From an uncultured Bacteroidota bacterium (GTDB taxonomy: Bacteria > Bacteroidota > Bacteroidia > Chitinophagales > Chitinophagaceae), in NCBI GenBank assembly GCA_903877645.1, contig CAIRES010000068.1, positions 1-64,000 of the forward strand: a DNA stretch of 64,000 nucleotides, given 5' to 3'. Shown piece by piece: positions 1 to 64,000 of this stretch. The position numbers and the translations under genes were made by a program. Under the pieces are notes generated by a model, which saw only the letters and a list, made by a program, of their open reading frames with translations, did not search any database and was not told where the DNA came from. Within the stretch, counting starts at the first letter, position 1; every line of letters begins with the position of its first letter.

Positions 1-215
1 AGCCAATAGGCCCTCAGTTCTCAAGGATGCTTGATTTCAGGGTATACAACCGTTGGGGCCAGGAATTGTTCTCTACCAACGATAAGAATCATGGTTGGGA
101 TGGCTCTTTCCACGGCGTACCACAGGATGTGGGTGTATACTACTACCAAATCATCGTAGCCACAGCTGATGGCGGTAACAAAACATACAAAGGAAGTGTG
201 ACGCTCATAAGATAG
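1..215 (+). CDS. C-terminal end of a gliding-motility/T9SS sorted protein (partial)
   Basis: The frame is open from the left edge (first full codon at base 3) to a TAG at 213-215, so only the last ~70 residues are present. They read as the gliding-motility-associated C-terminal domain (CHU_C-like, type B sorting): RVYNRWGQELF near the start, then WDGSFHG, then DVGVYYYQIIV and a closing KTYKGSVTLIR. In Bacteroidota this domain ends large surface proteins exported by the type IX secretion system. The rest of the protein lies outside the window, so its function cannot be named. A strong hairpin follows the stop. Confidence 0.88.
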   Translation, partial: PIGPQFSRMLDFRVYNRWGQELFSTNDKNHGWDGSFHGVPQDVGVYYYQIIVATADGGNKTYKGSVTLIR

Positions 216-240
216 CATCAAATAAAATGATACCAAAAAT

Positions 241-269
241 AAAAGCCCTTGCATATCGCAGGGGCTTTT
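241..269. terminator. Bidirectional hairpin terminator
   Basis: A 12-bp stem (AAAAGCCCTTGC with GCAGGGGCTTTT, one G-U pair) encloses a 5-base loop. It lies between the partial + strand gene ending at 215 and the - strand gene ending at 316. A-rich and T-rich flanks let it serve both convergent transcripts. Confidence 0.7.
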
Positions 270-315
270 ACTTGCATGCCAATTAACTATTTGCCTTTTT
301 AACCCGTTAACTTTC

Positions 316-1161
316 TCAATTATCCAGCCTCACCTCTATAAGTTTCGGCCAGTTCTTGCCGGTAATGAAGATGCGGTTGGTAGCGGCATCATAAGCAATG
401 CCATTCATTACTTCAGGAGAGCCACGCCTGCCTGAGAAAAGAGGAATGCCCACGCGCTGGCGCAGTGTGCCCAGGTCGGCACGGCCGACCACATGGCCGG
501 TTATGGTGTCTATCTTTAAGATGTTGTCCGTCTCCCATTGATTGGCATAGATAAAGCCGTGTATCAGTTCCGGCTCATTGATGTTATTCACCGGGCCATG
601 CTCATCGGTAACGGCAAGTTGCTTTACGTCCTTAAAAGTGTTAGGGTCAGTGAAATGCAGGATGTTGCTGCCATCATCATAGATCAGTTGAGCGCCATTA
701 TTCGTCATGCCCCAGCCCTCAGGTGTGTTGATGGTAAATGTCCTTTCCTGCTTCAGTGTAGCGAGGTCATAAACGAAGCCCTTGCCCTCCCGATAAGTAA
801 GCTGGTAGATCTTGCCATTCAGTATAGTGATCCCTTCGCCAAAGTAACGCCCCTCCATCTTTAGCGATTGAACGACCTTACCTGTTTTCAAATCTGTTTT
901 ACGGATGTCTGATGAGCCATATTCTCCTGTACTCTCGTAGAGGTTGCCATCATGGTATTCCAGCCCCTCAGTAAAGGCCGTTGGGTCGTGCGGATACTCG
1001 TTGATGATATCGTATGAGATAACCGCAGGCAGCGATAATGCATTACTGTCGCCGGCAGCATTGCCGCTTTGCGTAGGTGTATTGCTGTTATTGCATGCAG
1101 CCGCCAGCATACATGCCAGTATAATGCAACCCGTACTACTGAACCTTTTCGGTGGTCTCAT
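316..1161 (-). CDS. Glutaminyl-peptide cyclotransferase (lipoprotein)
   Basis: This 281-residue protein belongs to the plant/bacterial type glutamine cyclotransferase family (five-bladed propeller), which turns N-terminal glutamine into pyroglutamate. It carries the family stretches FTEGLEY (about residue 62), YFGEGITIL, EGWGMTNNG, and NEPELI...YANQWETDNI. The N-terminus is a lipoprotein signal with LAAAC, the lipidated Cys being residue 23, so the enzyme should sit on a membrane facing the periplasm. Its start overlaps the end of the upstream gene (1136-1759) by 26 bases, which argues for translational coupling in a two-gene operon. The fold assignment is confident; the exact substrate is inferred. 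Confidence 0.9.
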   Translation of the reverse strand: MRPPKRFSSTGCIILACMLAAACNNSNTPTQSGNAAGDSNALSLPAVISYDIINEYPHDPTAFTEGLEYHDGNLYESTGEYGSSDIRKTDLKTGKVVQSLKMEGRYFGEGITILNGKIYQLTYREGKGFVYDLATLKQERTFTINTPEGWGMTNNGAQLIYDDGSNILHFTDPNTFKDVKQLAVTDEHGPVNNINEPELIHGFIYANQWETDNILKIDTITGHVVGRADLGTLRQRVGIPLFSGRRGSPEVMNGIAYDAATNRIFITGKNWPKLIEVRLDN

Positions 1162-1759
1162 ATCTTTTGAAGCCTATTGGGTTGTGAGCATGTGGTGCCT
1201 GTTGTTGCTGATCGGCGGAAGTATCGCCATCCGGTGCATTTTGTTCGCTCATACCTGTGAAGCTGCTGTAAAACGCGGTTTCCATGCCCTTGGCAATGAT
1301 CTCATCTATTACGTCCATGGTGATATTGCCGGGCTCATCGATCACTGCCAGGGTCATGTATTGGTTGGTGGGCTTGCTTAGGTCGCTTTGGTGCGGGAAC
1401 AGCAGCACGATCACCTGCCCGGTAATAGTGGGATTGAAAGAGATCTGGAAGCCCGCTTCAGTATATTCCTTCCTTTCGCCCATAGCATTCCTGAAGGTCA
1501 TCAGCATAGGCATATCCCCGGAGCGCAGGGTAAGGGAGGGCATACCCGCGCAGGAGCCGTTCATATCCTCGTTATAAGCATGGAGCTTGTCTACGAAGAA
1601 TCCCTGCTTGTACTCGGCTTTTTCATTGAGCGTAGCGGCTATCTGTTTCAGGTGTGTTTCCAGCTCATCATGCTTGGCTACCCACTGCGCCCGCCTTTTT
1701 TCTACATGTTTGATGCCTTGTGCATACAGGTCGGCTACTTTCAAAATGTTATCTATCAT
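1136..1759 (-). CDS. Uncharacterised cytoplasmic protein
   Basis: The 207-residue product has no signal peptide or membrane segment. Residues 1-50 are helical and charged (KHVEKRRAQWVAKHDELETHLKQIAATLNEK), a likely short coiled coil. The middle is beta-rich (residues ~70-150) and the tail after ~180 is low complexity (DTSADQQQQAPHAHN). I do not recognise a family. It is the first gene of a two-gene unit with glutaminyl cyclase, overlapping it by 26 bases. It is divergent from the gene at 1796 with only 36 bases between them, so they share a promoter region. Confidence 0.75.
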   Translation of the reverse strand: MIDNILKVADLYAQGIKHVEKRRAQWVAKHDELETHLKQIAATLNEKAEYKQGFFVDKLHAYNEDMNGSCAGMPSLTLRSGDMPMLMTFRNAMGERKEYTEAGFQISFNPTITGQVIVLLFPHQSDLSKPTNQYMTLAVIDEPGNITMDVIDEIIAKGMETAFYSSFTGMSEQNAPDGDTSADQQQQAPHAHNPIGFKRYETTEKVQ

Positions 1760-1795
1760 AAATGCTTTTTACTATCTTTATAAAAAAAACAGATC

Positions 1796-2689
1796 ATGAG
1801 ATCAGTATACTCTTTACTTCTTGCAGCCCTTGCTACACTTTCTGCAAATATTTCTGAGGCGCAAAATAGCATTTTGATGGGAAAAATAACAAACGGACAT
1901 GATAAACCGGTTGTTGGTGCTGTTGTAAGGCTCTCCAAGCCCGGCAGCGTGGCTGTAGAAACAACCTCTGATAAAGACGGACTCTACTGTACCCAGCAGG
2001 TGCAGGCCGACAAATACAATGTAACTATAGTAGTAGGCGGCAAAGCCATGAAAGCAAATAGCGTGACCTTACTGCCTATGGACAAAGACAAAAAGTACTA
2101 CAACTTCACACTCAGTGGCGGCAAGCTGTCTATGGACGAAACAGCTACTGACCCTTATGTGGCAGTACTTTCGGCTCACTCGGAATTGGACACCAAGAGT
2201 ATGTCTGACCGTATGAACAAACCCGCAAAAACTGCTCCTGAGGCTGGAACAACTAAGATGCCAGCAACAGAGCATTTTGTGATCAAACATAAATCAACTG
2301 ACCAAACCGGTGTCATGCTCATGGGCAAGATCACCAACAGCAATGGTAAACCTGTAGAGGGCGCAATAGTAAGGGTAAGCAAGGCGGGCATGAAGACAGT
2401 GGAAACAGTCTCACAGAAAGACGGCCTGTACTATTCTGATATGCTGCAGCCCGATACTTACAACGTAACCATTACCGTTAATGGTGCTACCATGAAGGTA
2501 AAGAGCATCAACCTGCCTGCTATGGACAACGAGAAGAAGTACTACAACTTCAAAATGAAAGGGGCTAAGGTAGAAACAGAAGAAACTACTGAAGACCCTT
2601 TTATAGGAACGGTTTCAGGCAAACTGGAGGCGACAAATACAGATGCTTCAATGGGTGGAGGTGCTTACCAGTCAAAGAAAGCTAAATAA
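1796..2689 (+). CDS. Secreted protein with two tandem carboxypeptidase-regulatory-like domains
   Basis: A cleavable signal peptide (residues 1-22, ending SEAQ) is followed by two copies of the same ~105-residue unit. Unit 1 begins SILMGKITNGHDKPVVGAVV near residue 25; unit 2 begins VMLMGKITNSNGKPVEGAIV near residue 172. Both continue with a KDGLY turn, a (D)KYNVTI or TYNVTI strand, a KKYYNF strand and a closing T(E)DP(Y/F). The G-K-I-T-N...G-x-P-V-x-G-A pattern is that of the CarboxypepD_reg-like (Ig-like beta-sandwich) fold found on many Bacteroidota exported proteins. No catalytic or sorting domain is present, so a binding or structural role is inferred. A near-consensus -7 element TATCTTTA lies at 1773-1780. 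Confidence 0.82.
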   Translation: MRSVYSLLLAALATLSANISEAQNSILMGKITNGHDKPVVGAVVRLSKPGSVAVETTSDKDGLYCTQQVQADKYNVTIVVGGKAMKANSVTLLPMDKDKKYYNFTLSGGKLSMDETATDPYVAVLSAHSELDTKSMSDRMNKPAKTAPEAGTTKMPATEHFVIKHKSTDQTGVMLMGKITNSNGKPVEGAIVRVSKAGMKTVETVSQKDGLYYSDMLQPDTYNVTITVNGATMKVKSINLPAMDNEKKYYNFKMKGAKVETEETTEDPFIGTVSGKLEATNTDASMGGGAYQSKKAK

Positions 2690-2692
2690 CCA

Positions 2693-3286
2693 CTACTTCA
2701 TTACCCCGATATTATTCCGGAATATCTTTACCGCTATTGCCAGCAGGATCACGCCAAAGAACTTGCGCACTACTGATATGCCTGATGGCCCCAGTATCCT
2801 TTCCAGGAAGTTGACCGACCTCAAGGTAATGTAGATGATGATGAGGTTAATGAGTATGGCGATCAATATGTTGTACGATTGATAGGCTGCCTTTAATGAC
2901 ATCACCGTAGTGAGTGTGCCCGAGCCGGCTATAAGTGGAAAAGCGACAGGTACCAATGTGCTGGACCGCGCGTCGGCATCTGCCTTAAAGAACTCCAGTC
3001 CCAGGATCATCTCCAGCCCAAGGATGAAGATAACGATGGAGCCGGCTATGGCAAACGACTTGATGTCCAGCCCCATGAACTCCAGCATCTGCTCGCCGAT
3101 GAAGAAGAATAGCAGCATGAGCCCGCCCGATACCAGCGTGGCCTGCAGCGCATTGATATCACCCATCTTCTTCTTTATAGAAATGATGACGGGCAGCGAC
3201 CCCAGCACATCAATCACCGCAAATAATGTGAACGTGACCGTGATGATCTGGGAAAAATCTACTTTAGTTAGTCCGAATCCTACCAT
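2693..3286 (-). CDS. MarC family integral membrane protein
   Basis: About 197 residues, strongly hydrophobic with about six membrane helices. Family stretches are FTLFAVIDVLGSLPVI near the start, LGLEMILGLEFF in the middle and PLIAGSGTLTTVMSL before the last helices. MarC/UPF0056 proteins are inner-membrane proteins of uncertain transport role. I chose the ATG at 3286 (MVGFGLTKVDFSQ); an in-frame ATG at 3319 would add an 11-residue polar head (MRCKNRYLSGC) that the family lacks and would leave only 9 bases to the divergent pepT start. It ends 3 bases from the convergent gene at 2689. Confidence 0.88.
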   Translation of the reverse strand: MVGFGLTKVDFSQIITVTFTLFAVIDVLGSLPVIISIKKKMGDINALQATLVSGGLMLLFFFIGEQMLEFMGLDIKSFAIAGSIVIFILGLEMILGLEFFKADADARSSTLVPVAFPLIAGSGTLTTVMSLKAAYQSYNILIAILINLIIIYITLRSVNFLERILGPSGISVVRKFFGVILLAIAVKIFRNNIGVMK

Positions 3287-3303
3287 ACAACCACTAAGAT
3301 ACC

Positions 3304-3311
3304 TATTTTTG
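3304..3311 (+). promoter_or_regulatory. Bacteroidota -7 promoter element for pepT
   Basis: TATTTTTG matches TAnnTTTG and ends 17 bases before the pepT ATG at 3329, giving a very short leader. Confidence 0.55.
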
Positions 3312-3328
3312 CACCTCAATTCATAAAA

Positions 3329-4579
3329 ATGGCCTTACAGAATTATCAACATACCGCCGCAGAGCGCTTTATGCGCTACGTGCAGATAGATACCCAGAGC
3401 GACCCAAACTCGCCCTCACAGCCCTCTACAGAGAAACAGAAAGACCTGAGCAAGGTGCTGGTAACCGAGCTGCTGGCCATAGGCATCACAGATGCTGCGC
3501 TGGACGAGCATGGCTATGTGTATGCCACCATACCCGCTACCAGCGATAAGAACGTACCTGTGCTGTGCTACTGCTCGCATGTGGATACCGCTCCCGATTG
3601 CAGCGGCAAAGGCGTAAAGCCCATATTGCACCCCAAGTACGATGGCAAGGAGATAACTCTGCCCGACGATACATCTATAAAGATCAATACCACCGACCAT
3701 CCTTACCTTAAGGAAAGGATAGGAGACGACATCATTACCGCATCAGGCACCACGCTGCTGGGTGCAGATGACAAAGCCGGTGTGGCCATCATCATGGACC
3801 TCGCCAACTACCTCATACAACATCCCGAAATAAAGCATGGCAAGATCCGCATCCTGTTTACTCCCGATGAGGAAGTGGGCAGGGGAGTGGCCGCAGTGGA
3901 CATGGCCAAACTCGGTGCGCAATATGGTTACACCCTCGATGGCGGCGAACGTGGCCACCTGGAAGGGGAGACCTTCTCGGCCGACTCGGCTACGGTTATC
4001 TTTCATGGTGTGAGCGCGCACCCCGGCTATGCCAAGGGCAAAATGGTGAACGCCATAAAAGTAGCTGCCGCATTCGTGGACCTGCTGCCAAAGGGCGAGT
4101 GGTGCCCCGAAACCACCGAAGGTATGCAGGGCTTCGTACACCCCGTAGCCACAGAGGGCCAACTGGAGAAAGCCACTGTGCAGTTCATCGTGCGCGACTT
4201 TGTGACCGCTAAACTGGCTGACCATGAAGCCAAACTGAAGGCGATTGCCGAGCAGGCTGTAGCCAAATTCTCCGGCTCCACTATGGAGTTTAAGGTAAAG
4301 GAGCAGTACCGCAACATGAAGGAGATACTGGACCAGAACCCGCAGGTAATGGACTATGCCGAAGAAGCCTACAGGCGCACCGGCATGGACGTGCAGCGGA
4401 TGAGCATACGTGGCGGCACCGACGGCAGCAGGCTGTCATTCATGGGCCTGCCTTGCCCCAATATATTCACCGGCGAGATGGGCATACACAGCAAGCAGGA
4501 GTATGTAAGTGTGCAGGACATGGAAAATGCCATGGAAGCCCTCGTGCATCTTGCTGCTATATGGGAAGAAAAGGCATAA
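3329..4579 (+). CDS. pepT: Peptidase T (aminotripeptidase)
   Basis: A 416-residue cytoplasmic M20B dizinc exopeptidase that removes the N-terminal residue of tripeptides. The metal-site residues are all visible: H84 in HVDTA, the bridging D147 in GADDKAG, the general-base pair E181/E182 in TPDEEVG, D204 in LDGGE and H387 in MGIHSKQEYV. The dimerisation (lid) domain between about 215 and 325 contains the HPGYAKGKMVNA stretch typical of PepT. Length matches the family (about 410). The gene is monocistronic, divergent from marC, with a TAnnTTTG element just upstream. Confidence 0.96.
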   Translation: MALQNYQHTAAERFMRYVQIDTQSDPNSPSQPSTEKQKDLSKVLVTELLAIGITDAALDEHGYVYATIPATSDKNVPVLCYCSHVDTAPDCSGKGVKPILHPKYDGKEITLPDDTSIKINTTDHPYLKERIGDDIITASGTTLLGADDKAGVAIIMDLANYLIQHPEIKHGKIRILFTPDEEVGRGVAAVDMAKLGAQYGYTLDGGERGHLEGETFSADSATVIFHGVSAHPGYAKGKMVNAIKVAAAFVDLLPKGEWCPETTEGMQGFVHPVATEGQLEKATVQFIVRDFVTAKLADHEAKLKAIAEQAVAKFSGSTMEFKVKEQYRNMKEILDQNPQVMDYAEEAYRRTGMDVQRMSIRGGTDGSRLSFMGLPCPNIFTGEMGIHSKQEYVSVQDMENAMEALVHLAAIWEEKA

Positions 4580-4641
4580 AATTGTTATCGTTGAGCCTTG
4601 CTAAATGGATGGATCGTGGTGAAGCTTGCCCAATGACGAAT

Positions 4642-4669
4642 GTCCTGGTGAGCCTCGTCGAACCATGAC
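4642..4669 (-). repeat. 28-bp dispersed repeat, copy 1
   Basis: Read on the - strand it is GTCATGGTTCGACGAGGCTC followed by ACCAGGAC. Near-identical copies lie at 51847-51874 and 52379-52406, always outside genes. The rest of the 4580-4763 gap shows no gene. Confidence 0.75.
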
Positions 4670-4763
4670 CGCTGAGGTCAGCAAAACAGCTCAATCGGGT
4701 ACCCAATAACCTAAACTGCCATAAATTTCTCAAATCCATACTTTTTTAATTTTGAATTAGAAG

Positions 4764-4771
4764 TATATTTG
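4764..4771 (+). promoter_or_regulatory. -7 promoter element for the DUF1573 gene
   Basis: TATATTTG fits TAnnTTTG and lies 24 bases before the ATG at 4795. Its position supports translation starting at 4795 rather than at a later codon. Confidence 0.55.
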
Positions 4772-4794
4772 CAGCAACACATACACAACTGATA

Positions 4795-5323
4795 ATGAGC
4801 AAAACCTTCAAGATAGTCATACTCGTCATACTTAACTCTGTGCATCTTCGCGCTCGTGATCATTGAGCTCACCGGCATCAGCCGCTATTCATTGCTGAGG
4901 CCCAACCGTCCTGCCGATGCCGAGCTGTATAGCCAGGATGGCCGCCGCTACCATGGCGAGATATACCCTGAGGAAACCCGCACCTGCACCGAGGAACTGC
5001 ACAATATGCTCAAGACCACCATGCAGTTTTATGAGACCAAGTATAACTTTGGTTCTATATCCCAGGGCAGCACTGTAAGGCATACCTTCCATTTTAAGAA
5101 CACCGGCACCCATCCGCTGCTCATCTGTAAGGCTGATGTGACCTGTGGCTGCACCATCCCATACTATCCGCACGATGCTATAGCCCCCGGCAACGAAGGC
5201 GAAATAGTGATCGAGTACAACTCTACCGGCAAAAAAGTAGGCACCGAGACCAACAATGTGGTTATCCACTCCAATGCCATGCCCGAAGCAGCAACCATCA
5301 GCATTGATGCGGAGGTAAAGTAA
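4795..5323 (+). CDS. DUF1573 membrane-anchored protein, frame broken near residue 14
   Basis: The last ~95 residues form a DUF1573 domain: FHFKNTGTHPLLICKADVTCGCTIPYYP, then a PGNEGEIVIEYNSTGKKVG stretch and a closing strand. This Ig-like domain is common on exported Bacteroidota proteins. The frame open from 4856 lacks a sensible N-terminus. An ATG at 4795, just after a promoter element, encodes MSKTFKIVILVI but hits a stop at 4858. Removing one A from CTTAACTCTG at 4831-4840 joins the two frames into a normal membrane anchor (VILVILTLCIFALVIIELTG) running into the domain. I therefore annotate one gene with a +1 frameshift. It may be a sequencing error or a genuine mutation; the conserved domain itself is intact. 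Confidence 0.78.
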
Positions 5324-5336
5324 TTGGCGCGAGGTG

Positions 5337-5480
5337 TTCCACCACATAGACACATAGATACATTGCTTATGTGGTCTTCTTTTTGCGAATTTTAAGTCAA
5401 CATAGAAAGCACTTATGTTCACCTATGTGGTCTTCTTCGTCCGCCATAGCTTCAGCGGGAGGATGTGCCTATGTGGTGGA
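5337..5480. repeat. CCACCACATAGGCACATAG inverted-repeat element, copy A
   Basis: The left end TCCACCACATAGACACATAG and right end ATGTGCCTATGTGGTGGA are imperfect inverted complements, with further internal CTATGTGGTCTTC blocks. Related elements lie at 26064-26176 and 52275-52546. Just downstream (5498-5526) is a TTGGCGTCTTTGCGCCTTTG stretch, a low-complexity sequence of a type I recall as common between Bacteroidota genes. Confidence 0.8.
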
Positions 5481-5536
5481 CCCACGCAGCACATGAATTC
5501 TTGGCGTCTTTGCGCCTTTGCGGTTCAAAAATCCCG

Positions 5537-5544
5537 TACCTTTG
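5537..5544 (+). promoter_or_regulatory. -7 promoter element for ubiA
   Basis: TACCTTTG, a full TAnnTTTG match, ends 10 bases before the ATG at 5555. The transcript would have almost no leader, and this rules out the longer reading from 5465. Confidence 0.6.
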
Positions 5545-5554
5545 CTACAGAGAT

Positions 5555-6421
5555 ATGATCCGTAAATACCTTTCGCTGATCAGGTTCAGCCATACTGTTT
5601 TTGCATTGCCCTTTGCCTTTATCGGCTTCACCCTCGGCTTCTTAGAGCTCAAGAACAAGGGAACTATCCACACCTTCGAATGGCTGACCCTGGTGAAGAT
5701 GCTGCTGTGCATGGTCTTTGCCCGTAGCGCAGCCATGGCCTTCAACCGCTATCTCGATCGCAGCTTTGATGCCCTCAACCCCCGTACTGCCCAGCGCGAG
5801 ATACCTGCAGGCATCATCAGCCCCACAAGCGCGCTTACCTTTACCATCATCAACAGCGTGCTGTTTGTAGCCACCACCTGGTTCATCAACCCCATGTGCT
5901 TTTACCTCTCATTCGTGGCGTTGTTCGTTATCCTGTTTTACAGCTATACCAAGCGGTTTACTGCCCTTTGCCACATCGTACTGGGTGTGGGGCTGTCCTT
6001 GTCTCCTATAGGGGCTTACCTGGCCGTTACGGGCTACTTCTCGTGGCTGCCTATACTGTTCTCCCTGTCTGTGCTCACCTGGGTATCCGGGTTCGACATC
6101 ATCTATGCCCTGCAGGATGAGGCCTTCGACCGCGGCCAGAAACTGCATTCCATACCCGCTGCCATCGGCATCCGCAATGCGCTGACTGTTTCTACCATAC
6201 TGCATATATGCTCGGCTATCTTCATCATCACTGCCGGAGTGTATGGCCACTTTAGCTGGGTATATTGGACAGGCACCGCTTTCTACGTTTCCATGCTCAT
6301 CTACCAGCACCTGCTCGTAAAGCCCACCGACCTCAGCAAAGTAAACATGGCCTTCGCCAATACCAACGGCTTCGCCAGTGTAGTGTTTTCGGTAGCAACG
6401 ATCGTGTCGTTGCTGGTGTGA
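5555..6421 (+). CDS. UbiA-family prenyltransferase (probable menaquinone pathway)
   Basis: A 288-residue polytopic membrane enzyme with the two Asp-rich motifs of UbiA prenyltransferases: N64-R-x-x-D68-x-x-x-D72 (NRYLDRSFD) and DIIYALQDEAFD around residue 188. These bind the Mg-diphosphate of the prenyl donor. The acceptor cannot be read from sequence. Bacteroidota use menaquinone, and UbiA-like proteins of this length with this N-terminus (MIRKYLSLIRFSHTVFALPFA) are often the MqnP-type enzyme of the futalosine route; that is inference. I start at the ATG at 5555 because a TAnnTTTG element directly precedes it and the 30 residues upstream are encoded by repeat-like DNA. Confidence 0.88.
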   Translation: MIRKYLSLIRFSHTVFALPFAFIGFTLGFLELKNKGTIHTFEWLTLVKMLLCMVFARSAAMAFNRYLDRSFDALNPRTAQREIPAGIISPTSALTFTIINSVLFVATTWFINPMCFYLSFVALFVILFYSYTKRFTALCHIVLGVGLSLSPIGAYLAVTGYFSWLPILFSLSVLTWVSGFDIIYALQDEAFDRGQKLHSIPAAIGIRNALTVSTILHICSAIFIITAGVYGHFSWVYWTGTAFYVSMLIYQHLLVKPTDLSKVNMAFANTNGFASVVFSVATIVSLLV

Positions 6422-6514
6422 TCACAAAACCTTACCGCAAAACCGAGACCTTTTCCTGGGCTTCCCGTTATCATGATAGCGTCAGTACGGTTAAGAACCG
6501 TCAGACGCGTTTTG

Positions 6515-6553
6515 GGTAACGTCCCATGCGCTGATACTTTTTTACGTGGATAA
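6515..6553 (+). repeat. 39-bp repeat with DnaA-box-like end, copy 1
   Basis: GGTAACGTCCCATGCGCTG followed by five variable bases, a T-rich run and CGTGGATAA. Two closer copies (47756-47794, 48220-48258) end in TGTGGATAA, the reverse complement of the DnaA box TTATCCACA. This copy lies in the 668-base gap 6422-7089, which has no convincing gene. A structured stretch precedes it: ACGGTT-AAG-AACCGT inside GCGT/ACGC at 6479-6508. Confidence 0.65.
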
Positions 6554-6560
6554 TTCCGCC

Positions 6561-6591
6561 GGTTGTTGGTCTTATTTTCTGACCAACAACC
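6561..6591. other. Perfect 11-bp hairpin
   Basis: GGTTGTTGGTC and GACCAACAACC surround a 9-base loop. There is no T-run after it, and it is 140 bases past ubiA, so a terminator role is only possible. It directly follows the 39-bp repeat. Confidence 0.5.
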
Positions 6592-6893
6592 TCGAGCAGG
6601 GGATTATATTTTGGATTTCCTGGGGCGAGGCTGATTTGTAAATGCACAATTTGCAATTATCAATAATGCCTATACCTACTATAACTAAAAGGTGTTGGAC
6701 GGTATTTATTTCTGTTCTAACTTTATGCCATCTTTTACGAGTTTCGGGGTGTACGTATTTTCAAGCGGCATATTTCAATTCTGCCCATTCTATTAATTCC
6801 ATAAACCGGCTTGCGGTAGGTAAGTTCAGACAAAAAAAGTAAAGGTAAATTAACCTTTATGGAAGTTTTTTTGCAAAAGGTAGTGCAAAAAAG

Positions 6894-6967
6894 TGAGCAA
6901 CAATATTGCTCAACATGATCGTAAAATATTGATTATCAATGAAAAATTGAGCAACAAAAGTGAGCAA
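6894..6967. promoter_or_regulatory. Cluster of four TGAGCAA sites upstream of mnmH-selD
   Basis: TGAGCAA occurs at 6894-6900, inverted (TTGCTCA) at 6906-6912, and again at 6948-6954 and 6961-6967. Start-to-start spacings are 12, 42 and 13 bases. The first pair forms a GAGCAA-N5-TTGCTC palindrome. The region is very A/T-rich and lies 120-200 bases before mnmH. Operator function is inferred. Confidence 0.4.
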
Positions 6968-7089
6968 TAATTGACGTGAGTTTTTTTAATGGGATGTGCG
7001 GTGCTCATGTAAACCATTTCAGGACGAGGCAGTATTTGGGATACGAAATAACAGTTACTATCGTGCTTTTTCAGATATTGTGCCGATAA

Positions 7090-8139
7090 ATGATCAATCA
7101 AACATCCATAAACGAATTTCTGACGCTTGCCGGTCAATACCCGATGCTGGATGTCCGCAGCCCCGGTGAGTATGCCCAGGCGCATATACCGGGTGCACAT
7201 AGCCTGCCTCTGTTTAGTGATGAGGAGCGCAAGGTGGTGGGCACTGCATATAAGCAGCAGGGCAGAGAGGTGGCGATAAAGATGGGTCTGGATTACTTTG
7301 GGGTGAAGATGCGGGCCATGGTAGAGGCGGTGGAGGCTATAGTAATGGCGCACGGTGCGCCGGGCAATAAATGCGTGCTGGTACATTGCTGGCGGGGCGG
7401 TATGCGTAGTGCCGGTGTGGCCTGGCTACTGGACCTGTACGGTTTTAAGGTACATGTACTCACTGGTGGCTACAAGGCTTTCAGGAACAGGATGCTGGAG
7501 GAGTTTGCATGGCCTGTGGCGTTGCAGGTACTTGGTGGTTATACCGGCAGCGGCAAAACAGAGGTATTGCATGAGCTGGCCAATTCAGGGCAGCGAATTA
7601 TAGACCTAGAGGGGCTTGCGGGGCATAGAGGGTCAGCATTTGGCGGCATAGGTAATGCGCCGCAGCCATCGCAGGAAATGTTTGAGAACAAGTTGGGTAT
7701 GGTGCTGTATGAAGTGGCTACCGGGGATGGCCCTATATGGATAGAGGATGAAAGCAGGCGGATAGGTACAGTAAATATCCCCAACGCATTTTGGGATGGG
7801 ATGCAGCAGTCGCCGGTGTGCTTTTTGGAAGTGCCGTTTGAGGAACGGCTGAACTATATAACAGAGACCTACGGGCTACTGGATAAAGAACAACTGATAG
7901 CTGCCATACAGCGCATACAAAAACGACTGGGTACCCTGAATGCAAAGAATGCTATCGCACATTTGCAGGCCAGTGAACATAAGGAGGCCTTCAGGATATT
8001 GCTGACTTACTATGATAAGTATTATGCACAGGATATAGAAAACAGGAGTAAGGTATTGCCGAGCATGAACAGAATAGCCTGTGATGCGGTGAGCAAGGAT
8101 AATAGTAAACAACTAACCAAAGAAAAAATAACCACCTGA
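7090..8139 (+). CDS. mnmH: tRNA 2-selenouridine synthase
   Basis: This 349-residue enzyme (MnmH/SelU/YbbB) replaces the sulfur of 2-thiouridine at tRNA wobble position 34 with selenium, through a geranylated intermediate, using selenophosphate. An N-terminal rhodanese domain (DVRSPGEYAQAHIPGA near residue 19) carries the catalytic Cys100 in HCWRGGMRS. A P-loop domain follows with GGYTGSGKT at 149-157 and the family stretch DLEGLAGHRGSAFG. Length is normal. The stop TGA overlaps the selD ATG by one base (TGATG), so the two are translationally coupled: the next gene supplies the substrate. Upstream is the TGAGCAA cluster; I could not place a consensus promoter. Confidence 0.95.
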   Translation: MINQTSINEFLTLAGQYPMLDVRSPGEYAQAHIPGAHSLPLFSDEERKVVGTAYKQQGREVAIKMGLDYFGVKMRAMVEAVEAIVMAHGAPGNKCVLVHCWRGGMRSAGVAWLLDLYGFKVHVLTGGYKAFRNRMLEEFAWPVALQVLGGYTGSGKTEVLHELANSGQRIIDLEGLAGHRGSAFGGIGNAPQPSQEMFENKLGMVLYEVATGDGPIWIEDESRRIGTVNIPNAFWDGMQQSPVCFLEVPFEERLNYITETYGLLDKEQLIAAIQRIQKRLGTLNAKNAIAHLQASEHKEAFRILLTYYDKYYAQDIENRSKVLPSMNRIACDAVSKDNSKQLTKEKITT

Positions 8140-9248
8140 TGGAAGCACCCGGAGCAAAGATAAAGTTGACCGAATTTTCGAGAAGTGCGGGATGTGGCTG
8201 CAAGATAGCCCCTGCTGTGCTACAGGAAATACTGAAGACCAATACCGTGCAGCCTTTTAATAATGCGCTGCTGGTTGGCAATGCCACCAACGATGATGCG
8301 GCGGTGTATGACCTGGGCAATAACAGCGCCCTTATCAGCACCACCGATTTCTTTATGCCAATAGTGGACGATGCGTATGACTTCGGGCGCATAGCTGCCG
8401 CTAATGCCATCAGTGATGTGTATGCCATGGGTGGCAGGCCCATAATGGCGGTGGCTATACTGGGCTGGCCGGTAGAAAAGCTACCGGTGGCGCTGGCACA
8501 GCAGGTGCTGGAGGGAGCACGGGCAGTGTGTACTACAGCGGGCATACCACTGGCGGGCGGGCATAGCATAGATACCACCGAGCCTGTCTTTGGGCTGGCA
8601 GTGAGCGGGCTTTGCGATATAGCCCACATCAAGAGAAACAACACTGCCCATGAAGGCGACCTGGTATTCCTGACCAAGCCCATAGGCGTGGGTATACTGG
8701 CTACCGCGCAAAAACGAGATGTGGCCAGTGAAGGAGAGCGGGTAAGGGCGACTGAACAAATGACCACACTGAACAGGATAGGAGAGGCACTGGGCAAGGT
8801 AGCCGGGGTATCGGCCATGACGGATGTGACGGGCTTCGGATTGGCGGGACATTTGGTGGAGATAGCGGAAAGTAGTGGCTTGTCGGCTGAGCTATACTAC
8901 AATAAGATACCTGTAATAAAAGGCGCGCGGGAACACCTGGCGCAGCGGGTGGTGCCGGATGCCACTTACCGCAACTGGAACGGCTATGGCAGCAAGATAC
9001 ACTTTGAACCGGGGGTAGACGTGATGGAGGCTTTCAGCCTGCTGCCGGACCCGCAGACGAACGGCGGACTGCTGTTTACGGCCAGTCCTGCGTTTGAACC
9101 CGAGATAAAACACTTACTTGCCCAAAACGGATTAGGTGATTTTGTGGTGCCTGTGGGCAGAATGATAGCGAAAGGGGAGAAGGTGGTGGTGGTGAAGCCT
9201 CTCCCCGGCCTCTCCGAAGGAGAGGAGATGTTGCGTAAATCAGTGTGA
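8139..9248 (+). CDS. selD: Selenide, water dikinase (selenophosphate synthetase)
   Basis: A 369-residue SelD that makes selenophosphate from selenide and ATP. The catalytic pair is Cys19 and Lys22 in AGCGCKI (C17/K20 in E. coli), so this is the Cys form and not a selenoprotein. Other family stretches are DDAAVYDLG, TTDFFMPIVDD, NAISDVYAMGG and a glycine-rich TDVTGFGLAGHL. No selA, selB or selenoprotein gene is visible here, so selenium use in this window is tRNA modification. The C-terminus is odd: residues 354-363 (PLPGLSEGEE) are encoded by a 30-bp intergenic repeat at 9198-9227, making the protein about 20 residues longer than usual. Confidence 0.96.
   Translation: MEAPGAKIKLTEFSRSAGCGCKIAPAVLQEILKTNTVQPFNNALLVGNATNDDAAVYDLGNNSALISTTDFFMPIVDDAYDFGRIAAANAISDVYAMGGRPIMAVAILGWPVEKLPVALAQQVLEGARAVCTTAGIPLAGGHSIDTTEPVFGLAVSGLCDIAHIKRNNTAHEGDLVFLTKPIGVGILATAQKRDVASEGERVRATEQMTTLNRIGEALGKVAGVSAMTDVTGFGLAGHLVEIAESSGLSAELYYNKIPVIKGAREHLAQRVVPDATYRNWNGYGSKIHFEPGVDVMEAFSLLPDPQTNGGLLFTASPAFEPEIKHLLAQNGLGDFVVPVGRMIAKGEKVVVVKPLPGLSEGEEMLRKSV
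9198..9227. repeat. 30-bp CCTCTCC/GGAGAGG repeat inside the selD 3' end
   Basis: The copy contains a CCTCTCC-GAA-GGAGAGG hairpin and matches 28 of 30 bases of the copy at 9995-10024, which begins right after another gene's stop codon. Here it is in frame and translated. Confidence 0.8.
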
Positions 9249-9349
9249 AGCTCATCTTCATTTTCTGTTGATAGCGCTATAAGGAAAGTTGATGATGGCA
9301 TCATTTTTGGTTTGGATATTTACTCTAATATTGCCCTCAAAATTATATC

Positions 9350-9994
9350 ATGAAAAAAGTAGGAATTATAGGTTCGGGTGTAGTGGCGCAAGCACTGGGT
9401 AGCGGGTTTATCAAACATGGCTACGAGGTGATGCTGAGCTCGCGCGATGAATCAAAGCTGAATGTGTGGAAAGAAAAGAGTGGCGCAAAGGCGCATACCG
9501 GTAGCTTTGAAGATGCCGCAAAGTTTGGCGAGATCATCGTACTGGCGGTAAAGGGCAATGCTGCGGCCAATGCCGTAGAAGAAGCAGGCCCGCAGAACCT
9601 GCAATGGAAGACTGTGATAGATACCAGCAATCCGATAGCTGATGCTCCGCCCGAAAATGGTGTGCTGAAGTATTTCACCACTTTTGATGAGTCGCTGATG
9701 GAGCAATTGCAGACACAGTTCCCGGAGATACATTTTGTGAAGTCGTTCAATAGCGTAGGTAATGCCTATATGGTAGACCCTCCATTTGCCGAAAAGCCTA
9801 CCATGTTCATTTGCGGCAATAATGATGCAGCCAAGCAACAGGTAAAGGAAATACTGAACGAATTTGGGTGGGACATAGCAGATATGGGCAAGGCTGCCGG
9901 TGCCCGTGCTATAGAACCGTTGTGCATGCTTTGGTGCATACCGGGTATGCTGAACGGGCAGTGGAACCATGCCTTCAGGCTGGTGAAAGCATGA
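9350..9994 (+). CDS. NADP-binding reductase, F420-dependent reductase-like
   Basis: A 214-residue cytoplasmic protein with an N-terminal Rossmann fold: GIIGSGVVAQALGSGFIKHGY at residues 5-25, followed by SSRDESKL at the end of the second strand, which suggests NADP preference. DTSNP and KSFNSVGN match the NADP-oxidoreductase family that includes the archaeal F420:NADP oxidoreductase. Bacteroidota are not known to make F420, so the real substrate is unknown and the family label should be read only as a fold. It stands alone, 101 bases after selD, and its stop is followed at once by a copy of the repeat found in the selD tail. Confidence 0.85.
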   Translation: MKKVGIIGSGVVAQALGSGFIKHGYEVMLSSRDESKLNVWKEKSGAKAHTGSFEDAAKFGEIIVLAVKGNAAANAVEEAGPQNLQWKTVIDTSNPIADAPPENGVLKYFTTFDESLMEQLQTQFPEIHFVKSFNSVGNAYMVDPPFAEKPTMFICGNNDAAKQQVKEILNEFGWDIADMGKAAGARAIEPLCMLWCIPGMLNGQWNHAFRLVKA

Positions 9995-10180
9995 CCTCTC
10001 CCTGGCCTCTCCAAAGGAGAGGAGGTGTTACCTGTACCTGCGCGAGCCTAACCACCCCTGATCAAAAAAGTAAAACTTTTTGATCGTCCCCTCCCAGTTC
10101 GGCAAGCTCACTGGCAGGCGGGGAGTTACTCATTTTCTGAAAATGACGTTCCTAGCAAAGGGGGGATTTAGAGGTGAATT
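9995..10180. repeat. Intergenic repeat cluster
   Basis: Starts with the 30-bp CCTCTCC...GGAGAGG repeat (9995-10024), then an AAAAAGT-AAAACTTTTT hairpin around 10065-10080, then CCCTCCCAGTT...GGCGGGGAG and AAAGGGGGGATTTAGAGG blocks. The whole has no coding signal and resembles a decayed intergenic repeat unit. Confidence 0.6.
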
Positions 10181-10236
10181 CACATTTTGTGGCTAAAAAG
10201 CCCTTGCTGATAGTCTTTCGGCGGGGTTTTATTTTA

Positions 10237-10244
10237 TACTTTTG
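10237..10244 (+). promoter_or_regulatory. -7 promoter element for the ABC transporter genes
   Basis: TACTTTTG matches TAnnTTTG and ends 21 bases before the ATG at 10266. Confidence 0.55.
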
Positions 10245-10265
10245 GTTTCCTTCAATTCTGAACAT

Positions 10266-11033
10266 ATGGAACCAATAATAACCGTTCGCCACTTATCTAA
10301 GAAATACGGCGACAAGGTAGTTTTAAAAGACATTAATCTCGATATATATCCCGGGCAGATCATTGGGTACATAGGCCCGAACGGTGCAGGTAAATCCACT
10401 ACGGTGAAGATACTCACCGGCATCATACAAGATTATTCGGGTGAGGTGATGGTGATGGGCAAGAGCCTGCGCGAGAACATCATGGAGGTGAAAAGCAAGG
10501 TGGGTTATATACCCGAGCTTGCTGACATTTACGACCTGCTGACACCCGCTGAATACCTGGCATTTATAGGCAAGCTATACCACCTTGCCGATAATGTGGT
10601 GGAAGAACGCTCCCGCAGAATGCTTACGTCGTTTGGGTTGATGGAGAACATTAACCAGCGTATGGATAGCTTCTCGAAGGGTATGAAGCAGAAAGTGCTA
10701 ATCACATCGGGACTGTTACATAATCCTTCTATAGTGATACTGGATGAACCCTTATCGGGGCTGGATGCCAATGCTGTGATACTCGTAAAGGAGTTGCTGC
10801 AGGCATTGAAGCAGGAGGGGAAGACCATATTTTATTGCTCGCATATGATGGATGTGGTGGAGAAGGTATCGGACAGGATCGTACTGATAGACCAGGGTGC
10901 TATAATTGCTGATGGTACCATTACAGAACTGCGCGCGGGGGGTAATGACTCACTGGAGCAGATATTCTCCCGCCTCACTTCCGGCGGAGACCAGGTGCAG
11001 GTGGCAGATGACCTGGCTGCTGCGATGCGCTAG
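10266..11033 (+). CDS. ABC transporter ATP-binding protein
   Basis: A 255-residue ATPase of the CcmA/NatA exporter type. Walker A is GPNGAGKSTT (about residue 39), the signature is FSKGMKQ, Walker B is IVILDEPLSGLDA, and the switch His lies in CSHMMD. The ATG at 10266 (MEPIITVRHLSKKYG) is chosen because the promoter element covers the TTG that a longer frame would use. The permease gene starts 93 bases downstream on the same strand, so the two likely form one exporter; the cargo is unknown. Confidence 0.93.
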   Translation: MEPIITVRHLSKKYGDKVVLKDINLDIYPGQIIGYIGPNGAGKSTTVKILTGIIQDYSGEVMVMGKSLRENIMEVKSKVGYIPELADIYDLLTPAEYLAFIGKLYHLADNVVEERSRRMLTSFGLMENINQRMDSFSKGMKQKVLITSGLLHNPSIVILDEPLSGLDANAVILVKELLQALKQEGKTIFYCSHMMDVVEKVSDRIVLIDQGAIIADGTITELRAGGNDSLEQIFSRLTSGGDQVQVADDLAAAMR

Positions 11034-11074
11034 CCTGATTAGCTGATGTGATGATTAGCTAACTGGCTGATTGG
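11034..11074. repeat. TTAGCTGAT repeat, copy 1
   Basis: Tandem-like TGATTAGCTGATGTGATGATTAGCT stretches follow directly on the stop codon. It shares TTAGCTGATGTGATGATTAG exactly with 24157-24203 and is related to 12821-12862. Confidence 0.75.
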
Positions 11075-11126
11075 TGGGTTGTATCAATGATTTAGTTGTT
11101 TGGGGTAAATAAGAGATTATATAAGT

Positions 11127-12821
11127 ATGAAAAAATTCTTCCTTGGTTTGGCTATGCTGCCTGCGCCTTTGTGGCGGAGCATGGGGGCTGATACTGCACA
11201 GCTAAGAGCAATACTGGATGTGCGGCTGACGCTGGACGACCGTAACCCTACGGGCATTGGCCGACAACAAAAGCTAAAGAAAGACCGCAAGTATGCAACA
11301 TTGCTCAATACGGTGATGTTTCTGTTTATGGGGTTCTTTTATATGTTGCCGCTTACAGTGATCACAGACAGGGTGCTGTCGCTGACTATCTATTTTGCTT
11401 TGTTGCTTACGGTGACCACCTTTATGCTGATCACAGATTTCTCTAATGTGCTGTTTGATGCACGGGATAAGTATATCATTTTTCCCCGGCCGGTGAGCGA
11501 CCGTACCATAGTGCTGGCGAGGATGCTGCATGTATTCATTTACCTGTTTCGCGTGATCGTGCCGCTATCATTGCCGGGATGGGTGATGCTGGGCTGGATA
11601 GACGGATGGAAATCAGCAACACTTTTCGTATTGCCCTTAATGATGCTGCTATTCATGGCGTTGTTCATTGTGAATGGGGTGTACCTGCTGGTGCTGCGAC
11701 TGGCAAAGCCGGAGAAGTTCAAGGACGTGATCAGTTACTTCCAGGTATTTGCTGCGGTCATTTTCTTTACCAGTGTTTATTTCCTTCCCCGTTTATTTGA
11801 TGCCGAGCATCCGCATGATTTCAGTTTGCTCAATTATGCATGGGTTCGGTTTACGCCACCATACTGGCTGGCCAGTTGCTGGTCGTGGATAGGGTACCAT
11901 GGCATATTCAACGGATCAGTGTTGTATGGCGTGCTGGCTATAGTATGCCCCTTGCTGTGCTTGTTTATCCTCGTAAAATTTCTTGCGCCCCAGTTTGCAC
12001 AACGCATCAGCGGCATAGATACAGTGGAGAACATGAGCTATAAGCCGGTTGCTGCCGGCAAATCGGGCAAGGTATCGGGCAGCAGATTTTATGCAAAGCT
12101 GGCCGATATATTTAATAGATCTGACGACGCCAAGGCAGGGTTTATGATCGCTTGGTTGCAGACCTCGCGGAGCAGATCATTCAGGATGCGGGTGTTCCCT
12201 TCATTTGCTTTTGTGCCTGTTTACTTTGTGTATATGCTCACACAGGGGCATCAATCATTTAGTTATTCTTTTCAGCACCTGGCAGATGGGTCTAAATTCC
12301 TGCTGCTATTGTATATGTCTTCTTTCGTAATGATCTCTGCAATGAATTATGTGACCATGTCGGATCAATATAAGGCGGCATGGGTGTATTATTCTGTGCC
12401 ATTGGTCACACCGGGCAAGGTGATGATTGGGGCCTTTAAGGCAATATGGGTGAAGTATTATTTCCCTTTTTTTATAGCTCTTGCTGCTTTTGTATTGTAT
12501 GTATGGGGTGTTAGCGCTATACTGGATATTGTTCTTGCATTTGTAAATGTTACTTTGTTTATATCAGTTCTTGCGCGCATCAGCCAGCGGCATCTGCCAT
12601 TCTCTATAGTGGAGCAAATGAAGCAGGGCGGGGCGCGTATCTTCAAGTCCATATTGGGTATGTTCATCCCGTTAGCGCTGGGCTTCGGGCATTATGCGGC
12701 AGTGCATATCTGGTGGCTAAAGGTTATTTTCCTGGGGTTGTCTGCAATATTGCTGTGGCTGGTGTGGGATAGCTACGCAAATACAAGCTGGCAGAATATG
12801 ATCAAGGGAGAGGAGCAGTAG
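11127..12821 (+). CDS. Large ABC-2 type membrane permease
   Basis: A 564-residue polytopic membrane protein with about twelve hydrophobic segments, the first near residue 60 (TVMFLFMGFFYMLPL). The N-terminal ~55 residues are cytoplasmic and charged (DDRNPTGIGRQQKLKKDRK). There is no ATPase motif. Position after the ABC ATPase and the overall build (hydrophobic blocks at both ends, a large soluble part around residues 305-345) fit the permease of an ABC-2 exporter. I recognise no substrate-defining motif. It is preceded and followed by TTAGCTGAT repeats. Confidence 0.8.
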   Translation: MKKFFLGLAMLPAPLWRSMGADTAQLRAILDVRLTLDDRNPTGIGRQQKLKKDRKYATLLNTVMFLFMGFFYMLPLTVITDRVLSLTIYFALLLTVTTFMLITDFSNVLFDARDKYIIFPRPVSDRTIVLARMLHVFIYLFRVIVPLSLPGWVMLGWIDGWKSATLFVLPLMMLLFMALFIVNGVYLLVLRLAKPEKFKDVISYFQVFAAVIFFTSVYFLPRLFDAEHPHDFSLLNYAWVRFTPPYWLASCWSWIGYHGIFNGSVLYGVLAIVCPLLCLFILVKFLAPQFAQRISGIDTVENMSYKPVAAGKSGKVSGSRFYAKLADIFNRSDDAKAGFMIAWLQTSRSRSFRMRVFPSFAFVPVYFVYMLTQGHQSFSYSFQHLADGSKFLLLLYMSSFVMISAMNYVTMSDQYKAAWVYYSVPLVTPGKVMIGAFKAIWVKYYFPFFIALAAFVLYVWGVSAILDIVLAFVNVTLFISVLARISQRHLPFSIVEQMKQGGARIFKSILGMFIPLALGFGHYAAVHIWWLKVIFLGLSAILLWLVWDSYANTSWQNMIKGEEQ

Positions 12822-12862
12822 TTAATTAGCTGATTTTTTGATTAGCTAATTAGCTCATCGGC
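12821..12862. repeat. TTAGCTGAT repeat, copy 2
   Basis: TTAATTAGCTGATTTTTTGATTAGCTAATTAGCTCATCGG, beginning at the last base of the stop codon of the permease gene. More diverged than copies 1 and 3. Confidence 0.65.
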
Positions 12863-12894
12863 ATTGTTTTAAAAATTATTTTGAATTTATTTTT

Positions 12895-14769
12895 ATGATA
12901 AAGATTTCTGTTGTGTTGCTGGCGGTCGTTGTTTTTGCAGGCTGTAAGAATGGTGATCAGAAAAAAGCTGATGCAGCCCCGAATGCAGTGCTGCAGGCAA
13001 CGAAAGATGTGCATACACTGTCTAATGCAGATAGTGTGGATATGCAGCACCTGGACCTGGACATTGCCGTGGATATGGACAAAAAGCGCATCAATGGCAG
13101 CGCCTTGTGGACTATTAACAATAAAGACAAAGTAAGTGTATTGAAGCTGGATACTTATGACCTGACCATAGATAGTGTGCAGGTAGACGGTAAGAAAGTG
13201 GCATATTCGCTTGATAAGCAAATACAGTACCTGGGTAGTGCATTGCACATACCGATAACGGCCAACTCAGGTGCAGTGAAAATATATTACCATACGGGAG
13301 ATAGCGCCAGGGCGTTGCAATGGTTGGACCCGCAGCAGACGCACGACAAAAAACATCCGTTCTTGTATACGCAGTCGGAGTCTATTTACGCACGGTCGTG
13401 GATACCGTGTGCGGATGGGCCGGGGATAAGGTTTTCTTATTCGGCACGGGTGAAGGTTCCTAAAGGATTGCTGGCACTTATGAGCGCGGAGAACCCGCAG
13501 GAAAAGAATGACAGCAGTATTTATCATTTCAATATGGAGTTGCCGATACCGGCATACCTGATGGCCCTGGCTGTGGGTGATATCGCGTTTAAGCCGGTTG
13601 ATGAACGCACGGGTGTATATGCAGAGCAGGGAGTTGTGGAAAAAGCACATTGGGAACTGGAAGGCATAGGAGATATGGTGAATACCGCAGAGCAGCTATA
13701 TGGGCCGTATCGCTGGGGGAGGTATGATGTGCTGGTATTGCCGCCGGGCTTCCCGATAGGCGGGATGGAAAATCCGAGGCTTACCTTCTGTACGCCTACA
13801 ATTCTTGCGGGCGACCGTTCGCTGGTGAGCCTGATAGCGCATGAGCTGGCGCATAGCTGGAGTGGCAACCTGGTGACCAATGCCACCTGGGACGACTTCT
13901 GGCTGAATGAGGGTTTTACAGATTATTTTGAGCGCCGCATCACGGAGCGTATGCTGGGCAAGAGCTATGTGGATATGCTTTGGGAACTGGGGTATCAAGA
14001 CCTTGTGGAAGAAGTAAACGGCCTGGCGAAGACACCTAAAGATACGTGGCTGAAGTTGGACCTGAAGGGACGAGACCCGGATGCAGGCCTTACGGATATA
14101 CCTTATGAAAAGGGATCACACTTCCTGGAGCTGATAGAACGTACTGTGGGCAGGGATAGCTTTGACCATTTCCTGGCAAAGTACTTTGATGCCCATGCTT
14201 TTAAGACCATCACTACCGAGGCATTTCTGGCTTACTTAGACAGTAACCTGATACATGGTGATACTTCAATCCTCAATAAGATACAGATCAATAAATGGGT
14301 GTATGGGCCGGGCATACCTGCCAATTGCCCGAGGGCTGACCGGGAGCGTTTTGCAAAAGTGGACTCAGAGCGAATGAAATTCCTGAATGATGTGCCGGCA
14401 ACAAAGCTGGCTACCTCTGAATGGACGACACATGAGTGGCTACAGTTTTTGCGGACCATGCCGCCGGCCTTATCTGCCGCGCAAATGGGTAAGCTGGATG
14501 CTGCCTTTAGCTTCACCAATACCGGCAACAGCGAGATCGCTGACTTGTGGTTCGTGATGTCGGTAAGGGCAGGATATACTAGGGCGTATGGGGCTATGGA
14601 TAACTTCCTGAGCAGTGTGGGCAGGCGAAAATTCCTGGAGCCACCATATGGGGAGATGATGAAGACGGCCAAAAACGCACCTTTGGCCAAACAGCTATAT
14701 GCGAAATACCGGAAGAATTATCACCCGCTGGCGCAGGAGGGTTTGGATAAATTAATGAAGGTTAATTAG
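12895..14769 (+). CDS. M1 family zinc aminopeptidase (lipoprotein)
   Basis: A 624-residue gluzincin of the leukotriene A4 hydrolase-like branch. The substrate-recognition loop GGMENP (about residue 289) precedes HELAHSW with zinc ligands H316 and H320 and catalytic E317; the third ligand E339 is in WLNEGFT, exactly 19 residues after H320. A C-terminal helical region follows. The N-terminus is a lipoprotein signal with FAGC (Cys17), so it should degrade peptides in the periplasm or at the outer membrane. The gene is monocistronic. Confidence 0.95.
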   Translation: MIKISVVLLAVVVFAGCKNGDQKKADAAPNAVLQATKDVHTLSNADSVDMQHLDLDIAVDMDKKRINGSALWTINNKDKVSVLKLDTYDLTIDSVQVDGKKVAYSLDKQIQYLGSALHIPITANSGAVKIYYHTGDSARALQWLDPQQTHDKKHPFLYTQSESIYARSWIPCADGPGIRFSYSARVKVPKGLLALMSAENPQEKNDSSIYHFNMELPIPAYLMALAVGDIAFKPVDERTGVYAEQGVVEKAHWELEGIGDMVNTAEQLYGPYRWGRYDVLVLPPGFPIGGMENPRLTFCTPTILAGDRSLVSLIAHELAHSWSGNLVTNATWDDFWLNEGFTDYFERRITERMLGKSYVDMLWELGYQDLVEEVNGLAKTPKDTWLKLDLKGRDPDAGLTDIPYEKGSHFLELIERTVGRDSFDHFLAKYFDAHAFKTITTEAFLAYLDSNLIHGDTSILNKIQINKWVYGPGIPANCPRADRERFAKVDSERMKFLNDVPATKLATSEWTTHEWLQFLRTMPPALSAAQMGKLDAAFSFTNTGNSEIADLWFVMSVRAGYTRAYGAMDNFLSSVGRRKFLEPPYGEMMKTAKNAPLAKQLYAKYRKNYHPLAQEGLDKLMKVN

Positions 14770-14830
14770 TTTAGATACTATCGGGATCACGATCGTTGTG
14801 AAGGAATTGATGACTTGATTTGTGTAATTT

Positions 14831-14888
14831 AAACCGTTGAAACGGTTGTGAAGCGAGCATTTTTCTTACCCACGGTTGAAACCGTGGG
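14831..14888. repeat. Twin hairpin repeat (GTTGAAAC cores)
   Basis: AACCGTT-GA-AACGGTT at 14832-14847 and CCCACGGTT-GA-AACCGTGGG at 14869-14888. The second has a 9-bp perfect stem. They lie between convergent genes (ending 14769 and 14953) and could act as a terminator pair, though no T-run follows. Confidence 0.65.
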
Positions 14889-14952
14889 CTATGTTCTTAT
14901 ACATGCCGATAACCTGTTGTCAACTAAATTGAGAGTACTCATTGGTCTTTTG

Positions 14953-16164
14953 TTAGGTCATTTTGACTAGTCTGTAATAGAGGTAACTGCCGTAGATCAC
15001 TGTTGCTGTGTACCATATCGCCAACACTTGTGAGGCATAGATGATCTTATAGTGCACAATGGGCAGGTAGCCATCGGGGAAGGAAAAGGCCTTGTCGAGG
15101 CTGAGGATAAAGGGGATGGAGCCCAAGATGTACAGCTTGTAATTCTTTGAGGCTACTCCGTAAAAAAAGAAGAAGATAATGATGGGCATGGCATAGCGCT
15201 CGTGCATCTGTGTGTTGAAGTAGAAGAAGAACAGGCACAGCAGCCCGGTGCCGAGAAATAAGACCTTGTAATACTGTTCGTCAAATGGTAGGTTCTTTTT
15301 GCGTAACTGAATCACTTTTTTAAACAGAGGTATAAGCACCAACAATGCGGTTATGGCAAACAGGATCAATCCGATCGTTCTATAAGAAAGCACAACGTAG
15401 GTGTCGGTGTCATTGATGAAGTAGGGATTGCCACGGGCGATCAGGTACCAGATATTGAATGCTGAGATAGAAAGATTGTGGTATAGGCCGACTGTATTTC
15501 CTGCTATCTGTGCTAGTTTAGCAACGCCACCTGTAGACATGAATGGCAGCAATAGCAGCACCTGCAAGGCTGCGGCGGATAAAATGGCAACTATCGCAGT
15601 TTTAAAATTTCGAATACTATAGAATAATACAATAGCCATGATAGGCAGAAACTCTATAGCCTGCTGCTTGGTATTGAGCGCAAGCAAGTAGAGTAAAAGG
15701 CCGCCCACGGGATAGAGTATGCCGGTGACGATAGCGAGGAAGGCAAGATTGGTGTAGATACTATCGATCTGGCCCCAAACCATAGAATTGAAGACGTAGG
15801 CAACATTGAGTAGCAGAAACAGGTGTGGTATTTTGAAGGAAAGTAATTTTTGTCTGAAACAGCAGAGCACTACAAGCGGCAAAAAATCGAAGCACACAAA
15901 AAGTATCTTGATGTTGTTGATGTTGTGAATGATGTTGGCTTCGGTACCTTGCAGCAGATCATAGATATAGAGCCCGTAGATATAAACCGGGAAGTAATTG
16001 ATAGTGGAGTTGTAGGCATTAGCCAGCCCATGCTGGTGTATCTGCAGGGCCCATTGCCGCCAAAAGCCCATATCATAGTCCATATACACCCGTGGAAGGA
16101 TGAACATATAGAGGATGAAGAGCAGGCATATCTCTATGCGTGTTTTGGTAAGGCTGTTGTCCAT
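14953..16164 (-). CDS. GT-C type membrane glycosyltransferase (Gpi18-like)
   Basis: A 403-residue protein with about ten membrane helices. Conserved loop features of the GPI-mannosyltransferase-like GT-C group are present: an acidic YMDYDMGFW loop after helix 1, MVWGQIDSIYTN around residue 130, and FNTQMHERYAMP around residue 318. Such enzymes move a sugar from a polyprenyl-phosphate donor in the periplasmic leaflet. Acceptor and sugar are unknown. It lies 36 bases downstream of the T9SS protein gene on the same strand, so co-transcription is possible; a role in glycosylating surface proteins is speculative. Confidence 0.82.
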   Translation of the reverse strand: MDNSLTKTRIEICLLFILYMFILPRVYMDYDMGFWRQWALQIHQHGLANAYNSTINYFPVYIYGLYIYDLLQGTEANIIHNINNIKILFVCFDFLPLVVLCCFRQKLLSFKIPHLFLLLNVAYVFNSMVWGQIDSIYTNLAFLAIVTGILYPVGGLLLYLLALNTKQQAIEFLPIMAIVLFYSIRNFKTAIVAILSAAALQVLLLLPFMSTGGVAKLAQIAGNTVGLYHNLSISAFNIWYLIARGNPYFINDTDTYVVLSYRTIGLILFAITALLVLIPLFKKVIQLRKKNLPFDEQYYKVLFLGTGLLCLFFFYFNTQMHERYAMPIIIFFFFYGVASKNYKLYILGSIPFILSLDKAFSFPDGYLPIVHYKIIYASQVLAIWYTATVIYGSYLYYRLVKMT

Positions 16165-16200
16165 AGCAGAGCAGGAGCCAAAATAAGCAATAGATTGGAA

Positions 16201-17292
16201 TTACTGCTTTACTATTTTTCGGGTTTGTACAGTGCCGCCCGAATTGACCACCACATAATAGATGCCGTTTGGCTGGTTTGAAAGGTTTATATTGGCAATG
16301 TTGCCGGATAATTGTTGTTTGGAACATACCTTTTTGCCAAGGGTATTGAAGATGTCTATGGCATCGTATTCATGCACTCCGGTTATGGTAATTTGGTCAT
16401 TAGTTGGGTTGGGTGATACAATTATATCTGAGGTGGATTTAATTATAGGAGTATACAAAGTGCTGCAAGTATCTATTGTTACCTGGACCATCTGGGTATA
16501 CAGGTTGACGCATCCGCCTATTCCCAGCCGGTAGAAATAATCTATGGTCACGGGGTGATGAACAGCATCGGTGAGCGTCTCGGTAAAGACACCCGTGCCA
16601 GCACTGGCAAACCCGGTTGTTGGCGTAATTCCGGTAATAGCGGGCCGGTCCCAGGCGAATGTGGTGCCTGGGGTGAAACTGGTTGGCGTATAAGTGATCG
16701 TGGCTATACTATCACAGATATGTGGCAGTATTAATGCGCTGCTGAGTACCGGCGTGGGATTTACTACCACAGATACATTCTCCGTATTCATGCAGCTTGC
16801 AGAGGACAATGTGTATATATATACGACGGAAATGGGGTTGGCTGTGCTGTTGATGAGTGCTTCATTGACGGAGCCAACGCCCATTGCTGCCAGGTTCAGA
16901 ATGCCACTGATATATGCCCTTGACCAGGTAAAAGATATGCCGGGTATGCTGCCGGCGGGTGTATATCTAAATATGCTACTATCACATATAGCAGGTGGAG
17001 TAAGTGTACTCGAGAGCATTGGTAGTGGGTTCACCGTCACGCTCAAAATAGCAGTACTGCTGCCTGATGTATAGGATATTGTTGCAACGCCAGCGGCAAC
17101 CCCGACAACGAAGCCGTCAGTGCCCACGCTGGCAGTTGCAGTGGCACTGCTGCTCCATGTGCCGCCGGGTGTGGCATCGTAAAGAATAATTGTATCGCCT
17201 GCGCAGACGGTAGTGGGGCCGGTAATAGGTGCTATGGCGTAGGATGAAATAGTTGTAAAGGAGGCAAGGACAAAGAGGGTAAATTGCTTCAT
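16201..17292 (-). CDS. T9SS-exported Ig-like repeat protein
   Basis: A 363-residue protein with a signal peptide (MKQFTLFVLASFTTISSYA), an Ig-like/BIG_2 unit (residues ~22-90: VCAGDTIILYDATPGGTWSSS...GVAAGVATISYTSG), then two longer PKD-like units each opening ICDS (about residues 103 and 192). It ends in a type A T9SS sorting domain (VSPNPTNDQITITGV...GIYYVVVNSGG...RKIVKQ). The first unit is very close to units of the 1390-residue protein at 18471-22643, so the two share ancestry. Cell-surface attachment is expected; a ligand cannot be named. Confidence 0.85.
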   Translation of the reverse strand: MKQFTLFVLASFTTISSYAIAPITGPTTVCAGDTIILYDATPGGTWSSSATATASVGTDGFVVGVAAGVATISYTSGSSTAILSVTVNPLPMLSSTLTPPAICDSSIFRYTPAGSIPGISFTWSRAYISGILNLAAMGVGSVNEALINSTANPISVVYIYTLSSASCMNTENVSVVVNPTPVLSSALILPHICDSIATITYTPTSFTPGTTFAWDRPAITGITPTTGFASAGTGVFTETLTDAVHHPVTIDYFYRLGIGGCVNLYTQMVQVTIDTCSTLYTPIIKSTSDIIVSPNPTNDQITITGVHEYDAIDIFNTLGKKVCSKQQLSGNIANINLSNQPNGIYYVVVNSGGTVQTRKIVKQ

Positions 17293-17347
17293 AAAGGTGG
17301 TTTTGCGGTTTAAAATTACAAATAAATATGAAGCGGAACAGAAACAG

Positions 17348-17355
17348 TATCTTTG
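17348..17355 (+). promoter_or_regulatory. -7 promoter element for rnpB
   Basis: TATCTTTG, a full TAnnTTTG match, ends 5 bases before the first base of the RNase P RNA P1 helix at 17361, a fitting transcription start distance. Confidence 0.65.
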
Positions 17356-17360
17356 CGGGG

Positions 17361-17792
17361 CTACAAAACCGGGTTATTGCCAGCAAGCAATTGCGGGAGG
17401 AAAGTCCGGACAGCATAGAGCAGCGCACTACCTAACGGGTAGTACCCGGGCAACCGGGGAAAGATAGTGCCACAGAAAATAACCGCCTACCCGCAAGGGC
17501 AGGTAAGGGTGAAAAAGTAGTGTAAGAGACTACGGCATGCATGGGCGACCATGCGTGGGGGTAAACCTTGCGCGCTGAAATGCCGAGTAAGCAGATGCCT
17601 GAGGGCGGCTCGTCCGATGTCTGTGGGTTGGCAGCTAGAGGTGCCGCGTGAGCGGCATCCCAGATAAATAATAACCGTTATCCGTGTAGCGGATGTTGAT
17701 GAGGCAACCCGCCTTCGAGAGTTGGTGGGGTGATACCCGCCTTCACTGAAGCTACGGCGGGTGATACAGGATCCGGCTTACAGGTTTTGTAG
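17361..17792 (+). ncRNA. rnpB: RNase P RNA (bacterial type A)
   Basis: The catalytic RNA that trims 5' leaders from tRNA precursors. The conserved core is visible: GAGGAAAGTCCGGAC near 17397, AGATAGTGCCACAGAAA near 17462 followed by ATAACCGCC, GGGTGAAAAAGT and GTAAGAGAC near 17507-17530, and the closing block GGATCCGGCTTACAGG near 17769. P1 is formed by CTACAAAACC (17361-17370) and GGTTTTGTAG (17783-17792), which set the ends. A promoter element and a terminator hairpin flank it. Ends are good to a few bases. Confidence 0.96.
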
Positions 17793-17802
17793 TTTTTACT
17801 TT

Positions 17803-17841
17803 AAAACAGAAAGGCGATGCATGCGCACCGCCTTCTGTTTT
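17803..17841. terminator. Hairpin terminator between rnpB and hsp20
   Basis: AAAACAGAAAGGCG (17803-17816) pairs with CGCCTTCTGTTTT (17829-17841) with one bulged A. The A- and T-tracts suit both the + strand rnpB and the convergent hsp20, which ends at 17868. Confidence 0.8.
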
Positions 17842-17867
17842 CTAAACCCACCTCTACTCACTATTCT

Positions 17868-18302
17868 TTAGTTTACTGCTATTTCCTGTGTAGCAGGTTC
17901 GCTGTTTTCTTTTTTAGGCAATGATACTACCAGTATGCCATCGGCATATTTGGCGCCTATTTTGCCTGTGTCAATTTTTTCGTTGAGCGTGAAACTCCTT
18001 TTGAAGGACTTCATGCGGTACTCTTTGCGCAGCCATTTGTTTTCCGGCTGTGGCTGGCCGGCTTCCGTTGTTTCTACTTTGTGTTCAGCGCTTATCGATA
18101 AGGTGTTCTTATCTACGCTGATCTTAAAGTCTTCCTTTTTGAAGCCTGCGGCTACCACATGCACTTCGTAACTGTGCTCGGTTTCCTGGATGTTTACCGG
18201 CGCTGCGTGTGCAGCTACTTCGTCATTGAAATGATTGAAAGCTCCTTCAATTAGTCCACCGATCGTACGGGGTGATACGGCATAATTTCTTGTGTTGTAC
18301 AT
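17868..18302 (-). CDS. Small heat shock protein, Hsp20 family
   Basis: A 144-residue alpha-crystallin-type chaperone that holds unfolding proteins. The alpha-crystallin domain runs from about residue 33 (VNIQETEHSYEVHVVAAGFKKEDFKISV) to the ADGILVVSLPKKE strand, and the tail EIAV is the I/V-x-I/V oligomerisation motif. I start at the ATG at 18302 (MYNTRNYAVSPRTIGG); a frame from 18341 would add 13 polar residues overlapping a leader hairpin. A -7 element lies about 113 bases upstream, giving a long leader with two hairpins, unusual for this window and possibly regulatory. Confidence 0.93.
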   Translation of the reverse strand: MYNTRNYAVSPRTIGGLIEGAFNHFNDEVAAHAAPVNIQETEHSYEVHVVAAGFKKEDFKISVDKNTLSISAEHKVETTEAGQPQPENKWLRKEYRMKSFKRSFTLNEKIDTGKIGAKYADGILVVSLPKKENSEPATQEIAVN

Positions 18303-18334
18303 GATTTTTGAGTTTTTATTTGTTTGATGATGAT

Positions 18335-18422
18335 ATTGCAATTGGTGTGCCGTTGCAATTTAAACGCCATTATGGCTGAATTGTATGTTTTATTGCGCCA
18401 AAATGGCAATAATACAAAAATA
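18335..18422 (-). promoter_or_regulatory. hsp20 promoter and structured leader
   Basis: On the - strand TATTTTTG (18422-18415) matches TAnnTTTG. The leader then holds two stems: CCATTTTGGC/GCCATAATGG (18406-18397 with 18376-18367, one mismatch) and ATTGCAA/TTGCAAT (18359-18353 with 18341-18335). A temperature-sensing role is possible but unproven. Confidence 0.45.
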
Positions 18423-18470
18423 CAGGCGTAAAAATGGCTTGTATTTCATAAAAAATGAATGGATGAGGGG

Positions 18471-21400
18471 CTATCGCTCTATCTCAAATCTCATGATCAT
18501 TTTGATGGTGCCGGAATGGAGGGTGAGGATGTACATGCCATCGGCAAGGGTGTTGGTTAGTGCTATGGTCTCGCTGATGTTGCCGTTGGTGGTGGTTATT
18601 TTGTTTTTGTAGACGGTATTGCCCAGCATGTCGGTGATCTCAAGCGATGCGTTATAGTCGGTAAGAGTGCCTATAGCGCCCTGTATAAGGAATGTTCCTT
18701 TGTTGGGGTTGGGGTATATGGAGATGCCGTCTTTGGTGTTGAGTGAGGGTACGCTCACATTGAAGAGTGTGATCGTCACTGAGTTAGACAATGCAGATTC
18801 GCCACAGAGGCCATCGGCAGTCACATCGCAAGTGATCACGTCATTGTTGTAGAAGCTGTTATAAACAAATGATGCTGATGTGGCACCGGGGAAAGGCGTG
18901 GTATTGATCTTCCACTGGTAAGCGGGGTGAGTGCCACCATTGCTCACTGTAGCTGTAAGTGTATCTGTCTGGCCCACGCTGATAAAGGTAGTGGCAGTAG
19001 CTGCGATAGAAACGGTTGGGATGATCTCCGGCAATACAGTAATGTGCATAGACTGTATGGCAGTATCGGGGATGGCGCAGTGTGCATTGCTGGTGAGCTT
19101 AGCGGTTACTACATCACCGTTTGTGGGGGTATAGCTGTAGGTGCTGCCTGTGTCGGCTACAGAGCCGTTCACTCTCCATTGGTAAGCAGGGGTAGCGCCG
19201 GTATTTGTGGCTGATGAAGTGAAATTGATGATAGTGCCATGGCATACGGTATCGCCTCCTAAAGCTGGTGTTGCAGCTATGGTGATAGCGGGTAATACTG
19301 ATGGATCTACAGTGATGGTCTTGATGGCGTGCTTTGTGGCGCAGGCATTGGAAACAGTATAGGTGATAATGTCGGTACCTGCGGCTACGCCTGTTACCAG
19401 CCCTGAGGCCACGGTGGCAGTAGCGCTGCTGCTGCTCCAGGTGCCGGGTGTGCTGGATTCGGTGAGCAGTATGTGAGCAGTGTTACACACACTGGCAGGG
19501 CCTGAGATAGGGTTGATGCCAATGATATTCTCTATGGTGTTGGTCATCACCACAGGATTGTCGTCGAAGAAGATGCCCGCATGGTTGTATATGGTAGCGC
19601 CATCGGCAAGGCCGGATTTTGCTTTTACTGTGAACACCACCTGGCCGTTGCACTGACCGTGATGCGCGCTATCCAGCAGGTGGATGTTGGGGAAGTCGAA
19701 CTTGATAATGTTGTGGCCGCCGGAGTTGGTGAGGTACATATTCATCACGGCAGTGGCAGATACAACCTGCACGGTATGTGCATCTACATTATCAGAGAGG
19801 GTATCCATCACGAATATGTTGGTGGCAGTATCGTTGCCGGTATTCTCGAAGTTAATGGTGTATTGTAATGGGGTGCATGGGAGTACATTGCCTTTGGGCG
19901 TTACCGCTATGAAATTGGGGTCGTAAGAAGAGATGATGGTATCTACCCGTACTACAAGGTTGTTGGTGGTATCTACATCGCCGCTATAAGGATATACTGC
20001 GAAACTGGAATTGACCGTATCGCCGGTAACGAGGAATGCGCCGGGGATGCCGAGGTTGTACCAGATAGTAGGCCATTCATTGTAAGGTGCGTAAACGGAT
20101 ACCGGCGGCAAATGCCACGTAACTGTGGTGCCTACTACGGAATACGGCGCCGGTGAAGAGTAGCCCCATATGTACTTCGGGCTGAAGTTCATCACCACTA
20201 CCGTGCTTTCAGGGGTGCAGTAAGTGTTACGGACATTGATGCAGCCCCAGGCTATGTGCCTGCCGCAATTCATATCGGCACGGATGCCGAGGTCGAACCT
20301 GGAAGTAGAGGAACAGTATACGCCGAAGTTTTTCTGGGTGTAGGTATTGGCGTAGTTACTGATGGTATCGGAAATGATGCCGCCGGCTGGGCTGGTAACT
20401 ACCAGGTTGGTATCGAGCCCGATGGGACGGAACGAATAGATAGTGCCTGAATCGCCATAGGCCTTGTAGTAAAAGCCATTCATGGTGGTAATGGTATCTA
20501 TCACAATGCCGTTGGAGTCCACTTCGGTGCTGATGGGCATGGTGAGCATGGCGTCGCCATTATCTAATGTGGAGTCGTTATTGGTATCGAAGTAGTAGGT
20601 GATGGGCAGGGTGCGGCAGTAATAGTAGTTGACAGTAAATGTAGCTGAATCCTGGCGGGTAATGCCATCGCGCAATACCTGCTTTACAGTATACGTACCG
20701 GAGAAATTGTACGGATGGAAGATAGTATCGATAGTGAAGGGTACGCCGTAATAAGCCGGATGTATATGTGTGCTGTCCGATGTGCCGTCACCATAGTAGG
20801 TAAGTATATTGGAGTTTGGTGCTGAGCCACAGGTATTGATCACAAAGCCGAGGCCGTTGCAGAAGTGGGATGGCGTGTCAATGGTGTATTGCGCGGTAAT
20901 GGTATTATAGATCAGACCCCTTACTATAGTGGAATAAGAGAAAGCGCCGCTGGAATAGCAGGTGGCCTTGCAGCGGTAGTATAGATTGGTTTGCGGGTTT
21001 ATGGTTATGGAATCGAAAGTGCCGCCGTAGGTGTTGGTCCAGGTGGCGGTGGTGTCGGAGGCAGACTGCCATTGAAAACCTGTGCCGCAAACATTGCTGT
21101 AGCCAGTGAGGTAAAGCGATGTGGTATTGTCGCTACAGGTAGATGCAGTGAGTATGTGTGCTGTACCGGCAACCGGCGTGCCGGAGCATACTGAGGATAC
21201 GGTGACCGCATGGCTGCTAGCGCAACCGGTTGACACTGCCGTGCAGCTGATATTGGCAGAGCCTGTGTTATTGCCGGTAACGATGCCTGTATAATAATCG
21301 ACAGTGGCTATAGTGGGATTGCTGCTGGACCATGTACCATATACCGATGTGCCGAGGCGTATGGTATCTAAAGCACAGGCGGCACCGGAACCCGAGATGA

Positions 21401-22643
21401 CCGGGGGCGGGTCGACCGTGATCATGGTGCCGGAACTACAACCCGCTACTGTGTAGCTGATGGGGGTATTGCCTGCCGATACACTGGTGACATAGGCCGT
21501 GGCCGAGCCAATGGTGGCAATAGTGGGTAGGCTGCTTGTCCATAAGCCACCTGTGGTGGTGCAATGCAGGGTTGTATTGACGCCATTGCACAGGCTGGTA
21601 GTACCGGTGATGGCTGCAGGGGAGGCGAGTACGGTGAGTGTTTGCGTAACGCGACCACAGGAGCCACCTATGGTATAAGTGATGGTAGCTGTGCCAGCCG
21701 ATGCTCCGTAGATAATACCTGTTACAGAGCCTGCATTAGCAACAGATGGTGAACTGCTTGTCCAGGTGCCGCCTGTAGTGGTGTCTGTAAATGTTATAGA
21801 TGTGCCGGAGCAGATGTTGGTGGTAGTGGTGGTAATGGGCAATATAGAGTTGGTGACGGAAACAGTAGTGGTGACCTGGCAGCCGGTGGTGGCTGTAAAC
21901 GTAACAACAGAAGACCCCGTAGTGACACCTGTATATATACCTGACGAGGAACCTATTGTAGCAACAGCGATGGTGCTACTGCTCCAGGTGCCACCGCCTA
22001 CGGTGGCATTATGTAGTGTGTTTGTGGAGCCAAGACATACGCCGGTGGTACCGGTGATAGGTGCGGGTGCGGGGAGCAGGGTGACGGTTGCAGCACCCAT
22101 TTCGCGCATACAACCGGTAGTTGGGTTAACTGCTACAGCAGTATAAATACCCGAAAAAGGGGCAGGGCCAAAATCTAACGAACCACCTGTACCGGAGACT
22201 GAACTGCCAAAAGCACCGGCACCAACATATATCTGGTACGTAAACCCTGACTGTGAACCGCTCAGGTGAATGTCTGCGCCGGGTGTGCCTGCGCAAACAG
22301 AACCACTGCCACCAATGTAAAGGGTGTAAACAGCGGGTAAAGGATTGATAACAACTGTTTCCGTTACGGAACTGCCGCCTACGGTATAGGTGACGGTACC
22401 AGTGCCGGAGCTTGTACCAGCAACATTTACGGTTACAGTGGTACCTGCGCCGGTAATGCTAAAACCTGTACTTGCGGTACTCCACGTGCCACCTGATGTG
22501 GAATCTGTCATGATAATGCTGGAGCCTCCTGCACAAACAGATGTAGTAGAGCCCGAAATGTAAGGGCCAGTAATAGGAACTACGGTAGCGAAGGAAGAAA
22601 GAGCGGTCAATAAGATGGAGATGGTAAGTAGGATTCTTTTCAT
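18471..22643 (-). CDS. Very large T9SS-exported Ig-like repeat surface protein
   Basis: A 1390-residue protein with a signal peptide (first ~19 residues). Residues ~25-500 hold several BIG_2/Ig-like units built on C-x-G...T-x-GGTWSSS...VATI...G-x-VTG...ITYT. The middle (~500-900) is less regular. A DUF7619-like stretch, recognisable from SYDPNFIAVTPKG and YTINFENTGNDTATNI, covers about 900-1040. More Ig-like units follow to ~1300, and the end is a type A T9SS sorting domain (ISIYPNPNKGTFLIQ...DGMYILTLHSG). Threonine, serine and glycine dominate. It likely serves adhesion or gliding; no catalytic motif is seen. Its repeats resemble the first domain of the protein at 16201-17292. Confidence 0.88.
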   Translation of the reverse strand: MKRILLTISILLTALSSFATVVPITGPYISGSTTSVCAGGSSIIMTDSTSGGTWSTASTGFSITGAGTTVTVNVAGTSSGTGTVTYTVGGSSVTETVVINPLPAVYTLYIGGSGSVCAGTPGADIHLSGSQSGFTYQIYVGAGAFGSSVSGTGGSLDFGPAPFSGIYTAVAVNPTTGCMREMGAATVTLLPAPAPITGTTGVCLGSTNTLHNATVGGGTWSSSTIAVATIGSSSGIYTGVTTGSSVVTFTATTGCQVTTTVSVTNSILPITTTTTNICSGTSITFTDTTTGGTWTSSSPSVANAGSVTGIIYGASAGTATITYTIGGSCGRVTQTLTVLASPAAITGTTSLCNGVNTTLHCTTTGGLWTSSLPTIATIGSATAYVTSVSAGNTPISYTVAGCSSGTMITVDPPPVISGSGAACALDTIRLGTSVYGTWSSSNPTIATVDYYTGIVTGNNTGSANISCTAVSTGCASSHAVTVSSVCSGTPVAGTAHILTASTCSDNTTSLYLTGYSNVCGTGFQWQSASDTTATWTNTYGGTFDSITINPQTNLYYRCKATCYSSGAFSYSTIVRGLIYNTITAQYTIDTPSHFCNGLGFVINTCGSAPNSNILTYYGDGTSDSTHIHPAYYGVPFTIDTIFHPYNFSGTYTVKQVLRDGITRQDSATFTVNYYYCRTLPITYYFDTNNDSTLDNGDAMLTMPISTEVDSNGIVIDTITTMNGFYYKAYGDSGTIYSFRPIGLDTNLVVTSPAGGIISDTISNYANTYTQKNFGVYCSSTSRFDLGIRADMNCGRHIAWGCINVRNTYCTPESTVVVMNFSPKYIWGYSSPAPYSVVGTTVTWHLPPVSVYAPYNEWPTIWYNLGIPGAFLVTGDTVNSSFAVYPYSGDVDTTNNLVVRVDTIISSYDPNFIAVTPKGNVLPCTPLQYTINFENTGNDTATNIFVMDTLSDNVDAHTVQVVSATAVMNMYLTNSGGHNIIKFDFPNIHLLDSAHHGQCNGQVVFTVKAKSGLADGATIYNHAGIFFDDNPVVMTNTIENIIGINPISGPASVCNTAHILLTESSTPGTWSSSSATATVASGLVTGVAAGTDIITYTVSNACATKHAIKTITVDPSVLPAITIAATPALGGDTVCHGTIINFTSSATNTGATPAYQWRVNGSVADTGSTYSYTPTNGDVVTAKLTSNAHCAIPDTAIQSMHITVLPEIIPTVSIAATATTFISVGQTDTLTATVSNGGTHPAYQWKINTTPFPGATSASFVYNSFYNNDVITCDVTADGLCGESALSNSVTITLFNVSVPSLNTKDGISIYPNPNKGTFLIQGAIGTLTDYNASLEITDMLGNTVYKNKITTTNGNISETIALTNTLADGMYILTLHSGTIKMIMRFEIER

Positions 22644-22812
22644 AAGGTTGTTTTTTAATGTTTTGATAGCGTGTGTATTCTATATACAATAGGCGTACTA
22701 AATATATAAAATGTTAGAGGATATTATATATTTCTTATAGTTTTATCCGTGAGGAAAACCATGCTCCTGATTTTTGCTTAACTTCGCCATCCCAATTTTT
22801 GAATAAGATAAT

Positions 22813-24159
22813 ATGTTTGATAATCTGAGTGAGCGGCTCGAGTCCGCGTTTAAGCAACTGAAAGGCGAAGGCCGCATCAATGAGATCAATATTGCGGCTA
22901 CCGTAAAGGAGATCCGCCGTGCACTAGTTGATGCGGATGTGAACTATAAAATAGCCAAGGAGTTTACCGACAAGGTGAAGGATAAGGCCATGGGCGAAAA
23001 GGTACTGACATCGGTGAGTCCCGGCCAACTGATGGTGAAGATAGTGAAGGACGAGCTGGCTGAGCTGATGGGAGGCACGGAAGCAGAACTGGATATCTCG
23101 GGCAAACCAACTGTGATACTGATAGCAGGCCTCCAGGGATCGGGTAAAACCACCTTCTCCGGCAAACTCGCCAACTTCCTCAAAACCAAAAAAGGAAAGC
23201 ACCCATTGCTGGTAGCCGCGGATATATACCGCCCGGCGGCCATGGAGCAGTTGCGTGTACTAGGTGAGCAGATCAAGGTGCCTGTATTCATAGAGCTGGA
23301 AAATAAGAGCGCTGTATCTATAGCTGAGAACGCAATAGCCTATGCCAAGCAACACAATCACAATGTGGTGATCATAGATACTGCGGGCCGCCTTGCTATA
23401 GATGAGGTGATGATGCAGGAAGTGGCCAATGTGAAGTCTGCGGTGAAACCGGGTGAGATATTGTTTGTAGTAGATTCCATGACGGGGCAGGATGCAGTGA
23501 ATACTGCCAAAGCATTCAATGAGCGCCTCGACTTTACCGGTGTGGTACTTACCAAGCTGGATGGCGATACAAGAGGTGGTGCGGCATTATCTATCAAGTA
23601 CACTGTAGATAAGCCCATCAAGTTTGTGAGCATGGGCGAGAAGCTGGATGCGCTGGATGTTTTCTATCCGGAGCGTATGGCACAGCGTATACTGGGCATG
23701 GGCGATATCACCACCCTTGTAGAGCGCGCGCAGGCACAGTTTGATGAAGTGCAGGCCAAGAAATTAGAAAAGAAGATACGCGCCAATAAATTTGATTTCG
23801 AAGACTTTAAAGAGCAGCTGGGGCAGATCAAAAAGATGGGTAACATCAAAGACCTGCTGGCTATGATACCAGGTGTAGGCAAGGCGATCAAAGACATTGA
23901 TATATCGGACGATGCCTTTAAAGGCATTGAAGCAATGATCAATTCTATGACCCCTTATGAGCGTAGTAACCCTGATGTGATAGATGGCAGCCGCCGTAAG
24001 CGCATTGCGCTGGGCAGCGGTAAGGATGTGAACGAGGTGAACGCCTTCATGAAGCAGTTTGAGCAAATGAAGCAGATGATGGGCATGATGAATAAAATGA
24101 AAGGCGGCGGTGGCGGAATGGGCATGGGAATGCCGGGTATGATGCCGGGGAGAAGGTAA
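22813..24159 (+). CDS. ffh: Signal recognition particle protein Ffh
   Basis: A 448-residue SRP54 GTPase that binds signal sequences with the 4.5S RNA and delivers ribosomes to FtsY. The N domain (residues 1-90) leads to the G domain with GLQGSGKTT (~106-114), ADIYRPAAMEQL, DTAGR and TKLDGDTRGG. The C-terminal M domain has the RNA-binding GSGKDVNEVN stretch and a methionine- and glycine-rich end (MKQMMGMMNKMKGGGGGMGMGMPGMMPG). Length is normal. The TAA stop is the first triplet of a TTAGCTGAT repeat. Confidence 0.97.
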   Translation: MFDNLSERLESAFKQLKGEGRINEINIAATVKEIRRALVDADVNYKIAKEFTDKVKDKAMGEKVLTSVSPGQLMVKIVKDELAELMGGTEAELDISGKPTVILIAGLQGSGKTTFSGKLANFLKTKKGKHPLLVAADIYRPAAMEQLRVLGEQIKVPVFIELENKSAVSIAENAIAYAKQHNHNVVIIDTAGRLAIDEVMMQEVANVKSAVKPGEILFVVDSMTGQDAVNTAKAFNERLDFTGVVLTKLDGDTRGGAALSIKYTVDKPIKFVSMGEKLDALDVFYPERMAQRILGMGDITTLVERAQAQFDEVQAKKLEKKIRANKFDFEDFKEQLGQIKKMGNIKDLLAMIPGVGKAIKDIDISDDAFKGIEAMINSMTPYERSNPDVIDGSRRKRIALGSGKDVNEVNAFMKQFEQMKQMMGMMNKMKGGGGGMGMGMPGMMPGRR

Positions 24160-24203
24160 TTAGCTGATGTGATGATTAGCTGATTAGCTGATTAGCTAAT
24201 TGT
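24157..24203. repeat. TTAGCTGAT repeat, copy 3
   Basis: TAATTAGCTGATGTGATGATTAGCT followed by two further TGATTAGC units and TAATTG. It shares TTAGCTGATGTGATGATTAG with copy 1 at 11034-11074. Its first three bases are the ffh stop codon. Confidence 0.75.
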
Positions 24204-24221
24204 ATTGATAGCGCATTTTTT

Positions 24222-24245
24222 AAGGGTTGCTTTTGGGCAACCCTT
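24222..24245. terminator. Hairpin terminator after ffh
   Basis: AAGGGTTGC (24222-24230) and GCAACCCTT (24237-24245) form a perfect 9-bp stem with T-rich DNA on both sides. It can serve ffh and the convergent M14 peptidase gene, which ends at 24253. Confidence 0.8.
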
Positions 24246-24252
24246 ATTTGTT

Positions 24253-25989
24253 TTATTCAAGGCGGTAAACGGGGTAGCGGTTCACTGATGGCTCGAAGTA
24301 GCGGGAATGGCGATAGACGAAGTCGAGCTGGGCTGCTGCGCTTTTTGCAAATTCGGGGTCTTGTGCTTTCTTTTCTTCTAATGCCCTTTTCATTGTTGGG
24401 TCGTGTTGCAACAATTTTGCAGCCACATCTTCAAATACGTAGTCGCTGTAGCCTTCCTTTTGTTGCAGTATGCCATCAAAGAAGTTCCAGGCGAAGAAGG
24501 CATCGGGCGCAGTTGGTTCCAATGTTTCTACCAGGTATCGTTTTGTGGGTTGGTCGGTCCAGATGATGTAGTCGCCCTGCATGAAATTGATGATCTGTGT
24601 TTGAGGGGTTACCTTTACATGCTTGTGCAGGTAGTGTTTTTCGTAAGGATGGGGAAGCGTTTCATAATTATCTATATGGTATGCGGTAACGCTGATCGCT
24701 GAATCCCTTCTGAGCTGCATGATATGTACGCCATTAGTGCGCAGGCAACTGATCACCGGCACCCATGTCTTTGGGATGATGTATGCGCGAGGCGCTGTTA
24801 CCGTTTGCGTAGGCATGTAGTGGTCGTAAAACGGTGCATTTTTAGTGAATGGTTTGGTGTGGTCGTAGTACAACCGGGGGAGGCCTGATACCTCGCTGGG
24901 CTTGTAGCCTGCAGTATAGCCTTTGAAAAGTATGCTGTCGCAGCGGGTGGTATCTGCCTTCCAGTCGAGTGCGAATTGTGTTTGTTTCAAAAGGGATTCC
25001 AGGTCTTGTTTCCTCACTTGCTTTATCTCGCCGGCATGTATTGATGCTTCTTTGATCATACATTCCATTAGTGCGTAGGTAGCCCATACCCTGTCTTTAA
25101 AGGGTTTCAGCATGTGCGTCTCCGGCACATAGGCCATGATGTGAAACAGGGCAGCATAGCCACTGGAGTACCTTGGCGATTCATAAAATTCCTTCCAGCC
25201 GCTATCAGGTGTAGCGCTAAAGTCATTGACATAAGGTACCATGTCGTAACCTTTTTCTTTCATGTCTTTATAAAGCTGCGGTGTGAAGGTGTTATACATA
25301 TATGCACCGGTAGCGCCGCCAAGCTTATCATGCTGTGTGGGCAGCAGGGTCATTATATACTGGTAGTCTGCGCCATCGCTTACATGGTTGTCAATGAAAA
25401 TATCCGGCATTACGCGGGTAAATAATTCTTCCATGCCTGATGTTTCAGCAGCATCGCATTTGATGAAATCACGGTTGAGGTCCAGGTTACGGGAGTTGCC
25501 CCGGAAGCCATAGCTTTCAGGGCCGTTCTGGTTGGCACGGCTGTAGTTGTTCCTGTTGAGTGCGCCGCCTATGTTGTAAATGGGTATCACCACCAGTACT
25601 ACATTGTCGGGTACATCTATCTTGCCCGTAGCGGCATCACGTAGCAGCATCATGCTGGCATCTACACCATCCGGTTCGCCGGGGTGAATGTCGTTGTTGA
25701 TGAGCAGCACTATCTTATTGCCCTTCTTCCAGTCGTCTTTGGTAAACTTGCCATCATTTGTATAATAGATGGCATGTGCGGGGTAGCCTATATCTGTAAT
25801 GCCCACATCGCCAATCATTATGTTTTGATGAGCCGCAGCAAGTCGATTGTAGAAGCTCATGCACTCTTCATAGGTGGCGGTCTGCATACCTTTGCTGCGC
25901 TCAAACGGTGTAGTGAGCGTAGTATCCGTAGATGCAGCTTTTGTAAATAAACTTAGAAATAAAAAAGAGAGCAGTAAGTAACGATTCAT
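24253..25989 (-). CDS. M14 family zinc carboxypeptidase
   Basis: A 578-residue secreted peptidase. A signal peptide (residues 1-18) leads to the M14 catalytic domain: the H-x-x-E zinc pair is in NNDIHPGEPDG (~residues 98-106), followed by RNLDLNRDF (substrate carboxylate-binding Arg) and the third ligand in IDNHVSDGADYQY (~200). A beta-rich C-terminal half (from ~370) has no family I can name. No T9SS tail is present, so a periplasmic location is likely. Monocistronic. Confidence 0.92.
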   Translation of the reverse strand: MNRYLLLSFLFLSLFTKAASTDTTLTTPFERSKGMQTATYEECMSFYNRLAAAHQNIMIGDVGITDIGYPAHAIYYTNDGKFTKDDWKKGNKIVLLINNDIHPGEPDGVDASMMLLRDAATGKIDVPDNVVLVVIPIYNIGGALNRNNYSRANQNGPESYGFRGNSRNLDLNRDFIKCDAAETSGMEELFTRVMPDIFIDNHVSDGADYQYIMTLLPTQHDKLGGATGAYMYNTFTPQLYKDMKEKGYDMVPYVNDFSATPDSGWKEFYESPRYSSGYAALFHIMAYVPETHMLKPFKDRVWATYALMECMIKEASIHAGEIKQVRKQDLESLLKQTQFALDWKADTTRCDSILFKGYTAGYKPSEVSGLPRLYYDHTKPFTKNAPFYDHYMPTQTVTAPRAYIIPKTWVPVISCLRTNGVHIMQLRRDSAISVTAYHIDNYETLPHPYEKHYLHKHVKVTPQTQIINFMQGDYIIWTDQPTKRYLVETLEPTAPDAFFAWNFFDGILQQKEGYSDYVFEDVAAKLLQHDPTMKRALEEKKAQDPEFAKSAAAQLDFVYRHSRYFEPSVNRYPVYRLE

Positions 25990-26063
25990 ACGCTAAAAAT
26001 ATAATGAGGTGCTAAATCAAACGAAATAGCGCATGAAATTACTAAATAATTGCGCGAATTTCT

Positions 26064-26176
26064 CCACCACATAGGCACATAGAGCACATAGATCTATGCG
26101 GTCTGATCTTCGTGATATTTAAGAGCACATAGTCTTGCGTACTCTTTTCTATGTGGTCTATGTGCCTATGTGGCAG
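26064..26176. repeat. CCACCACATAGGCACATAG inverted-repeat element, copy B
   Basis: CCACCACATAGGCACATAG at the left is mirrored by CTATGTGCCTATGTGG at the right, with internal GCACATAG and CTATGTGGT blocks. It lies in the 241-base gap between two - strand genes; nothing else is seen in that gap. Confidence 0.85.
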
Positions 26177-26230
26177 ACTTGAAAAGCACCAAATTATTTG
26201 TGAACCTACAGCATACGATAACTATTTCGG

Positions 26231-28423
26231 CTACAATTCCAGCAGCCCGAATTTGTATAAAGTATTGATCGGCTTATTGTCCCAAAACAGCTCAAAGTCT
26301 TCCAGCCCTTCTGCTTCATAGCTGTCTTTTACCTCCTGCATAGTCATTGTCTTCCGGTTGTGTACCGATAGTTGTTGCAATATACCGGCAAACCACTTGC
26401 CCTGTGGCAGGTCGGTTTTTATGGTCAGGGCCTCGCCCCGGTTCTGGAAGGTAAGTGATGCCAGCTCCCATTGATTACCTTTCTTTGATTTGGTGACGGT
26501 CTCGAAAGACGGATCAAGTCCGAGCCATACTACTTTGGTATTGGGCTTTGCTGCGGCGTATTCATCAGCCTCCAATGCCTTGGTGATATAGTCAGGGTCA
26601 ACGGACGTTTTAGGTACTTTGAATTCAAACCACTTTTGTAATGGGTAGTCGAAGCAGGCCCCGTGCATAAAATTGAGCAACGATTTTTTCAGCCCAAGGG
26701 TGAAGGTGTCATGGTCGGCACCGGACGGGTCGGTATGTACAATATCGTTATTGGCAAATGTGCCTGTGCCGCTTTGTTTCTTTACTTTATACTTTTCGGG
26801 GTTCAGACCCACAGGGCTATGGGCCGTCATGGCAAACTGGTGCCAAAATGCAGACTTTAAAATCCCGGTATGGAACATCTGCCGCACCATTTCCATAGAG
26901 TCTATGGTCTCCTGCGCCGTTTGTGTAGGGAAACCATACATGAGGTACGCGTGCACCATTATACCCGCTTCGGTGAAGTGTTTGTTCACCCGTGCCACCT
27001 GTGCTACGGTGATCCCCTTTTCTATAAGTGCCAGTAAGCGGTCTGATGCCACCTCAAGCCCACCGGATACTGCTATGCAACCCGATTCACTGAGCAGGTG
27101 ACACAGGTCTCGGGTGAAACTTTTTTCAAAACGTATGTTCGTCCACCAACTTACTACCAGTTTGCGGCGGATGATCTCTAAGGCCAGTTCGCGCATCAGG
27201 GCAGGTGGGGCAGCCTCATCTACAAAGTGAAAGCCTGTTTCTCCCGTCTGCGTTATGATCTCTTCCATGCGGTCACAGAGTATCTGTGCGGTGAGTGGCT
27301 CGTATCGTTGTATATAGTCCAGTGATGTATCACAGAAGGTACATTTACCCCAGTAGCAGCCATGCGCCATGGTCAGTTTATTCCAGCGGCCATCGCTCCA
27401 CAGGCTGTGCATAGGGTTCACTATTTCTATAGCCGATATGTATTTATCCAGCAGCAGATCGCTGTAGTCGGGAGTGCCTACCTGGCCTTGTTTGTAGTCA
27501 CCGCAGGCCTGGTTATTGATGTAGGTCACTACACCGTTCAGTAGTGTGAATGTTCTTTTTAGCTCTTCAACAGTCCTGGTGCCGGCTATGTATTGCAGCA
27601 GGTTTTCTATCGGGGCTTCGCCATCATCCAGCGTTATAAAGTCAAAGAACTCCAATACTCTTGTGTCAGATAAGGAGCGCAACTCTGTATTTGGGAAGCC
27701 GCCCCCCATCGTCACTTTTACATCGGGGTAATTCTTTTTCAGCCATTGCGCGCAACGGAATGCGGCATAGAGGTTGCCGGGAAAGGGAACAGATATAGCA
27801 ACTAATTGTGGCTGTACTTCGGCCATTCTTGTCTGTAGTATATCCAGTAGTATGTTGTCAATATAGGTATACGGTTGTTGCAGGGCCTCGTGCAGTTCAT
27901 CAAAGCTATTGGCAGAGCGGCCCAGCCTTTCGGCGTAACGACTGAAGCCGAAGTGGCCATCCACACATTCTTTGATGAGGTCGGCCAGGTCTTCGAGGTA
28001 CATCGTGGCCAGGTGCTTGGCTTTGTCTTGTACTCCCATAGCACCGAAGGCCCATACCATATCATCTATCTGCGCAAAGCGGGAAGCCTCCGGCAAAAAG
28101 TTACGCTTGCAGATGCGGTGGGCGAGGGTGGGTGCTTTGCCTTGTAAAAACAGGATGGCAGCGTCTATTGTTTGTATGTAGTCGTCTTTAAGGGAAAGTA
28201 TCCTGGATATATTCTCCGGCCATTCGGTGGTGGTATCTACCTGGCTGAATAGTTGTTGCAGGCCATTTTTTGAGAACAAGGCTACCGTCACCTCAATGCC
28301 GAGGTCGGCCTGGAAAGCGGTTATCTTTTTGGTGTTCAGAAAACCTTTCAGATAGGCCGTGGCAGGGTAGGGTGTGTTCAGCTGCGTAAAGGGCGGCGTT
28401 ATCAGGAATACGGTGGCGCTCAA
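26231..28423 (-). CDS. B12-binding-domain radical SAM protein
   Basis: A 730-residue enzyme. Residues ~1-300 form a cobalamin-binding-like Rossmann region (VAISVPFPGNLYAAFRCAQWLKK, then VTMGGGFPNTELR), without an obvious DxHxxG. The radical SAM core begins with C356, C361 and C364 in HGCYWGKCTFCD, which would bind the [4Fe-4S] cluster; the spacing is C-x4-C-x2-C instead of the textbook C-x3-C-x2-C. SGGLEVASDRLL and AYLMYGFPTQT are typical core stretches. Members of this class methylate or rearrange diverse substrates; none can be assigned. A promoter element lies at 28440-28447. Confidence 0.88.
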   Translation of the reverse strand: MSATVFLITPPFTQLNTPYPATAYLKGFLNTKKITAFQADLGIEVTVALFSKNGLQQLFSQVDTTTEWPENISRILSLKDDYIQTIDAAILFLQGKAPTLAHRICKRNFLPEASRFAQIDDMVWAFGAMGVQDKAKHLATMYLEDLADLIKECVDGHFGFSRYAERLGRSANSFDELHEALQQPYTYIDNILLDILQTRMAEVQPQLVAISVPFPGNLYAAFRCAQWLKKNYPDVKVTMGGGFPNTELRSLSDTRVLEFFDFITLDDGEAPIENLLQYIAGTRTVEELKRTFTLLNGVVTYINNQACGDYKQGQVGTPDYSDLLLDKYISAIEIVNPMHSLWSDGRWNKLTMAHGCYWGKCTFCDTSLDYIQRYEPLTAQILCDRMEEIITQTGETGFHFVDEAAPPALMRELALEIIRRKLVVSWWTNIRFEKSFTRDLCHLLSESGCIAVSGGLEVASDRLLALIEKGITVAQVARVNKHFTEAGIMVHAYLMYGFPTQTAQETIDSMEMVRQMFHTGILKSAFWHQFAMTAHSPVGLNPEKYKVKKQSGTGTFANNDIVHTDPSGADHDTFTLGLKKSLLNFMHGACFDYPLQKWFEFKVPKTSVDPDYITKALEADEYAAAKPNTKVVWLGLDPSFETVTKSKKGNQWELASLTFQNRGEALTIKTDLPQGKWFAGILQQLSVHNRKTMTMQEVKDSYEAEGLEDFELFWDNKPINTLYKFGLLEL

Positions 28424-28439
28424 ACGGTAAATTTATACA

Positions 28440-28447
28440 CAAAAATA
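28440..28447 (-). promoter_or_regulatory. -7 promoter element for the radical SAM gene
   Basis: Read on the - strand TATTTTTG, a TAnnTTTG match, 16 bases before the ATG at 28423. Confidence 0.55.
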
Positions 28448-28505
28448 CCATAAATAACCCGTAGTTGTAAAATATCGTAGTTATAGCTGATTGAAGCACA
28501 TCCAT

Positions 28506-28513
28506 TATCTTTG
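28506..28513 (+). promoter_or_regulatory. -7 promoter element for the SDR gene
   Basis: TATCTTTG matches TAnnTTTG and ends 16 bases before the ATG at 28530. It is divergent from the element at 28440-28447. Confidence 0.6.
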
Positions 28514-28529
28514 AGGCATAATCCATTCC

Positions 28530-29342
28530 ATGTCTTCATTAAAAAATAAAGTGGTGGTCATTACCGGGGCATCTTCCGGTATTGGTAAGGCGCTCGCAGA
28601 GGCAGCATTGGCGCAGGGCGCTAAAGTGGCCGTCTGCGCTCGCAACCCCGATAAGCTGCATGCCACGTTTTCAAAATCCGACAACCTGCTTTGCTATAAG
28701 GCTGATGTGAGTAAAGAATTGGAGTGCGAGGCTTTTGTACAAACAGTAACCACAAAGTGGGGCCATATAGATGTGCTCATCAATAATGCAGGCATGAGTA
28801 TGCGCGCGTTGTTTGAAGACGTAGACCTGTCGGTGATCAGGAACCTGATGGATATTAACTTCTGGGGGGCGGTGTACTGCACCAAGTATGCGCTACCGTC
28901 AATAATCAAGAGCAAGGGTGTAGTGGTGGGGGTATCTTCTATTGCGGGCTATAGGGGCTTGCCGGGGCGCACTGGCTACTCTGCATCCAAGTTTGCCATG
29001 CAGGGTTTTTTAGAGTCGCTGCGTACCGAGATGCTGCATACCGGCGTGCATGTGATGTGGGTATCGCCGGGCTTTGTAGCCTCCAATATCCGCAACGTGG
29101 CTTTGAGCAGCGATGGCACGGCACAAGCCGAAACCCCGCTCGACGAAAGTAAACTGATGAGCGCCGAAGAGTGCGCCCTCATCATTATCAACGGTATTGA
29201 AAAAAGAAAACGCTCGGTAGTGATGACCACACAGGGCAAACTCACAGTGCTGATCAACAAGCTATTTCCCTCATTGGCAGATAAACTGGTATACAACCAC
29301 TTCCTGAATGAGCCGGACTCTCCCCTAAAGAAATATGAATAA
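28530..29342 (+). CDS. Short-chain dehydrogenase/reductase
   Basis: A 270-residue classical SDR oxidoreductase. The cofactor site is TGASSGIGKALAEA (about residues 12-25), with CARNPDKL after it suggesting NADP(H). NNAGMS follows near residue 87, and the active site is S-x11-13-Y-x3-K in SSIAGYRGLPGRTGYSASK. Substrate is not predictable. Monocistronic with its own promoter, divergent from the radical SAM gene. Confidence 0.92.
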   Translation: MSSLKNKVVVITGASSGIGKALAEAALAQGAKVAVCARNPDKLHATFSKSDNLLCYKADVSKELECEAFVQTVTTKWGHIDVLINNAGMSMRALFEDVDLSVIRNLMDINFWGAVYCTKYALPSIIKSKGVVVGVSSIAGYRGLPGRTGYSASKFAMQGFLESLRTEMLHTGVHVMWVSPGFVASNIRNVALSSDGTAQAETPLDESKLMSAEECALIIINGIEKRKRSVVMTTQGKLTVLINKLFPSLADKLVYNHFLNEPDSPLKKYE

Positions 29343-29361
29343 GGCAGTTAATAGTGAAATT

Positions 29362-29369
29362 AATTTTGT
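29362..29369 (+). promoter_or_regulatory. -7 promoter element for the FG-GAP protein gene
   Basis: TAATTTTG matches TAnnTTTG, 43 bases before the ATG at 29413. A weaker TAACTTTA lies at 29390-29397. Confidence 0.45.
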
Positions 29370-29412
29370 TATCAGCCTGGTTTTGGTGTAACTTTAATTG
29401 TTAATTATTTCT

Positions 29413-31698
29413 ATGCGGATATACTCAAAGTTTATTTATATTCTATTTACCGGTCTGGTTTCTGTTTGTGCCCATGCCCAGGAGAAGTACTACCAGCCGG
29501 ATGTTTCGGTGGTGGTAAACGCATATGGACAGTCTCAAACGCTGCCTTGGTGTGGTGGGTTTAATAATCCACAGTTTGCGGTCGCAGACCTAAATCATGA
29601 TGGATTGCCGGACCTTGTTGTATTTGAGAATGGCATCGGTTTGCGTACGTTCATAAATAAAGGCACTGCCGGGAACCCGGATTACAAGTATGCGCCGTCT
29701 TATGCATTGAATTTTCCGGCTATATCAGATTATATAGCGCTTGCAGATTATAACTGTGATGGTGTTCCTGATCTTTTCAGGCAGGCAGGCAGCGATGGCT
29801 TTTCGGTATATAAAGGATATTATAACGGGCAAAACGAACTTTGCTTTACCTATTACATGGACCTTTTTTATGGCGCTACTAATGCCTTTAATAACCCCGG
29901 CGATATTCCGGCTATTGTAGATATAGACGGAGATGGCGACCTGGATTTTGTGGCTTATGATATTTCAGGTGAAACATTGAACCTTTACAGAAACATGCGT
30001 GTGGAAATGGGCTTGCCTTGTGATACCATCGCTTTGGAATTGTCCGATCAATGCTGGGGTAAGGTGAAACAGCTCTACTGGAGAACGCATGTCCTGAATT
30101 ATACCTGCCACAATAGCGGAGACAGGCGGCACGGAGATACCACCAAAAGAGTTACGCACCAGGGCAATACGCCTTGTCTCTTCGATTGGGATATGGATGG
30201 AGATTATGATTATCTCGATGGAAGTATCTCTTTCAATGAAATGACCTTTTTGAAAAACGGACGTATAGAAACAGGCAATGCTGACGACACCATGATCTCC
30301 CAGGATACTATGTGGCAATCCGGCGGCAAAAGTATAGAGCTGCCTACTTGGCCTGCCGCTTTTAATATTGATGTGGACCAGGACGGCAAAAAAGACCTGC
30401 TTATAGCGCCAAACAATTTTGGCCTCTCTGAAAATTATAAATGTATCTGGTACTATAAGAATTACTCCACACCCGGTGTGCCGGACTGGCGCTTCCAGTC
30501 GGATACTTTCCTTATTGACCAAACCATAGATGTGGGAACGGCTTCGTATCCTATGCTGTTTGATTATGACAAAGATGGCAAGCCCGATCTGTTTGTCGGG
30601 TCCGGCGGATATTACCAGAGCGATGGAAGTTTTCGCAGCCGTATTTCCTATTATCAAAATACCAGTACGCCGGGGAACCCCTCATTTACATTGCAAACAA
30701 AAGATTTCATGCAAATGGATACTTTAGGATTTGCCGGCTCGGCTATTGCTTTCGGCGATATTGATAACGATGGCAAAAGTGACCTTGTCATGGGGCATAC
30801 GGATGGCACACTATCTTATTTTAAGAACATGGCTGCCAGTGAAAGTGTACCACCCGACTGGCAACTGGCGGAACGTGTGCTTACAGATGTGAATGGAGAT
30901 ACTATATACGTTTATGATGCCGCCGCACCCTGCATATATGACCTGGACAGGGATGGCAAAAAAGACCTGCTGATAGGCAGCGTGATAGGCACTTTACAGT
31001 ATTACCAAAATGTGAGTACCACACCGGGTACTATCAGCCTGCAACTGGAGAATAGCGACATCGGTAGCGTAGGCGTTGATACAACCCGCTCTTGGGGCCG
31101 TTTCAGTGCGCCTTTTATTGGCAGGATAGATACTACTGGTGTAGAATACCTGATGATGGGCAGTGGCAGTGGCAATATTTACCGCTATACCGGTTTTCAG
31201 GGCGGCGATACTACGATCAGGTACCCCATGATCGATGCTGACTATGCTAATATTGACAGCACGCACCTGCTGTACAATCATCCCGGGCAGCCATATGCTT
31301 TGTATGACGGGATACGTAGTACGGTTACTGCGGGGCACATCACCAGCGATAGTGATTATTACATGATCACGGGCAACATTAAGGGGGGGCTGGAACTATA
31401 CAAATGGGAGGTGCGGCAAACAACGGTTACACCGAATGTTGTGAATGAGAACGGCAAAATACAGGTGTATCCTAACCCCACACAAAATGTGCTGAATATA
31501 ACCTGGAACGGCTTGTTGCAGCCTGAGGTGCAGGTAAGCTTTATGAATATGGCCGGACAGTTATTTTATACAACGGCATTACCATCGGCTACAGGCCACG
31601 CAGTTCTTTCTACTGCAGCATTGCCATCCGGTATGTATGTGTGTATACTGCAAAGTGGAGTGAACAGGTATTACAGTAAGTTCACGGTAATAAAATGA
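29413..31698 (+). CDS. T9SS-exported FG-GAP/VCBS repeat protein
   Basis: A 761-residue secreted protein. After a signal peptide (MRIYSKFIYILFTGLVSVCAHAQ) come repeated calcium-binding-like loops of the VCBS/FG-GAP propeller: VADLNHDGLPDLVVF, LADYNCDGVPDLF, VDIDGDGDLDFV, NIDVDQDGKKDLLI, DYDKDGKPDLFVGSGG, GDIDNDGKSDLVMG and YDLDRDGKKDLLIG. The C-terminus is a type A T9SS sorting domain (IQVYPNPTQNVLNI...SGMYVCILQSG). It is a surface or secreted propeller protein; a ligand is not evident. The start is the ATG at 29413, since the frame upstream offers only a TTG. Confidence 0.9.
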   Translation: MRIYSKFIYILFTGLVSVCAHAQEKYYQPDVSVVVNAYGQSQTLPWCGGFNNPQFAVADLNHDGLPDLVVFENGIGLRTFINKGTAGNPDYKYAPSYALNFPAISDYIALADYNCDGVPDLFRQAGSDGFSVYKGYYNGQNELCFTYYMDLFYGATNAFNNPGDIPAIVDIDGDGDLDFVAYDISGETLNLYRNMRVEMGLPCDTIALELSDQCWGKVKQLYWRTHVLNYTCHNSGDRRHGDTTKRVTHQGNTPCLFDWDMDGDYDYLDGSISFNEMTFLKNGRIETGNADDTMISQDTMWQSGGKSIELPTWPAAFNIDVDQDGKKDLLIAPNNFGLSENYKCIWYYKNYSTPGVPDWRFQSDTFLIDQTIDVGTASYPMLFDYDKDGKPDLFVGSGGYYQSDGSFRSRISYYQNTSTPGNPSFTLQTKDFMQMDTLGFAGSAIAFGDIDNDGKSDLVMGHTDGTLSYFKNMAASESVPPDWQLAERVLTDVNGDTIYVYDAAAPCIYDLDRDGKKDLLIGSVIGTLQYYQNVSTTPGTISLQLENSDIGSVGVDTTRSWGRFSAPFIGRIDTTGVEYLMMGSGSGNIYRYTGFQGGDTTIRYPMIDADYANIDSTHLLYNHPGQPYALYDGIRSTVTAGHITSDSDYYMITGNIKGGLELYKWEVRQTTVTPNVVNENGKIQVYPNPTQNVLNITWNGLLQPEVQVSFMNMAGQLFYTTALPSATGHAVLSTAALPSGMYVCILQSGVNRYYSKFTVIK

Positions 31699-32679
31699 TC
31701 AGAAGTAGTTGGTCTGTTGCAGGTAGTCACTCACATATTCTGCTACACCTTCTTCCAGCGAATAGAAAGGAGTGGGATAGCCGGCTGCTATTAGTTTATG
31801 CATATCAGCCTCTGTAAAATACTGGTATTTATCCCTGATATCAGCAGGGGTATCCACATACACTATATGCTCCGGTAGCTGTAATGTAGTAAAGATGGCT
31901 TTTACAAGGTCTTTGAAAGTGCGTGCTTTACCTGTGCCGGTATTATAAAGGCCGCTCGCCGGTTGCTTTCGCATGAGCCATACACAGATAGACACCACAT
32001 CTTTTACGTAGATGAAATCGCGGATCTGCTCGCCATCTTTATAGTCGGGGTTGTGGGAGCGGAATAATTTTACTTCACCCTTATCCTTTATTTGATTGAA
32101 GGCATGAAAAATAACTGATGCCATGCGGCCTTTATGGTACTCATTCGGGCCAAAAACATTAAAGAATTTAAGCCCGGCCCAAAAAGGAGGTGTAGTTGTT
32201 TGCTCCAATGCCCAAATGTCAAATTCATTTTTTGAAACGCCGTAAGGGTTCAGCGGTTGTAATTTCTTCACCACATCATGACTGTCGGTGTAGCCATATT
32301 CGCCATTGCCATAAGTGGCCGCTGAAGATGCATATACCAGCGGGATGTTATTTTCGGCACAGAGTTGCCAGATAAGCTTTGAATAGTCAAGATTCCACTT
32401 TTTATGAACGGCATAGTCCATCTCGGTGGTATCTGTTCTCGCACCAAGGTGAAATATGGACGCTATAGTGCTTTTATGCACAGATGCCCATTCAAAAAAA
32501 TACTCCCGGTCTACTTTTTCGAGGAATTTTTTGCCATCAAGGTTGGCTGATTTCTTAGCTACAGAAAAATCATCTACAAGCACTAATCGTTCAAACCCAA
32601 GATGATTCAAATAACCGGTAAGGTAGCTGCCTATAAAGCCTGCTGCCCCTGTTACTACAATAACGTCCTCTTTGTGCAT
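31699..32679 (-). CDS. hldD: ADP-L-glycero-D-manno-heptose 6-epimerase
   Basis: A 326-residue extended SDR that inverts C6 of ADP-heptose for the LPS inner core. The NADP site is TGAAGFIGSYL (~10-20) with VDDFSVAKK after the second strand. Other marks are HLGARTDTTEMD, YASSAATYG, the catalytic Y-x3-K in NPYGVSKNEFD, and FFNVFGPNEYHKGRMASV, all matching HldD/RfaD more than generic epimerases. It lies 16 bases downstream of the small membrane gene 32696-32974 and is probably co-transcribed with it. Confidence 0.93.
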   Translation of the reverse strand: MHKEDVIVVTGAAGFIGSYLTGYLNHLGFERLVLVDDFSVAKKSANLDGKKFLEKVDREYFFEWASVHKSTIASIFHLGARTDTTEMDYAVHKKWNLDYSKLIWQLCAENNIPLVYASSAATYGNGEYGYTDSHDVVKKLQPLNPYGVSKNEFDIWALEQTTTPPFWAGLKFFNVFGPNEYHKGRMASVIFHAFNQIKDKGEVKLFRSHNPDYKDGEQIRDFIYVKDVVSICVWLMRKQPASGLYNTGTGKARTFKDLVKAIFTTLQLPEHIVYVDTPADIRDKYQYFTEADMHKLIAAGYPTPFYSLEEGVAEYVSDYLQQTNYF

Positions 32680-32695
32680 TGGGAATGATTACAAA

Positions 32696-32974
32696 TTATT
32701 TTGCAGCTTTGGCTGTATCTGCTACAGGGGCTGCTGCGGCAGGTTTAGATTCTTCGGCTTTCGGGGCTGCTTTTTCAGTAGCCGGTTCGGTAGTGGTTTT
32801 CACCTCTGTTTTTTCTTTGCCTTCACCTGCACCTTCTTCACTGCCGCTTTCGGCTTTGATAAAGTTGAGGGCTGCAACAAAAAGGCCGACAATGATGACT
32901 ACCAGCCAAAAAGAATTCTTGAAAGATATTATTGTTTGGTTTTCCTTTGAGTGTCCGTGAGTATCGTGGCTCAT
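32696..32974 (-). CDS. Small single-span membrane protein with Ala/Lys/Glu/Pro tail
   Basis: A 92-residue protein: a short histidine-containing head (MSHDTHGHSKENQ), one membrane helix at about 25-41 (FWLVVIIVGLFVAALNF), then a low-complexity tail rich in E, K, A, T and P. I recognise no family; tails of this type often span the periplasm or bind partners loosely. It is the first gene of a probable unit with hldD and has a -7 element at 32995-33002. Confidence 0.75.
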   Translation of the reverse strand: MSHDTHGHSKENQTIISFKNSFWLVVIIVGLFVAALNFIKAESGSEEGAGEGKEKTEVKTTTEPATEKAAPKAEESKPAAAAPVADTAKAAK

Positions 32975-32994
32975 GTATTGAATTTTATATGCTG

Positions 32995-33002
32995 CAAATG
33001 TA
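32995..33002 (-). promoter_or_regulatory. -7 promoter element for 32696-32974 and hldD
   Basis: On the - strand TACATTTG, a TAnnTTTG match, 20 bases before the ATG at 32974. Confidence 0.5.
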
Positions 33003-33122
33003 AACTATTGCTGGTATTTTTTTTAATCCTGGTGGAAAAAATACAGGCAGGGCTTATTTTCGTAAAAATCATCTGTAACAAAGAACATCTGTCATTTAAT
33101 AACTTATGTATATTCATACGAC

Positions 33123-33812
33123 ATGCAGCCATTAATATTATTACACGGGGCGATAGGATCATCAGCACAATTGGGCAAATTATCCCGTGAATTATCCCGC
33201 AGCTTTAGGGTATATGTTCCCGACCTTGCAGGCCATGGGAGCAGGGAAATGCCAATTGAGCCATTTTCTATAAGGTTGTTTGCTGATGATATTCTTCGGT
33301 TCATGGAACGGGAGCAGATAGCCCAAGCTCCTGTTTTTGGGTATAGCATGGGCGGCTACGTAGGTATGTACCTTGCCCGGCGCCATCCCGAAAAGATCAG
33401 CAAGGTCATTACCCTGGCTACAAAATACCAGTGGAGTGAGGAGATCGCTGCAAAAGAGATAAAAATGCTCGACCCCGATAAAATAGAACAAAAATTGCCG
33501 GCTTTTGCTGAAGTGCTGAGGGAAAGACATTTGCCCAATGACTGGAAAGAGGTATTGTATAAGACCGCAGAAATGATGACAGGGTTAGGCCGCGACAATG
33601 CGTTGAAGGAGCATGATTATGCGACTGTTGCCTGCCGGGTATTATTGCTGCTTGGTGATAGGGATAAAATGGTGTCATTGGAAGAAACAATAGCTGTATA
33701 CAGGGCATTGCCTGATGGGCAAATGGGTATGTTGCCACATACGCCTCACCCTATAGAACAGGTAAATACTGCAATGCTTGCTTTTCATATTGAACAGCTT
33801 ATCGGGGTATAG
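33123..33812 (+). CDS. Alpha/beta hydrolase
   Basis: A 229-residue cytoplasmic hydrolase. LLHGAIGS (6-13) forms the oxyanion loop, DLAGHGS follows, the nucleophile is S75 in GYSMGG, an acid is offered by LLGDRDKMV, and the His lies in LPHTPHPIEQV. It resembles the MhpC/BioH-like group; substrate unknown. It ends 63 bases before egtB on the same strand, so a link to ergothioneine metabolism is possible but not shown. Confidence 0.88.
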   Translation: MQPLILLHGAIGSSAQLGKLSRELSRSFRVYVPDLAGHGSREMPIEPFSIRLFADDILRFMEREQIAQAPVFGYSMGGYVGMYLARRHPEKISKVITLATKYQWSEEIAAKEIKMLDPDKIEQKLPAFAEVLRERHLPNDWKEVLYKTAEMMTGLGRDNALKEHDYATVACRVLLLLGDRDKMVSLEETIAVYRALPDGQMGMLPHTPHPIEQVNTAMLAFHIEQLIGV

Positions 33813-33875
33813 TTTTTATATATAGTTCGAAAAGGCCTTGTAGTTCATTAGTTGCTTACTTTTATTGCTTAATTT

Positions 33876-35072
33876 ATGACAACAATTAAAGAACTTAGGA
33901 AACCACACACTAAAAAAATGAGCCTGGCTGGCCGGTACAAAGATATAAGGGGCCGGAGTGAGCTTATTTGCAAGCCACTGCAAACTGAAGACTATGTAGT
34001 GCAGCCAATAGTGGACGTGAGTCCGCCCAAATGGCACCTCGGCCATACCACGTGGTTTTTCGAGACATTTATACTGTCAACAAATATTTTAGGCTACACA
34101 GAATTTGATCCTGCTTATAGTTTTGTGTTCAATAGCTACTATGAAACAGTGGGCGCGCGGGTCATCCGCACAGATAGGGGTAACTTGAGCCGGCCTACGG
34201 TTGTAGATGTGTATCGTTACCGGGCATATGTGGACAATGTGATGTGCGAACTACTGGAAAAAGAACTGACTTCAGAAATTGAAGCGCTTATTCTCCTGGG
34301 ACTAAATCATGAAGAGCAGCACCAGGAGCTGCTGATGACCGATATTAAATACATGCTTGGGCATAATCCCTTATTTCCGGCATACAACAATAAAATAACC
34401 AAGAGAAAGGCAACAAAAGGAGCCGCTGCAAATGGCATGGTTGCTATTGATGAGGGGATTTACGAGATAGGTAGTGCCGGCAACGCTTTCTGTTTTGATA
34501 ATGAACTCGGCAGGCACAAGGTGTATCTTACTGGGTTCAGCATAGCCACCCGATTAGTGACCAACGAAGAGTATCTTGAATTTATCAATGCAGGAGGTTA
34601 TGCAACACACAAATATTGGCACTCGGAAGGCTTGGATTGGGTGAAAGCGAATCATATAATGGCTCCGCTATACTGGTATTTAATTGATGGCGTATGGCAT
34701 AACTATACTTTGCAGGGCCTGCAGTTAGTGGATATGAATGCGCCGGTGTGCCATGTGAGTTTTTATGAGGCTGCTGCATATGCCGAATGGAAAGGGATGC
34801 GGTTGCCTACAGAATTTGAATGGGAGGCCGCCGCTGTGCGCCTAAACAAAGGCAGCCGATGGGAATGGACCAACAGCGCCTACCTGCCATATCCCGGGTA
34901 TAAAAAGGCAGATGGGGCGATAGGAGAGTATAATGGTAAATTTATGGTGAACCAGATGACCCTGAGAGGCGCATCAGAAGTGACACCTGCTGGCCATAGC
35001 AGGGATACCTACCGCAATTTTTTTCATCCCCACCTCAGGTGGCAATATACAGGAATACGACTCGCTCAATAA
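33876..35072 (+). CDS. egtB: Ergothioneine biosynthesis sulfoxide synthase EgtB
   Basis: A 398-residue non-heme iron enzyme that joins a thiol donor (cysteine or gamma-glutamylcysteine) to trimethylhistidine with O2. An N-terminal DinB-like domain carries the iron-site motifs WHLGHTTWFFE (53-63) and HEEQHQE with H145 and H149. A C-terminal FGE-sulfatase-type domain follows (from ~185), with RLPTEFEWEAAA near 310 and a closing TYRNFFHPHLRWQYTGIRLA. Seven bases separate it from egtD, which makes its substrate. No egtA, egtC or egtE lies in the window, so thiol donor and C-S lyase are unknown. Confidence 0.94.
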   Translation: MTTIKELRKPHTKKMSLAGRYKDIRGRSELICKPLQTEDYVVQPIVDVSPPKWHLGHTTWFFETFILSTNILGYTEFDPAYSFVFNSYYETVGARVIRTDRGNLSRPTVVDVYRYRAYVDNVMCELLEKELTSEIEALILLGLNHEEQHQELLMTDIKYMLGHNPLFPAYNNKITKRKATKGAAANGMVAIDEGIYEIGSAGNAFCFDNELGRHKVYLTGFSIATRLVTNEEYLEFINAGGYATHKYWHSEGLDWVKANHIMAPLYWYLIDGVWHNYTLQGLQLVDMNAPVCHVSFYEAAAYAEWKGMRLPTEFEWEAAAVRLNKGSRWEWTNSAYLPYPGYKKADGAIGEYNGKFMVNQMTLRGASEVTPAGHSRDTYRNFFHPHLRWQYTGIRLAQ

Positions 35073-35079
35073 ACACTGC

Positions 35080-36021
35080 ATGGACGATTTTTTAGAAGAA
35101 ATATGGCAGGGGCTGAATGCTACACCTAAGTATCTGCCATCCAAATACTTTTACGATAAAAAAGGCGATGCATTATTTGCCGAGATCATGGATTGCCCGG
35201 AATACTATCTGACGCGATGCGAGTTAGAGATATTCGTGCAGCAAAGTGAGCGTATGGCGCGTGTAATATCTGAACTACTGGGTACGTTCGACATCATTGA
35301 GCTCGGTGCCGGTGATTGTACAAAATCAAAGCATTTACTTAAGGCTGTCTTGGACCACGGATCAGAATTCACGTACTACCCAATAGACATTTCCGGCAAT
35401 GTGATCGCCAATTTGGAAGAACGGTTGCCCCAAATGCTGCCTGGCCTTAATGTGCATGGCCTCAATGGCGAATATTTCGATATGCTGGGGAAATTGAAAA
35501 CATTATCGGTACGCAAGAAAGTTGTATTGTTCCTCGGCTCCAATATTGGCAACATTCCCCTTGCGGATACTGATGCTTTTTTAAATAAGCTGCATTCCTA
35601 TCTAATGCCCGGCGATCTACTTATTACGGGCTTTGATCTGAAAAAAGACCCCAATGTAATATTGGCTGCATATAATGATAAAGAAGGGATCACGCGGCAG
35701 TTTAACCTCAACCTGCTGCATCGTATCAATGATACTTGCGGCGCTGATTTTGACCTGGAGCAGTTTGCACACATGCCCGTATATAACGAATGTTCCGGGG
35801 CCTGCGAAAGCTACCTGGTAAGTAGGAAAGATCAGAACGTAAGCATCGTAGGTAAGAGTGTATTAAGATTTGACGAAGGTGAACGAATATTTATGGAGGT
35901 ATCCCAGAAATATACTGTTCTGCAAACCGAAGAATTTGCCGCGACTAACGGATATGCACCTTTAAATTATTTTTATGACAGTAACGGCTGGTTTCTTGAT
36001 GCACTTTGGATGGTGCAATGA
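35080..36021 (+). CDS. egtD: L-histidine N-alpha-methyltransferase EgtD
   Basis: A 313-residue SAM-dependent enzyme that trimethylates histidine to hercynine, the first step of ergothioneine synthesis. The family N-terminus KYLPSKYFYDKKGDALFAEIMDCPEYYLTR is present. The SAM motif is ELGAGD (residues 74-79), followed by YYPIDIS and LFLGSNIGN. The C-terminus contains the histidine-pocket stretch near FMEVSQKYT. It overlaps nothing but sits 7 bases after egtB, so the pair is an operon. The next ~180 bases hold no gene. Confidence 0.96.
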   Translation: MDDFLEEIWQGLNATPKYLPSKYFYDKKGDALFAEIMDCPEYYLTRCELEIFVQQSERMARVISELLGTFDIIELGAGDCTKSKHLLKAVLDHGSEFTYYPIDISGNVIANLEERLPQMLPGLNVHGLNGEYFDMLGKLKTLSVRKKVVLFLGSNIGNIPLADTDAFLNKLHSYLMPGDLLITGFDLKKDPNVILAAYNDKEGITRQFNLNLLHRINDTCGADFDLEQFAHMPVYNECSGACESYLVSRKDQNVSIVGKSVLRFDEGERIFMEVSQKYTVLQTEEFAATNGYAPLNYFYDSNGWFLDALWMVQ

Positions 36022-36045
36022 AAATTATTGGTGAATTAGGGATTA

Positions 36046-36053
36046 TATGTTTG
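36046..36053 (+). promoter_or_regulatory. Possible -7 promoter element for the arylsulfotransferase-like gene
   Basis: TATGTTTG matches TAnnTTTG, 148 bases upstream of the ATG at 36202. Given the distance it may be chance. Confidence 0.3.
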
Positions 36054-36201
36054 GGGGTTATTAGCTTTAGGTTAAAATGTGCGCCATTGTATTCGATCAC
36101 GTTGAGCACAATTGCTTTGTGAATTATTTCATTGCACAACTTCCTCGTTAATTATATAGATTTGATGTCGGACAGTCTTTTTTATTCGTAGCGATTCTAC
36201 G

Positions 36202-37761
36202 ATGATAAACATGCTATTAATGAGTACTTTAAAGAAACTTGGTTTGAAAAATATCGTTAAGCTACTGGTGCTGTTTGCTTTGCCACTAAAGCTATATGCA
36301 CAGGTGTTGCCCGCAGAAGGTAGTAAATTAAATTACCGGCTCATCGGCTTCTCCGTTTCTCAAATACCCAATGGCACAGCATATAAACTGGAGATCGCGC
36401 AAGGTGTTTATACAGACATCAGCTCATTTACCCAAAAGATCATCATCACAAAAGAAACTGACAAAAATAAGGTTGTGGCTAAGGTGCCCTCTTTCGGAAA
36501 AGAATATACCTGGAGGGTAGTTTCATCTGATGCTGCGAGTAGTGAAAAATTATATCACTTTTCTACGCTCGATATCCCGAATGTTGATACAGGATATATG
36601 CGGCTAAGGATACTGAAGAACGCCAAAAAATATAAAGATGCTTACGTTCTTATAGATGGGAACAGGGTGATCTATGATATGCAGGGTGACCCCGTATGGT
36701 TTCTGCCGGATAATGTAAATGATCCGAAAGAAGAATTAAAGGATATGAAGGTGACTGCAGACGGTACAATTACTTTTATTATCGGTATCCATCCCTATGA
36801 GATCAGTTATGATGGTACAGTGCTGTGGAAAGCGCCCGATAAAGCAGAAATAAGCGGCAATAACGTTGAAGGGTTTCATCATGAATTCACAAAGTTGTCG
36901 AACGGCCATTATATGGTTTTGGGTAGTGAATATGCCTGTGTAGACCTGAGGGAATTAAAGAAGGACAAACTTGTAGTAAAAAGCACAAAAGATATTTTGA
37001 CGCAAGATAGTATGTGGGCAAAATATGCGAACAGGACGTTCGGTACCATTATTGAATACGATCAGAAAGGGAATGTGGTGTGGTCATGGAAAACATCTGC
37101 ATACCTCAACGGGTCGGACCTGTTGTATCACAGGCGGGTCAGGGATATGCCTGATCTGGCACTTCATGAAAATGCTTTTTTCTTTGATGAGCAGGAAAAG
37201 GTTATTTACTACAGCTTCAGAAAAATCAACAGAGTATTGAAAATAAAATACCCGGAAGGGATAGTGTTGAACACTTATGGAGAAATATATAAGCCCGGAG
37301 TTGCAGAGTCGGGAAATGGGCTGTTTTGTGAACAGCATTGTTGCCGGGTTTCGCATAACGGGGATATCTATTTGTACGACAATAATTTTTGCACTTTTAA
37401 TGGCTTGTCGAAGCTTGTTATACTGAAGCAACCTGAACAGCCCGGAGGCACGTTGGAAAAAGCATGGGAGTACAATTGCACCATAGATGAACGAAGGGAT
37501 ACTATGGCTTATGTATTTCCGGTGGGGGGGAGTGTTGCAGAGTTGCCCGACAATTCATTATTCGCATGTATGGGCGGCACATACAGCAAAGTATTCATTG
37601 TGAACAGGAAGAAAAAAATACTTTGGAGCGCCCTGCCCGAAATATGGAACAAAACCAGGAACAGATGGGATGTGCAATATTCTTATCATGCCAGCATCCT
37701 CACTTCTGAAGAAAACATGGAACATCTTGTATGGGGTGAAAAAATAAATGAGCCTGAATAG
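36202..37761 (+). CDS. Secreted arylsulfotransferase-like (ASST family) protein
   Basis: A 519-residue protein with an N-terminal signal (LLVLFALPLKLYAQ). The body has the blade repeats of the ASST propeller: VLIDGNRVIYDMQGDPVWFLP, ISYDGTVLWKAP, FHHEFTKLSNGHYMVLGSEY (which holds a His pair where ASST enzymes have a conserved His), IIEYDQKGNVVWSWKTS and HCCRVSHNGDIYLYDN. ASST enzymes transfer sulfate between phenols; activity here is uncertain because similarity is mostly to the propeller. Three in-frame ATGs (36202, 36211, 36220) could start it. No T9SS tail is seen. Confidence 0.78.
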   Translation: MINMLLMSTLKKLGLKNIVKLLVLFALPLKLYAQVLPAEGSKLNYRLIGFSVSQIPNGTAYKLEIAQGVYTDISSFTQKIIITKETDKNKVVAKVPSFGKEYTWRVVSSDAASSEKLYHFSTLDIPNVDTGYMRLRILKNAKKYKDAYVLIDGNRVIYDMQGDPVWFLPDNVNDPKEELKDMKVTADGTITFIIGIHPYEISYDGTVLWKAPDKAEISGNNVEGFHHEFTKLSNGHYMVLGSEYACVDLRELKKDKLVVKSTKDILTQDSMWAKYANRTFGTIIEYDQKGNVVWSWKTSAYLNGSDLLYHRRVRDMPDLALHENAFFFDEQEKVIYYSFRKINRVLKIKYPEGIVLNTYGEIYKPGVAESGNGLFCEQHCCRVSHNGDIYLYDNNFCTFNGLSKLVILKQPEQPGGTLEKAWEYNCTIDERRDTMAYVFPVGGSVAELPDNSLFACMGGTYSKVFIVNRKKKILWSALPEIWNKTRNRWDVQYSYHASILTSEENMEHLVWGEKINEPE

Positions 37762-37767
37762 AACGCA

Positions 37768-38373
37768 CTATTTCTTCTTCCGGCTGTTGATCTCATCCCG
37801 AATGTTGATAGCCCTTACATAGTCTTCCTGCTCCAGCACTTTTTGTAACAAGGCATTCAGGTCTTCGAGGCTCATGCTTTTGATGTCAGAGTCTATTGTT
37901 TTCCCTGTCACAGGAATTTTGGCTGGCTTTGGCTCCTGGCTGGCTTCTGCCGGCACATCCGTTTGTTCCAGGTACAGGCCGGCCATTTCCAGTATGTTTT
38001 CGTAAGTGTATATTTTGCAATTGGCGCGCACGGCCATCGCCAGTGCATCTGAAGTGCGGGAGTCTATTTCCACATTTTCGCCTTCATGGCGGCACATGAG
38101 CTTGGAGAAGAATATGCCTTCTTCCAGTTTATAGATAAGCACCTCGGTAAGTTCTATCCCGAAAGTGGTCATGAAATTGGCAAACAGGTCGTGGGTGAGG
38201 GGGCGGCTGGGCTGCATGCGCTCCAGCGCCACAGCAATAGCCTGTGCTTCAAAGCCACCTATCACTATGGGCAGCCTGCGCAGGCCATCCACTTCGCCCA
38301 ATACCACGGCATATGAGTGGGTTTGCGTTATACTATGCGATAATGCTACAATTTCAAGTTCTATCTTTTTCAT
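37768..38373 (-). CDS. Bifunctional nuclease (DUF151) with C-terminal UVR motif
   Basis: A 201-residue protein. Residues 1-135 form the BFN domain: LPIVIGGFEAQAIAVALERMQPSRPLTHDLF, then EIDSRTSDALAMAVR. The C-terminus (about 165-201, MSLEDLNALLQKVLEQEDYVRAINIRDEINSRKK) is a UvrB/UvrC-type UVR motif. This two-part build is common in Bacteroidota. Plant and bacterial members show DNase/RNase activity. It is convergent with the preceding gene (6 bases between) and starts 62 bases from the parC end on the same strand. Confidence 0.9.
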   Translation of the reverse strand: MKKIELEIVALSHSITQTHSYAVVLGEVDGLRRLPIVIGGFEAQAIAVALERMQPSRPLTHDLFANFMTTFGIELTEVLIYKLEEGIFFSKLMCRHEGENVEIDSRTSDALAMAVRANCKIYTYENILEMAGLYLEQTDVPAEASQEPKPAKIPVTGKTIDSDIKSMSLEDLNALLQKVLEQEDYVRAINIRDEINSRKKK

Positions 38374-38435
38374 TTATCTGCCCCATGCTATATTACCTGT
38401 GAAGGTAATGATATTTATTTAATATACTTATCCTT

Positions 38436-40946
38436 CTAAAACAGGGTAAGGTCTTGCTCACCATCCTCACCCGGTTCGGGCAATACAGCTATCTCCTTCA
38501 GCTCATCTCCTGCAAAATAAGTGCCAACAGTTTTCCATCCGGTTACATCTACGGTTTCGTGCAATGCAATATTCTGTTCTTTGATCTCTGTTTTCTTCTT
38601 GCCTGTCCGCACTATGATCACCGGTTCAGCCTTTGTTGTTATATACATCAGGTAATTGCCCACACCCTCCCTGATGAACAAATACTTGGTTTTAAGTGTC
38701 TGGCTCTCCACCACAAAGCGTTTGGCGTTGTACTGTTTCGATTTGGCATCATAGTATATAGCTGATACGACTTTCTCTTTATTGAACTTTTCAATGAGCA
38801 TGAGGTTGTCTGCATCAAATCTATTGGTCAGCTCAAAATCAGTTACTTCGTAGGTTCCATCTTTGTGGAATGCGATCACCCGGTCTTTTTCGTCAAACCT
38901 TCCGAGCAGTTTACCATTTCCGTCTTTGTTCAGCCGGCCCACCTTATCATCATACCATATCTGGGGGGCAGATAGGGTAGACCTTCCCTTTTCTTTGAAC
39001 CGCACACTCTTTACCGGGTACTTGGTCACCTGGTTGCCCTGTGCGCTGCGGCCCTTGATCTCTATTTCTTCAAAGTAGAAATCAAAGGACTTGCTGCGCG
39101 CCTTACTTTCCGGCGACAGGGTGATGGTCACTACTTCAGCTTCGCCGTTCGGATTCACAGAGAATTGCACGATCTTGCTGCCCGGTGTGCCCTTGGTGAG
39201 GTCATATACCTTATCGCGGGTTACGCCTGTCACATTGAAGCGTTTGGCGTACGTTGTCTTGCTCTTGCCATCGAAATAAAGCAAGTTGTAGGTAGTGCGC
39301 TCATCATTCTTCTGGAAGATGGCTATATGCAGAATATCCTTTCCTACGAAAGTCTTATCGGCCACCTTGGTTACTGTCATTTTGCCATCCTTCCGGAAAA
39401 CAATAATGCTGTCGAGGTCGGAGCAATCGAATGCAAATTCATCTTTCTTCAGGCTGGTGCCTATAAAGCCTTCTTTATAGTTTACATACAATTTAGTGTT
39501 GGCTATAGCCACGGCATTGGCCTGTATGGTCTCAAACGGGCGTATCTCTGTTTTGCGCTCACGGCCCTTGCCATATTTTTTTAGCAGGTTCTCATAATAG
39601 CGTATCGCATAGTCATTGAGGTTGGCTATATTGTTCTTCACCTCTTCAATATCTGCTTCTACACCCCTGATGTGCTCATCTGCCTTGAAGGTATCAAACT
39701 TGGATATGCGCTTGATGCGGATCTCAGTAAGCTTAATGATGTCTTCCTGTGTTACTGCGCGGCGGAGTTTCTTTTTGTATGGCTTCAATCCGTCGTCAAT
39801 GGCTTTCAGAACGGCTTCCCAGGTGGTCTGCTCTTCAATATCACGGTAAATACGTTTCTCAATAAATATCTTTTCCAGCGATGAATAATGCCAGTCTTCT
39901 TCCAGCTCACCAAGTTTTATTTCCAGTTCGCGCAGCAGCAATCCCTTGGTATGGGATGCCGAATATTTCAGCATATCAGAAACCGAAACAAAGTGCGGTT
40001 TATCCTGTATGATGATACACGCATTTGGCGATATAGATACTTCACAATCTGTGAATGCATAAAGCGCATCTATCGTTTGGTCGGTAGATACACCGGGTGC
40101 AAGGACAACTGCCAGTTCCACATCCTTGGCGGTATTGTCAGTAACGCTCTTTATCTTGATCTTGCCACTGTCATTCGCTTTCAGAATGCTGTCTACAAGC
40201 TGTGTAGTAGTAATGCCATAAGGCACATCTTTGATGAGCAGTGTCTTTTTATCTGCCTCTTCTATCCTTGCTCTTACCCTTACCTTCCCGCCGCGCGCAC
40301 CGTCGTTGTAATTGCTTACATCGATCATGCCTGCAGTCATAAAGTCAGGATATAGTTCAAACTTCTTTCCTTTCAGGTGCTTGATAGAACTGTCTATCAG
40401 TTCGCAGAAATTATGCGGGAGTATTTTGGTGCTCAATCCCACAGCGATTCCCTCTGTGCCTTGTGCCAGCAGCAGCGGGAACTTCAAGGGCAATGTTACC
40501 GGTTCGTTCTTACGGCCATCATAGCTCAGTTGCCATTCTGTGGTCTTGGCGTTAAAGGCGACTTCCAGTGCAAATTTGGATAACCGTGCTTCTATATAAC
40601 GGGCAGCAGCAGCGTTGTCGCCAGTGCGTACATCGCCCCAGTTGCCCTGTGTTTCTATCAGCAGGTCTTTTTGTCCCAGCGCTACGATGGCATCGCCTAT
40701 AGAGGCATCGCCGTGCGGGTGATACTGCATGGACTGGCCTATGACGTTGGCCACTTTATTGAAGCGCCCGTCATCCATTTCCTTCATCGCATGCAGTATG
40801 CGCCGCTGCACGGGTTTCAGGCCATCTTCTATAGCCGGTACTGCACGCTCTAATATTACGTAGCTGGCATAGTCAAGGAACCAGCTTTCGTACATATCAT
40901 TGATCATCACCGAGCCATGCCCGGAAAACTCTTTCTTTTCGTCCAT
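38436..40946 (-). CDS. parC: DNA topoisomerase IV subunit A
   Basis: An 836-residue type IIA topoisomerase subunit that cuts and rejoins DNA to separate daughter chromosomes. The N-terminal winged-helix core has DGLKPVQRRIL and YHPHGDASI, and the active-site tyrosine is Y117 in AAAARYIEARLSKF. A long coiled coil covers about 400-470. The C-terminal beta-pinwheel lacks a QRRGGKG-type GyrA box, which favours ParC over GyrA. The partner subunit gene is not in the window. A promoter element lies at 40978-40985. Confidence 0.92.
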   Translation of the reverse strand: MDEKKEFSGHGSVMINDMYESWFLDYASYVILERAVPAIEDGLKPVQRRILHAMKEMDDGRFNKVANVIGQSMQYHPHGDASIGDAIVALGQKDLLIETQGNWGDVRTGDNAAAARYIEARLSKFALEVAFNAKTTEWQLSYDGRKNEPVTLPLKFPLLLAQGTEGIAVGLSTKILPHNFCELIDSSIKHLKGKKFELYPDFMTAGMIDVSNYNDGARGGKVRVRARIEEADKKTLLIKDVPYGITTTQLVDSILKANDSGKIKIKSVTDNTAKDVELAVVLAPGVSTDQTIDALYAFTDCEVSISPNACIIIQDKPHFVSVSDMLKYSASHTKGLLLRELEIKLGELEEDWHYSSLEKIFIEKRIYRDIEEQTTWEAVLKAIDDGLKPYKKKLRRAVTQEDIIKLTEIRIKRISKFDTFKADEHIRGVEADIEEVKNNIANLNDYAIRYYENLLKKYGKGRERKTEIRPFETIQANAVAIANTKLYVNYKEGFIGTSLKKDEFAFDCSDLDSIIVFRKDGKMTVTKVADKTFVGKDILHIAIFQKNDERTTYNLLYFDGKSKTTYAKRFNVTGVTRDKVYDLTKGTPGSKIVQFSVNPNGEAEVVTITLSPESKARSKSFDFYFEEIEIKGRSAQGNQVTKYPVKSVRFKEKGRSTLSAPQIWYDDKVGRLNKDGNGKLLGRFDEKDRVIAFHKDGTYEVTDFELTNRFDADNLMLIEKFNKEKVVSAIYYDAKSKQYNAKRFVVESQTLKTKYLFIREGVGNYLMYITTKAEPVIIVRTGKKKTEIKEQNIALHETVDVTGWKTVGTYFAGDELKEIAVLPEPGEDGEQDLTLF

Positions 40947-40977
40947 TTATCACTGCCTGCACATCGCTCAGGCTGTG

Positions 40978-40985
40978 CAAAAATA
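40978..40985 (-). promoter_or_regulatory. -7 promoter element for parC
   Basis: On the - strand TATTTTTG, a TAnnTTTG match, 31 bases before the ATG at 40946. Confidence 0.55.
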
Positions 40986-41071
40986 TTTATTGCAGGGAAT
41001 TCAACGCAAGTATTTTTACACATTTGCCATATATCATTTATATAACACGGGCATGGCACAATTTTTTTATC

Positions 41072-41091
41072 ATATCACGCGTGTGTGATAT
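41072..41091. promoter_or_regulatory. Perfect palindrome between parC and the patatin gene
   Basis: ATATCAC-N6-GTGATAT is a 20-base perfect inverted repeat with a 6-base centre (GCGTGT), typical of a dimeric regulator site. A hairpin with an 11-bp stem (41121-41131 with 41138-41148) lies just beyond it. Both are in the 273-base divergent gap. Confidence 0.5.
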
Positions 41092-41219
41092 CCTATTAAA
41101 ACCCTAACACTATGGAAACTGAAAGTGCGCCTATCCGGGCGCATTTTCCATTTTATATACGTTTTGAGTATATTGTTGTATAAATTGCAATTCTCAAAAT
41201 AATATGAAAAATTGTCAAT

Positions 41220-42440
41220 ATGTCCATAAAGCTACTCACTCCCGCCCAGGCAACCGCATACAAGAAACTCAATGTCAATACATACGATACCCCTGATGGC
41301 ATTTCCGGCGACAGCATCATACTTTCTCTCGATGGTGGTGGCATACGTGGCATACTCACCTTGCAGCTATTAATGAAGATAGAGGAGATAGCCGGTATGC
41401 CTTGCTATGAGTTGTGCGATATGGTTGCCGGTACATCTACCGGGGCTATCATAGCCGGGCTGATGGTGGGTGGCAATAGCGCAGCGCAGATAGAGAAAAT
41501 GTATGTAAGCTTTGTGACAAGGGTATTCACAAAGCGCAGCATCATTTCAGACTGTGTTATTGATCCGCCACATTATGATAAAGCGCAATACCGCAGCGAC
41601 CTGAAACAAGAACTACAGGACAGAACCATGCAGCAGGCATGCAGCAGCAGTGGACTTGACCTGCTGATCTCAGCCAAGGACATGACCGTAAACCAGGAGA
41701 CGTTCTTCACTTGCTTTAATCACCCCGATGGGTGCAAAGGCACCTATAAGGACGCATTGCTGCGTATTGTGATGGAGGCCACCATGTCGGCGCCCACATA
41801 CTTCAAAGCATTGGGCAGGTACCTGGATGGCGGCACTACGGTCTATAATAACCCCTCAGTGGCCGCGTACATGGAAGCTACGGAGTACGATGGAAAGGAA
41901 AAGTATGACGCTGATAAAATAACCGTTTTCAGCCTGGGTACCGGGCGCTACAGCCAGTGTATATCGCCGGAGGATGCCGCACATCCTAAGGGGATAGACA
42001 TCCTGTTCTGGTTCAAATACATGATCAAGACATCTATACAGGATGCCAATGCTATGCAGTCCGACCTGTTCAGGAGCAAGGTATTCAACCATGTGGACTA
42101 CCGCAGGTTCCAGGTATCGCTGGATGCCAGAACGATGCAGCTATTGCCCGACAGGGAGATCACTGTACGGCATTTTGGTATGACGGTAAAGCACCGGCTG
42201 CACGACCTCACCGACGATCACCTCAATGGCATAGAACTGGACGATGTAGAGAAATTCGATCTGATGAAAGACATTGGCGGCGCGTTTGTGGACTATGTCA
42301 TGATAAAAAACAAATTTACCAACGACCTGAATGATACACCTTCAGGTAAAGACGAGCTGGTGACACAGGTGGATGACATAACCGATACACTTAGAGAGTT
42401 GACCAATATTGAATGGCTGGAGTCACAAACTACCGGTTAG
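41220..42440 (+). CDS. Patatin-like phospholipase
   Basis: A 406-residue cytoplasmic lipase of the patatin/CapV-like type with a Ser-Asp dyad. The oxyanion loop is DGGGIRG (~residues 39-45), the nucleophile S73 is in GTSTG, and D203 is in YLDGGTT. It would release fatty acids from phospholipids. There is no cyclic-nucleotide synthase or other defence gene beside it, so a CBASS role is not supported. It is divergent from parC with a palindromic site between them. Confidence 0.9.
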   Translation: MSIKLLTPAQATAYKKLNVNTYDTPDGISGDSIILSLDGGGIRGILTLQLLMKIEEIAGMPCYELCDMVAGTSTGAIIAGLMVGGNSAAQIEKMYVSFVTRVFTKRSIISDCVIDPPHYDKAQYRSDLKQELQDRTMQQACSSSGLDLLISAKDMTVNQETFFTCFNHPDGCKGTYKDALLRIVMEATMSAPTYFKALGRYLDGGTTVYNNPSVAAYMEATEYDGKEKYDADKITVFSLGTGRYSQCISPEDAAHPKGIDILFWFKYMIKTSIQDANAMQSDLFRSKVFNHVDYRRFQVSLDARTMQLLPDREITVRHFGMTVKHRLHDLTDDHLNGIELDDVEKFDLMKDIGGAFVDYVMIKNKFTNDLNDTPSGKDELVTQVDDITDTLRELTNIEWLESQTTG

Positions 42441-42476
42441 TATCGCTAAATGTGCCAACTTTATTACCTTTAAGCC

Positions 42477-43277
42477 ATGAACCGTGCGCAATTAAAAGAC
42501 ATACTATTTAAGAAACGATCAGTGCTGTGTGTAGGGCTGGATACCGACCTCACCAAGATCCCCAAACACCTGCTGGGCGAAGAAGACCCCGCCTTTGCCT
42601 TCAACAAAGCTATCATTGACGCTACTAAGGACTTTACAGTAGCCTATAAGATCAATACGGCCTTCTATGAGGCGCAAGGCATAAAGGGCTGGGAAACTAT
42701 GCAGAAAACACTTGCACATATCCCGAAAGACATCTTCACGATTGCCGATGCCAAACGTGGTGATATAGGTAATACCTCTGAGCAATATGCGCGGACTTTC
42801 TTCCACACTTATCCTTTTGATAGTGTGACAATAGCCCCCTACATGGGTGCCGATAGCGTGAAGCCCTTCCTGCAATTTGAAGGCAAGTGGTCTATCGTGC
42901 TTGGACTCACTTCCAATGCCGGCAGCGCTGATTTTCAGTTGCAGCACTGTGGTGATGAATTGTTGTACCAGAAGGTACTCCGTACCGTAGCATCCTGGGG
43001 CACACCCGATAATATCATGTTCGTGATCGGTGCTACCCGTAAAGAGCAACTACAGGAAGTGAGGGCCATGCTGCCCGATCACTTCTTCCTGGTGCCTGGG
43101 GTAGGCGCGCAGGGCGGCGATGTGGATACCGTATGCCGGGCAGCCTTTAATAAAGGCGCAGGCCTGCTCATCAACGTATCGCGTGGAGTGATCTATGCCG
43201 GCAATGATGGATCATTTGCTGATAAGGCGTATGAAGAGGCTAAGAAATACCAGCAGGAAATGAGTGTATTCTTTTAA
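42477..43277 (+). CDS. pyrF: Orotidine 5'-phosphate decarboxylase
   Basis: A 266-residue enzyme making UMP from OMP in pyrimidine synthesis. The catalytic Lys/Asp array is in FTIADAKRGDIGNTSEQYA (~residue 90), and a C-terminal phosphate loop is in VPGVGAQGGD. The sequence is the longer, Mycobacterium-type (type 2) form. It starts 36 bases after the patatin stop, with TACCTTTA (one mismatch to the -7 consensus) in that gap. Confidence 0.94.
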   Translation: MNRAQLKDILFKKRSVLCVGLDTDLTKIPKHLLGEEDPAFAFNKAIIDATKDFTVAYKINTAFYEAQGIKGWETMQKTLAHIPKDIFTIADAKRGDIGNTSEQYARTFFHTYPFDSVTIAPYMGADSVKPFLQFEGKWSIVLGLTSNAGSADFQLQHCGDELLYQKVLRTVASWGTPDNIMFVIGATRKEQLQEVRAMLPDHFFLVPGVGAQGGDVDTVCRAAFNKGAGLLINVSRGVIYAGNDGSFADKAYEEAKKYQQEMSVFF

Positions 43278-43307
43278 ACGATTTTTGCCTATTGTTCCAT
43301 TTTAAGT

Positions 43308-43315
43308 TAACTTTG
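43308..43315 (+). promoter_or_regulatory. Promoter of the higBA pair (-33 and -7)
   Basis: TAACTTTG at 43308-43315 is a full -7 match, and TTTG at 43284-43287 lies 20 bases upstream, fitting the -33 element spacing. It ends 13 bases before the toxin ATG. Confidence 0.65.
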
Positions 43316-43328
43316 CATTTATATCTAT

Positions 43329-43670
43329 ATGGAAAAAATTAGAGACTTGATTTTTTATAAAGATCACTTCAAAGATTTTTTTGACAACCAAGATGATAAA
43401 GTCAAAATTAAAATTGATTATGTACTATTTGTGTTAACACACGCTGATAGAGTTCCCGAAAAATTCTTAAAGCATATTGTTGAAACAAAAGGTCTTTATG
43501 AGATTCGTGTTGAAGTAGGAGGAAATATTTTTAGAATCTTTTGTTGCTTTGATGAAGGGAAAATTATTGTTTTATTTAACGGATTTCAGAAAAAATCGCA
43601 AAAGACACCGAAACAAGAAATAGAGTTAGCATTAAAAATAATGAAAGAATATTTTAATCAAAAAGTATAG
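43329..43670 (+). CDS. higB: HigB/RelE-type toxin (Gp49-like)
   Basis: A 113-residue toxin of the RelE superfamily, phage-derived Gp49-like branch, expected to cut mRNA on the ribosome. Typical stretches are FLKHIVETKGLYEIRVEVGGNIFRIFCCFDEGKIIVLFNGFQKKSQKTPKQEIELALKIMKEY, cut here as GLYEIRVE, IFRIFCCF, VLFNGFQKK and TPKQEIELA. It is followed 2 bases later by its antitoxin; toxin first is the HigBA order. DNA is much more A/T-rich than the neighbours, which suggests lateral acquisition. Its own promoter lies directly upstream. Confidence 0.9.
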   Translation: MEKIRDLIFYKDHFKDFFDNQDDKVKIKIDYVLFVLTHADRVPEKFLKHIVETKGLYEIRVEVGGNIFRIFCCFDEGKIIVLFNGFQKKSQKTPKQEIELALKIMKEYFNQKV

Positions 43671-43672
43671 AC

Positions 43673-43972
43673 ATGGCTAAGAATAAGGCAATCACAACTT
43701 TCGATGAACATCTTGAAGAACAATATGGAAAAAGAGGCACAGAAAGTCGTACAGAGTTCGAAATAAAAGCAAAATCATTTTTAATAGGAGAAGTGATTAA
43801 AGAAGAAAGACGATTGGCAAATCTTACCCAAGAGCAGCTTGCTGATAAAATTGGTGCAAAAAAAAGTTTTATATCGCGTATCGAAAATGGCAAATCAGAT
43901 ATTCAGCTCTCTACTTTATATCGGTTATTAGAATTTGGTCTTGGAAAAAAAATTGAATTGTTGGTGCATTAA
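43673..43972 (+). CDS. higA: HigA-type antitoxin, XRE helix-turn-helix
   Basis: A 99-residue protein with a Cro/C1-type helix-turn-helix at about 55-95: EERRLANLTQEQLADKIGAKKSFISRIENGKSDIQLSTLYRLLE, where LTQEQLADKIG is helix 2 and KSFISRIE the recognition helix. It should neutralise the toxin and repress the shared promoter. The N-terminal 45 residues likely contact the toxin. It shares the toxin gene's A/T-rich composition. Confidence 0.9.
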   Translation: MAKNKAITTFDEHLEEQYGKRGTESRTEFEIKAKSFLIGEVIKEERRLANLTQEQLADKIGAKKSFISRIENGKSDIQLSTLYRLLEFGLGKKIELLVH

Positions 43973-43983
43973 TTCTTCACACC

Positions 43984-44181
43984 ATGATACTGATCGCTAT
44001 ATTACTTCCCTGGGCGTCTTTTATGCTGCGCGGCAAGCTGCTGACAGGCATTTTGTGTTTGCTATTGCAATGCACCATTATAGGCTGGCCTATAGCCGCA
44101 ATATGGGCAGTGCTGGATCTGCAAAACAGCCGCGCCGACCGTCGTACGAGGCGTATCATTAGGGAAATGAGAAGGCGATAA
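43984..44181 (+). CDS. Small membrane protein, YqaE/Pmp3-like
   Basis: A 65-residue protein with two hydrophobic segments (about 2-13 and 20-43) and a basic tail (RADRRTRRIIREMRRR). The layout ILLPW...GILCLLLQCTIIGWPIAAIWAVLDL resembles the YqaE/Pmp3 family in general form, though the match is weak. It lies 12 bases after higA and 18 bases before the DUF2851 gene and returns to the window's usual composition, so it belongs with the latter. Confidence 0.7.
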   Translation: MILIAILLPWASFMLRGKLLTGILCLLLQCTIIGWPIAAIWAVLDLQNSRADRRTRRIIREMRRR

Positions 44182-44199
44182 TCCTTAAACACCAATCAC

Positions 44200-45471
44200 A
44201 TGAACGAAGCCCTCTTTCAATTCATCTGGCAATACAACTTGTACAATCCCCTCGGCCTGCACACAGCTGATGGCGAGGCTGTGACCATAATGCACAGTGG
44301 CAAGCTGAACAGAGATTCGGGCCCGGACTTTACGGATGGCCGGATAAAGATCGGCACCACTACTCTGGCCGGAAACATTGAGCTGCACATCAAAAGCAGC
44401 GACTGGCTGAAGCATGGCCATCAGCATGATGCGGCTTATAAGAACCTGATACTGCATGTGGTCTATGAAAATGACGTAGCCGATGCAGCAGGCAACATAC
44501 CTGTGCTCGTACTGAAAGACCATATACCGCTGCATGTCATAGCAAAATATAAAGACCTGATGAGCACCCCTCAAAAGCTGCCTTGCGCGGGCCAACATGA
44601 GGCCGTACGCAGCATCACTAAAGAGGGTTGGCTGAGCAGGCTGCTGGCCGAGCGCTGGGAGCAAAAGCTGGGCGACTGGAATGTACTGCTCGAAAACTCA
44701 GCTGAGGACTGGCGCAACCTGCTGTACTGGCGCATGGCCGCCAACTTCGGTTTTAAGACCAATGCCGTGCCTTTCCTCATGCTGGCACAATCGCTGCCGC
44801 TGAATATCCCTACCAAGCATAAGGAGAACCTGATGCAGGTGGAGGCGCTGTTCTTCGGGCAGGCAGGTATGCTGGAAGATGATTTCAGGGATGACTACCC
44901 GCGGGAGCTACAACGCGAGTACGACTACCTGCGGAAGAAATACAAGCTGAAGCCGATACAAAACCATCTCTGGAAATTCCTGCGGATGCGGCCTGCCAAC
45001 TTCCCCACTATACGCATAGCCCAGTTTGCCGCATTAGTGCATAAGTCTATCCACATGTTCTCACAGATCATAGAGATGCATTCTGTGAAGGAGATAGAAC
45101 CGTTGCTGGAAGTAACTGCCAGCAGCTACTGGGATAATCATTACCAGTTTGATGCCGAGGTGCAGGAAAAGGCTATTCCCAAATCGCTCGGAGCCACATC
45201 AGTGCTCAATATCGTCATTAACACCATAGCGCCCATACAGTTCCTGTATGCCTCACGGCAGGATACGAATACTTTACAGGAGCAGGCCTTGCAGCTACTG
45301 GAGGCTGTGCCGGCCGAGAAGAACAACATCACCCGCATATGGGAAGAAAATGGCTGGCAGGCCACTACCGCTGCGCAATCGCAGGCGCTTCTTCAACTGT
45401 ACAACAACTACTGCAGCGCACGGCGCTGCCTGGAGTGTACAGTGGGGCTCAACGTTATAAAGGCCAATTGA
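44200..45471 (+). CDS. DUF2851 family protein
   Basis: A 423-residue cytoplasmic protein of a Bacteroidota-centred family of unknown function. The N-terminus matches the family: LFQFIWQYNLYN, then HSGKLNRDSGPDFTDGRI, GNIELHIKSSDWLKHGH and NLILHVVYEND, a beta-sandwich of restriction-nuclease-like look (an E-x-H-x-K and a D). The rest is helical. The last 17 bases overlap the convergent OsmC gene. Confidence 0.88.
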   Translation: MNEALFQFIWQYNLYNPLGLHTADGEAVTIMHSGKLNRDSGPDFTDGRIKIGTTTLAGNIELHIKSSDWLKHGHQHDAAYKNLILHVVYENDVADAAGNIPVLVLKDHIPLHVIAKYKDLMSTPQKLPCAGQHEAVRSITKEGWLSRLLAERWEQKLGDWNVLLENSAEDWRNLLYWRMAANFGFKTNAVPFLMLAQSLPLNIPTKHKENLMQVEALFFGQAGMLEDDFRDDYPRELQREYDYLRKKYKLKPIQNHLWKFLRMRPANFPTIRIAQFAALVHKSIHMFSQIIEMHSVKEIEPLLEVTASSYWDNHYQFDAEVQEKAIPKSLGATSVLNIVINTIAPIQFLYASRQDTNTLQEQALQLLEAVPAEKNNITRIWEENGWQATTAAQSQALLQLYNNYCSARRCLECTVGLNVIKAN

Positions 45472-45865
45472 ACCTGATGGTGCGTACGCAATCTGCTGCA
45501 AGGCTGCGATGAACAGGGCAGGTAATGGCTATGTGCTCTATTTTGGCCTTCTCTTTATCTGTAAATGGCCTGCTTTGGGGGAAACTGATGGTCACTACGA
45601 TCTCACCTATTCGGCGAGGGTCTGATACCATTATCTTTTGCACTTCGGCAGTTGCGCCATCTATGTTGATGTCGTGCGTGCTTTCTGCAATGCCCAGTGT
45701 GGTGAGGATGCAGGAGGCCAAGGCTACGGCCACGAGATCGGTAGGGGAGAAGCGCTCGCCCTTGCCCTTGTTGTCGGTAGGGGCATCTGTTTCTATCACC
45801 GAGCCGGAGCGTAGATGGGTGGCTGTGGTGCGTAACTGTCCGTTGTAGATCACTTCTGCTGTCAT
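45455..45865 (-). CDS. OsmC/Ohr family peroxide-reducing protein
   Basis: A 136-residue protein with the two reactive cysteines of the OsmC family: C52 in ALASCILT and C116 in ITCPVHRS. Such proteins reduce organic hydroperoxides. The central SPTDLVAVALASC and PFTDKEKAKIEH stretches are typical. It is convergent with DUF2851 and overlaps its end by 17 bases. No promoter match was found upstream. Confidence 0.92.
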   Translation of the reverse strand: MTAEVIYNGQLRTTATHLRSGSVIETDAPTDNKGKGERFSPTDLVAVALASCILTTLGIAESTHDINIDGATAEVQKIMVSDPRRIGEIVVTISFPQSRPFTDKEKAKIEHIAITCPVHRSLAADCVRTIRFNWPL

Positions 45866-45964
45866 GGCAATATTTTTGTTAAAATTACGGAGTATAATGA
45901 TGTCACTGCAAATAGTAATTATCTATATCGATATTTTTTGTAACTTACATTCTCTTATTTGAAT

Positions 45965-46774
45965 ATGACAAACACATGGAGAACGGCCTTATTGCTTATC
46001 GCACTCTGCGGTATCTCCCGCCATGTGGTTGCCCAAACAGTTTCCAGGTCTACAGATACTGTGAAGAAAGCTACTCCTTATGCTATGGTGAAGCCTAAAG
46101 GCCCAAAACCGATAAAGCACGAGGTGAGCGTGGGATTCCGGCTCAATACCAATGGCTGGAGTATATATAGCGACATAGGAAAAGCCAAGACCAAGGATAT
46201 GAAGCACATAGACATGTTTCATAGTGTGCGCATCTATCAAATTGAATTCGGGGAGAAAAAAGACCCCAAAGAATACAAGAGCACAGCTGATAATGGCAGT
46301 GGCACCAATACCTACATATACGGCAAGGTGAATAACTTTTATGTACTGAAGCTGGGCTATGGCTACCGCAAATTGCTGGTCGGCAAGCCTGACCCCGGTA
46401 CAGTGTCCATTCACTGGGTGAATGCAGGTGGTTTTGCGCTGGGCCTGCTGAAGCCTTACTACCTCAATGTATACAGCGACCCCACAGCCATCAAGTACAC
46501 AGATAACACCAAAGTAGACTTCCTGAACCAGGGTGTGATAGAGGGCAGTGCGGGTTTCAGCAAGGGGCTGAGCGAACTGAAGTTTGTGCCCGGCTTTCAT
46601 TTCAAATCGGCGCTGCATTTTGATTTCTCTGCCAACCGGAAGAACGTGATAGGCGTAGAGACCGGTGTGAACCTGGAATACTACACTACGCCGATACAGA
46701 TCATGGCCAATGAATCTGCTACGCCTTATTTTGCCGAACTCTTCATAGGGGTGCAGGTAGGGAAGAGGTGGTAA
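45965..46774 (+). CDS. Predicted outer-membrane beta-barrel protein
   Basis: A 269-residue exported protein with a signal peptide (MTNTWRTALLLIALCGISRHVVAQ). Alternating strands follow (VSVGFRLNTNGWSIYSDIG, FYVLKLGYGYRKLL, IGVETGVNLEYYT) and the last strand ends in aromatic-basic FIGVQVGKRW, as expected for a barrel. I recognise no named family. The start is ATG at 45965; a TTG two codons earlier is less likely. Confidence 0.78.
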   Translation: MTNTWRTALLLIALCGISRHVVAQTVSRSTDTVKKATPYAMVKPKGPKPIKHEVSVGFRLNTNGWSIYSDIGKAKTKDMKHIDMFHSVRIYQIEFGEKKDPKEYKSTADNGSGTNTYIYGKVNNFYVLKLGYGYRKLLVGKPDPGTVSIHWVNAGGFALGLLKPYYLNVYSDPTAIKYTDNTKVDFLNQGVIEGSAGFSKGLSELKFVPGFHFKSALHFDFSANRKNVIGVETGVNLEYYTTPIQIMANESATPYFAELFIGVQVGKRW

Positions 46775-46804
46775 CGTCATACATATTTTATTGATCTTCT
46801 TCTT

Positions 46805-47264
46805 ATGAAAAATAGCTGTGCCCTATTGTTTGTGTTGATGTTGTTTATTGCTGCCTGCAAAAAAAGCGGCACCGCTGCTCAGGCAGTCACTGTTTCTCCG
46901 AAAACCTATACCGCTAAAATGGGTGGGATGCGCCATTGGAAGGGCACTTACGCCAGGCGTGATATTGCCTTGCCACCCCCCCACTGCCGTCACTGATTCG
47001 TTTCAACTTATCGTCATCAACGATTCTACTATCTCTGTTGGGTACTCGCCTTACATATATGTGAACAAGTACCTGATCCTGCATTATACTGCTGCTAACG
47101 ATACTGAGCATACGATCAGCTTTCTTCAGCGTTTTAATAGTTATGGCACTACTTATGACAGTGTGGCGATCAGTTATTTCTATCTAAGAGACAGCATTGT
47201 TTATACCGAACTGCTTACAGACACTACCACAACATTAATTACCTCCAATCTTTCCACACTATAA
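46805..47264 (+). pseudogene. Lipoprotein gene split by a C7 tract frameshift
   Basis: The ATG frame encodes a lipoprotein signal (MKNSCALLFVLMLFIAAC, Cys18) and KMGGMRHWKGTY, then ends at a TGA (46994-46996). A C7 run at 46976-46982 precedes the stop. With one C fewer the frame continues as PPPTAVTDSFQLIVINDSTISVGYSPYI to a stop at 47264. The repaired product is 152 residues, the same length as the neighbour at 47273-47731, and both share the K-M-(G/A)-G...W-x-GT core. It is either a sequencing error, a decayed copy, or a phase-variable gene switched by the tract. Confidence 0.75.
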
Positions 47265-47272
47265 CCTGCGAT

Positions 47273-47731
47273 ATGAAGAATATACGTATAACCCTTTTAT
47301 TGGCCGTCATCGCAATCTTTACAGCTATAGGCTGTACTCATAAGGCAGCGGATATGCCTACGCCTGTTGTACCGCCTGTAGTGACCCATGTGTATCCGAA
47401 CGTCAAAATGGCCGGGATATTTAACTGGCATGGTACGCAGAATAACCAATGTTTTTTATGTACTCCGCAAAGGGACACTACTTACAATATCACAGACACT
47501 TTCGGGTGGGTGATCTTAGATAGTTTTACGATCATCAAGCAGAGCAAACTCTATTATGGAAATGATACGCTGAAACTGAGTGCGGTGACGGACTCTGTTC
47601 TCACGTTCAACTATAATATGATGTATGGTTTTGAGAAGGTTGAGTTCAATTTGCACAATAATAGTATGACCTATACTTATTGGTGGTATGATTCGGGGGA
47701 GAACGGGACGACCAGTTTGGTGACACCGTGA
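47273..47731 (+). CDS. Lipoprotein, intact paralog of the preceding gene
   Basis: A 152-residue lipoprotein (MKNIRITLLLAVIAIFTAIGC, Cys21) of unknown function. After a proline-rich linker comes VKMAGIFNWHGTQ, matching KMGGMRHWKGTY of the neighbour, and a beta-rich domain. It begins 8 bases after the neighbour's end, so the two are a tandem duplication. I do not recognise the family. Confidence 0.82.
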   Translation: MKNIRITLLLAVIAIFTAIGCTHKAADMPTPVVPPVVTHVYPNVKMAGIFNWHGTQNNQCFLCTPQRDTTYNITDTFGWVILDSFTIIKQSKLYYGNDTLKLSAVTDSVLTFNYNMMYGFEKVEFNLHNNSMTYTYWWYDSGENGTTSLVTP

Positions 47732-47755
47732 GCCATGCGTTTGTTCATTTTGTGG

Positions 47756-47882
47756 GGTAATGTCCCATGGGTTGCAACTTTTATTTGTGGATAAAACTTA
47801 TTAGGCGTTTTTGCATAATTCAGTATTGATAAGGGTTTTGGGTGTATTTAGTTTTTTGAATGTCCCATTGGATGTCCCATTT
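47756..47882 (+). repeat. 126-bp repeat element, copy A (39-bp motif plus GTCCCAT end)
   Basis: Opens with GGTAATGTCCCATGGGTTG and TGTGGATAA (47786-47794) and closes with GAATGTCCCATTGGATGTCC at 47858-47877. Copy B at 48220-48346 has the same two blocks at the same distance (102 and 103 bases). Confidence 0.75.
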
Positions 47883-47934
47883 CTTGCTGTTGTGACATTT
47901 GGTAATCCTGATATTGCTTTACGCGAGTGTTCAT

Positions 47935-48210
47935 TCGCGAGTGCCCAGCGGGAGCGTTCATTTCTTTTGTTTGGGCAAAAGAAACGAACCAAAGAAAAGC
48001 CCACTTTTTTCTTACGCTCCGCAGAAAAAAGAAGCTGTACGCTGCTACTTAACGCACGATTGGGTTGGGTGGCGCTGGAATTCTGCCTATTGTTGCAGCT
48101 ATCGGGCCTCACCTGTCGTGTGTAGCACTATCTATTTATTCGTCTTTATTGGATCGTTGTACGACAGCCTTAAGGCGCGGTCAAGTTCTCAACTCTATAG
48201 TTCTATTCAA
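47935..48210. repeat. Intergenic repeat-like block between the paired elements
   Basis: Opens with repeated CGCGAGTG, then a TTTCTTTTG-N6-CAAAAGAAA palindrome (47961-47984) inside an A-rich stretch. All frames are open for unusual lengths but none has a convincing start or family. I recall similar spurious translations (FFLRSAEKRSCT) from Bacteroidota annotations, so I treat it as a dispersed repeat, not a gene. Confidence 0.5.
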
Positions 48211-48219
48211 CTTTTTTAA

Positions 48220-48346
48220 GGTAATGTCCCATGGGTTGAAAAGTTTTTATGTGGATAACTATGATTAGGGTTTTTTATGTAAGTGTGTATTGGTAATAGT
48301 TTCATCGATTTGGGCACTTTGTGAATGTCCCATTGAATGTCACATC
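48220..48346 (+). repeat. 126-bp repeat element, copy B
   Basis: GGTAATGTCCCATGGGTTG, then TGTGGATAA at 48250-48258, then GAATGTCCCATTGAATGTCA at 48323-48342. From here to 48610 there is no gene; 48430-48510 holds CCGATCAGGCGGAG and a GAGATCTCACCACACC stretch that looks like further repeat debris. Confidence 0.75.
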
Positions 48347-48610
48347 TTATATTTAGAAATTTGAAATTCAAAGGGGTGCGATAGTTGCCCGACTGATATT
48401 GTACCCAGTAGTGTTGTTGAGATCAGTCCCCCGATCAGGCGGAGTGCAAATGCCGGGGAGATCTCACCACACCGTTCGAGATGACTTAACTATTTAACAG
48501 CACAAAGGTCGTTTACAAAGGAATACGACCCAACACCTTTTATTTATGGGGGCTTTTATAAAATAGATATAGCATAAATTACTAACTTTACTTACCAAAG
48601 CATACCCACC

Positions 48611-49984
48611 ATGAAAAGAATACTGCTGCTTCTTTTGTTGTTGCCGATGTTGGTGGAAGGGCAGATTATTACCACGATTGCAGGAAACGGCAATATAGGG
48701 TACTCGGGTGATGGAAGTGAATGTTCAGCAACAGAAGTTGCTTTTAATCGCCCTTTAAATTTAAAATTTGATCATTACGGCAATTTATACATTGCCGACG
48801 ATAATAACAATGTCATCAGAAAAATTAGCACATCGGGTATTATTACTACGGTTGTTGGTAACGGATATGGGGCTGGCTCATTAATTACAGGTGGGTATGC
48901 GGGAGACGGAGGTCCTGCAACTACAGCAGAGCTTTGGGGACCAACTGATATAGTTTTTGATGCAATGGATAACATGTATATCTCAGACAATTCAAATCAA
49001 GTAATCCGTAAGATAAGCACGTCAGGAATAATAACAACTATTGCTGGCACAGGAGTAGTTGGTTATAATGGAGATAATCAGGCTGCAACAGCTGCGCAAC
49101 TTAACGATCCTTTTGGGTTAGTTTTTGATGGATCTAATAATCTTTATTTTTCAGATGGGGGAAACCGCAGAGTGCGTAAAATAAATACGTCAGGAATAAT
49201 TACTACAGTGGCAGGAAATGGCACACCAGGTATTACTGGAGATGGAGGCCTAGCCACAAATGCACAATTACGTATGCCTTGTTGGTTAGCAATAAGTCCA
49301 TCTGGAGATATTTATATTCCAGATCATATAAGTAATACAGTGAGAAAAATAAATAACATGGGGATAATTACTACTGTGGCAGGAAATGGTGGGCTTGGTG
49401 CATCAGGAGATGGAGGACCTGCTACAGCCGCAAGCATACAAGGTTGTGAAGCTATAGTATTTGATAATTTAGGGAATTATTACATTTCCAGTTATGTAAA
49501 TTGTTCGATCCGTAAAGTAAATGCTGATGGAATTATTAGTACAGTGGTAGGAAATGATACTTGCGGTTATAGTGGCGACAGAGGGCCCGCAACAGCGGCG
49601 CATATTGAAGGCGATGCTGTGTGCTCTGCAGTAGATGCTTATGGGAATTTATATATAGCCGATAGCCGAAATAATAGAATAAGAAGAGTAGTATATGATG
49701 AAGCTGCAGTAAATGAGGTAAATAAAGCAATGAATAATTTACGTATATACCCCAACCCAGCCCAAAACCAAGTAACCATAAAAAGTACTACAGCAATAGA
49801 AGGTGTGGAGGTGGTGAATATGATAGGGCAGGTGGTTACCCCTACCTTCGGCAAGGGCTCAGGGCAGGCTGCATCTTCAAAAGAGGTGCTGCTGGATATA
49901 CGATCACTGCCGGCGGGTGTGTATTTTGTGAAGGTAAATGGTGCCGATGGTTACCGGGATGGTGGGCGGTTTTTGAAGGAGTAG
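48611..49984 (+). CDS. T9SS-exported NHL repeat propeller protein
   Basis: A 457-residue protein: signal peptide (MKRILLLLLLLPMLVEG), then about six NHL units, each opening IITT(I/V)AGNG...GDGGPAT and continuing with a D...GN(L/M)YI(A/S)D...N..IRKI strand pair. The C-terminus is a type A T9SS sorting domain (LRIYPNPAQNQVTIKS...AGVYFVKVNG). NHL propellers bind proteins or polymers, and no active site is seen. TAACTTTA, one base from the -7 consensus, lies at 48583-48590. It is convergent with a paralog 58 bases away. Confidence 0.9.
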   Translation: MKRILLLLLLLPMLVEGQIITTIAGNGNIGYSGDGSECSATEVAFNRPLNLKFDHYGNLYIADDNNNVIRKISTSGIITTVVGNGYGAGSLITGGYAGDGGPATTAELWGPTDIVFDAMDNMYISDNSNQVIRKISTSGIITTIAGTGVVGYNGDNQAATAAQLNDPFGLVFDGSNNLYFSDGGNRRVRKINTSGIITTVAGNGTPGITGDGGLATNAQLRMPCWLAISPSGDIYIPDHISNTVRKINNMGIITTVAGNGGLGASGDGGPATAASIQGCEAIVFDNLGNYYISSYVNCSIRKVNADGIISTVVGNDTCGYSGDRGPATAAHIEGDAVCSAVDAYGNLYIADSRNNRIRRVVYDEAAVNEVNKAMNNLRIYPNPAQNQVTIKSTTAIEGVEVVNMIGQVVTPTFGKGSGQAASSKEVLLDIRSLPAGVYFVKVNGADGYRDGGRFLKE

Positions 49985-50016
49985 GGTGTGCTGCTATTGG
50001 TGTTTGGTAGGAGGGC

Positions 50017-50035
50017 AGGGGCAAGCCCAGCCCCT
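50017..50035. terminator. GC-rich hairpin between convergent NHL genes
   Basis: AGGGGC (50017-50022) pairs with GCCCCT (50030-50035). It is followed by no T-run. The GGGCAGGGGCAAGCCCAGCC stretch resembles an intergenic repeat, so the terminator role is tentative. Confidence 0.45.
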
Positions 50036-50042
50036 ACAGCGA

Positions 50043-51362
50043 TCATTCTTTAATGATCTTCTTTACTTTTTTATTGCCATCTTCATCAATCAGTTCCAGC
50101 AGGTATATGCCGGTGGGCAGGGCGCTTAACGATATACTATTACTGCCTTCTTTTAGTGTGCCTTGCCGGAGCGTTGTGCCTACTATGTTGTATAGCCTGT
50201 AGTTAGTTGGTGTTGTTATGTTGTCTATTTGTAGTTGGTCGTTTGTGGGGTTGGGGTAGATGGTTAATTCACCGGGTACTGATATTTTCCGTGTTTCTAA
50301 ATAATCGCAATAAAAATAGGATGCTTTGCGTATGCGCCTATTTCCATTATCTGAAATGAAAAAATTACCACAGCGATCATTTGCAATACCTTCAGCATCA
50401 TGTATTTCTGCTGATATTGCACTATCTCCATCACCAATAAATCCAGCTATGCCATCACCAACAATCGTATGAATAATTCCATTGGGATCAATCATCCGAA
50501 TTCTTTGACTAAAGTCACAAATCCATAAATTTCCATAAAGGTCAAATGAAAGTGCATATGGTGACATTTGTGCTGAAATTGCAGGTATGCCATCGCCGCT
50601 ATATGTTCCATTTCCATTTCCGGCAAAAGTATTTATTGTACCTGTACTTACGTTTATTTTTCTTATAACATTATGATCTGAAAAGTAAATATTCCCCAAT
50701 TGATCATTACAAATACCATAAGCAAATGCAATTTCTGCGGATGTTGCAGGGCCACCATCTCCAGTGGTACCCGCAATACCATTCCCCGCAATTGTTGTAA
50801 TTATTCCTGCCTGATCAATTTTTCGTATCCTCTGCGTACTATCTTCAAAATACATGTTCCCATAAACATCTATGCCTATACTGCCAACTGGTGTTAACGA
50901 CGCATTGGTAGCCATTCCCCCATCTCCAGAAAAGCCGGGAGTACCATTCCCTGCATAGGTAGTGATAATATTAGAAAGAGAATTAATTTTCCGAATCCTA
51001 TGATTATTCCTATCTCCAATAAATACATTGCCGAAAGAATCAACAGCGATACCAATTGGGTAGTTAAATTGAGCTGATGTAGCTGAGCTACCATCTCCCG
51101 AAAAACCTACAATATTATTTCCTGCAATTGTATGAATAATACCTAAAGTATCAATTTTGCATATAGACGCAGCAATGTAGCCGTTAATAAAATAGAAATT
51201 GTTTTTTTTATCTATACTTGAACCGCTAGCAGATTGTAAACGCGCAGATGTGGCTGGAATAGACTCTGGCGATAATGTACCACCGCCTGCAACTGTTGAA
51301 ATTATTTGTGCATTAACACAAAAAGAAAGGCATACCCCTAAGATGATGAGCGAATATTTCAT
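50043..51362 (-). CDS. T9SS-exported NHL repeat propeller protein, paralog
   Basis: A 439-residue protein with the same build as its convergent neighbour: signal peptide (MKYSLIILGVCLSFCVNAQ), five or six NHL units (ITTIAGNGIAGTTGDGGPATSAEI, then YGNLWICDFSQRIRMID), and a type A sorting tail (LTIYPNPTNDQLQIDN...TGIYLLELIDEDGNKKVKKI). I start at the ATG at 51362; an ATG at 51386 adds only MRYTRYTV before the signal. The arrangement suggests inverted duplication. Confidence 0.9.
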   Translation of the reverse strand: MKYSLIILGVCLSFCVNAQIISTVAGGGTLSPESIPATSARLQSASGSSIDKKNNFYFINGYIAASICKIDTLGIIHTIAGNNIVGFSGDGSSATSAQFNYPIGIAVDSFGNVFIGDRNNHRIRKINSLSNIITTYAGNGTPGFSGDGGMATNASLTPVGSIGIDVYGNMYFEDSTQRIRKIDQAGIITTIAGNGIAGTTGDGGPATSAEIAFAYGICNDQLGNIYFSDHNVIRKINVSTGTINTFAGNGNGTYSGDGIPAISAQMSPYALSFDLYGNLWICDFSQRIRMIDPNGIIHTIVGDGIAGFIGDGDSAISAEIHDAEGIANDRCGNFFISDNGNRRIRKASYFYCDYLETRKISVPGELTIYPNPTNDQLQIDNITTPTNYRLYNIVGTTLRQGTLKEGSNSISLSALPTGIYLLELIDEDGNKKVKKIIKE

Positions 51363-51428
51363 AACTGTGTAGCGGGTATACCGCATACACTAAGTTATGC
51401 AATTATGTGTAAATGCGATAACCAGGGC

Positions 51429-51566
51429 TTAGTACATAATAGCCAATACCGAAAATATACCCGTGACGGTGAGGCCGATGGCGGCGATGATGCCTAAGAC
51501 TATGGCGATCTTAACCAATGGGCTGAAGATAAAGTAGGCGGAGTATTCGATCTTCCTGGCTAGCAT
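51429..51566 (-). CDS. 45-residue membrane peptide
   Basis: A short frame from ATG (51566-51564) to TAA (51431-51429) encodes MLARKIEYSAYFIFSPLVKI and then a membrane helix (IAIVLGIIAAIGLTVTGIFSVLAIMY). The composition (basic N-terminal half, one long hydrophobic helix with Gly and Ala, a stop right after) is that of a real small membrane protein. No family is recognised. It is 66 bases upstream of the NHL gene start on the same strand. Confidence 0.6.
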   Translation of the reverse strand: MLARKIEYSAYFIFSPLVKIAIVLGIIAAIGLTVTGIFSVLAIMY

Positions 51567-51846
51567 AGAGGTATCTTTTTAGGGTGAAGTGCTATTTAAT
51601 TTACGTTAGTTTTTTACTGTCGGATTTTCATTATTCATAATAAAATTGATGCCAATACATTCAATTTTGTTAATGATATGTAAATGTAGTGAAAATGAAT
51701 TGTTAACCAAATACTTGTGGATAACTTCTTAGAGACTTAACAATAGGGGTATATACATACTATATATCTATACGTATGAGAGAAAAATGAAGTTTTTTTA
51801 TGGGGAGTGTTAGGGTGCTATTGGGCGATAGTGGGTTACTCAGCAA

Positions 51847-51874
51847 GTCATGGTTCGGCAAGGCTCACCAAGAC
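51847..51874 (+). repeat. 28-bp dispersed repeat, copy 2
   Basis: GTCATGGTTCGGCAAGGCTC then ACCAAGAC, two differences in the first 20 bases from copy 3. It lies in the 431-base gap 51567-51997, whose other contents are a TGTGGATAA box at 51716-51724 and the twin hairpins at 51926-51970. Confidence 0.7.
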
Positions 51875-51925
51875 ACTGGTTTTTGGCATGTCAAGGTTCG
51901 GAGTGTTAGGTGTATAACGTTTTTC

Positions 51926-51970
51926 GCAAGCGAGACGCTTGCATAAATTGGGACGAAGCGGGACGCTTCG
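51926..51970. repeat. Twin hairpins with AAGCG-RGA-CGCTT cores
   Basis: GCAAGCG-AGA-CGCTTGC (51926-51942) and CGAAGCG-GGA-CGCTTCG (51954-51970). The outer bases differ between the two but remain paired. Confidence 0.65.
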
Positions 51971-51997
51971 ACCAGTAGTTTTGGGCGGCAGGTGTTA

Positions 51998-52204
51998 TCA
52001 ATAACTCTTCTGCCAGCGTTTTAAAACGCGGCGGGCGGGTTTGTTGTAGTGGCTGCCGAGGGGGGTGTGCCAGGGTGCGCTGTGCCCGGCACGGGCAGAC
52101 CTGATGTGGCCGTTTTTGTTATGGAAATAGGTGCGGTCGGAAGAGCAACTGCTAAAAGCAATAAGGGTACAAAGTATGCAGAGTATAAATAGCGGTGTTC
52201 TCAT
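51998..52204 (-). CDS. Small lipoprotein of unknown function
   Basis: A 68-residue protein with a lipoprotein signal (MRTPLFILCILCTLIAFSSC, Cys20) and a short basic tail (SARAGHSAPWHTPLGSHYNK, then RRVLKRWQKSY). No family is recognised. The signal and lipobox are convincing, so I keep it despite its size. Confidence 0.65.
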   Translation of the reverse strand: MRTPLFILCILCTLIAFSSCSSDRTYFHNKNGHIRSARAGHSAPWHTPLGSHYNKPARRVLKRWQKSY

Positions 52205-52274
52205 GGTTGTAAAAATAGCAGATTTTGGTTAAGGAACAAAGTCACCACGCAAATCCGGCACATCGCGAGAGATT

Positions 52275-52546
52275 CCACCACATAGGCACATAGCGCACAT
52301 AGTCTATGTGGTCTGCACCGCGTAATAATGAGCTGTTATCAAAAAAATGCTATTTAGCTTTCTATTCTAATTGTGCTAGTCATGGTTCGACGAGGCTCAC
52401 CAAGACTAAGCATTTTGCTTGTTATCAGTATGACAGCGGTTTATTAAACAGAAAATATAGTCTATGTGTTCTCTGTATTTACTCTTCGAGGAAAACATAG
52501 AAATTTGGTACTCGTTACTATGTGCTCTATGTGCCTATGTGGTGGC
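52275..52546. repeat. CCACCACATAGGCACATAG inverted-repeat element, copy C
   Basis: Left end CCACCACATAGGCACATAG, right end CTATGTGCCTATGTGGTGG, an exact inverted complement. It is longer than copies A and B because unrelated DNA including another repeat (52379-52406) lies inside it. It fills most of the gap 52205-52566, where no gene is seen. Confidence 0.85.
52379..52406 (+). repeat. 28-bp dispersed repeat, copy 3
   Basis: GTCATGGTTCGACGAGGCTC then ACCAAGAC, matching the reverse complement of 4642-4669 in all but one base. Nested within repeat element copy C. Confidence 0.75.
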
Positions 52547-52566
52547 CTTGAATAATATAGTACAAA

Positions 52567-55500
52567 CTACTCGGTGCCGCGGGGTGGGGTGGCGGCGGAG
52601 TCGACGGGGCCTTTAAGTTTCAGCTCCAGTTTTTCTTTTTGTTTCCGGGCGTATTTGTTGCCATGGAAGAAGTCACCGAAGTTGTCGAAAGACTTGCGCC
52701 AGGATATGCCGACCCCACTGCGGATGATGTCGCGATCGAGGGTTACATCATAGTCACTGGTGCGGAAACAGTTGAGGCGCAGGCCGCTGGACTGCGTAAG
52801 GAGGTATTGCAGGCGGAAGTCGCCGGTGAGGTTAAAGTTGGATGTATTGCTGGCGCTGGTCGGCTTGCCCCAGTCGGATGTACTGCCGAGCTCTACCACG
52901 AGGCGGTCGTTGAAGTAGCTTTTGTTCACGCCCACTTTCACCTGGTTGCGGTTGAGGCCACCGAGGGCCTGATCGCTGTAGTTGTAGTTGGTGTACTTCA
53001 CGTCCACGTTCAGGCGCTTATCGCCGGTGAGCCTTGCGAGCGCCGTTGTAAAGAGAGAAGATGTGCTACTAGAAACGATCTGACTGATGTTGTTGATAGC
53101 GCCGGTGGCCACGGTAGCGCCGCCAATGCCTTCCTGCGGCACAAAGGAATTGATAACGAGCAGTGAAGATACCTGGTTGAACTTTTGCTGGTCGTCGTAG
53201 TTGATGAGGGTGAGCTTGCGGTAGGCAAGGCTGCCTTGTGAGTGCTTGTCTTCCAGGTCAAGATCGAAAGTGAGCAACGGTGTTTTTAATGTACCGTTCA
53301 TATGCAGCGTAAGGTCTACCATCTGCGGTGTTTGGGCATCGATGAGCTCACTGCCGGATATGTATGTTTTATCGGCATCAGACAGCAGGTCATACAACCT
53401 GGCCTTGACCCTGTATACGGCGTTCACATTGAGGCGGGTATCAAAGAATGGGCCATTGAAGCTGATCTGGCTTTCGCTATTGAGCGCAAACTGGCGCACG
53501 AATAAGCGCTTGAATGTCCAGGTATAAAAGCCCTGGTCAATCTGGTACAGGCCATTCACGCGGATGTCGTTGTTTGGGGGTATGTCGAGTTGGAGGTTGC
53601 CACTGCCTTTGGCTGTGATCTGGTCGCCGGTGGAAGGGTCGAGCACAATAGTCACTTCGGCAAGGTCATTGAGATTGGCATCTATGGTGATGTAGAATTT
53701 GTCCTTGGCTTTATGTACTATTTTGTCCTGCGTGGTACCATAGGTTTTGAAAGAGGCATAACTGAAAGATGATCCGGCATCGGAAGATGAATTGACGGGT
53801 ATGAAAATATGCGATTTAGCTGCCGGCCTGATGTTGTAGATATTCAGCTTCATGTCATTGAAGGGGCCCTTGAGGATGACAGAATCCATGCCGGCAATGA
53901 CATTGCCATAGAAGAGGCTGTTGTCATTAAAGGTGAGGTTCATCACTTCAAATTTATCAGAGCGGGCATTGAGGTGCATTCTCATGTTCTTAAACATATT
54001 GTGCGAGAAGTGGCCGGTGAGCGTTGCCGAATTGTTGTGGCCATCGAGCATCTGCACATTGCCAAAGCTAATGCGCCGATTGGTGACCTGCACTGTAGCG
54101 GTGGGGATGGTGTAGAAGCAGCCCATATAATCGAGCTTCATGCCTACATTCTGCAGGGCTACAGAGCCGGACATTTCGGGGTTGTAAGCGGTGCCTCCGA
54201 ATGCGATCTTGCCATTGAGCGTACCGGAAAGGTGGCTGAGGATGCCCACCAGGAAGGGAGAAGCCCAGGTGACAGGCGCATTATTGAACTGTATGCCGCC
54301 ATCAAGTTTCTGGTGTGTGGCGCTGTCGAAAGATATATTGCCCGATGCTGTAACCGAGGCATCGTTGTGGTATATGCCTGTTTGCGGATCGAAGCTGATG
54401 AGCTGCTTTGTACCGTCGTAGTCGCCGATGATGTTGATAGAGCCCACAGTATCAGTGCCCAGCTTTACGTCGGTAGCTTTTATATTGGCGCTCACGTACA
54501 GGTCTTCAAATATCTTGTTGATAGTGATCGTTCCGTTCACACGGCCATCAGGCTGGTATGCCGCGAGGCCGGCCCATGAGCCAAGCTGGCCGAGGTCGAG
54601 ATTGCTGGTGCTGATCACTAATGATTTGTCATTGTTCTTCAGCTCTGTTTCTGCGCTGATCTTTTGCAGGCCGGAGGTAAGCACCAGTCCACGTACCATA
54701 AGGTACTTGTTGCTGTACTCGATCTTGCTGCCGCCTGCAATGTCCCACTTGGCCTGGTTGAGAAAAAACTGGGAGGGCAGGAGGGTGAGGAACAGGGAGT
54801 CTTTGCGGGCGAGGATCTGTCCGTTGAGGGTGAGGGCACTGGCCGCATCCGGAGAGGTGGTGGCTATGGTGAATGCCACAGAGTCATTGCCCAGCGTGGT
54901 AGTGACGCTTAGCGAGCCATTGAGTATGCTGTCGCCAATGGCTACGTTGTCCACCATCGCATTGAGGCCAATCGCATTAAGGTTACCCTGGCCGGTAATA
55001 GCGATCTTGCTCATATGAAATTTGCCTATGGAGCCAAAAGGCACGTTGGCATTGAGAATGAGCTTCTGCTCCGTGGTATTGAGCGACCCTGAGAATGTGG
55101 AGGAATCAAAGCCGCGGATGATCGGGATGGTCACTGCCAGCAGGCTATCCACAGTTGTTGTTTTGACGCTGAAGGTAAGATTTTGTGCAGGGGCCTCTTT
55201 GGATGGCTCCTTGATATAATTGGGTATGTACCTGGAGAGGTAGTACTGCACAGATGCGGGCAACTTGCTCAACTGGTAATCCCCGCTGATAGTGGCCGTA
55301 ACGTCATTGCTCTGCACAGTTAGTAACTTATTGTGATCGCTGCCGGAAGAATTGACCAATATGGAATCGAGGGCCAGCTTGTGCGAGTTTCTCTTCATAT
55401 CTATATTGTTCAGCTTGGCATAGCCCGAGAAGTTATCAATATTGCTGCCGGTACAGTCGAGGTCGAAATCGGCTGCGGCGGTAATGGTATCGCTGGTGAG

Positions 55501-57333
55501 GTTCAGGGCACGCAGGTCGCTAAAAAGGAGGTGTGCGGTAGCATTGAGTACAATGTTCTTGTCGTTGTAATTGAGGCCGCCGTCAAATTCGAGGGCCAGG
55601 TTGGGGTCATCTACGACCAATGTACCATTGAATTGCTTTTTGGCTATAGTGCCATGTGTGATGATATTGGCGTATGGATACTTATTGAGGTCGAGCTCTT
55701 TGATATTGCCGTCAATATCCAATTGCATACTGTTCGGATCGAATGACTTTCCGGCAACATCTTCCTTTAGGGTGATGCTGCCTAATAATGGTTGCTTCAG
55801 CAAAGTGCCGATCATAAACCCATTTGCACTTACAGAGCCTTTGTAATCGGCGGTGGCGCTATTGAAGCCGGGTATGTTCATTTTAAGGTCTGTGGTCACA
55901 GAGCCGAGGTTGGTATTGAGCACACCTTTTACCGCAAAGTTCTCAATATAGCCCTCGTATGCGCCTTTGAAATAGGCGTAGGACACACTTTCGAGCGAAA
56001 TATCGGGGCTGTTCTTCAGCATGGGGGCATAGCGCAGTATGCCTTTGCCATTGGTCACTATTTCGCCATTGGTATAGGTTATCCAGGTTTTGTAAATATC
56101 AGGCAAGCCCTTCATGGTCAGGTCGCCTTTGATGACGGTATTGCCATCAGATACCATGAGGTTTTTGCCATAAAGGTTGGCAACAGTGCCTTTGCCAAAG
56201 CCGGTGGCCCGAACAGAAATTTCGGGGAGTGCATTGAGCTGAGGCGCAAAGAAAGCAATGTCGCGTTTGTCTATGTATGCGTCTTTCAGGTGGCCTTCCA
56301 TGATCACACTATCTATATAGGAAGTGAAGTCGGGGAAGCGCTTGTAGCGCATAGAGTAGTAATCGCGGATCTTGCTGTTGTTGGTTTCGAGGTACAGGTT
56401 TTCGCATATAGATGCATTAGGCGATACGGTGACCTTGCTCTTCATTTGCTTAATGGTAAGGCCGCAGCGGTCTTTCGCGTACAGTTGATCCACCTGCCCG
56501 TGAATGGTGTCGCCGCGGATAGTGATGTCTTTTACATAGGCTTTTATCTGCCTGATTATGAGATGGTTCTCATCAAATAATGTGGGTGATGGTATTTTAT
56601 CATCCATGGTGAGCGAAAAAGTGCAGGCATCTAAGGCTATGCTTTTAAGGTTCACGGCCCAGTTGCCTGTGTTGAACGGAGTAGTGTCAACAGTGTCTGT
56701 TTCGGCAGAGTGGTGACGGCGGGGTTTGCCGCCTTTGTATTCCCGCTCGACAATATCGGTGTGCGCCACCCGGATCTCATTAATATCAATGAGCTTCTTT
56801 TTAAAGTCAATGCCTTTAGCATCAAGGTCAAATTTTCCTACGTCAAAATCGAGGTCTTCACCTACCCATTTATCATCGTAATGAAAACGAACGTTATCGA
56901 TGGCAACCTTCTTGAGGTCAAATTCTATTGGGTTTGTTTTTGCGCTGGTGTCCGTCTTTTTGTCTGAACTGAAGGCATCGGCTATAAAGTCATAGTTCCA
57001 CACATTGGACAAAGGTGTCCGGTATAGGTGTGCATATACGTTTTTAAGGGACAAATAATGGATGACGTGCTTATCTTTAAAAATGAACCAGTCTGTTATG
57101 CGGATATCCAACTCGCCCGCAGATAGGAGGGTATCGTGGGCCTTATCTTCTATAAAAACATCGTGTAGGGAGATGTGATTGAGGAGGTCTATACGGACAT
57201 TGCCGATAGAAACTTTGGTTTTGAGCTTGTCGGCAAGAATACTTGCGGCTTTGTGGGCCATAAAATTTTGCACAGGGGTGAGGTTTACCAGCAGCACGGC
57301 TACCAGTAAAAGGGCAAGCACGGAGCCGGCCAC
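52567..57333 (-). CDS. tamB: Translocation and assembly module TamB
   Basis: A 1588-residue AsmA-superfamily protein that bridges inner and outer membranes and helps move lipids or assemble outer-membrane proteins. A short N-terminal membrane helix (VLALLLVAVLLVNL) leads to long beta-helical groove repeats, and the C-terminal DUF490 domain starts near 1240 (GNLQLDIPPNNDIRVNGLYQIDQGFYTW) and runs past SFVPQEG. The annotated start is a GTG. In-frame codons upstream, to about 57381, would read YKILFLRRFFKILRY, a natural positively charged head before the helix, but contain no ATG/GTG/TTG. A -7 element at 57392-57399 is compatible with either. Confidence 0.93.
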   Translation of the reverse strand: MAGSVLALLLVAVLLVNLTPVQNFMAHKAASILADKLKTKVSIGNVRIDLLNHISLHDVFIEDKAHDTLLSAGELDIRITDWFIFKDKHVIHYLSLKNVYAHLYRTPLSNVWNYDFIADAFSSDKKTDTSAKTNPIEFDLKKVAIDNVRFHYDDKWVGEDLDFDVGKFDLDAKGIDFKKKLIDINEIRVAHTDIVEREYKGGKPRRHHSAETDTVDTTPFNTGNWAVNLKSIALDACTFSLTMDDKIPSPTLFDENHLIIRQIKAYVKDITIRGDTIHGQVDQLYAKDRCGLTIKQMKSKVTVSPNASICENLYLETNNSKIRDYYSMRYKRFPDFTSYIDSVIMEGHLKDAYIDKRDIAFFAPQLNALPEISVRATGFGKGTVANLYGKNLMVSDGNTVIKGDLTMKGLPDIYKTWITYTNGEIVTNGKGILRYAPMLKNSPDISLESVSYAYFKGAYEGYIENFAVKGVLNTNLGSVTTDLKMNIPGFNSATADYKGSVSANGFMIGTLLKQPLLGSITLKEDVAGKSFDPNSMQLDIDGNIKELDLNKYPYANIITHGTIAKKQFNGTLVVDDPNLALEFDGGLNYNDKNIVLNATAHLLFSDLRALNLTSDTITAAADFDLDCTGSNIDNFSGYAKLNNIDMKRNSHKLALDSILVNSSGSDHNKLLTVQSNDVTATISGDYQLSKLPASVQYYLSRYIPNYIKEPSKEAPAQNLTFSVKTTTVDSLLAVTIPIIRGFDSSTFSGSLNTTEQKLILNANVPFGSIGKFHMSKIAITGQGNLNAIGLNAMVDNVAIGDSILNGSLSVTTTLGNDSVAFTIATTSPDAASALTLNGQILARKDSLFLTLLPSQFFLNQAKWDIAGGSKIEYSNKYLMVRGLVLTSGLQKISAETELKNNDKSLVISTSNLDLGQLGSWAGLAAYQPDGRVNGTITINKIFEDLYVSANIKATDVKLGTDTVGSINIIGDYDGTKQLISFDPQTGIYHNDASVTASGNISFDSATHQKLDGGIQFNNAPVTWASPFLVGILSHLSGTLNGKIAFGGTAYNPEMSGSVALQNVGMKLDYMGCFYTIPTATVQVTNRRISFGNVQMLDGHNNSATLTGHFSHNMFKNMRMHLNARSDKFEVMNLTFNDNSLFYGNVIAGMDSVILKGPFNDMKLNIYNIRPAAKSHIFIPVNSSSDAGSSFSYASFKTYGTTQDKIVHKAKDKFYITIDANLNDLAEVTIVLDPSTGDQITAKGSGNLQLDIPPNNDIRVNGLYQIDQGFYTWTFKRLFVRQFALNSESQISFNGPFFDTRLNVNAVYRVKARLYDLLSDADKTYISGSELIDAQTPQMVDLTLHMNGTLKTPLLTFDLDLEDKHSQGSLAYRKLTLINYDDQQKFNQVSSLLVINSFVPQEGIGGATVATGAINNISQIVSSSTSSLFTTALARLTGDKRLNVDVKYTNYNYSDQALGGLNRNQVKVGVNKSYFNDRLVVELGSTSDWGKPTSASNTSNFNLTGDFRLQYLLTQSSGLRLNCFRTSDYDVTLDRDIIRSGVGISWRKSFDNFGDFFHGNKYARKQKEKLELKLKGPVDSAATPPRGTE

Positions 57334-57391
57334 ATAGCGTAATATTTTAAAAAAGCGCCTCAGGAATAAAATCTTATATATATAGTTACCA

Positions 57392-57399
57392 CAAAAATA
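57392..57399 (-). promoter_or_regulatory. -7 promoter element for tamB
   Basis: On the - strand TATTTTTG, a TAnnTTTG match, 58 bases before the GTG at 57333. Confidence 0.5.
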
Positions 57400-57531
57400 G
57401 CTTCAATATTTCACCTTATAAAGAATAAAGTGTTAACATTTAAACGGTCCTGCAATACGGATACTCCATATCCTTCACAAAATATACTATTTTGCTGCCT
57501 GTTTCTAAAAATATAAAATCAAACAAGCAAT

Positions 57532-59640
57532 ATGAGGACATTAACTCTTTGCACATCTTTTTTAATGATAGGTATGATGGCCAGCGCACAGAAAGTCGAT
57601 TTTACAGGCAAGTATCCTGAGACGAAGAAGGGAACGCAGACCGATGAATACTTCGGCACAAAAGTAAGTGATCCATACCGCTGGCTGGAAGATGACCGGG
57701 CGGAAGACACCAAAAGCTGGGTAGTAGCCGAGAATAGAGTAACCCAAAACTACATCAGCCAGATACCATTCAGGGACAAGATCAAGAAACGCCTGACGGA
57801 GCTATGGAATTATGAAAAATATTCTGCGCCCTTTAAAGAAGGAGCTTATACTTACTTCTATAAAAACGACGGCCTCCAAAACCAAAGTGTTCTGTACCGT
57901 CAAATGGAGGGCGCGGTACCGGAAGAATTTCTTAATCCGAATAAGTTTTCGACGGATGGCACCAGCTCATTGCAGGGCATAGACTTTACCAAGGATGGCT
58001 CACTGGCAGCTTACCAGGTATCAGAGGGCGGATCGGATTGGAGGAAGGTGATCGTGATCAATACAAAGACAGGGCAGAAAGTGGATGATACGCTGCATGA
58101 TGTGAAGTTCAGCGGTATCTCGTGGTTGCATAATGATGGTTTTTATTACAGCAGTTATGACAAGCCAAAGGGTAGCCAGCTTTCTGAAAAAACACAGATA
58201 CACAAACTATTCTATCACAAACTGGGGACTCCGCAAAGTGAAGACAAGCTGATATTTGGTGGCGAGGCTACACCACGCAGGTACATTGGTGGTGGAGTTA
58301 CAGAGGATGAACAATTCCTTGTGATCAGCGCGGCAAACGCTACTTATGGCAACGAGCTTTATATACAAGACCTTACCTTACCAAATTCGCCAATCGTACC
58401 TATAGTCACAGGATTTGATCATGAGCAGAGTGTTGTGTATTCCGACCATGGTATGCTGTACATCGAGACCAACCAGGATGCCCCTAACCGCAAGCTGGTA
58501 GCAGTATCTGCAACGCACCCGACAAAGGAATACTGGAAAGTGGTAATACCTGAGACGAAATTCCCATTGAGTATTTCTACCTGTGGTAAAAAATTCTTTG
58601 CCCAGTACCTGGAAGATGCTGTATCGAAAGTATATCAGTACAGCCTTGATGGTAAAATGGAGAAGGCAATCGAGTTGCCGGGCCTGGGCACAGCAAGCGG
58701 CTTTGGTGGCAAAGTTGATGAGCGGGAAACTTACTATACCTACACTTCGTATGTGTACCCGCCCACTATTTTCAAATACAACATTAATACGGGCACATCA
58801 TCTGTTTATAAAGTTTCCAGTGTCAAATTCAACCCGGCGGAGTATGAAAGCAAGCAGGTGTTTTACAAGTCGAAGGGCGGCGAGCGTATCCCTATGATCA
58901 TCACCTATAAGAAAGGTATGAAACTTAGTGGCAAAAATCCGGTAATGCTTTATGGCTATGGTGGCTTTAACATCAGTATGACACCGTCATTCAGTGTGAG
59001 CAACCTCACCTTTATGGAGCATGGCGGCATCTATGCTGTGGCCAACCTGCGCGGCGGCGGCGAGTATGGCGATACGTGGCATAATGCAGGTATCAAAATG
59101 AAGAAGCAAAATGTGTTCAATGATTTTATTGCTGCTGCGGAATACCTGATCAAAGAGAAATATACTTCCAAGCATTACCTGGCCATATCCGGCGGATCAA
59201 ATGGGGGGCTGCTGATAGGAGCATGTATGACCCAACGGCCAGACCTCTTCAAGGTATGCTTCCCGGCTGTAGGGGTGCTGGATATGCTGCGGTACAACAA
59301 ATTTACGGCTGGTGCGGGCTGGGCTTATGATTATGGGACTGCTGAGGACAGCAAGGAGATGTTTGGTTATCTCTATCATTATTCCCCGGTGCACAATGTG
59401 AAGAAACAGTGCTACCCGGCAACTTTAGTGACCACAGGCGATCATGACGATAGGGTAGTTCCTGCACATTCGTTCAAGTTTGCGGCATCGCTACAGGCTG
59501 CGCAAAGCTGTAAGAACCCCGTGATGATCAGTATAGAAACCAAGGCCGGGCATGGAGCAGGCAAGCCGACAGATATGCTGATCTCAGAGCAAGCAGATAA
59601 ATGGGCGTTTTTATATTGGAATATGGGCCTGACCTATTGA
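57532..59640 (+). CDS. Prolyl oligopeptidase, S9A family (exported)
   Basis: A 702-residue serine peptidase that cuts short peptides after proline. A signal peptide (first ~19 residues, ending ASAQ) precedes the S9 N-terminal segment (DPYRWLEDDRAEDTKSWV), a seven-bladed propeller, and the catalytic domain from ~430. The nucleophile is S556 in ISGGSNGG, the Asp lies in GDHDDRVVP (637-644) and the His is H674 in KAGHGAGK. Overall length matches the family. The next gene starts 7 bases later, so they may share a transcript. Confidence 0.95.
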   Translation: MRTLTLCTSFLMIGMMASAQKVDFTGKYPETKKGTQTDEYFGTKVSDPYRWLEDDRAEDTKSWVVAENRVTQNYISQIPFRDKIKKRLTELWNYEKYSAPFKEGAYTYFYKNDGLQNQSVLYRQMEGAVPEEFLNPNKFSTDGTSSLQGIDFTKDGSLAAYQVSEGGSDWRKVIVINTKTGQKVDDTLHDVKFSGISWLHNDGFYYSSYDKPKGSQLSEKTQIHKLFYHKLGTPQSEDKLIFGGEATPRRYIGGGVTEDEQFLVISAANATYGNELYIQDLTLPNSPIVPIVTGFDHEQSVVYSDHGMLYIETNQDAPNRKLVAVSATHPTKEYWKVVIPETKFPLSISTCGKKFFAQYLEDAVSKVYQYSLDGKMEKAIELPGLGTASGFGGKVDERETYYTYTSYVYPPTIFKYNINTGTSSVYKVSSVKFNPAEYESKQVFYKSKGGERIPMIITYKKGMKLSGKNPVMLYGYGGFNISMTPSFSVSNLTFMEHGGIYAVANLRGGGEYGDTWHNAGIKMKKQNVFNDFIAAAEYLIKEKYTSKHYLAISGGSNGGLLIGACMTQRPDLFKVCFPAVGVLDMLRYNKFTAGAGWAYDYGTAEDSKEMFGYLYHYSPVHNVKKQCYPATLVTTGDHDDRVVPAHSFKFAASLQAAQSCKNPVMISIETKAGHGAGKPTDMLISEQADKWAFLYWNMGLTY

Positions 59641-59647
59641 TAATGAA

Positions 59648-60214
59648 ATGGAAGGCCCTGATTTTGCTATAGTATATTCAGCAGGAATCTCCGGTGCGTT
59701 TTTGCAAAGGGGCATTACTACTTTTCGGGAGGCGGCTGACTACGTTGGCCGCCTTCCTTATGGCCGCAACGCAGACAAGACTGACCTGGCTACAGTATTT
59801 TCTGATGGCTGTGGCACATGTAGTACCAAGCATGCTTTGCTGAAAGTGCTTGCAAATGAAAATGACTTTGACGGGTTGAAACTGATGGTGGGTATCTTTA
59901 AAATGAACCATAATAATACACCGGCTGTTGCCGGTACATTAGGCAAGTATGGGCTGGATCATATTCCCGAGGCTCATTGTTACCTGCGGTATAACAGGGG
60001 GATATTCGATCATACCTTTTCAAATGTGCAGCTTGATTTTGTTGCTGATCTTATGGAAGAACAGGAAATAGAACCGCTACAGATCACAGATTGGAAAGTG
60101 GCGTACCACAAGGCGTTCATCAATAAATGGCTTGCCGGCGATCCGCAAATTGTTTTTTCGGCGGTTGAGATATGGGCGATACGGGAGCAGTGTATCAGGG
60201 ATCTATCAGTGTGA
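59648..60214 (+). CDS. Transglutaminase-like single-domain protein, uncharacterised
   Basis: A 188-residue cytoplasmic protein. It has a plausible Cys-His-Asp triad of the transglutaminase/cysteine-protease fold: C58 in GCGTCSTKHALL at the start of a helix, H110 in PEAHCYLRY on a strand, and D121 in GIFDHTF on the next strand (compare H-x-W...D-P-T in the family). I recognise no named family. It starts 7 bases after the prolyl oligopeptidase stop and ends one base before the convergent AsmA-like gene. Function is unknown; peptide or amide hydrolysis or transfer is an inference from fold. Confidence 0.72.
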   Translation: MEGPDFAIVYSAGISGAFLQRGITTFREAADYVGRLPYGRNADKTDLATVFSDGCGTCSTKHALLKVLANENDFDGLKLMVGIFKMNHNNTPAVAGTLGKYGLDHIPEAHCYLRYNRGIFDHTFSNVQLDFVADLMEEQEIEPLQITDWKVAYHKAFINKWLAGDPQIVFSAVEIWAIREQCIRDLSV

Positions 60215-60215
60215 C

Positions 60216-61955
60216 TTATTTCTTCTTGCCAAATACCCTTTTGAAAAATCCTTTTTTGGGCTGCTCACCTTTACTCGTCTCGGGGCCATCAGTAAGGGTG
60301 ATGATACCCCGTTCGCGTACTGCGGTCTTTTTAACGCCACGGTAAATGTTTTGCCACAGCTCGCCTGCAAAGCCTTTTGTTGTGTCGCGTGCGAATGAGG
60401 TATTTACAGAGCGGACTTCTTTGCCCGGCATTGGGTTATCGGGGTACAGCAATAATGTGCTGCCCACAAAGGCAAATGGCCCATGTTTTCCTTTCCTTTG
60501 TTTGCTGTCAAACTTGAACAATGATATCTTTAAGCCATCATAGAACACAGTGAATTTGCCCGATGAAAAAGACTCATCGCCGGCTATGTGCATATCCATT
60601 TTTGAGAGGTGAAAGGAAGTGACCTTTACAATAGTGAATGCCTGGGCCTGTTCGTTCACTTCATCGCCGGTGAGGCTGCCGATATTGCCATCTACAGTAA
60701 AAGCCCCCTTTTTATTATTCAGTGCCAGGTCGAATTTTGCAACTACGCTGGTCTTGCCCATGTATTTGCCGTCGAGGTCGATGAGGCAGCTTTTGTTTTG
60801 TGCTATCAATCCGGGCATATTGGTGATGTTGCTGAATTTTGCTTTGATGTCGCTAAAATCTATTGTGCCTTCCTCACCTTTTGGGGTTACTTCGGTGTAC
60901 CTGAAGTGCGCCTTGGTCATATTCACCACTCTTAGATCGGTCTGCAGACCCACCTGTAACAGTAACTGATTGGGGTAGCTGCCCATGGCGCTGGCATTTT
61001 TGTTCTCATTCGCCCTGATGAAATGAATATCTATAAATGGCTCTGTTGCGTTTACTGTGGGTATCAGCAATTCGCCATCATTCACCAGTTGGTTCCAGTT
61101 GAGGCCGACAAGTTCTACTTTAGGAAAGGTAAAGTTGTAAAATTCTTTTTCTTTTCCAGTCGTCGGATCATTATCGGTCATATTCTTAATGTGTACACTT
61201 TTTAACGTTACTGAATTGTCGGTACTTTCAAAATCAAGCAGTGGTGAATTGATGTGGTAATGCCCGTTGGGCTTATTCAGTTGAAAGCTTTTGAACCGCA
61301 GCTTACCACTGCGGGCATACAGGAATACGCTAGTGTCTATATGCTCATCATAGTTGTATACAAAATTATTAAGCATGGCCGATCCGCCATTCATGTGGCA
61401 CGAAAAATGGGTTTTAGGGCCAGTGTAGTCATAGGTTACATCCGGGTTGTCAAAATCCACCTTTGCCGCTGTAACACGGGTTATCGTCGGCGTCTTTTTT
61501 TTGTCATGGATGGCTGTTGCCGCATTAGGGTCTGGCCGGCAGGACAGCAGCCATTTGAGGTTGTGTACCGTTACATGTCCGCAATCGACAGAGTGCTTAT
61601 CTACTAAATCGCGCCATACGATGCCATTTGCTTCAAGGCTGGGTATAGACAACGTAGAAAGAGTAGGGGGAACAATCCTTCCGGCTGCTTTTAGTGCTTT
61701 GACCTGTTTCATATCGGGCCATAAGTGAACATCGGTGAGGGTAACCGTATGCCCGGCGAGGCTCACTGTAATGTCGCTGAACGAAATGTGGTATACGCTG
61801 TCTGTAGATTTTAGCACCGCCTCCGGCAAACGAGCCATGATGATACTTTTGTAATGATGTGACAACCACAGGCTATAGGCGAATACGCCCGCTACGATCA
61901 ATAGGAATATGGATATAATGATGATCAGTGTCTTACGCATTCTGCTAACGGCCAT
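60216..61955 (-). CDS. AsmA-like membrane-anchored protein
   Basis: A 579-residue protein with an N-terminal membrane helix (LIIIISIFLLIVAGVFAYSLWL, ~9-30) and a long periplasmic beta-rich region whose repeats (VSLAGHTVTLTDVHLWPDM, FRYTEVTPKGEEGTIDFSDIKAKFSNITN, AKFDLALNNKKGAFTVDGNIGSL) resemble the AsmA/DUF748-type lipid-transport folds. The tail is strongly basic (KKGFFKRVFGKKK). The start could be ATG 61955 or the ATG at 61940. Role by analogy: envelope lipid homeostasis. Confidence 0.75.
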   Translation of the reverse strand: MAVSRMRKTLIIIISIFLLIVAGVFAYSLWLSHHYKSIIMARLPEAVLKSTDSVYHISFSDITVSLAGHTVTLTDVHLWPDMKQVKALKAAGRIVPPTLSTLSIPSLEANGIVWRDLVDKHSVDCGHVTVHNLKWLLSCRPDPNAATAIHDKKKTPTITRVTAAKVDFDNPDVTYDYTGPKTHFSCHMNGGSAMLNNFVYNYDEHIDTSVFLYARSGKLRFKSFQLNKPNGHYHINSPLLDFESTDNSVTLKSVHIKNMTDNDPTTGKEKEFYNFTFPKVELVGLNWNQLVNDGELLIPTVNATEPFIDIHFIRANENKNASAMGSYPNQLLLQVGLQTDLRVVNMTKAHFRYTEVTPKGEEGTIDFSDIKAKFSNITNMPGLIAQNKSCLIDLDGKYMGKTSVVAKFDLALNNKKGAFTVDGNIGSLTGDEVNEQAQAFTIVKVTSFHLSKMDMHIAGDESFSSGKFTVFYDGLKISLFKFDSKQRKGKHGPFAFVGSTLLLYPDNPMPGKEVRSVNTSFARDTTKGFAGELWQNIYRGVKKTAVRERGIITLTDGPETSKGEQPKKGFFKRVFGKKK

Positions 61956-62026
61956 AACAACATAATGATAAAATCATGCCAGTTGAGAAAAGAAAGGAGG
62001 ATAAAGGTGTTTCTGAAGGGATTGAT

Positions 62027-62770
62027 CTATTCAGCTTTCGGTACCCGGCCACAACCGGCATAGAAGGTGTGCCAGTAATCCTCATTGAGGCTGCTGATCA
62101 TCACGCCGCCTGATGTGGACGCATGAATGAAGTAATTATTGGCGAGATACACACCCACATGGGTGATGCGCCTGCTGTGTATATGAAAGAATACCAGGTC
62201 CCCTTCTATGGCATCGGTGGGGCGCTTGATGCGCATGCAGGTGCTGAACTGCTCCATTGCAGTGCGCACAAGGTCCATGCCATATACTTCTTTATACAGT
62301 TTCTGTGCAAAAGCGGAGCAGTCGATACCTTCATCACCGGTGCCGCCCAGCCTGTAGTTGGCGCCATACCATTTATCTATGAACTGGTATAAGGAAAAAT
62401 TAGTGATCTCTTTTGGTGTTATGCCTAAAATATCGGCATACTTTTTTTTCACCATGTTCTGGTCTTTTGAGAAACTGATGCCGTCTTTCACTTCCGGCTC
62501 GCGGTGCGCCAATGGAGCATCTTGCGATACTACTCCCGTCCGCCGGGGAGGTGGGGCTGCCACTGTCGCTTTAGGCTTTTGAGGTCTTTTGCGGCGGTCT
62601 ATGGCATCCGTTTTTACATCGCTCTTGTTGTGCCCAGCTATATATACATTGTCTATAAACTTTGGCTGGCGGCTATGGGAATGGGTGGTTTTACGACTGC
62701 TCTCGCAGGCGCATAGCATGGCAATAAAGAAGATGCATACAAGGCAGTATGGGTGTAAGACGCTCTTCAT
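62027..62770 (-). CDS. NlpC/P60 (C40) cell-wall peptidase, lipoprotein
   Basis: A lipoprotein endopeptidase that cuts peptidoglycan stem peptides. From the ATG at 62770 (MKSVLHPYC) it has 247 residues with lipobox LCAC; a frame from 62818 adds 16 residues before the signal. Numbering from that longer frame, the catalytic residues are C167 in IDCSAFAQ, H220 in THVGVYL and H232 in FIHAST. The domain begins WYGANYRLGGTGDEG, the usual Spr/NlpC entry. A basic, proline-rich linker separates lipid anchor and enzyme. Confidence 0.93.
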   Translation of the reverse strand: MKSVLHPYCLVCIFFIAMLCACESSRKTTHSHSRQPKFIDNVYIAGHNKSDVKTDAIDRRKRPQKPKATVAAPPPRRTGVVSQDAPLAHREPEVKDGISFSKDQNMVKKKYADILGITPKEITNFSLYQFIDKWYGANYRLGGTGDEGIDCSAFAQKLYKEVYGMDLVRTAMEQFSTCMRIKRPTDAIEGDLVFFHIHSRRITHVGVYLANNYFIHASTSGGVMISSLNEDYWHTFYAGCGRVPKAE

Positions 62771-62859
62771 CAGCCATTTTGTTATGCCGCGAAGGTAAGA
62801 ATCCTTATGGTCTTGCACAAGGAAAGAAGAAACGCAGGGCGAATGGCGCGCCGGCCGGG

Positions 62860-62985
62860 CTATTTTGCTAAAAGATGGTAGAGCAGGCTAACCATAAACA
62901 CTACCCCTATAAGCGAAATAATAATAAAGGCGACGATACTGATCGCATTAAGTAAGCGATTTTCTTTTCTTTGTGTGAGTTTCAT
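62860..62985 (-). CDS. 41-residue membrane peptide
   Basis: From ATG (62985-62983) to TAG (62862-62860) the frame encodes MKLTQRKENRLLNAISIVAF, then a membrane helix (IIISLIGVVFMVSLLYHLLAK). A basic cytosolic head followed by one hydrophobic span is a good small-protein profile. No family is recognised. It lies 41 bases before the longer frame of the NlpC/P60 gene on the same strand. Confidence 0.58.
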   Translation of the reverse strand: MKLTQRKENRLLNAISIVAFIIISLIGVVFMVSLLYHLLAK

Positions 62986-63187
62986 TTTTCAAGGTTTTGA
63001 GTAAGTACAATGTAAAATTACAGAGCGCCAATAAATTTTACTACCGTGAAAACACGGTATTTCCTAAACGATTTGTTATTATTATCAGGGTTAAAAAGTC
63101 CTGTGAGCCCCCCGGCCAAAAGAATCAATAAAAGAGGAGCAAAAAAGAAAAAACGCATTATATTTACATCCGGTAAACAGCAGACCC

Positions 63188-63445
63188 ATGCGCAAACTCC
63201 TTATTTTATTGGCCGTATCCACGATCGGTGTTACATCTTGCTCAAAAAACAGCTCAGAAAACGGGCCTTATACCTGCTATTGTGCTTATGGATTGATCAC
63301 CGGTGTCAATTATCATGATACCACCTCCTATTTTACTTATGCATCGGATGTGAACCTGGTTGAAGCCCGCAACTATTGCGCAGACAAGCAGGATACGCTG
63401 ATAGCTAACCCGAAAACGAATAATCCGACCTGCTTTATCAAATAA
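63188..63445 (+). CDS. Small cysteine-rich lipoprotein
   Basis: An 85-residue lipoprotein (MRKLLILLAVSTIGVTSC, Cys18). The mature part holds a C-x-C pair (YTCYCAYG) and two more cysteines (RNYCADKQ and NPTCFI), suggesting disulfides. TATATTTA, one base off the -7 consensus, lies at 63159-63166. No family is recognised. Confidence 0.7.
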   Translation: MRKLLILLAVSTIGVTSCSKNSSENGPYTCYCAYGLITGVNYHDTTSYFTYASDVNLVEARNYCADKQDTLIANPKTNNPTCFIK

Positions 63446-63460
63446 GGTAATCAGTATAGT

Positions 63461-63751
63461 TCATTTGTCCACATTGATGGTTTTAAGCCATGTGTGCGCA
63501 TAATTGTACAATATCTTATTGTTCCGCTCCTGGTATAAAGTGTAGGATATCCTTTGCCTTTGTTTCAGTTTATTGAGGTGTATGAGGCGTTTTTCCGTGT
63601 GCCGCGGTACATTATATACCAGCAGGGTAGTATCGCCTGTGATCCCCTCATTATCTATTCGCAAAATATTTGTCACCGGCCTGCGCGGTTCGTGTGCATG
63701 GGCTGATGAAAAGACAATTGCAAATGCGGTGATCAGTAACGCCTTATTCAT
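63461..63751 (-). CDS. Small secreted protein of unknown function
   Basis: A 96-residue protein with a cleavable signal (MNKALLITAFAIVFSSAHA). The mature part is basic and has no recognised domain. It is convergent with the cysteine-rich lipoprotein gene, 15 bases apart. Confidence 0.65.
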   Translation of the reverse strand: MNKALLITAFAIVFSSAHAHEPRRPVTNILRIDNEGITGDTTLLVYNVPRHTEKRLIHLNKLKQRQRISYTLYQERNNKILYNYAHTWLKTINVDK

Positions 63752-63788
63752 AACGACACAAATAACAAATTCATACCAAAGAAGGAGA

Positions 63789-63998
63789 TCACTCTCTCAG
63801 AATATGCACATAGCAAGAATCCAGGCTATCGTGCGCGCCGAGGGTATCGCATGGCGCCTGGAAGTTAGTGGCCACGGGATCGCTTTGCCGGCCCAGGTCG
63901 TATTGTTTCATCGTTGAGCCGGTGTGGCATTGGCATTGCACATCGCTTTTGCAGCCTGCAAAAATGGCGAGGACAAGAAGGGAGATCATACTTTTCAT
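63789..63998 (-). CDS. Small cysteine-rich lipoprotein
   Basis: A 69-residue lipoprotein (LLVLAIFAGC) with a C-x-C pair (VQCQCHTG) and two later cysteines (QAPCDT, DSCYV), the same cysteine layout as the protein at 63188-63445. It begins 2 bases from the right edge of the window, so an upstream start cannot be excluded. Confidence 0.62.
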   Translation of the reverse strand: MKSMISLLVLAIFAGCKSDVQCQCHTGSTMKQYDLGRQSDPVATNFQAPCDTLGAHDSLDSCYVHILRE

Positions 63999-64000
63999 AA

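Follow-up and report, generated by a model that had tools for sequence, protein, structure and literature searches.

The window, here the whole stretch of 64,000 nucleotides analysed from an uncultured Bacteroidota bacterium (family Chitinophagaceae; assembly GCA_903877645.1, contig CAIRES010000068.1), carries a short gene that an earlier, sequence-only reading had described as an orphan transglutaminase-like protein coupled to a prolyl oligopeptidase. The genes and codons concerned are as follows.

57532..59640, forward strand: prolyl oligopeptidase (S9) gene, matching Peptidase_S9_N and Peptidase_S9, with an export-like N-terminus by reading.
59648..60214, forward strand: transglutaminase-like protein gene, ATG start, 188 aa, relatives found.
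59819..59821, forward strand: codon of C58, the putative nucleophile, with which helix 58-71 begins (DSSP on the model); kept by 52/52 members.
59975..59977, forward strand: codon of H110, the putative general base, part of the PEAH motif and of strand 106-115; kept by 52/52 members.
60008..60010, forward strand: codon of D121, the proposed third triad residue, directly past strand 118-120; kept by 51/52 members.
60216..61955, reverse strand: gene of 579 aa on the far side of a variable slot, with relatives downstream of the peptidase in L139, L144, and L150.

The open reading frame and its coordinates, the 188-residue product, the residues C58, H110, and D121, and the two sequence blocks singled out earlier (PEAHCYLRY being one) were all present as described. 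Seven bases separate the gene from that of the peptidase, which ends at 59640, stop codon included. The frame is a real gene and not a chance one, since tblastn against the loci of relatives returned 37-54% identity over most of the 188 residues, two short fragments excepted. No signal peptide was evident by reading, in agreement with the first description; the N-terminus (MEGPDFAIVYSAG...) is without a basic start and hydrophobic run, and the protein is probably cell-internal. The claim that it belongs to no known family also stood: Pfam (E ≤ 1) and PADLOC gave 0 families each, and the best matches in NCBIfam (E 0.1) and among PHROGs (E 0.3) were insignificant. A sequence search of the PDB gave no significant match. 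Thioredoxin-like matches of the protein, at E 0.1 or worse and without fold support, were set aside. Across 21 members of the family, NCBIfam returned isolated, scattered matches (best E 0.0026) that were taken as chance, and no title or abstract opening on the family, or on a fusion of VOC and transglutaminase domains, was found among the literature matches listed. Relatives are numerous, so the protein is not strictly an orphan.

The relatives form an unnamed transglutaminase-like family that is patchily scattered within Bacteroidota. A pattern scan, sensitive to close relatives only, found 10 loci in 84,980 species genomes, all from Bacteroidota by title and one of them a fragment. Searches with the single protein matched 7 of the 395 genomes in a sample of the phylum and 8/60 in a sample of relatives, while a profile search matched 21/294 genomes in a sample of the taxonomic family (19 clearly, 2 near the threshold) and 20/395 in a sample of the class (17 clearly, 3 weak or partial), the window's own genome being included in each of these counts. 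Within the genus, the gene was present in 4 of 34 relatives. The family locus L002 is that of Taibaiella lutea; over 1,000 bases it is identical to L028 from G609, a genome of the same taxonomic family as the window's, which places the window's genome in the family of Taibaiella (Chitinophagaceae). Coverage of other phyla was confined to the pattern scan together with collections of plasmids, phages, and viruses. There was no match in the phage collection or the viral contigs, and a single one (Aureibacter pAT1) among 72,556 plasmid records, so the idea of a phage or plasmid gene was rejected. In Flavobacterium sp. BFFFF2 (L010, 4853-5585), a second copy of the gene was seen, broken into two reading frames and preceded by a VOC-like gene.

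The proposed triad was strongly conserved. In an alignment of 47 members of nearly full length, among them the window's (9 loci from the pattern scan and 38 more, leaving out the two pieces of the broken L010 copy and two loci in which the gene was missed by the ORF caller), C58 and H110 were each present in 47/47 and D121 in 46/47, the sole departure being a Glu in the L086 protein. All three residues are kept by five further members, i.e. the two caller-missed genes (L044 and L054), L016 (without its end), L026, and L158. The combined set of 52, again with the window's protein, therefore has C58 in 52/52, H110 in 52/52, and D121 in 51/52, although some members are near-duplicates (L067/L079 and L074/L089). 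Homologues lacking the Cys, which would have spoken against the triad, were thus absent from this set. Also invariant in the 47 were R40, G56, K61, L79, P107, E108, K150, H154, R179, E180, and I183, and the position of G56 is occupied by Ala in L026 (by reading). Identity to the window's protein reached down to 34% in the 21-member set.

An AlphaFold2 model built from the window's protein and nine relatives (10 sequences) had a pLDDT of 92.5 and a pTM of 0.88. In it, helix 58-71 starts with C58, strand 106-115 contains H110, and D121 directly follows strand 118-120, which is the arrangement of the superfamily: a Cys at the N-terminus of a core helix, a His on a later strand, and an Asp on or beside the next strand. 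The best VIA-align row was PeiW (8jx4; Z 8.6, 122 residues aligned, rmsd 3.1), with further rows to PeiP (8z4f, Z 7.6), an arylamine N-acetyltransferase (3lnb, Z 7.6), TglA (9crn, Z 6.3), and LapG (4fgo, Z 5.7); only 3 of 912 chains reached Z ≥ 8, and values below 8 may reflect a common arrangement. The leading Foldseek rows were LapG, LapG in complex, 3isr, and PeiW, with a best E of 0.04 and no match at E ≤ 0.001. The protein thus matches solved superfamily members overall, at modest scores, and the fold assignment is based on the way the leading rows agree, together with the presence of the triad, and not on any single score. A viral fold library gave a best E of 0.003 but at an rmsd of 14.5, and was not used. 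TglA and 3isr are members of the transglutaminase-like cluster. PeiW, LapG, arylamine N-acetyltransferases (NATs), vasohibin, and menin cluster with transglutaminases according to a published study (PMC10318531). Conservation, the secondary structure of the model, and the fold searches all back the earlier reading of C58, H110, and D121 as a transglutaminase-fold triad, and membership of the transglutaminase-like (papain-fold) superfamily is very probable. The same holds, at slightly lower confidence, for the suggestion of an active enzyme: activity is predicted with good probability from the triad (52, 52, and 51 of 52 members), the pLDDT of 92.5, and the transglutaminase-like fold rows, and catalysis is likely to be by Cys-His-Asp.

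A link to transglutaminase domains at the level of sequence was faint. Transglut_core (PF01841) was the Pfam family touched by most members, but these were 3/21 and weak (best E 0.0064), and the window's protein was unmatched. Shared with PF01841 are a G-x-C opening the helix, an Asp-x-Thr on a later strand, and weak profile similarity; the family differs in its shorter His-Asp span, its PEAH motif, and a C-terminal IREQCI-like motif. The window's own genome has four PF01841 matches, found in open frames that are 525-898 aa long, compared to the 188 aa of the present protein. In hhalign, the 47 members scored 22.0 (probability 3.3%, E 0.013) against ten CxxY-type transglutaminase domains drawn from the window's genome and its relatives, a score reached by column-shuffled decoys in 2/200 and 0/30 cases. 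All groups together scored 19.8, while two other transglutaminase groups, GDCKD (17.0, decoys up to 20.0) and GYCAY (11.4, in a different register), scored no better than their own decoys. The two best profile alignments placed C58 on the catalytic Cys and D121 on the Asp, but the template His on E108, and this invariant residue may be the base instead of H110. The span from His to Asp is 11 residues in the family compared to 15 in templates such as L121. Judging from these spacings, the hairpin could be two residues shorter per strand than in the templates, and with a turn at 116-117 the partner of the Asp would be the second residue after the His in family and templates alike.

Six of the 47 members carry about 125 extra N-terminal residues that match YycE-like_N and YycE-like_C (PF22658/PF22659) above the cut-offs, and for which the closest solved structure is the VOC protein YycE (1twu). 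This domain is not part of the window's protein, and it had no match in the window's genome at E ≤ 0.001. The six fusions form one clade together with a single unfused row, L070 (support 96/60), and since this clade spans the genome families f1, f76, f107, and f109, transfer between families is suggested. A YycE-like VOC protein as the separate partner of the unfused gene was considered and rejected, as YycE-like genes did not co-occur with it (1/14 unfused carriers vs 15/378 other genomes, Fisher p 0.45, the two class draws being taken as the same 395 genomes and three weak or partial hits omitted). In Aureibacter tunicatorum, pAT1 (L158) carries the unfused gene, and a different replicon (NZ_AP025307.1) has a VOC gene whose identity to the YycE-like domain of the fusions is 54.5%. 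On Cronobacter sakazakii plasmids, hits H5-H8 of the fused domain extend into a gene annotated as a GNAT, so YycE-like domains may pair with other transferases too.

Neighbouring genes were compared by clustering across 49 loci, using ORFs from a greedy script that missed the gene itself in two of them (L090 and L096). No neighbour was common to more than 6/49 loci. The widest cluster, of 6 loci, was GNAT-like by reading, in agreement with the Pfam counts, and GNATs made up 7 of the 72 same-strand adjacent genes (by reading). In a control of 130 out of 370 non-adjacent genes of ≥100 aa, 3 matched Acetyltransf_7 among the best 25 of 181 families listed, and with 7/72 adjacent genes against at least 3/130 in the control, an enrichment of GNATs beside the gene was not established. 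Pfam Glyoxalase was found in 2/41 upstream neighbours, which by reading are those in L084 and before the broken L010 copy.

What the protein does can be proposed in outline. A cytosolic thiol enzyme for acyl transfer to, or amide cleavage of, small substrates, encoded by a gene spread by transfer, is the reading preferred here, at roughly even confidence. C58 would attack the carbonyl of an amide, ester, or thioester, with H110, held by D121, serving as the base, and the acyl-enzyme would then be resolved by water or an amine. More tentatively, the substrate might be a small molecule or free peptide and not a partner protein. This is suggested by the invariant R40, K61, E108, K150, H154, R179, and E180, which would fit a specific pocket, by the YycE-like fusion in one clade, and by the failure to find a conserved neighbour. 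With no signal peptide evident and no fixed partner, and with VOC fusions and occasional GNAT or VOC neighbours, a small-molecule accessory enzyme is favoured, although a small-substrate accessory or detoxifying role as such is put at somewhat under even.

The best rows among solved structures are the peptidases PeiW, PeiP, and LapG, and the protein could instead be a peptidase or deamidase of the cytosol with protein or peptide substrates, similar to these or to the McjB-type members of the superfamily. This is rather unlikely. PeiW and PeiP (C71, PF12386), which are pseudomurein endoisopeptidases, give the best VIA-align row, covering model residues 6-152, but at 13% identity and with the last 36 model residues outside the aligned range. 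LapG (C93, PF06035), a periplasmic adhesin protease, is the top Foldseek row with about 120 residues aligned, at 12-13% identity, whereas the window's protein has no export signal by reading. Fold similarity to LapG and PeiW is common to the wider superfamily, and PF06035, PF12386, and PF00797 were unmatched by the window's protein and absent among the 18 families listed for the 21 members. The missing signal peptide, the absence of a neighbour in more than 6/49 loci, and the glyoxalase-fold fusion in one clade all argue against a peptidase or deamidase. PeiW and PeiP themselves act on the pseudomurein of methanogens (PMC10318531).

An acyltransferase of the arylamine N-acetyltransferase type (PF00797), using an acyl-CoA donor, shares the fold and a Cys-His-Asp triad, and many NAT or NAT-like chains align over some 136-150 residues, nearly the whole model and extending to its C-terminal helix (Z 5.5-7.6). 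It is nevertheless improbable. Compared with five NATs from the same class, the family profile scored 10.8, less than the 13.4 that 30 decoys averaged, even though the short alignment pairs C58 with the NAT Cys; the protein is also smaller (188 aa vs 231-234 matched residues in those NATs) and by reading lacks the motif around the NAT Cys, RGGxCxExN. Still less probable is a catalytically dead scaffold that retains the fold only. The superfamily does have inactive members, menin and Rad4 (PMC10318531), but here the full triad is found in 51/52 members, with Glu for Asp in the remaining one, and it is kept at identities down to 34% in the 21-member set.

The remaining proposal, coupling to the prolyl oligopeptidase, did not survive comparison with relatives. 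The peptidase was present in 21/21 sampled genomes of the genus (the window's included), the copies of the 20 relatives being 75-84% identical, while the gene lay downstream of it in 1/21, that of the window (the downstream flank compared was 841 bases for L140 and some 1,500 for each of the rest). Two genomes, G411 and G413, have the peptidase and carry the gene elsewhere. Across the family, one of 41 same-strand upstream neighbours matched Peptidase_S9, and this was the window's own. What lies between the peptidase and the 579-aa gene is a 164-codon reading frame in L139, a frame of about 270 codons in L144, and only 133 repeat-rich bases in L150; the 579-aa gene was not seen in the downstream bases fetched for the other 17 relatives. 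The slot (59641-60215 in the window) thus varies in content with each species seen, holding the gene, other reading frames, or 133 bases, and GGTTRATA-like repeats occur just past the peptidase stop in L144 and L150. Adjacency to the peptidase looks accidental, because relatives have other sequence or almost nothing in its place. A functional partnership in one operon, for which the shared strand and 7-base gap make co-transcription plausible in the window's genome, was rejected as highly improbable given the peptidase in 21/21 genomes, the gene beside it in the window only, its position elsewhere in G411 and G413, and the differently occupied slots of L139, L144, and L150.

The position is better read as the lateral gain of a single gene than as the remnant of an old operon, loss in the relatives being less likely, and the gene appears to be accessory and to have spread on its own by horizontal transfer. 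Third-position GC is 0.457 in the gene and 0.526 in each of the two genes that flank it, with no difference in total GC (0.462 vs 0.467 and 0.457). In the gene tree, where 12 of 44 inner branches are firm, the window's protein pairs with L066, a protein from a different class of the phylum, at a support of 93/51 that does not reach the firm mark. Mobility as a single gene points to a conditional benefit, for example in handling a toxic compound. An unlikely extension would be an undescribed, mobile family of cytosolic thiol enzymes with, in the fused clade, a single-chain Bacteroidota enzyme for detoxification or resistance in two steps, in which the glyoxalase-fold domain would bind or open a small xenobiotic and the second domain would cleave or acylate it. 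Transglutaminase-like enzymes would in any case gain a family with clear motifs but without a model of its own, and the YycE-like fusion offers a lead on two protein families together. Beyond the 579-aa gene, the protein encoded on the reverse strand at 62027-62818 resembles, by reading, a cell wall hydrolase of the NlpC/P60 type and begins like a lipoprotein.
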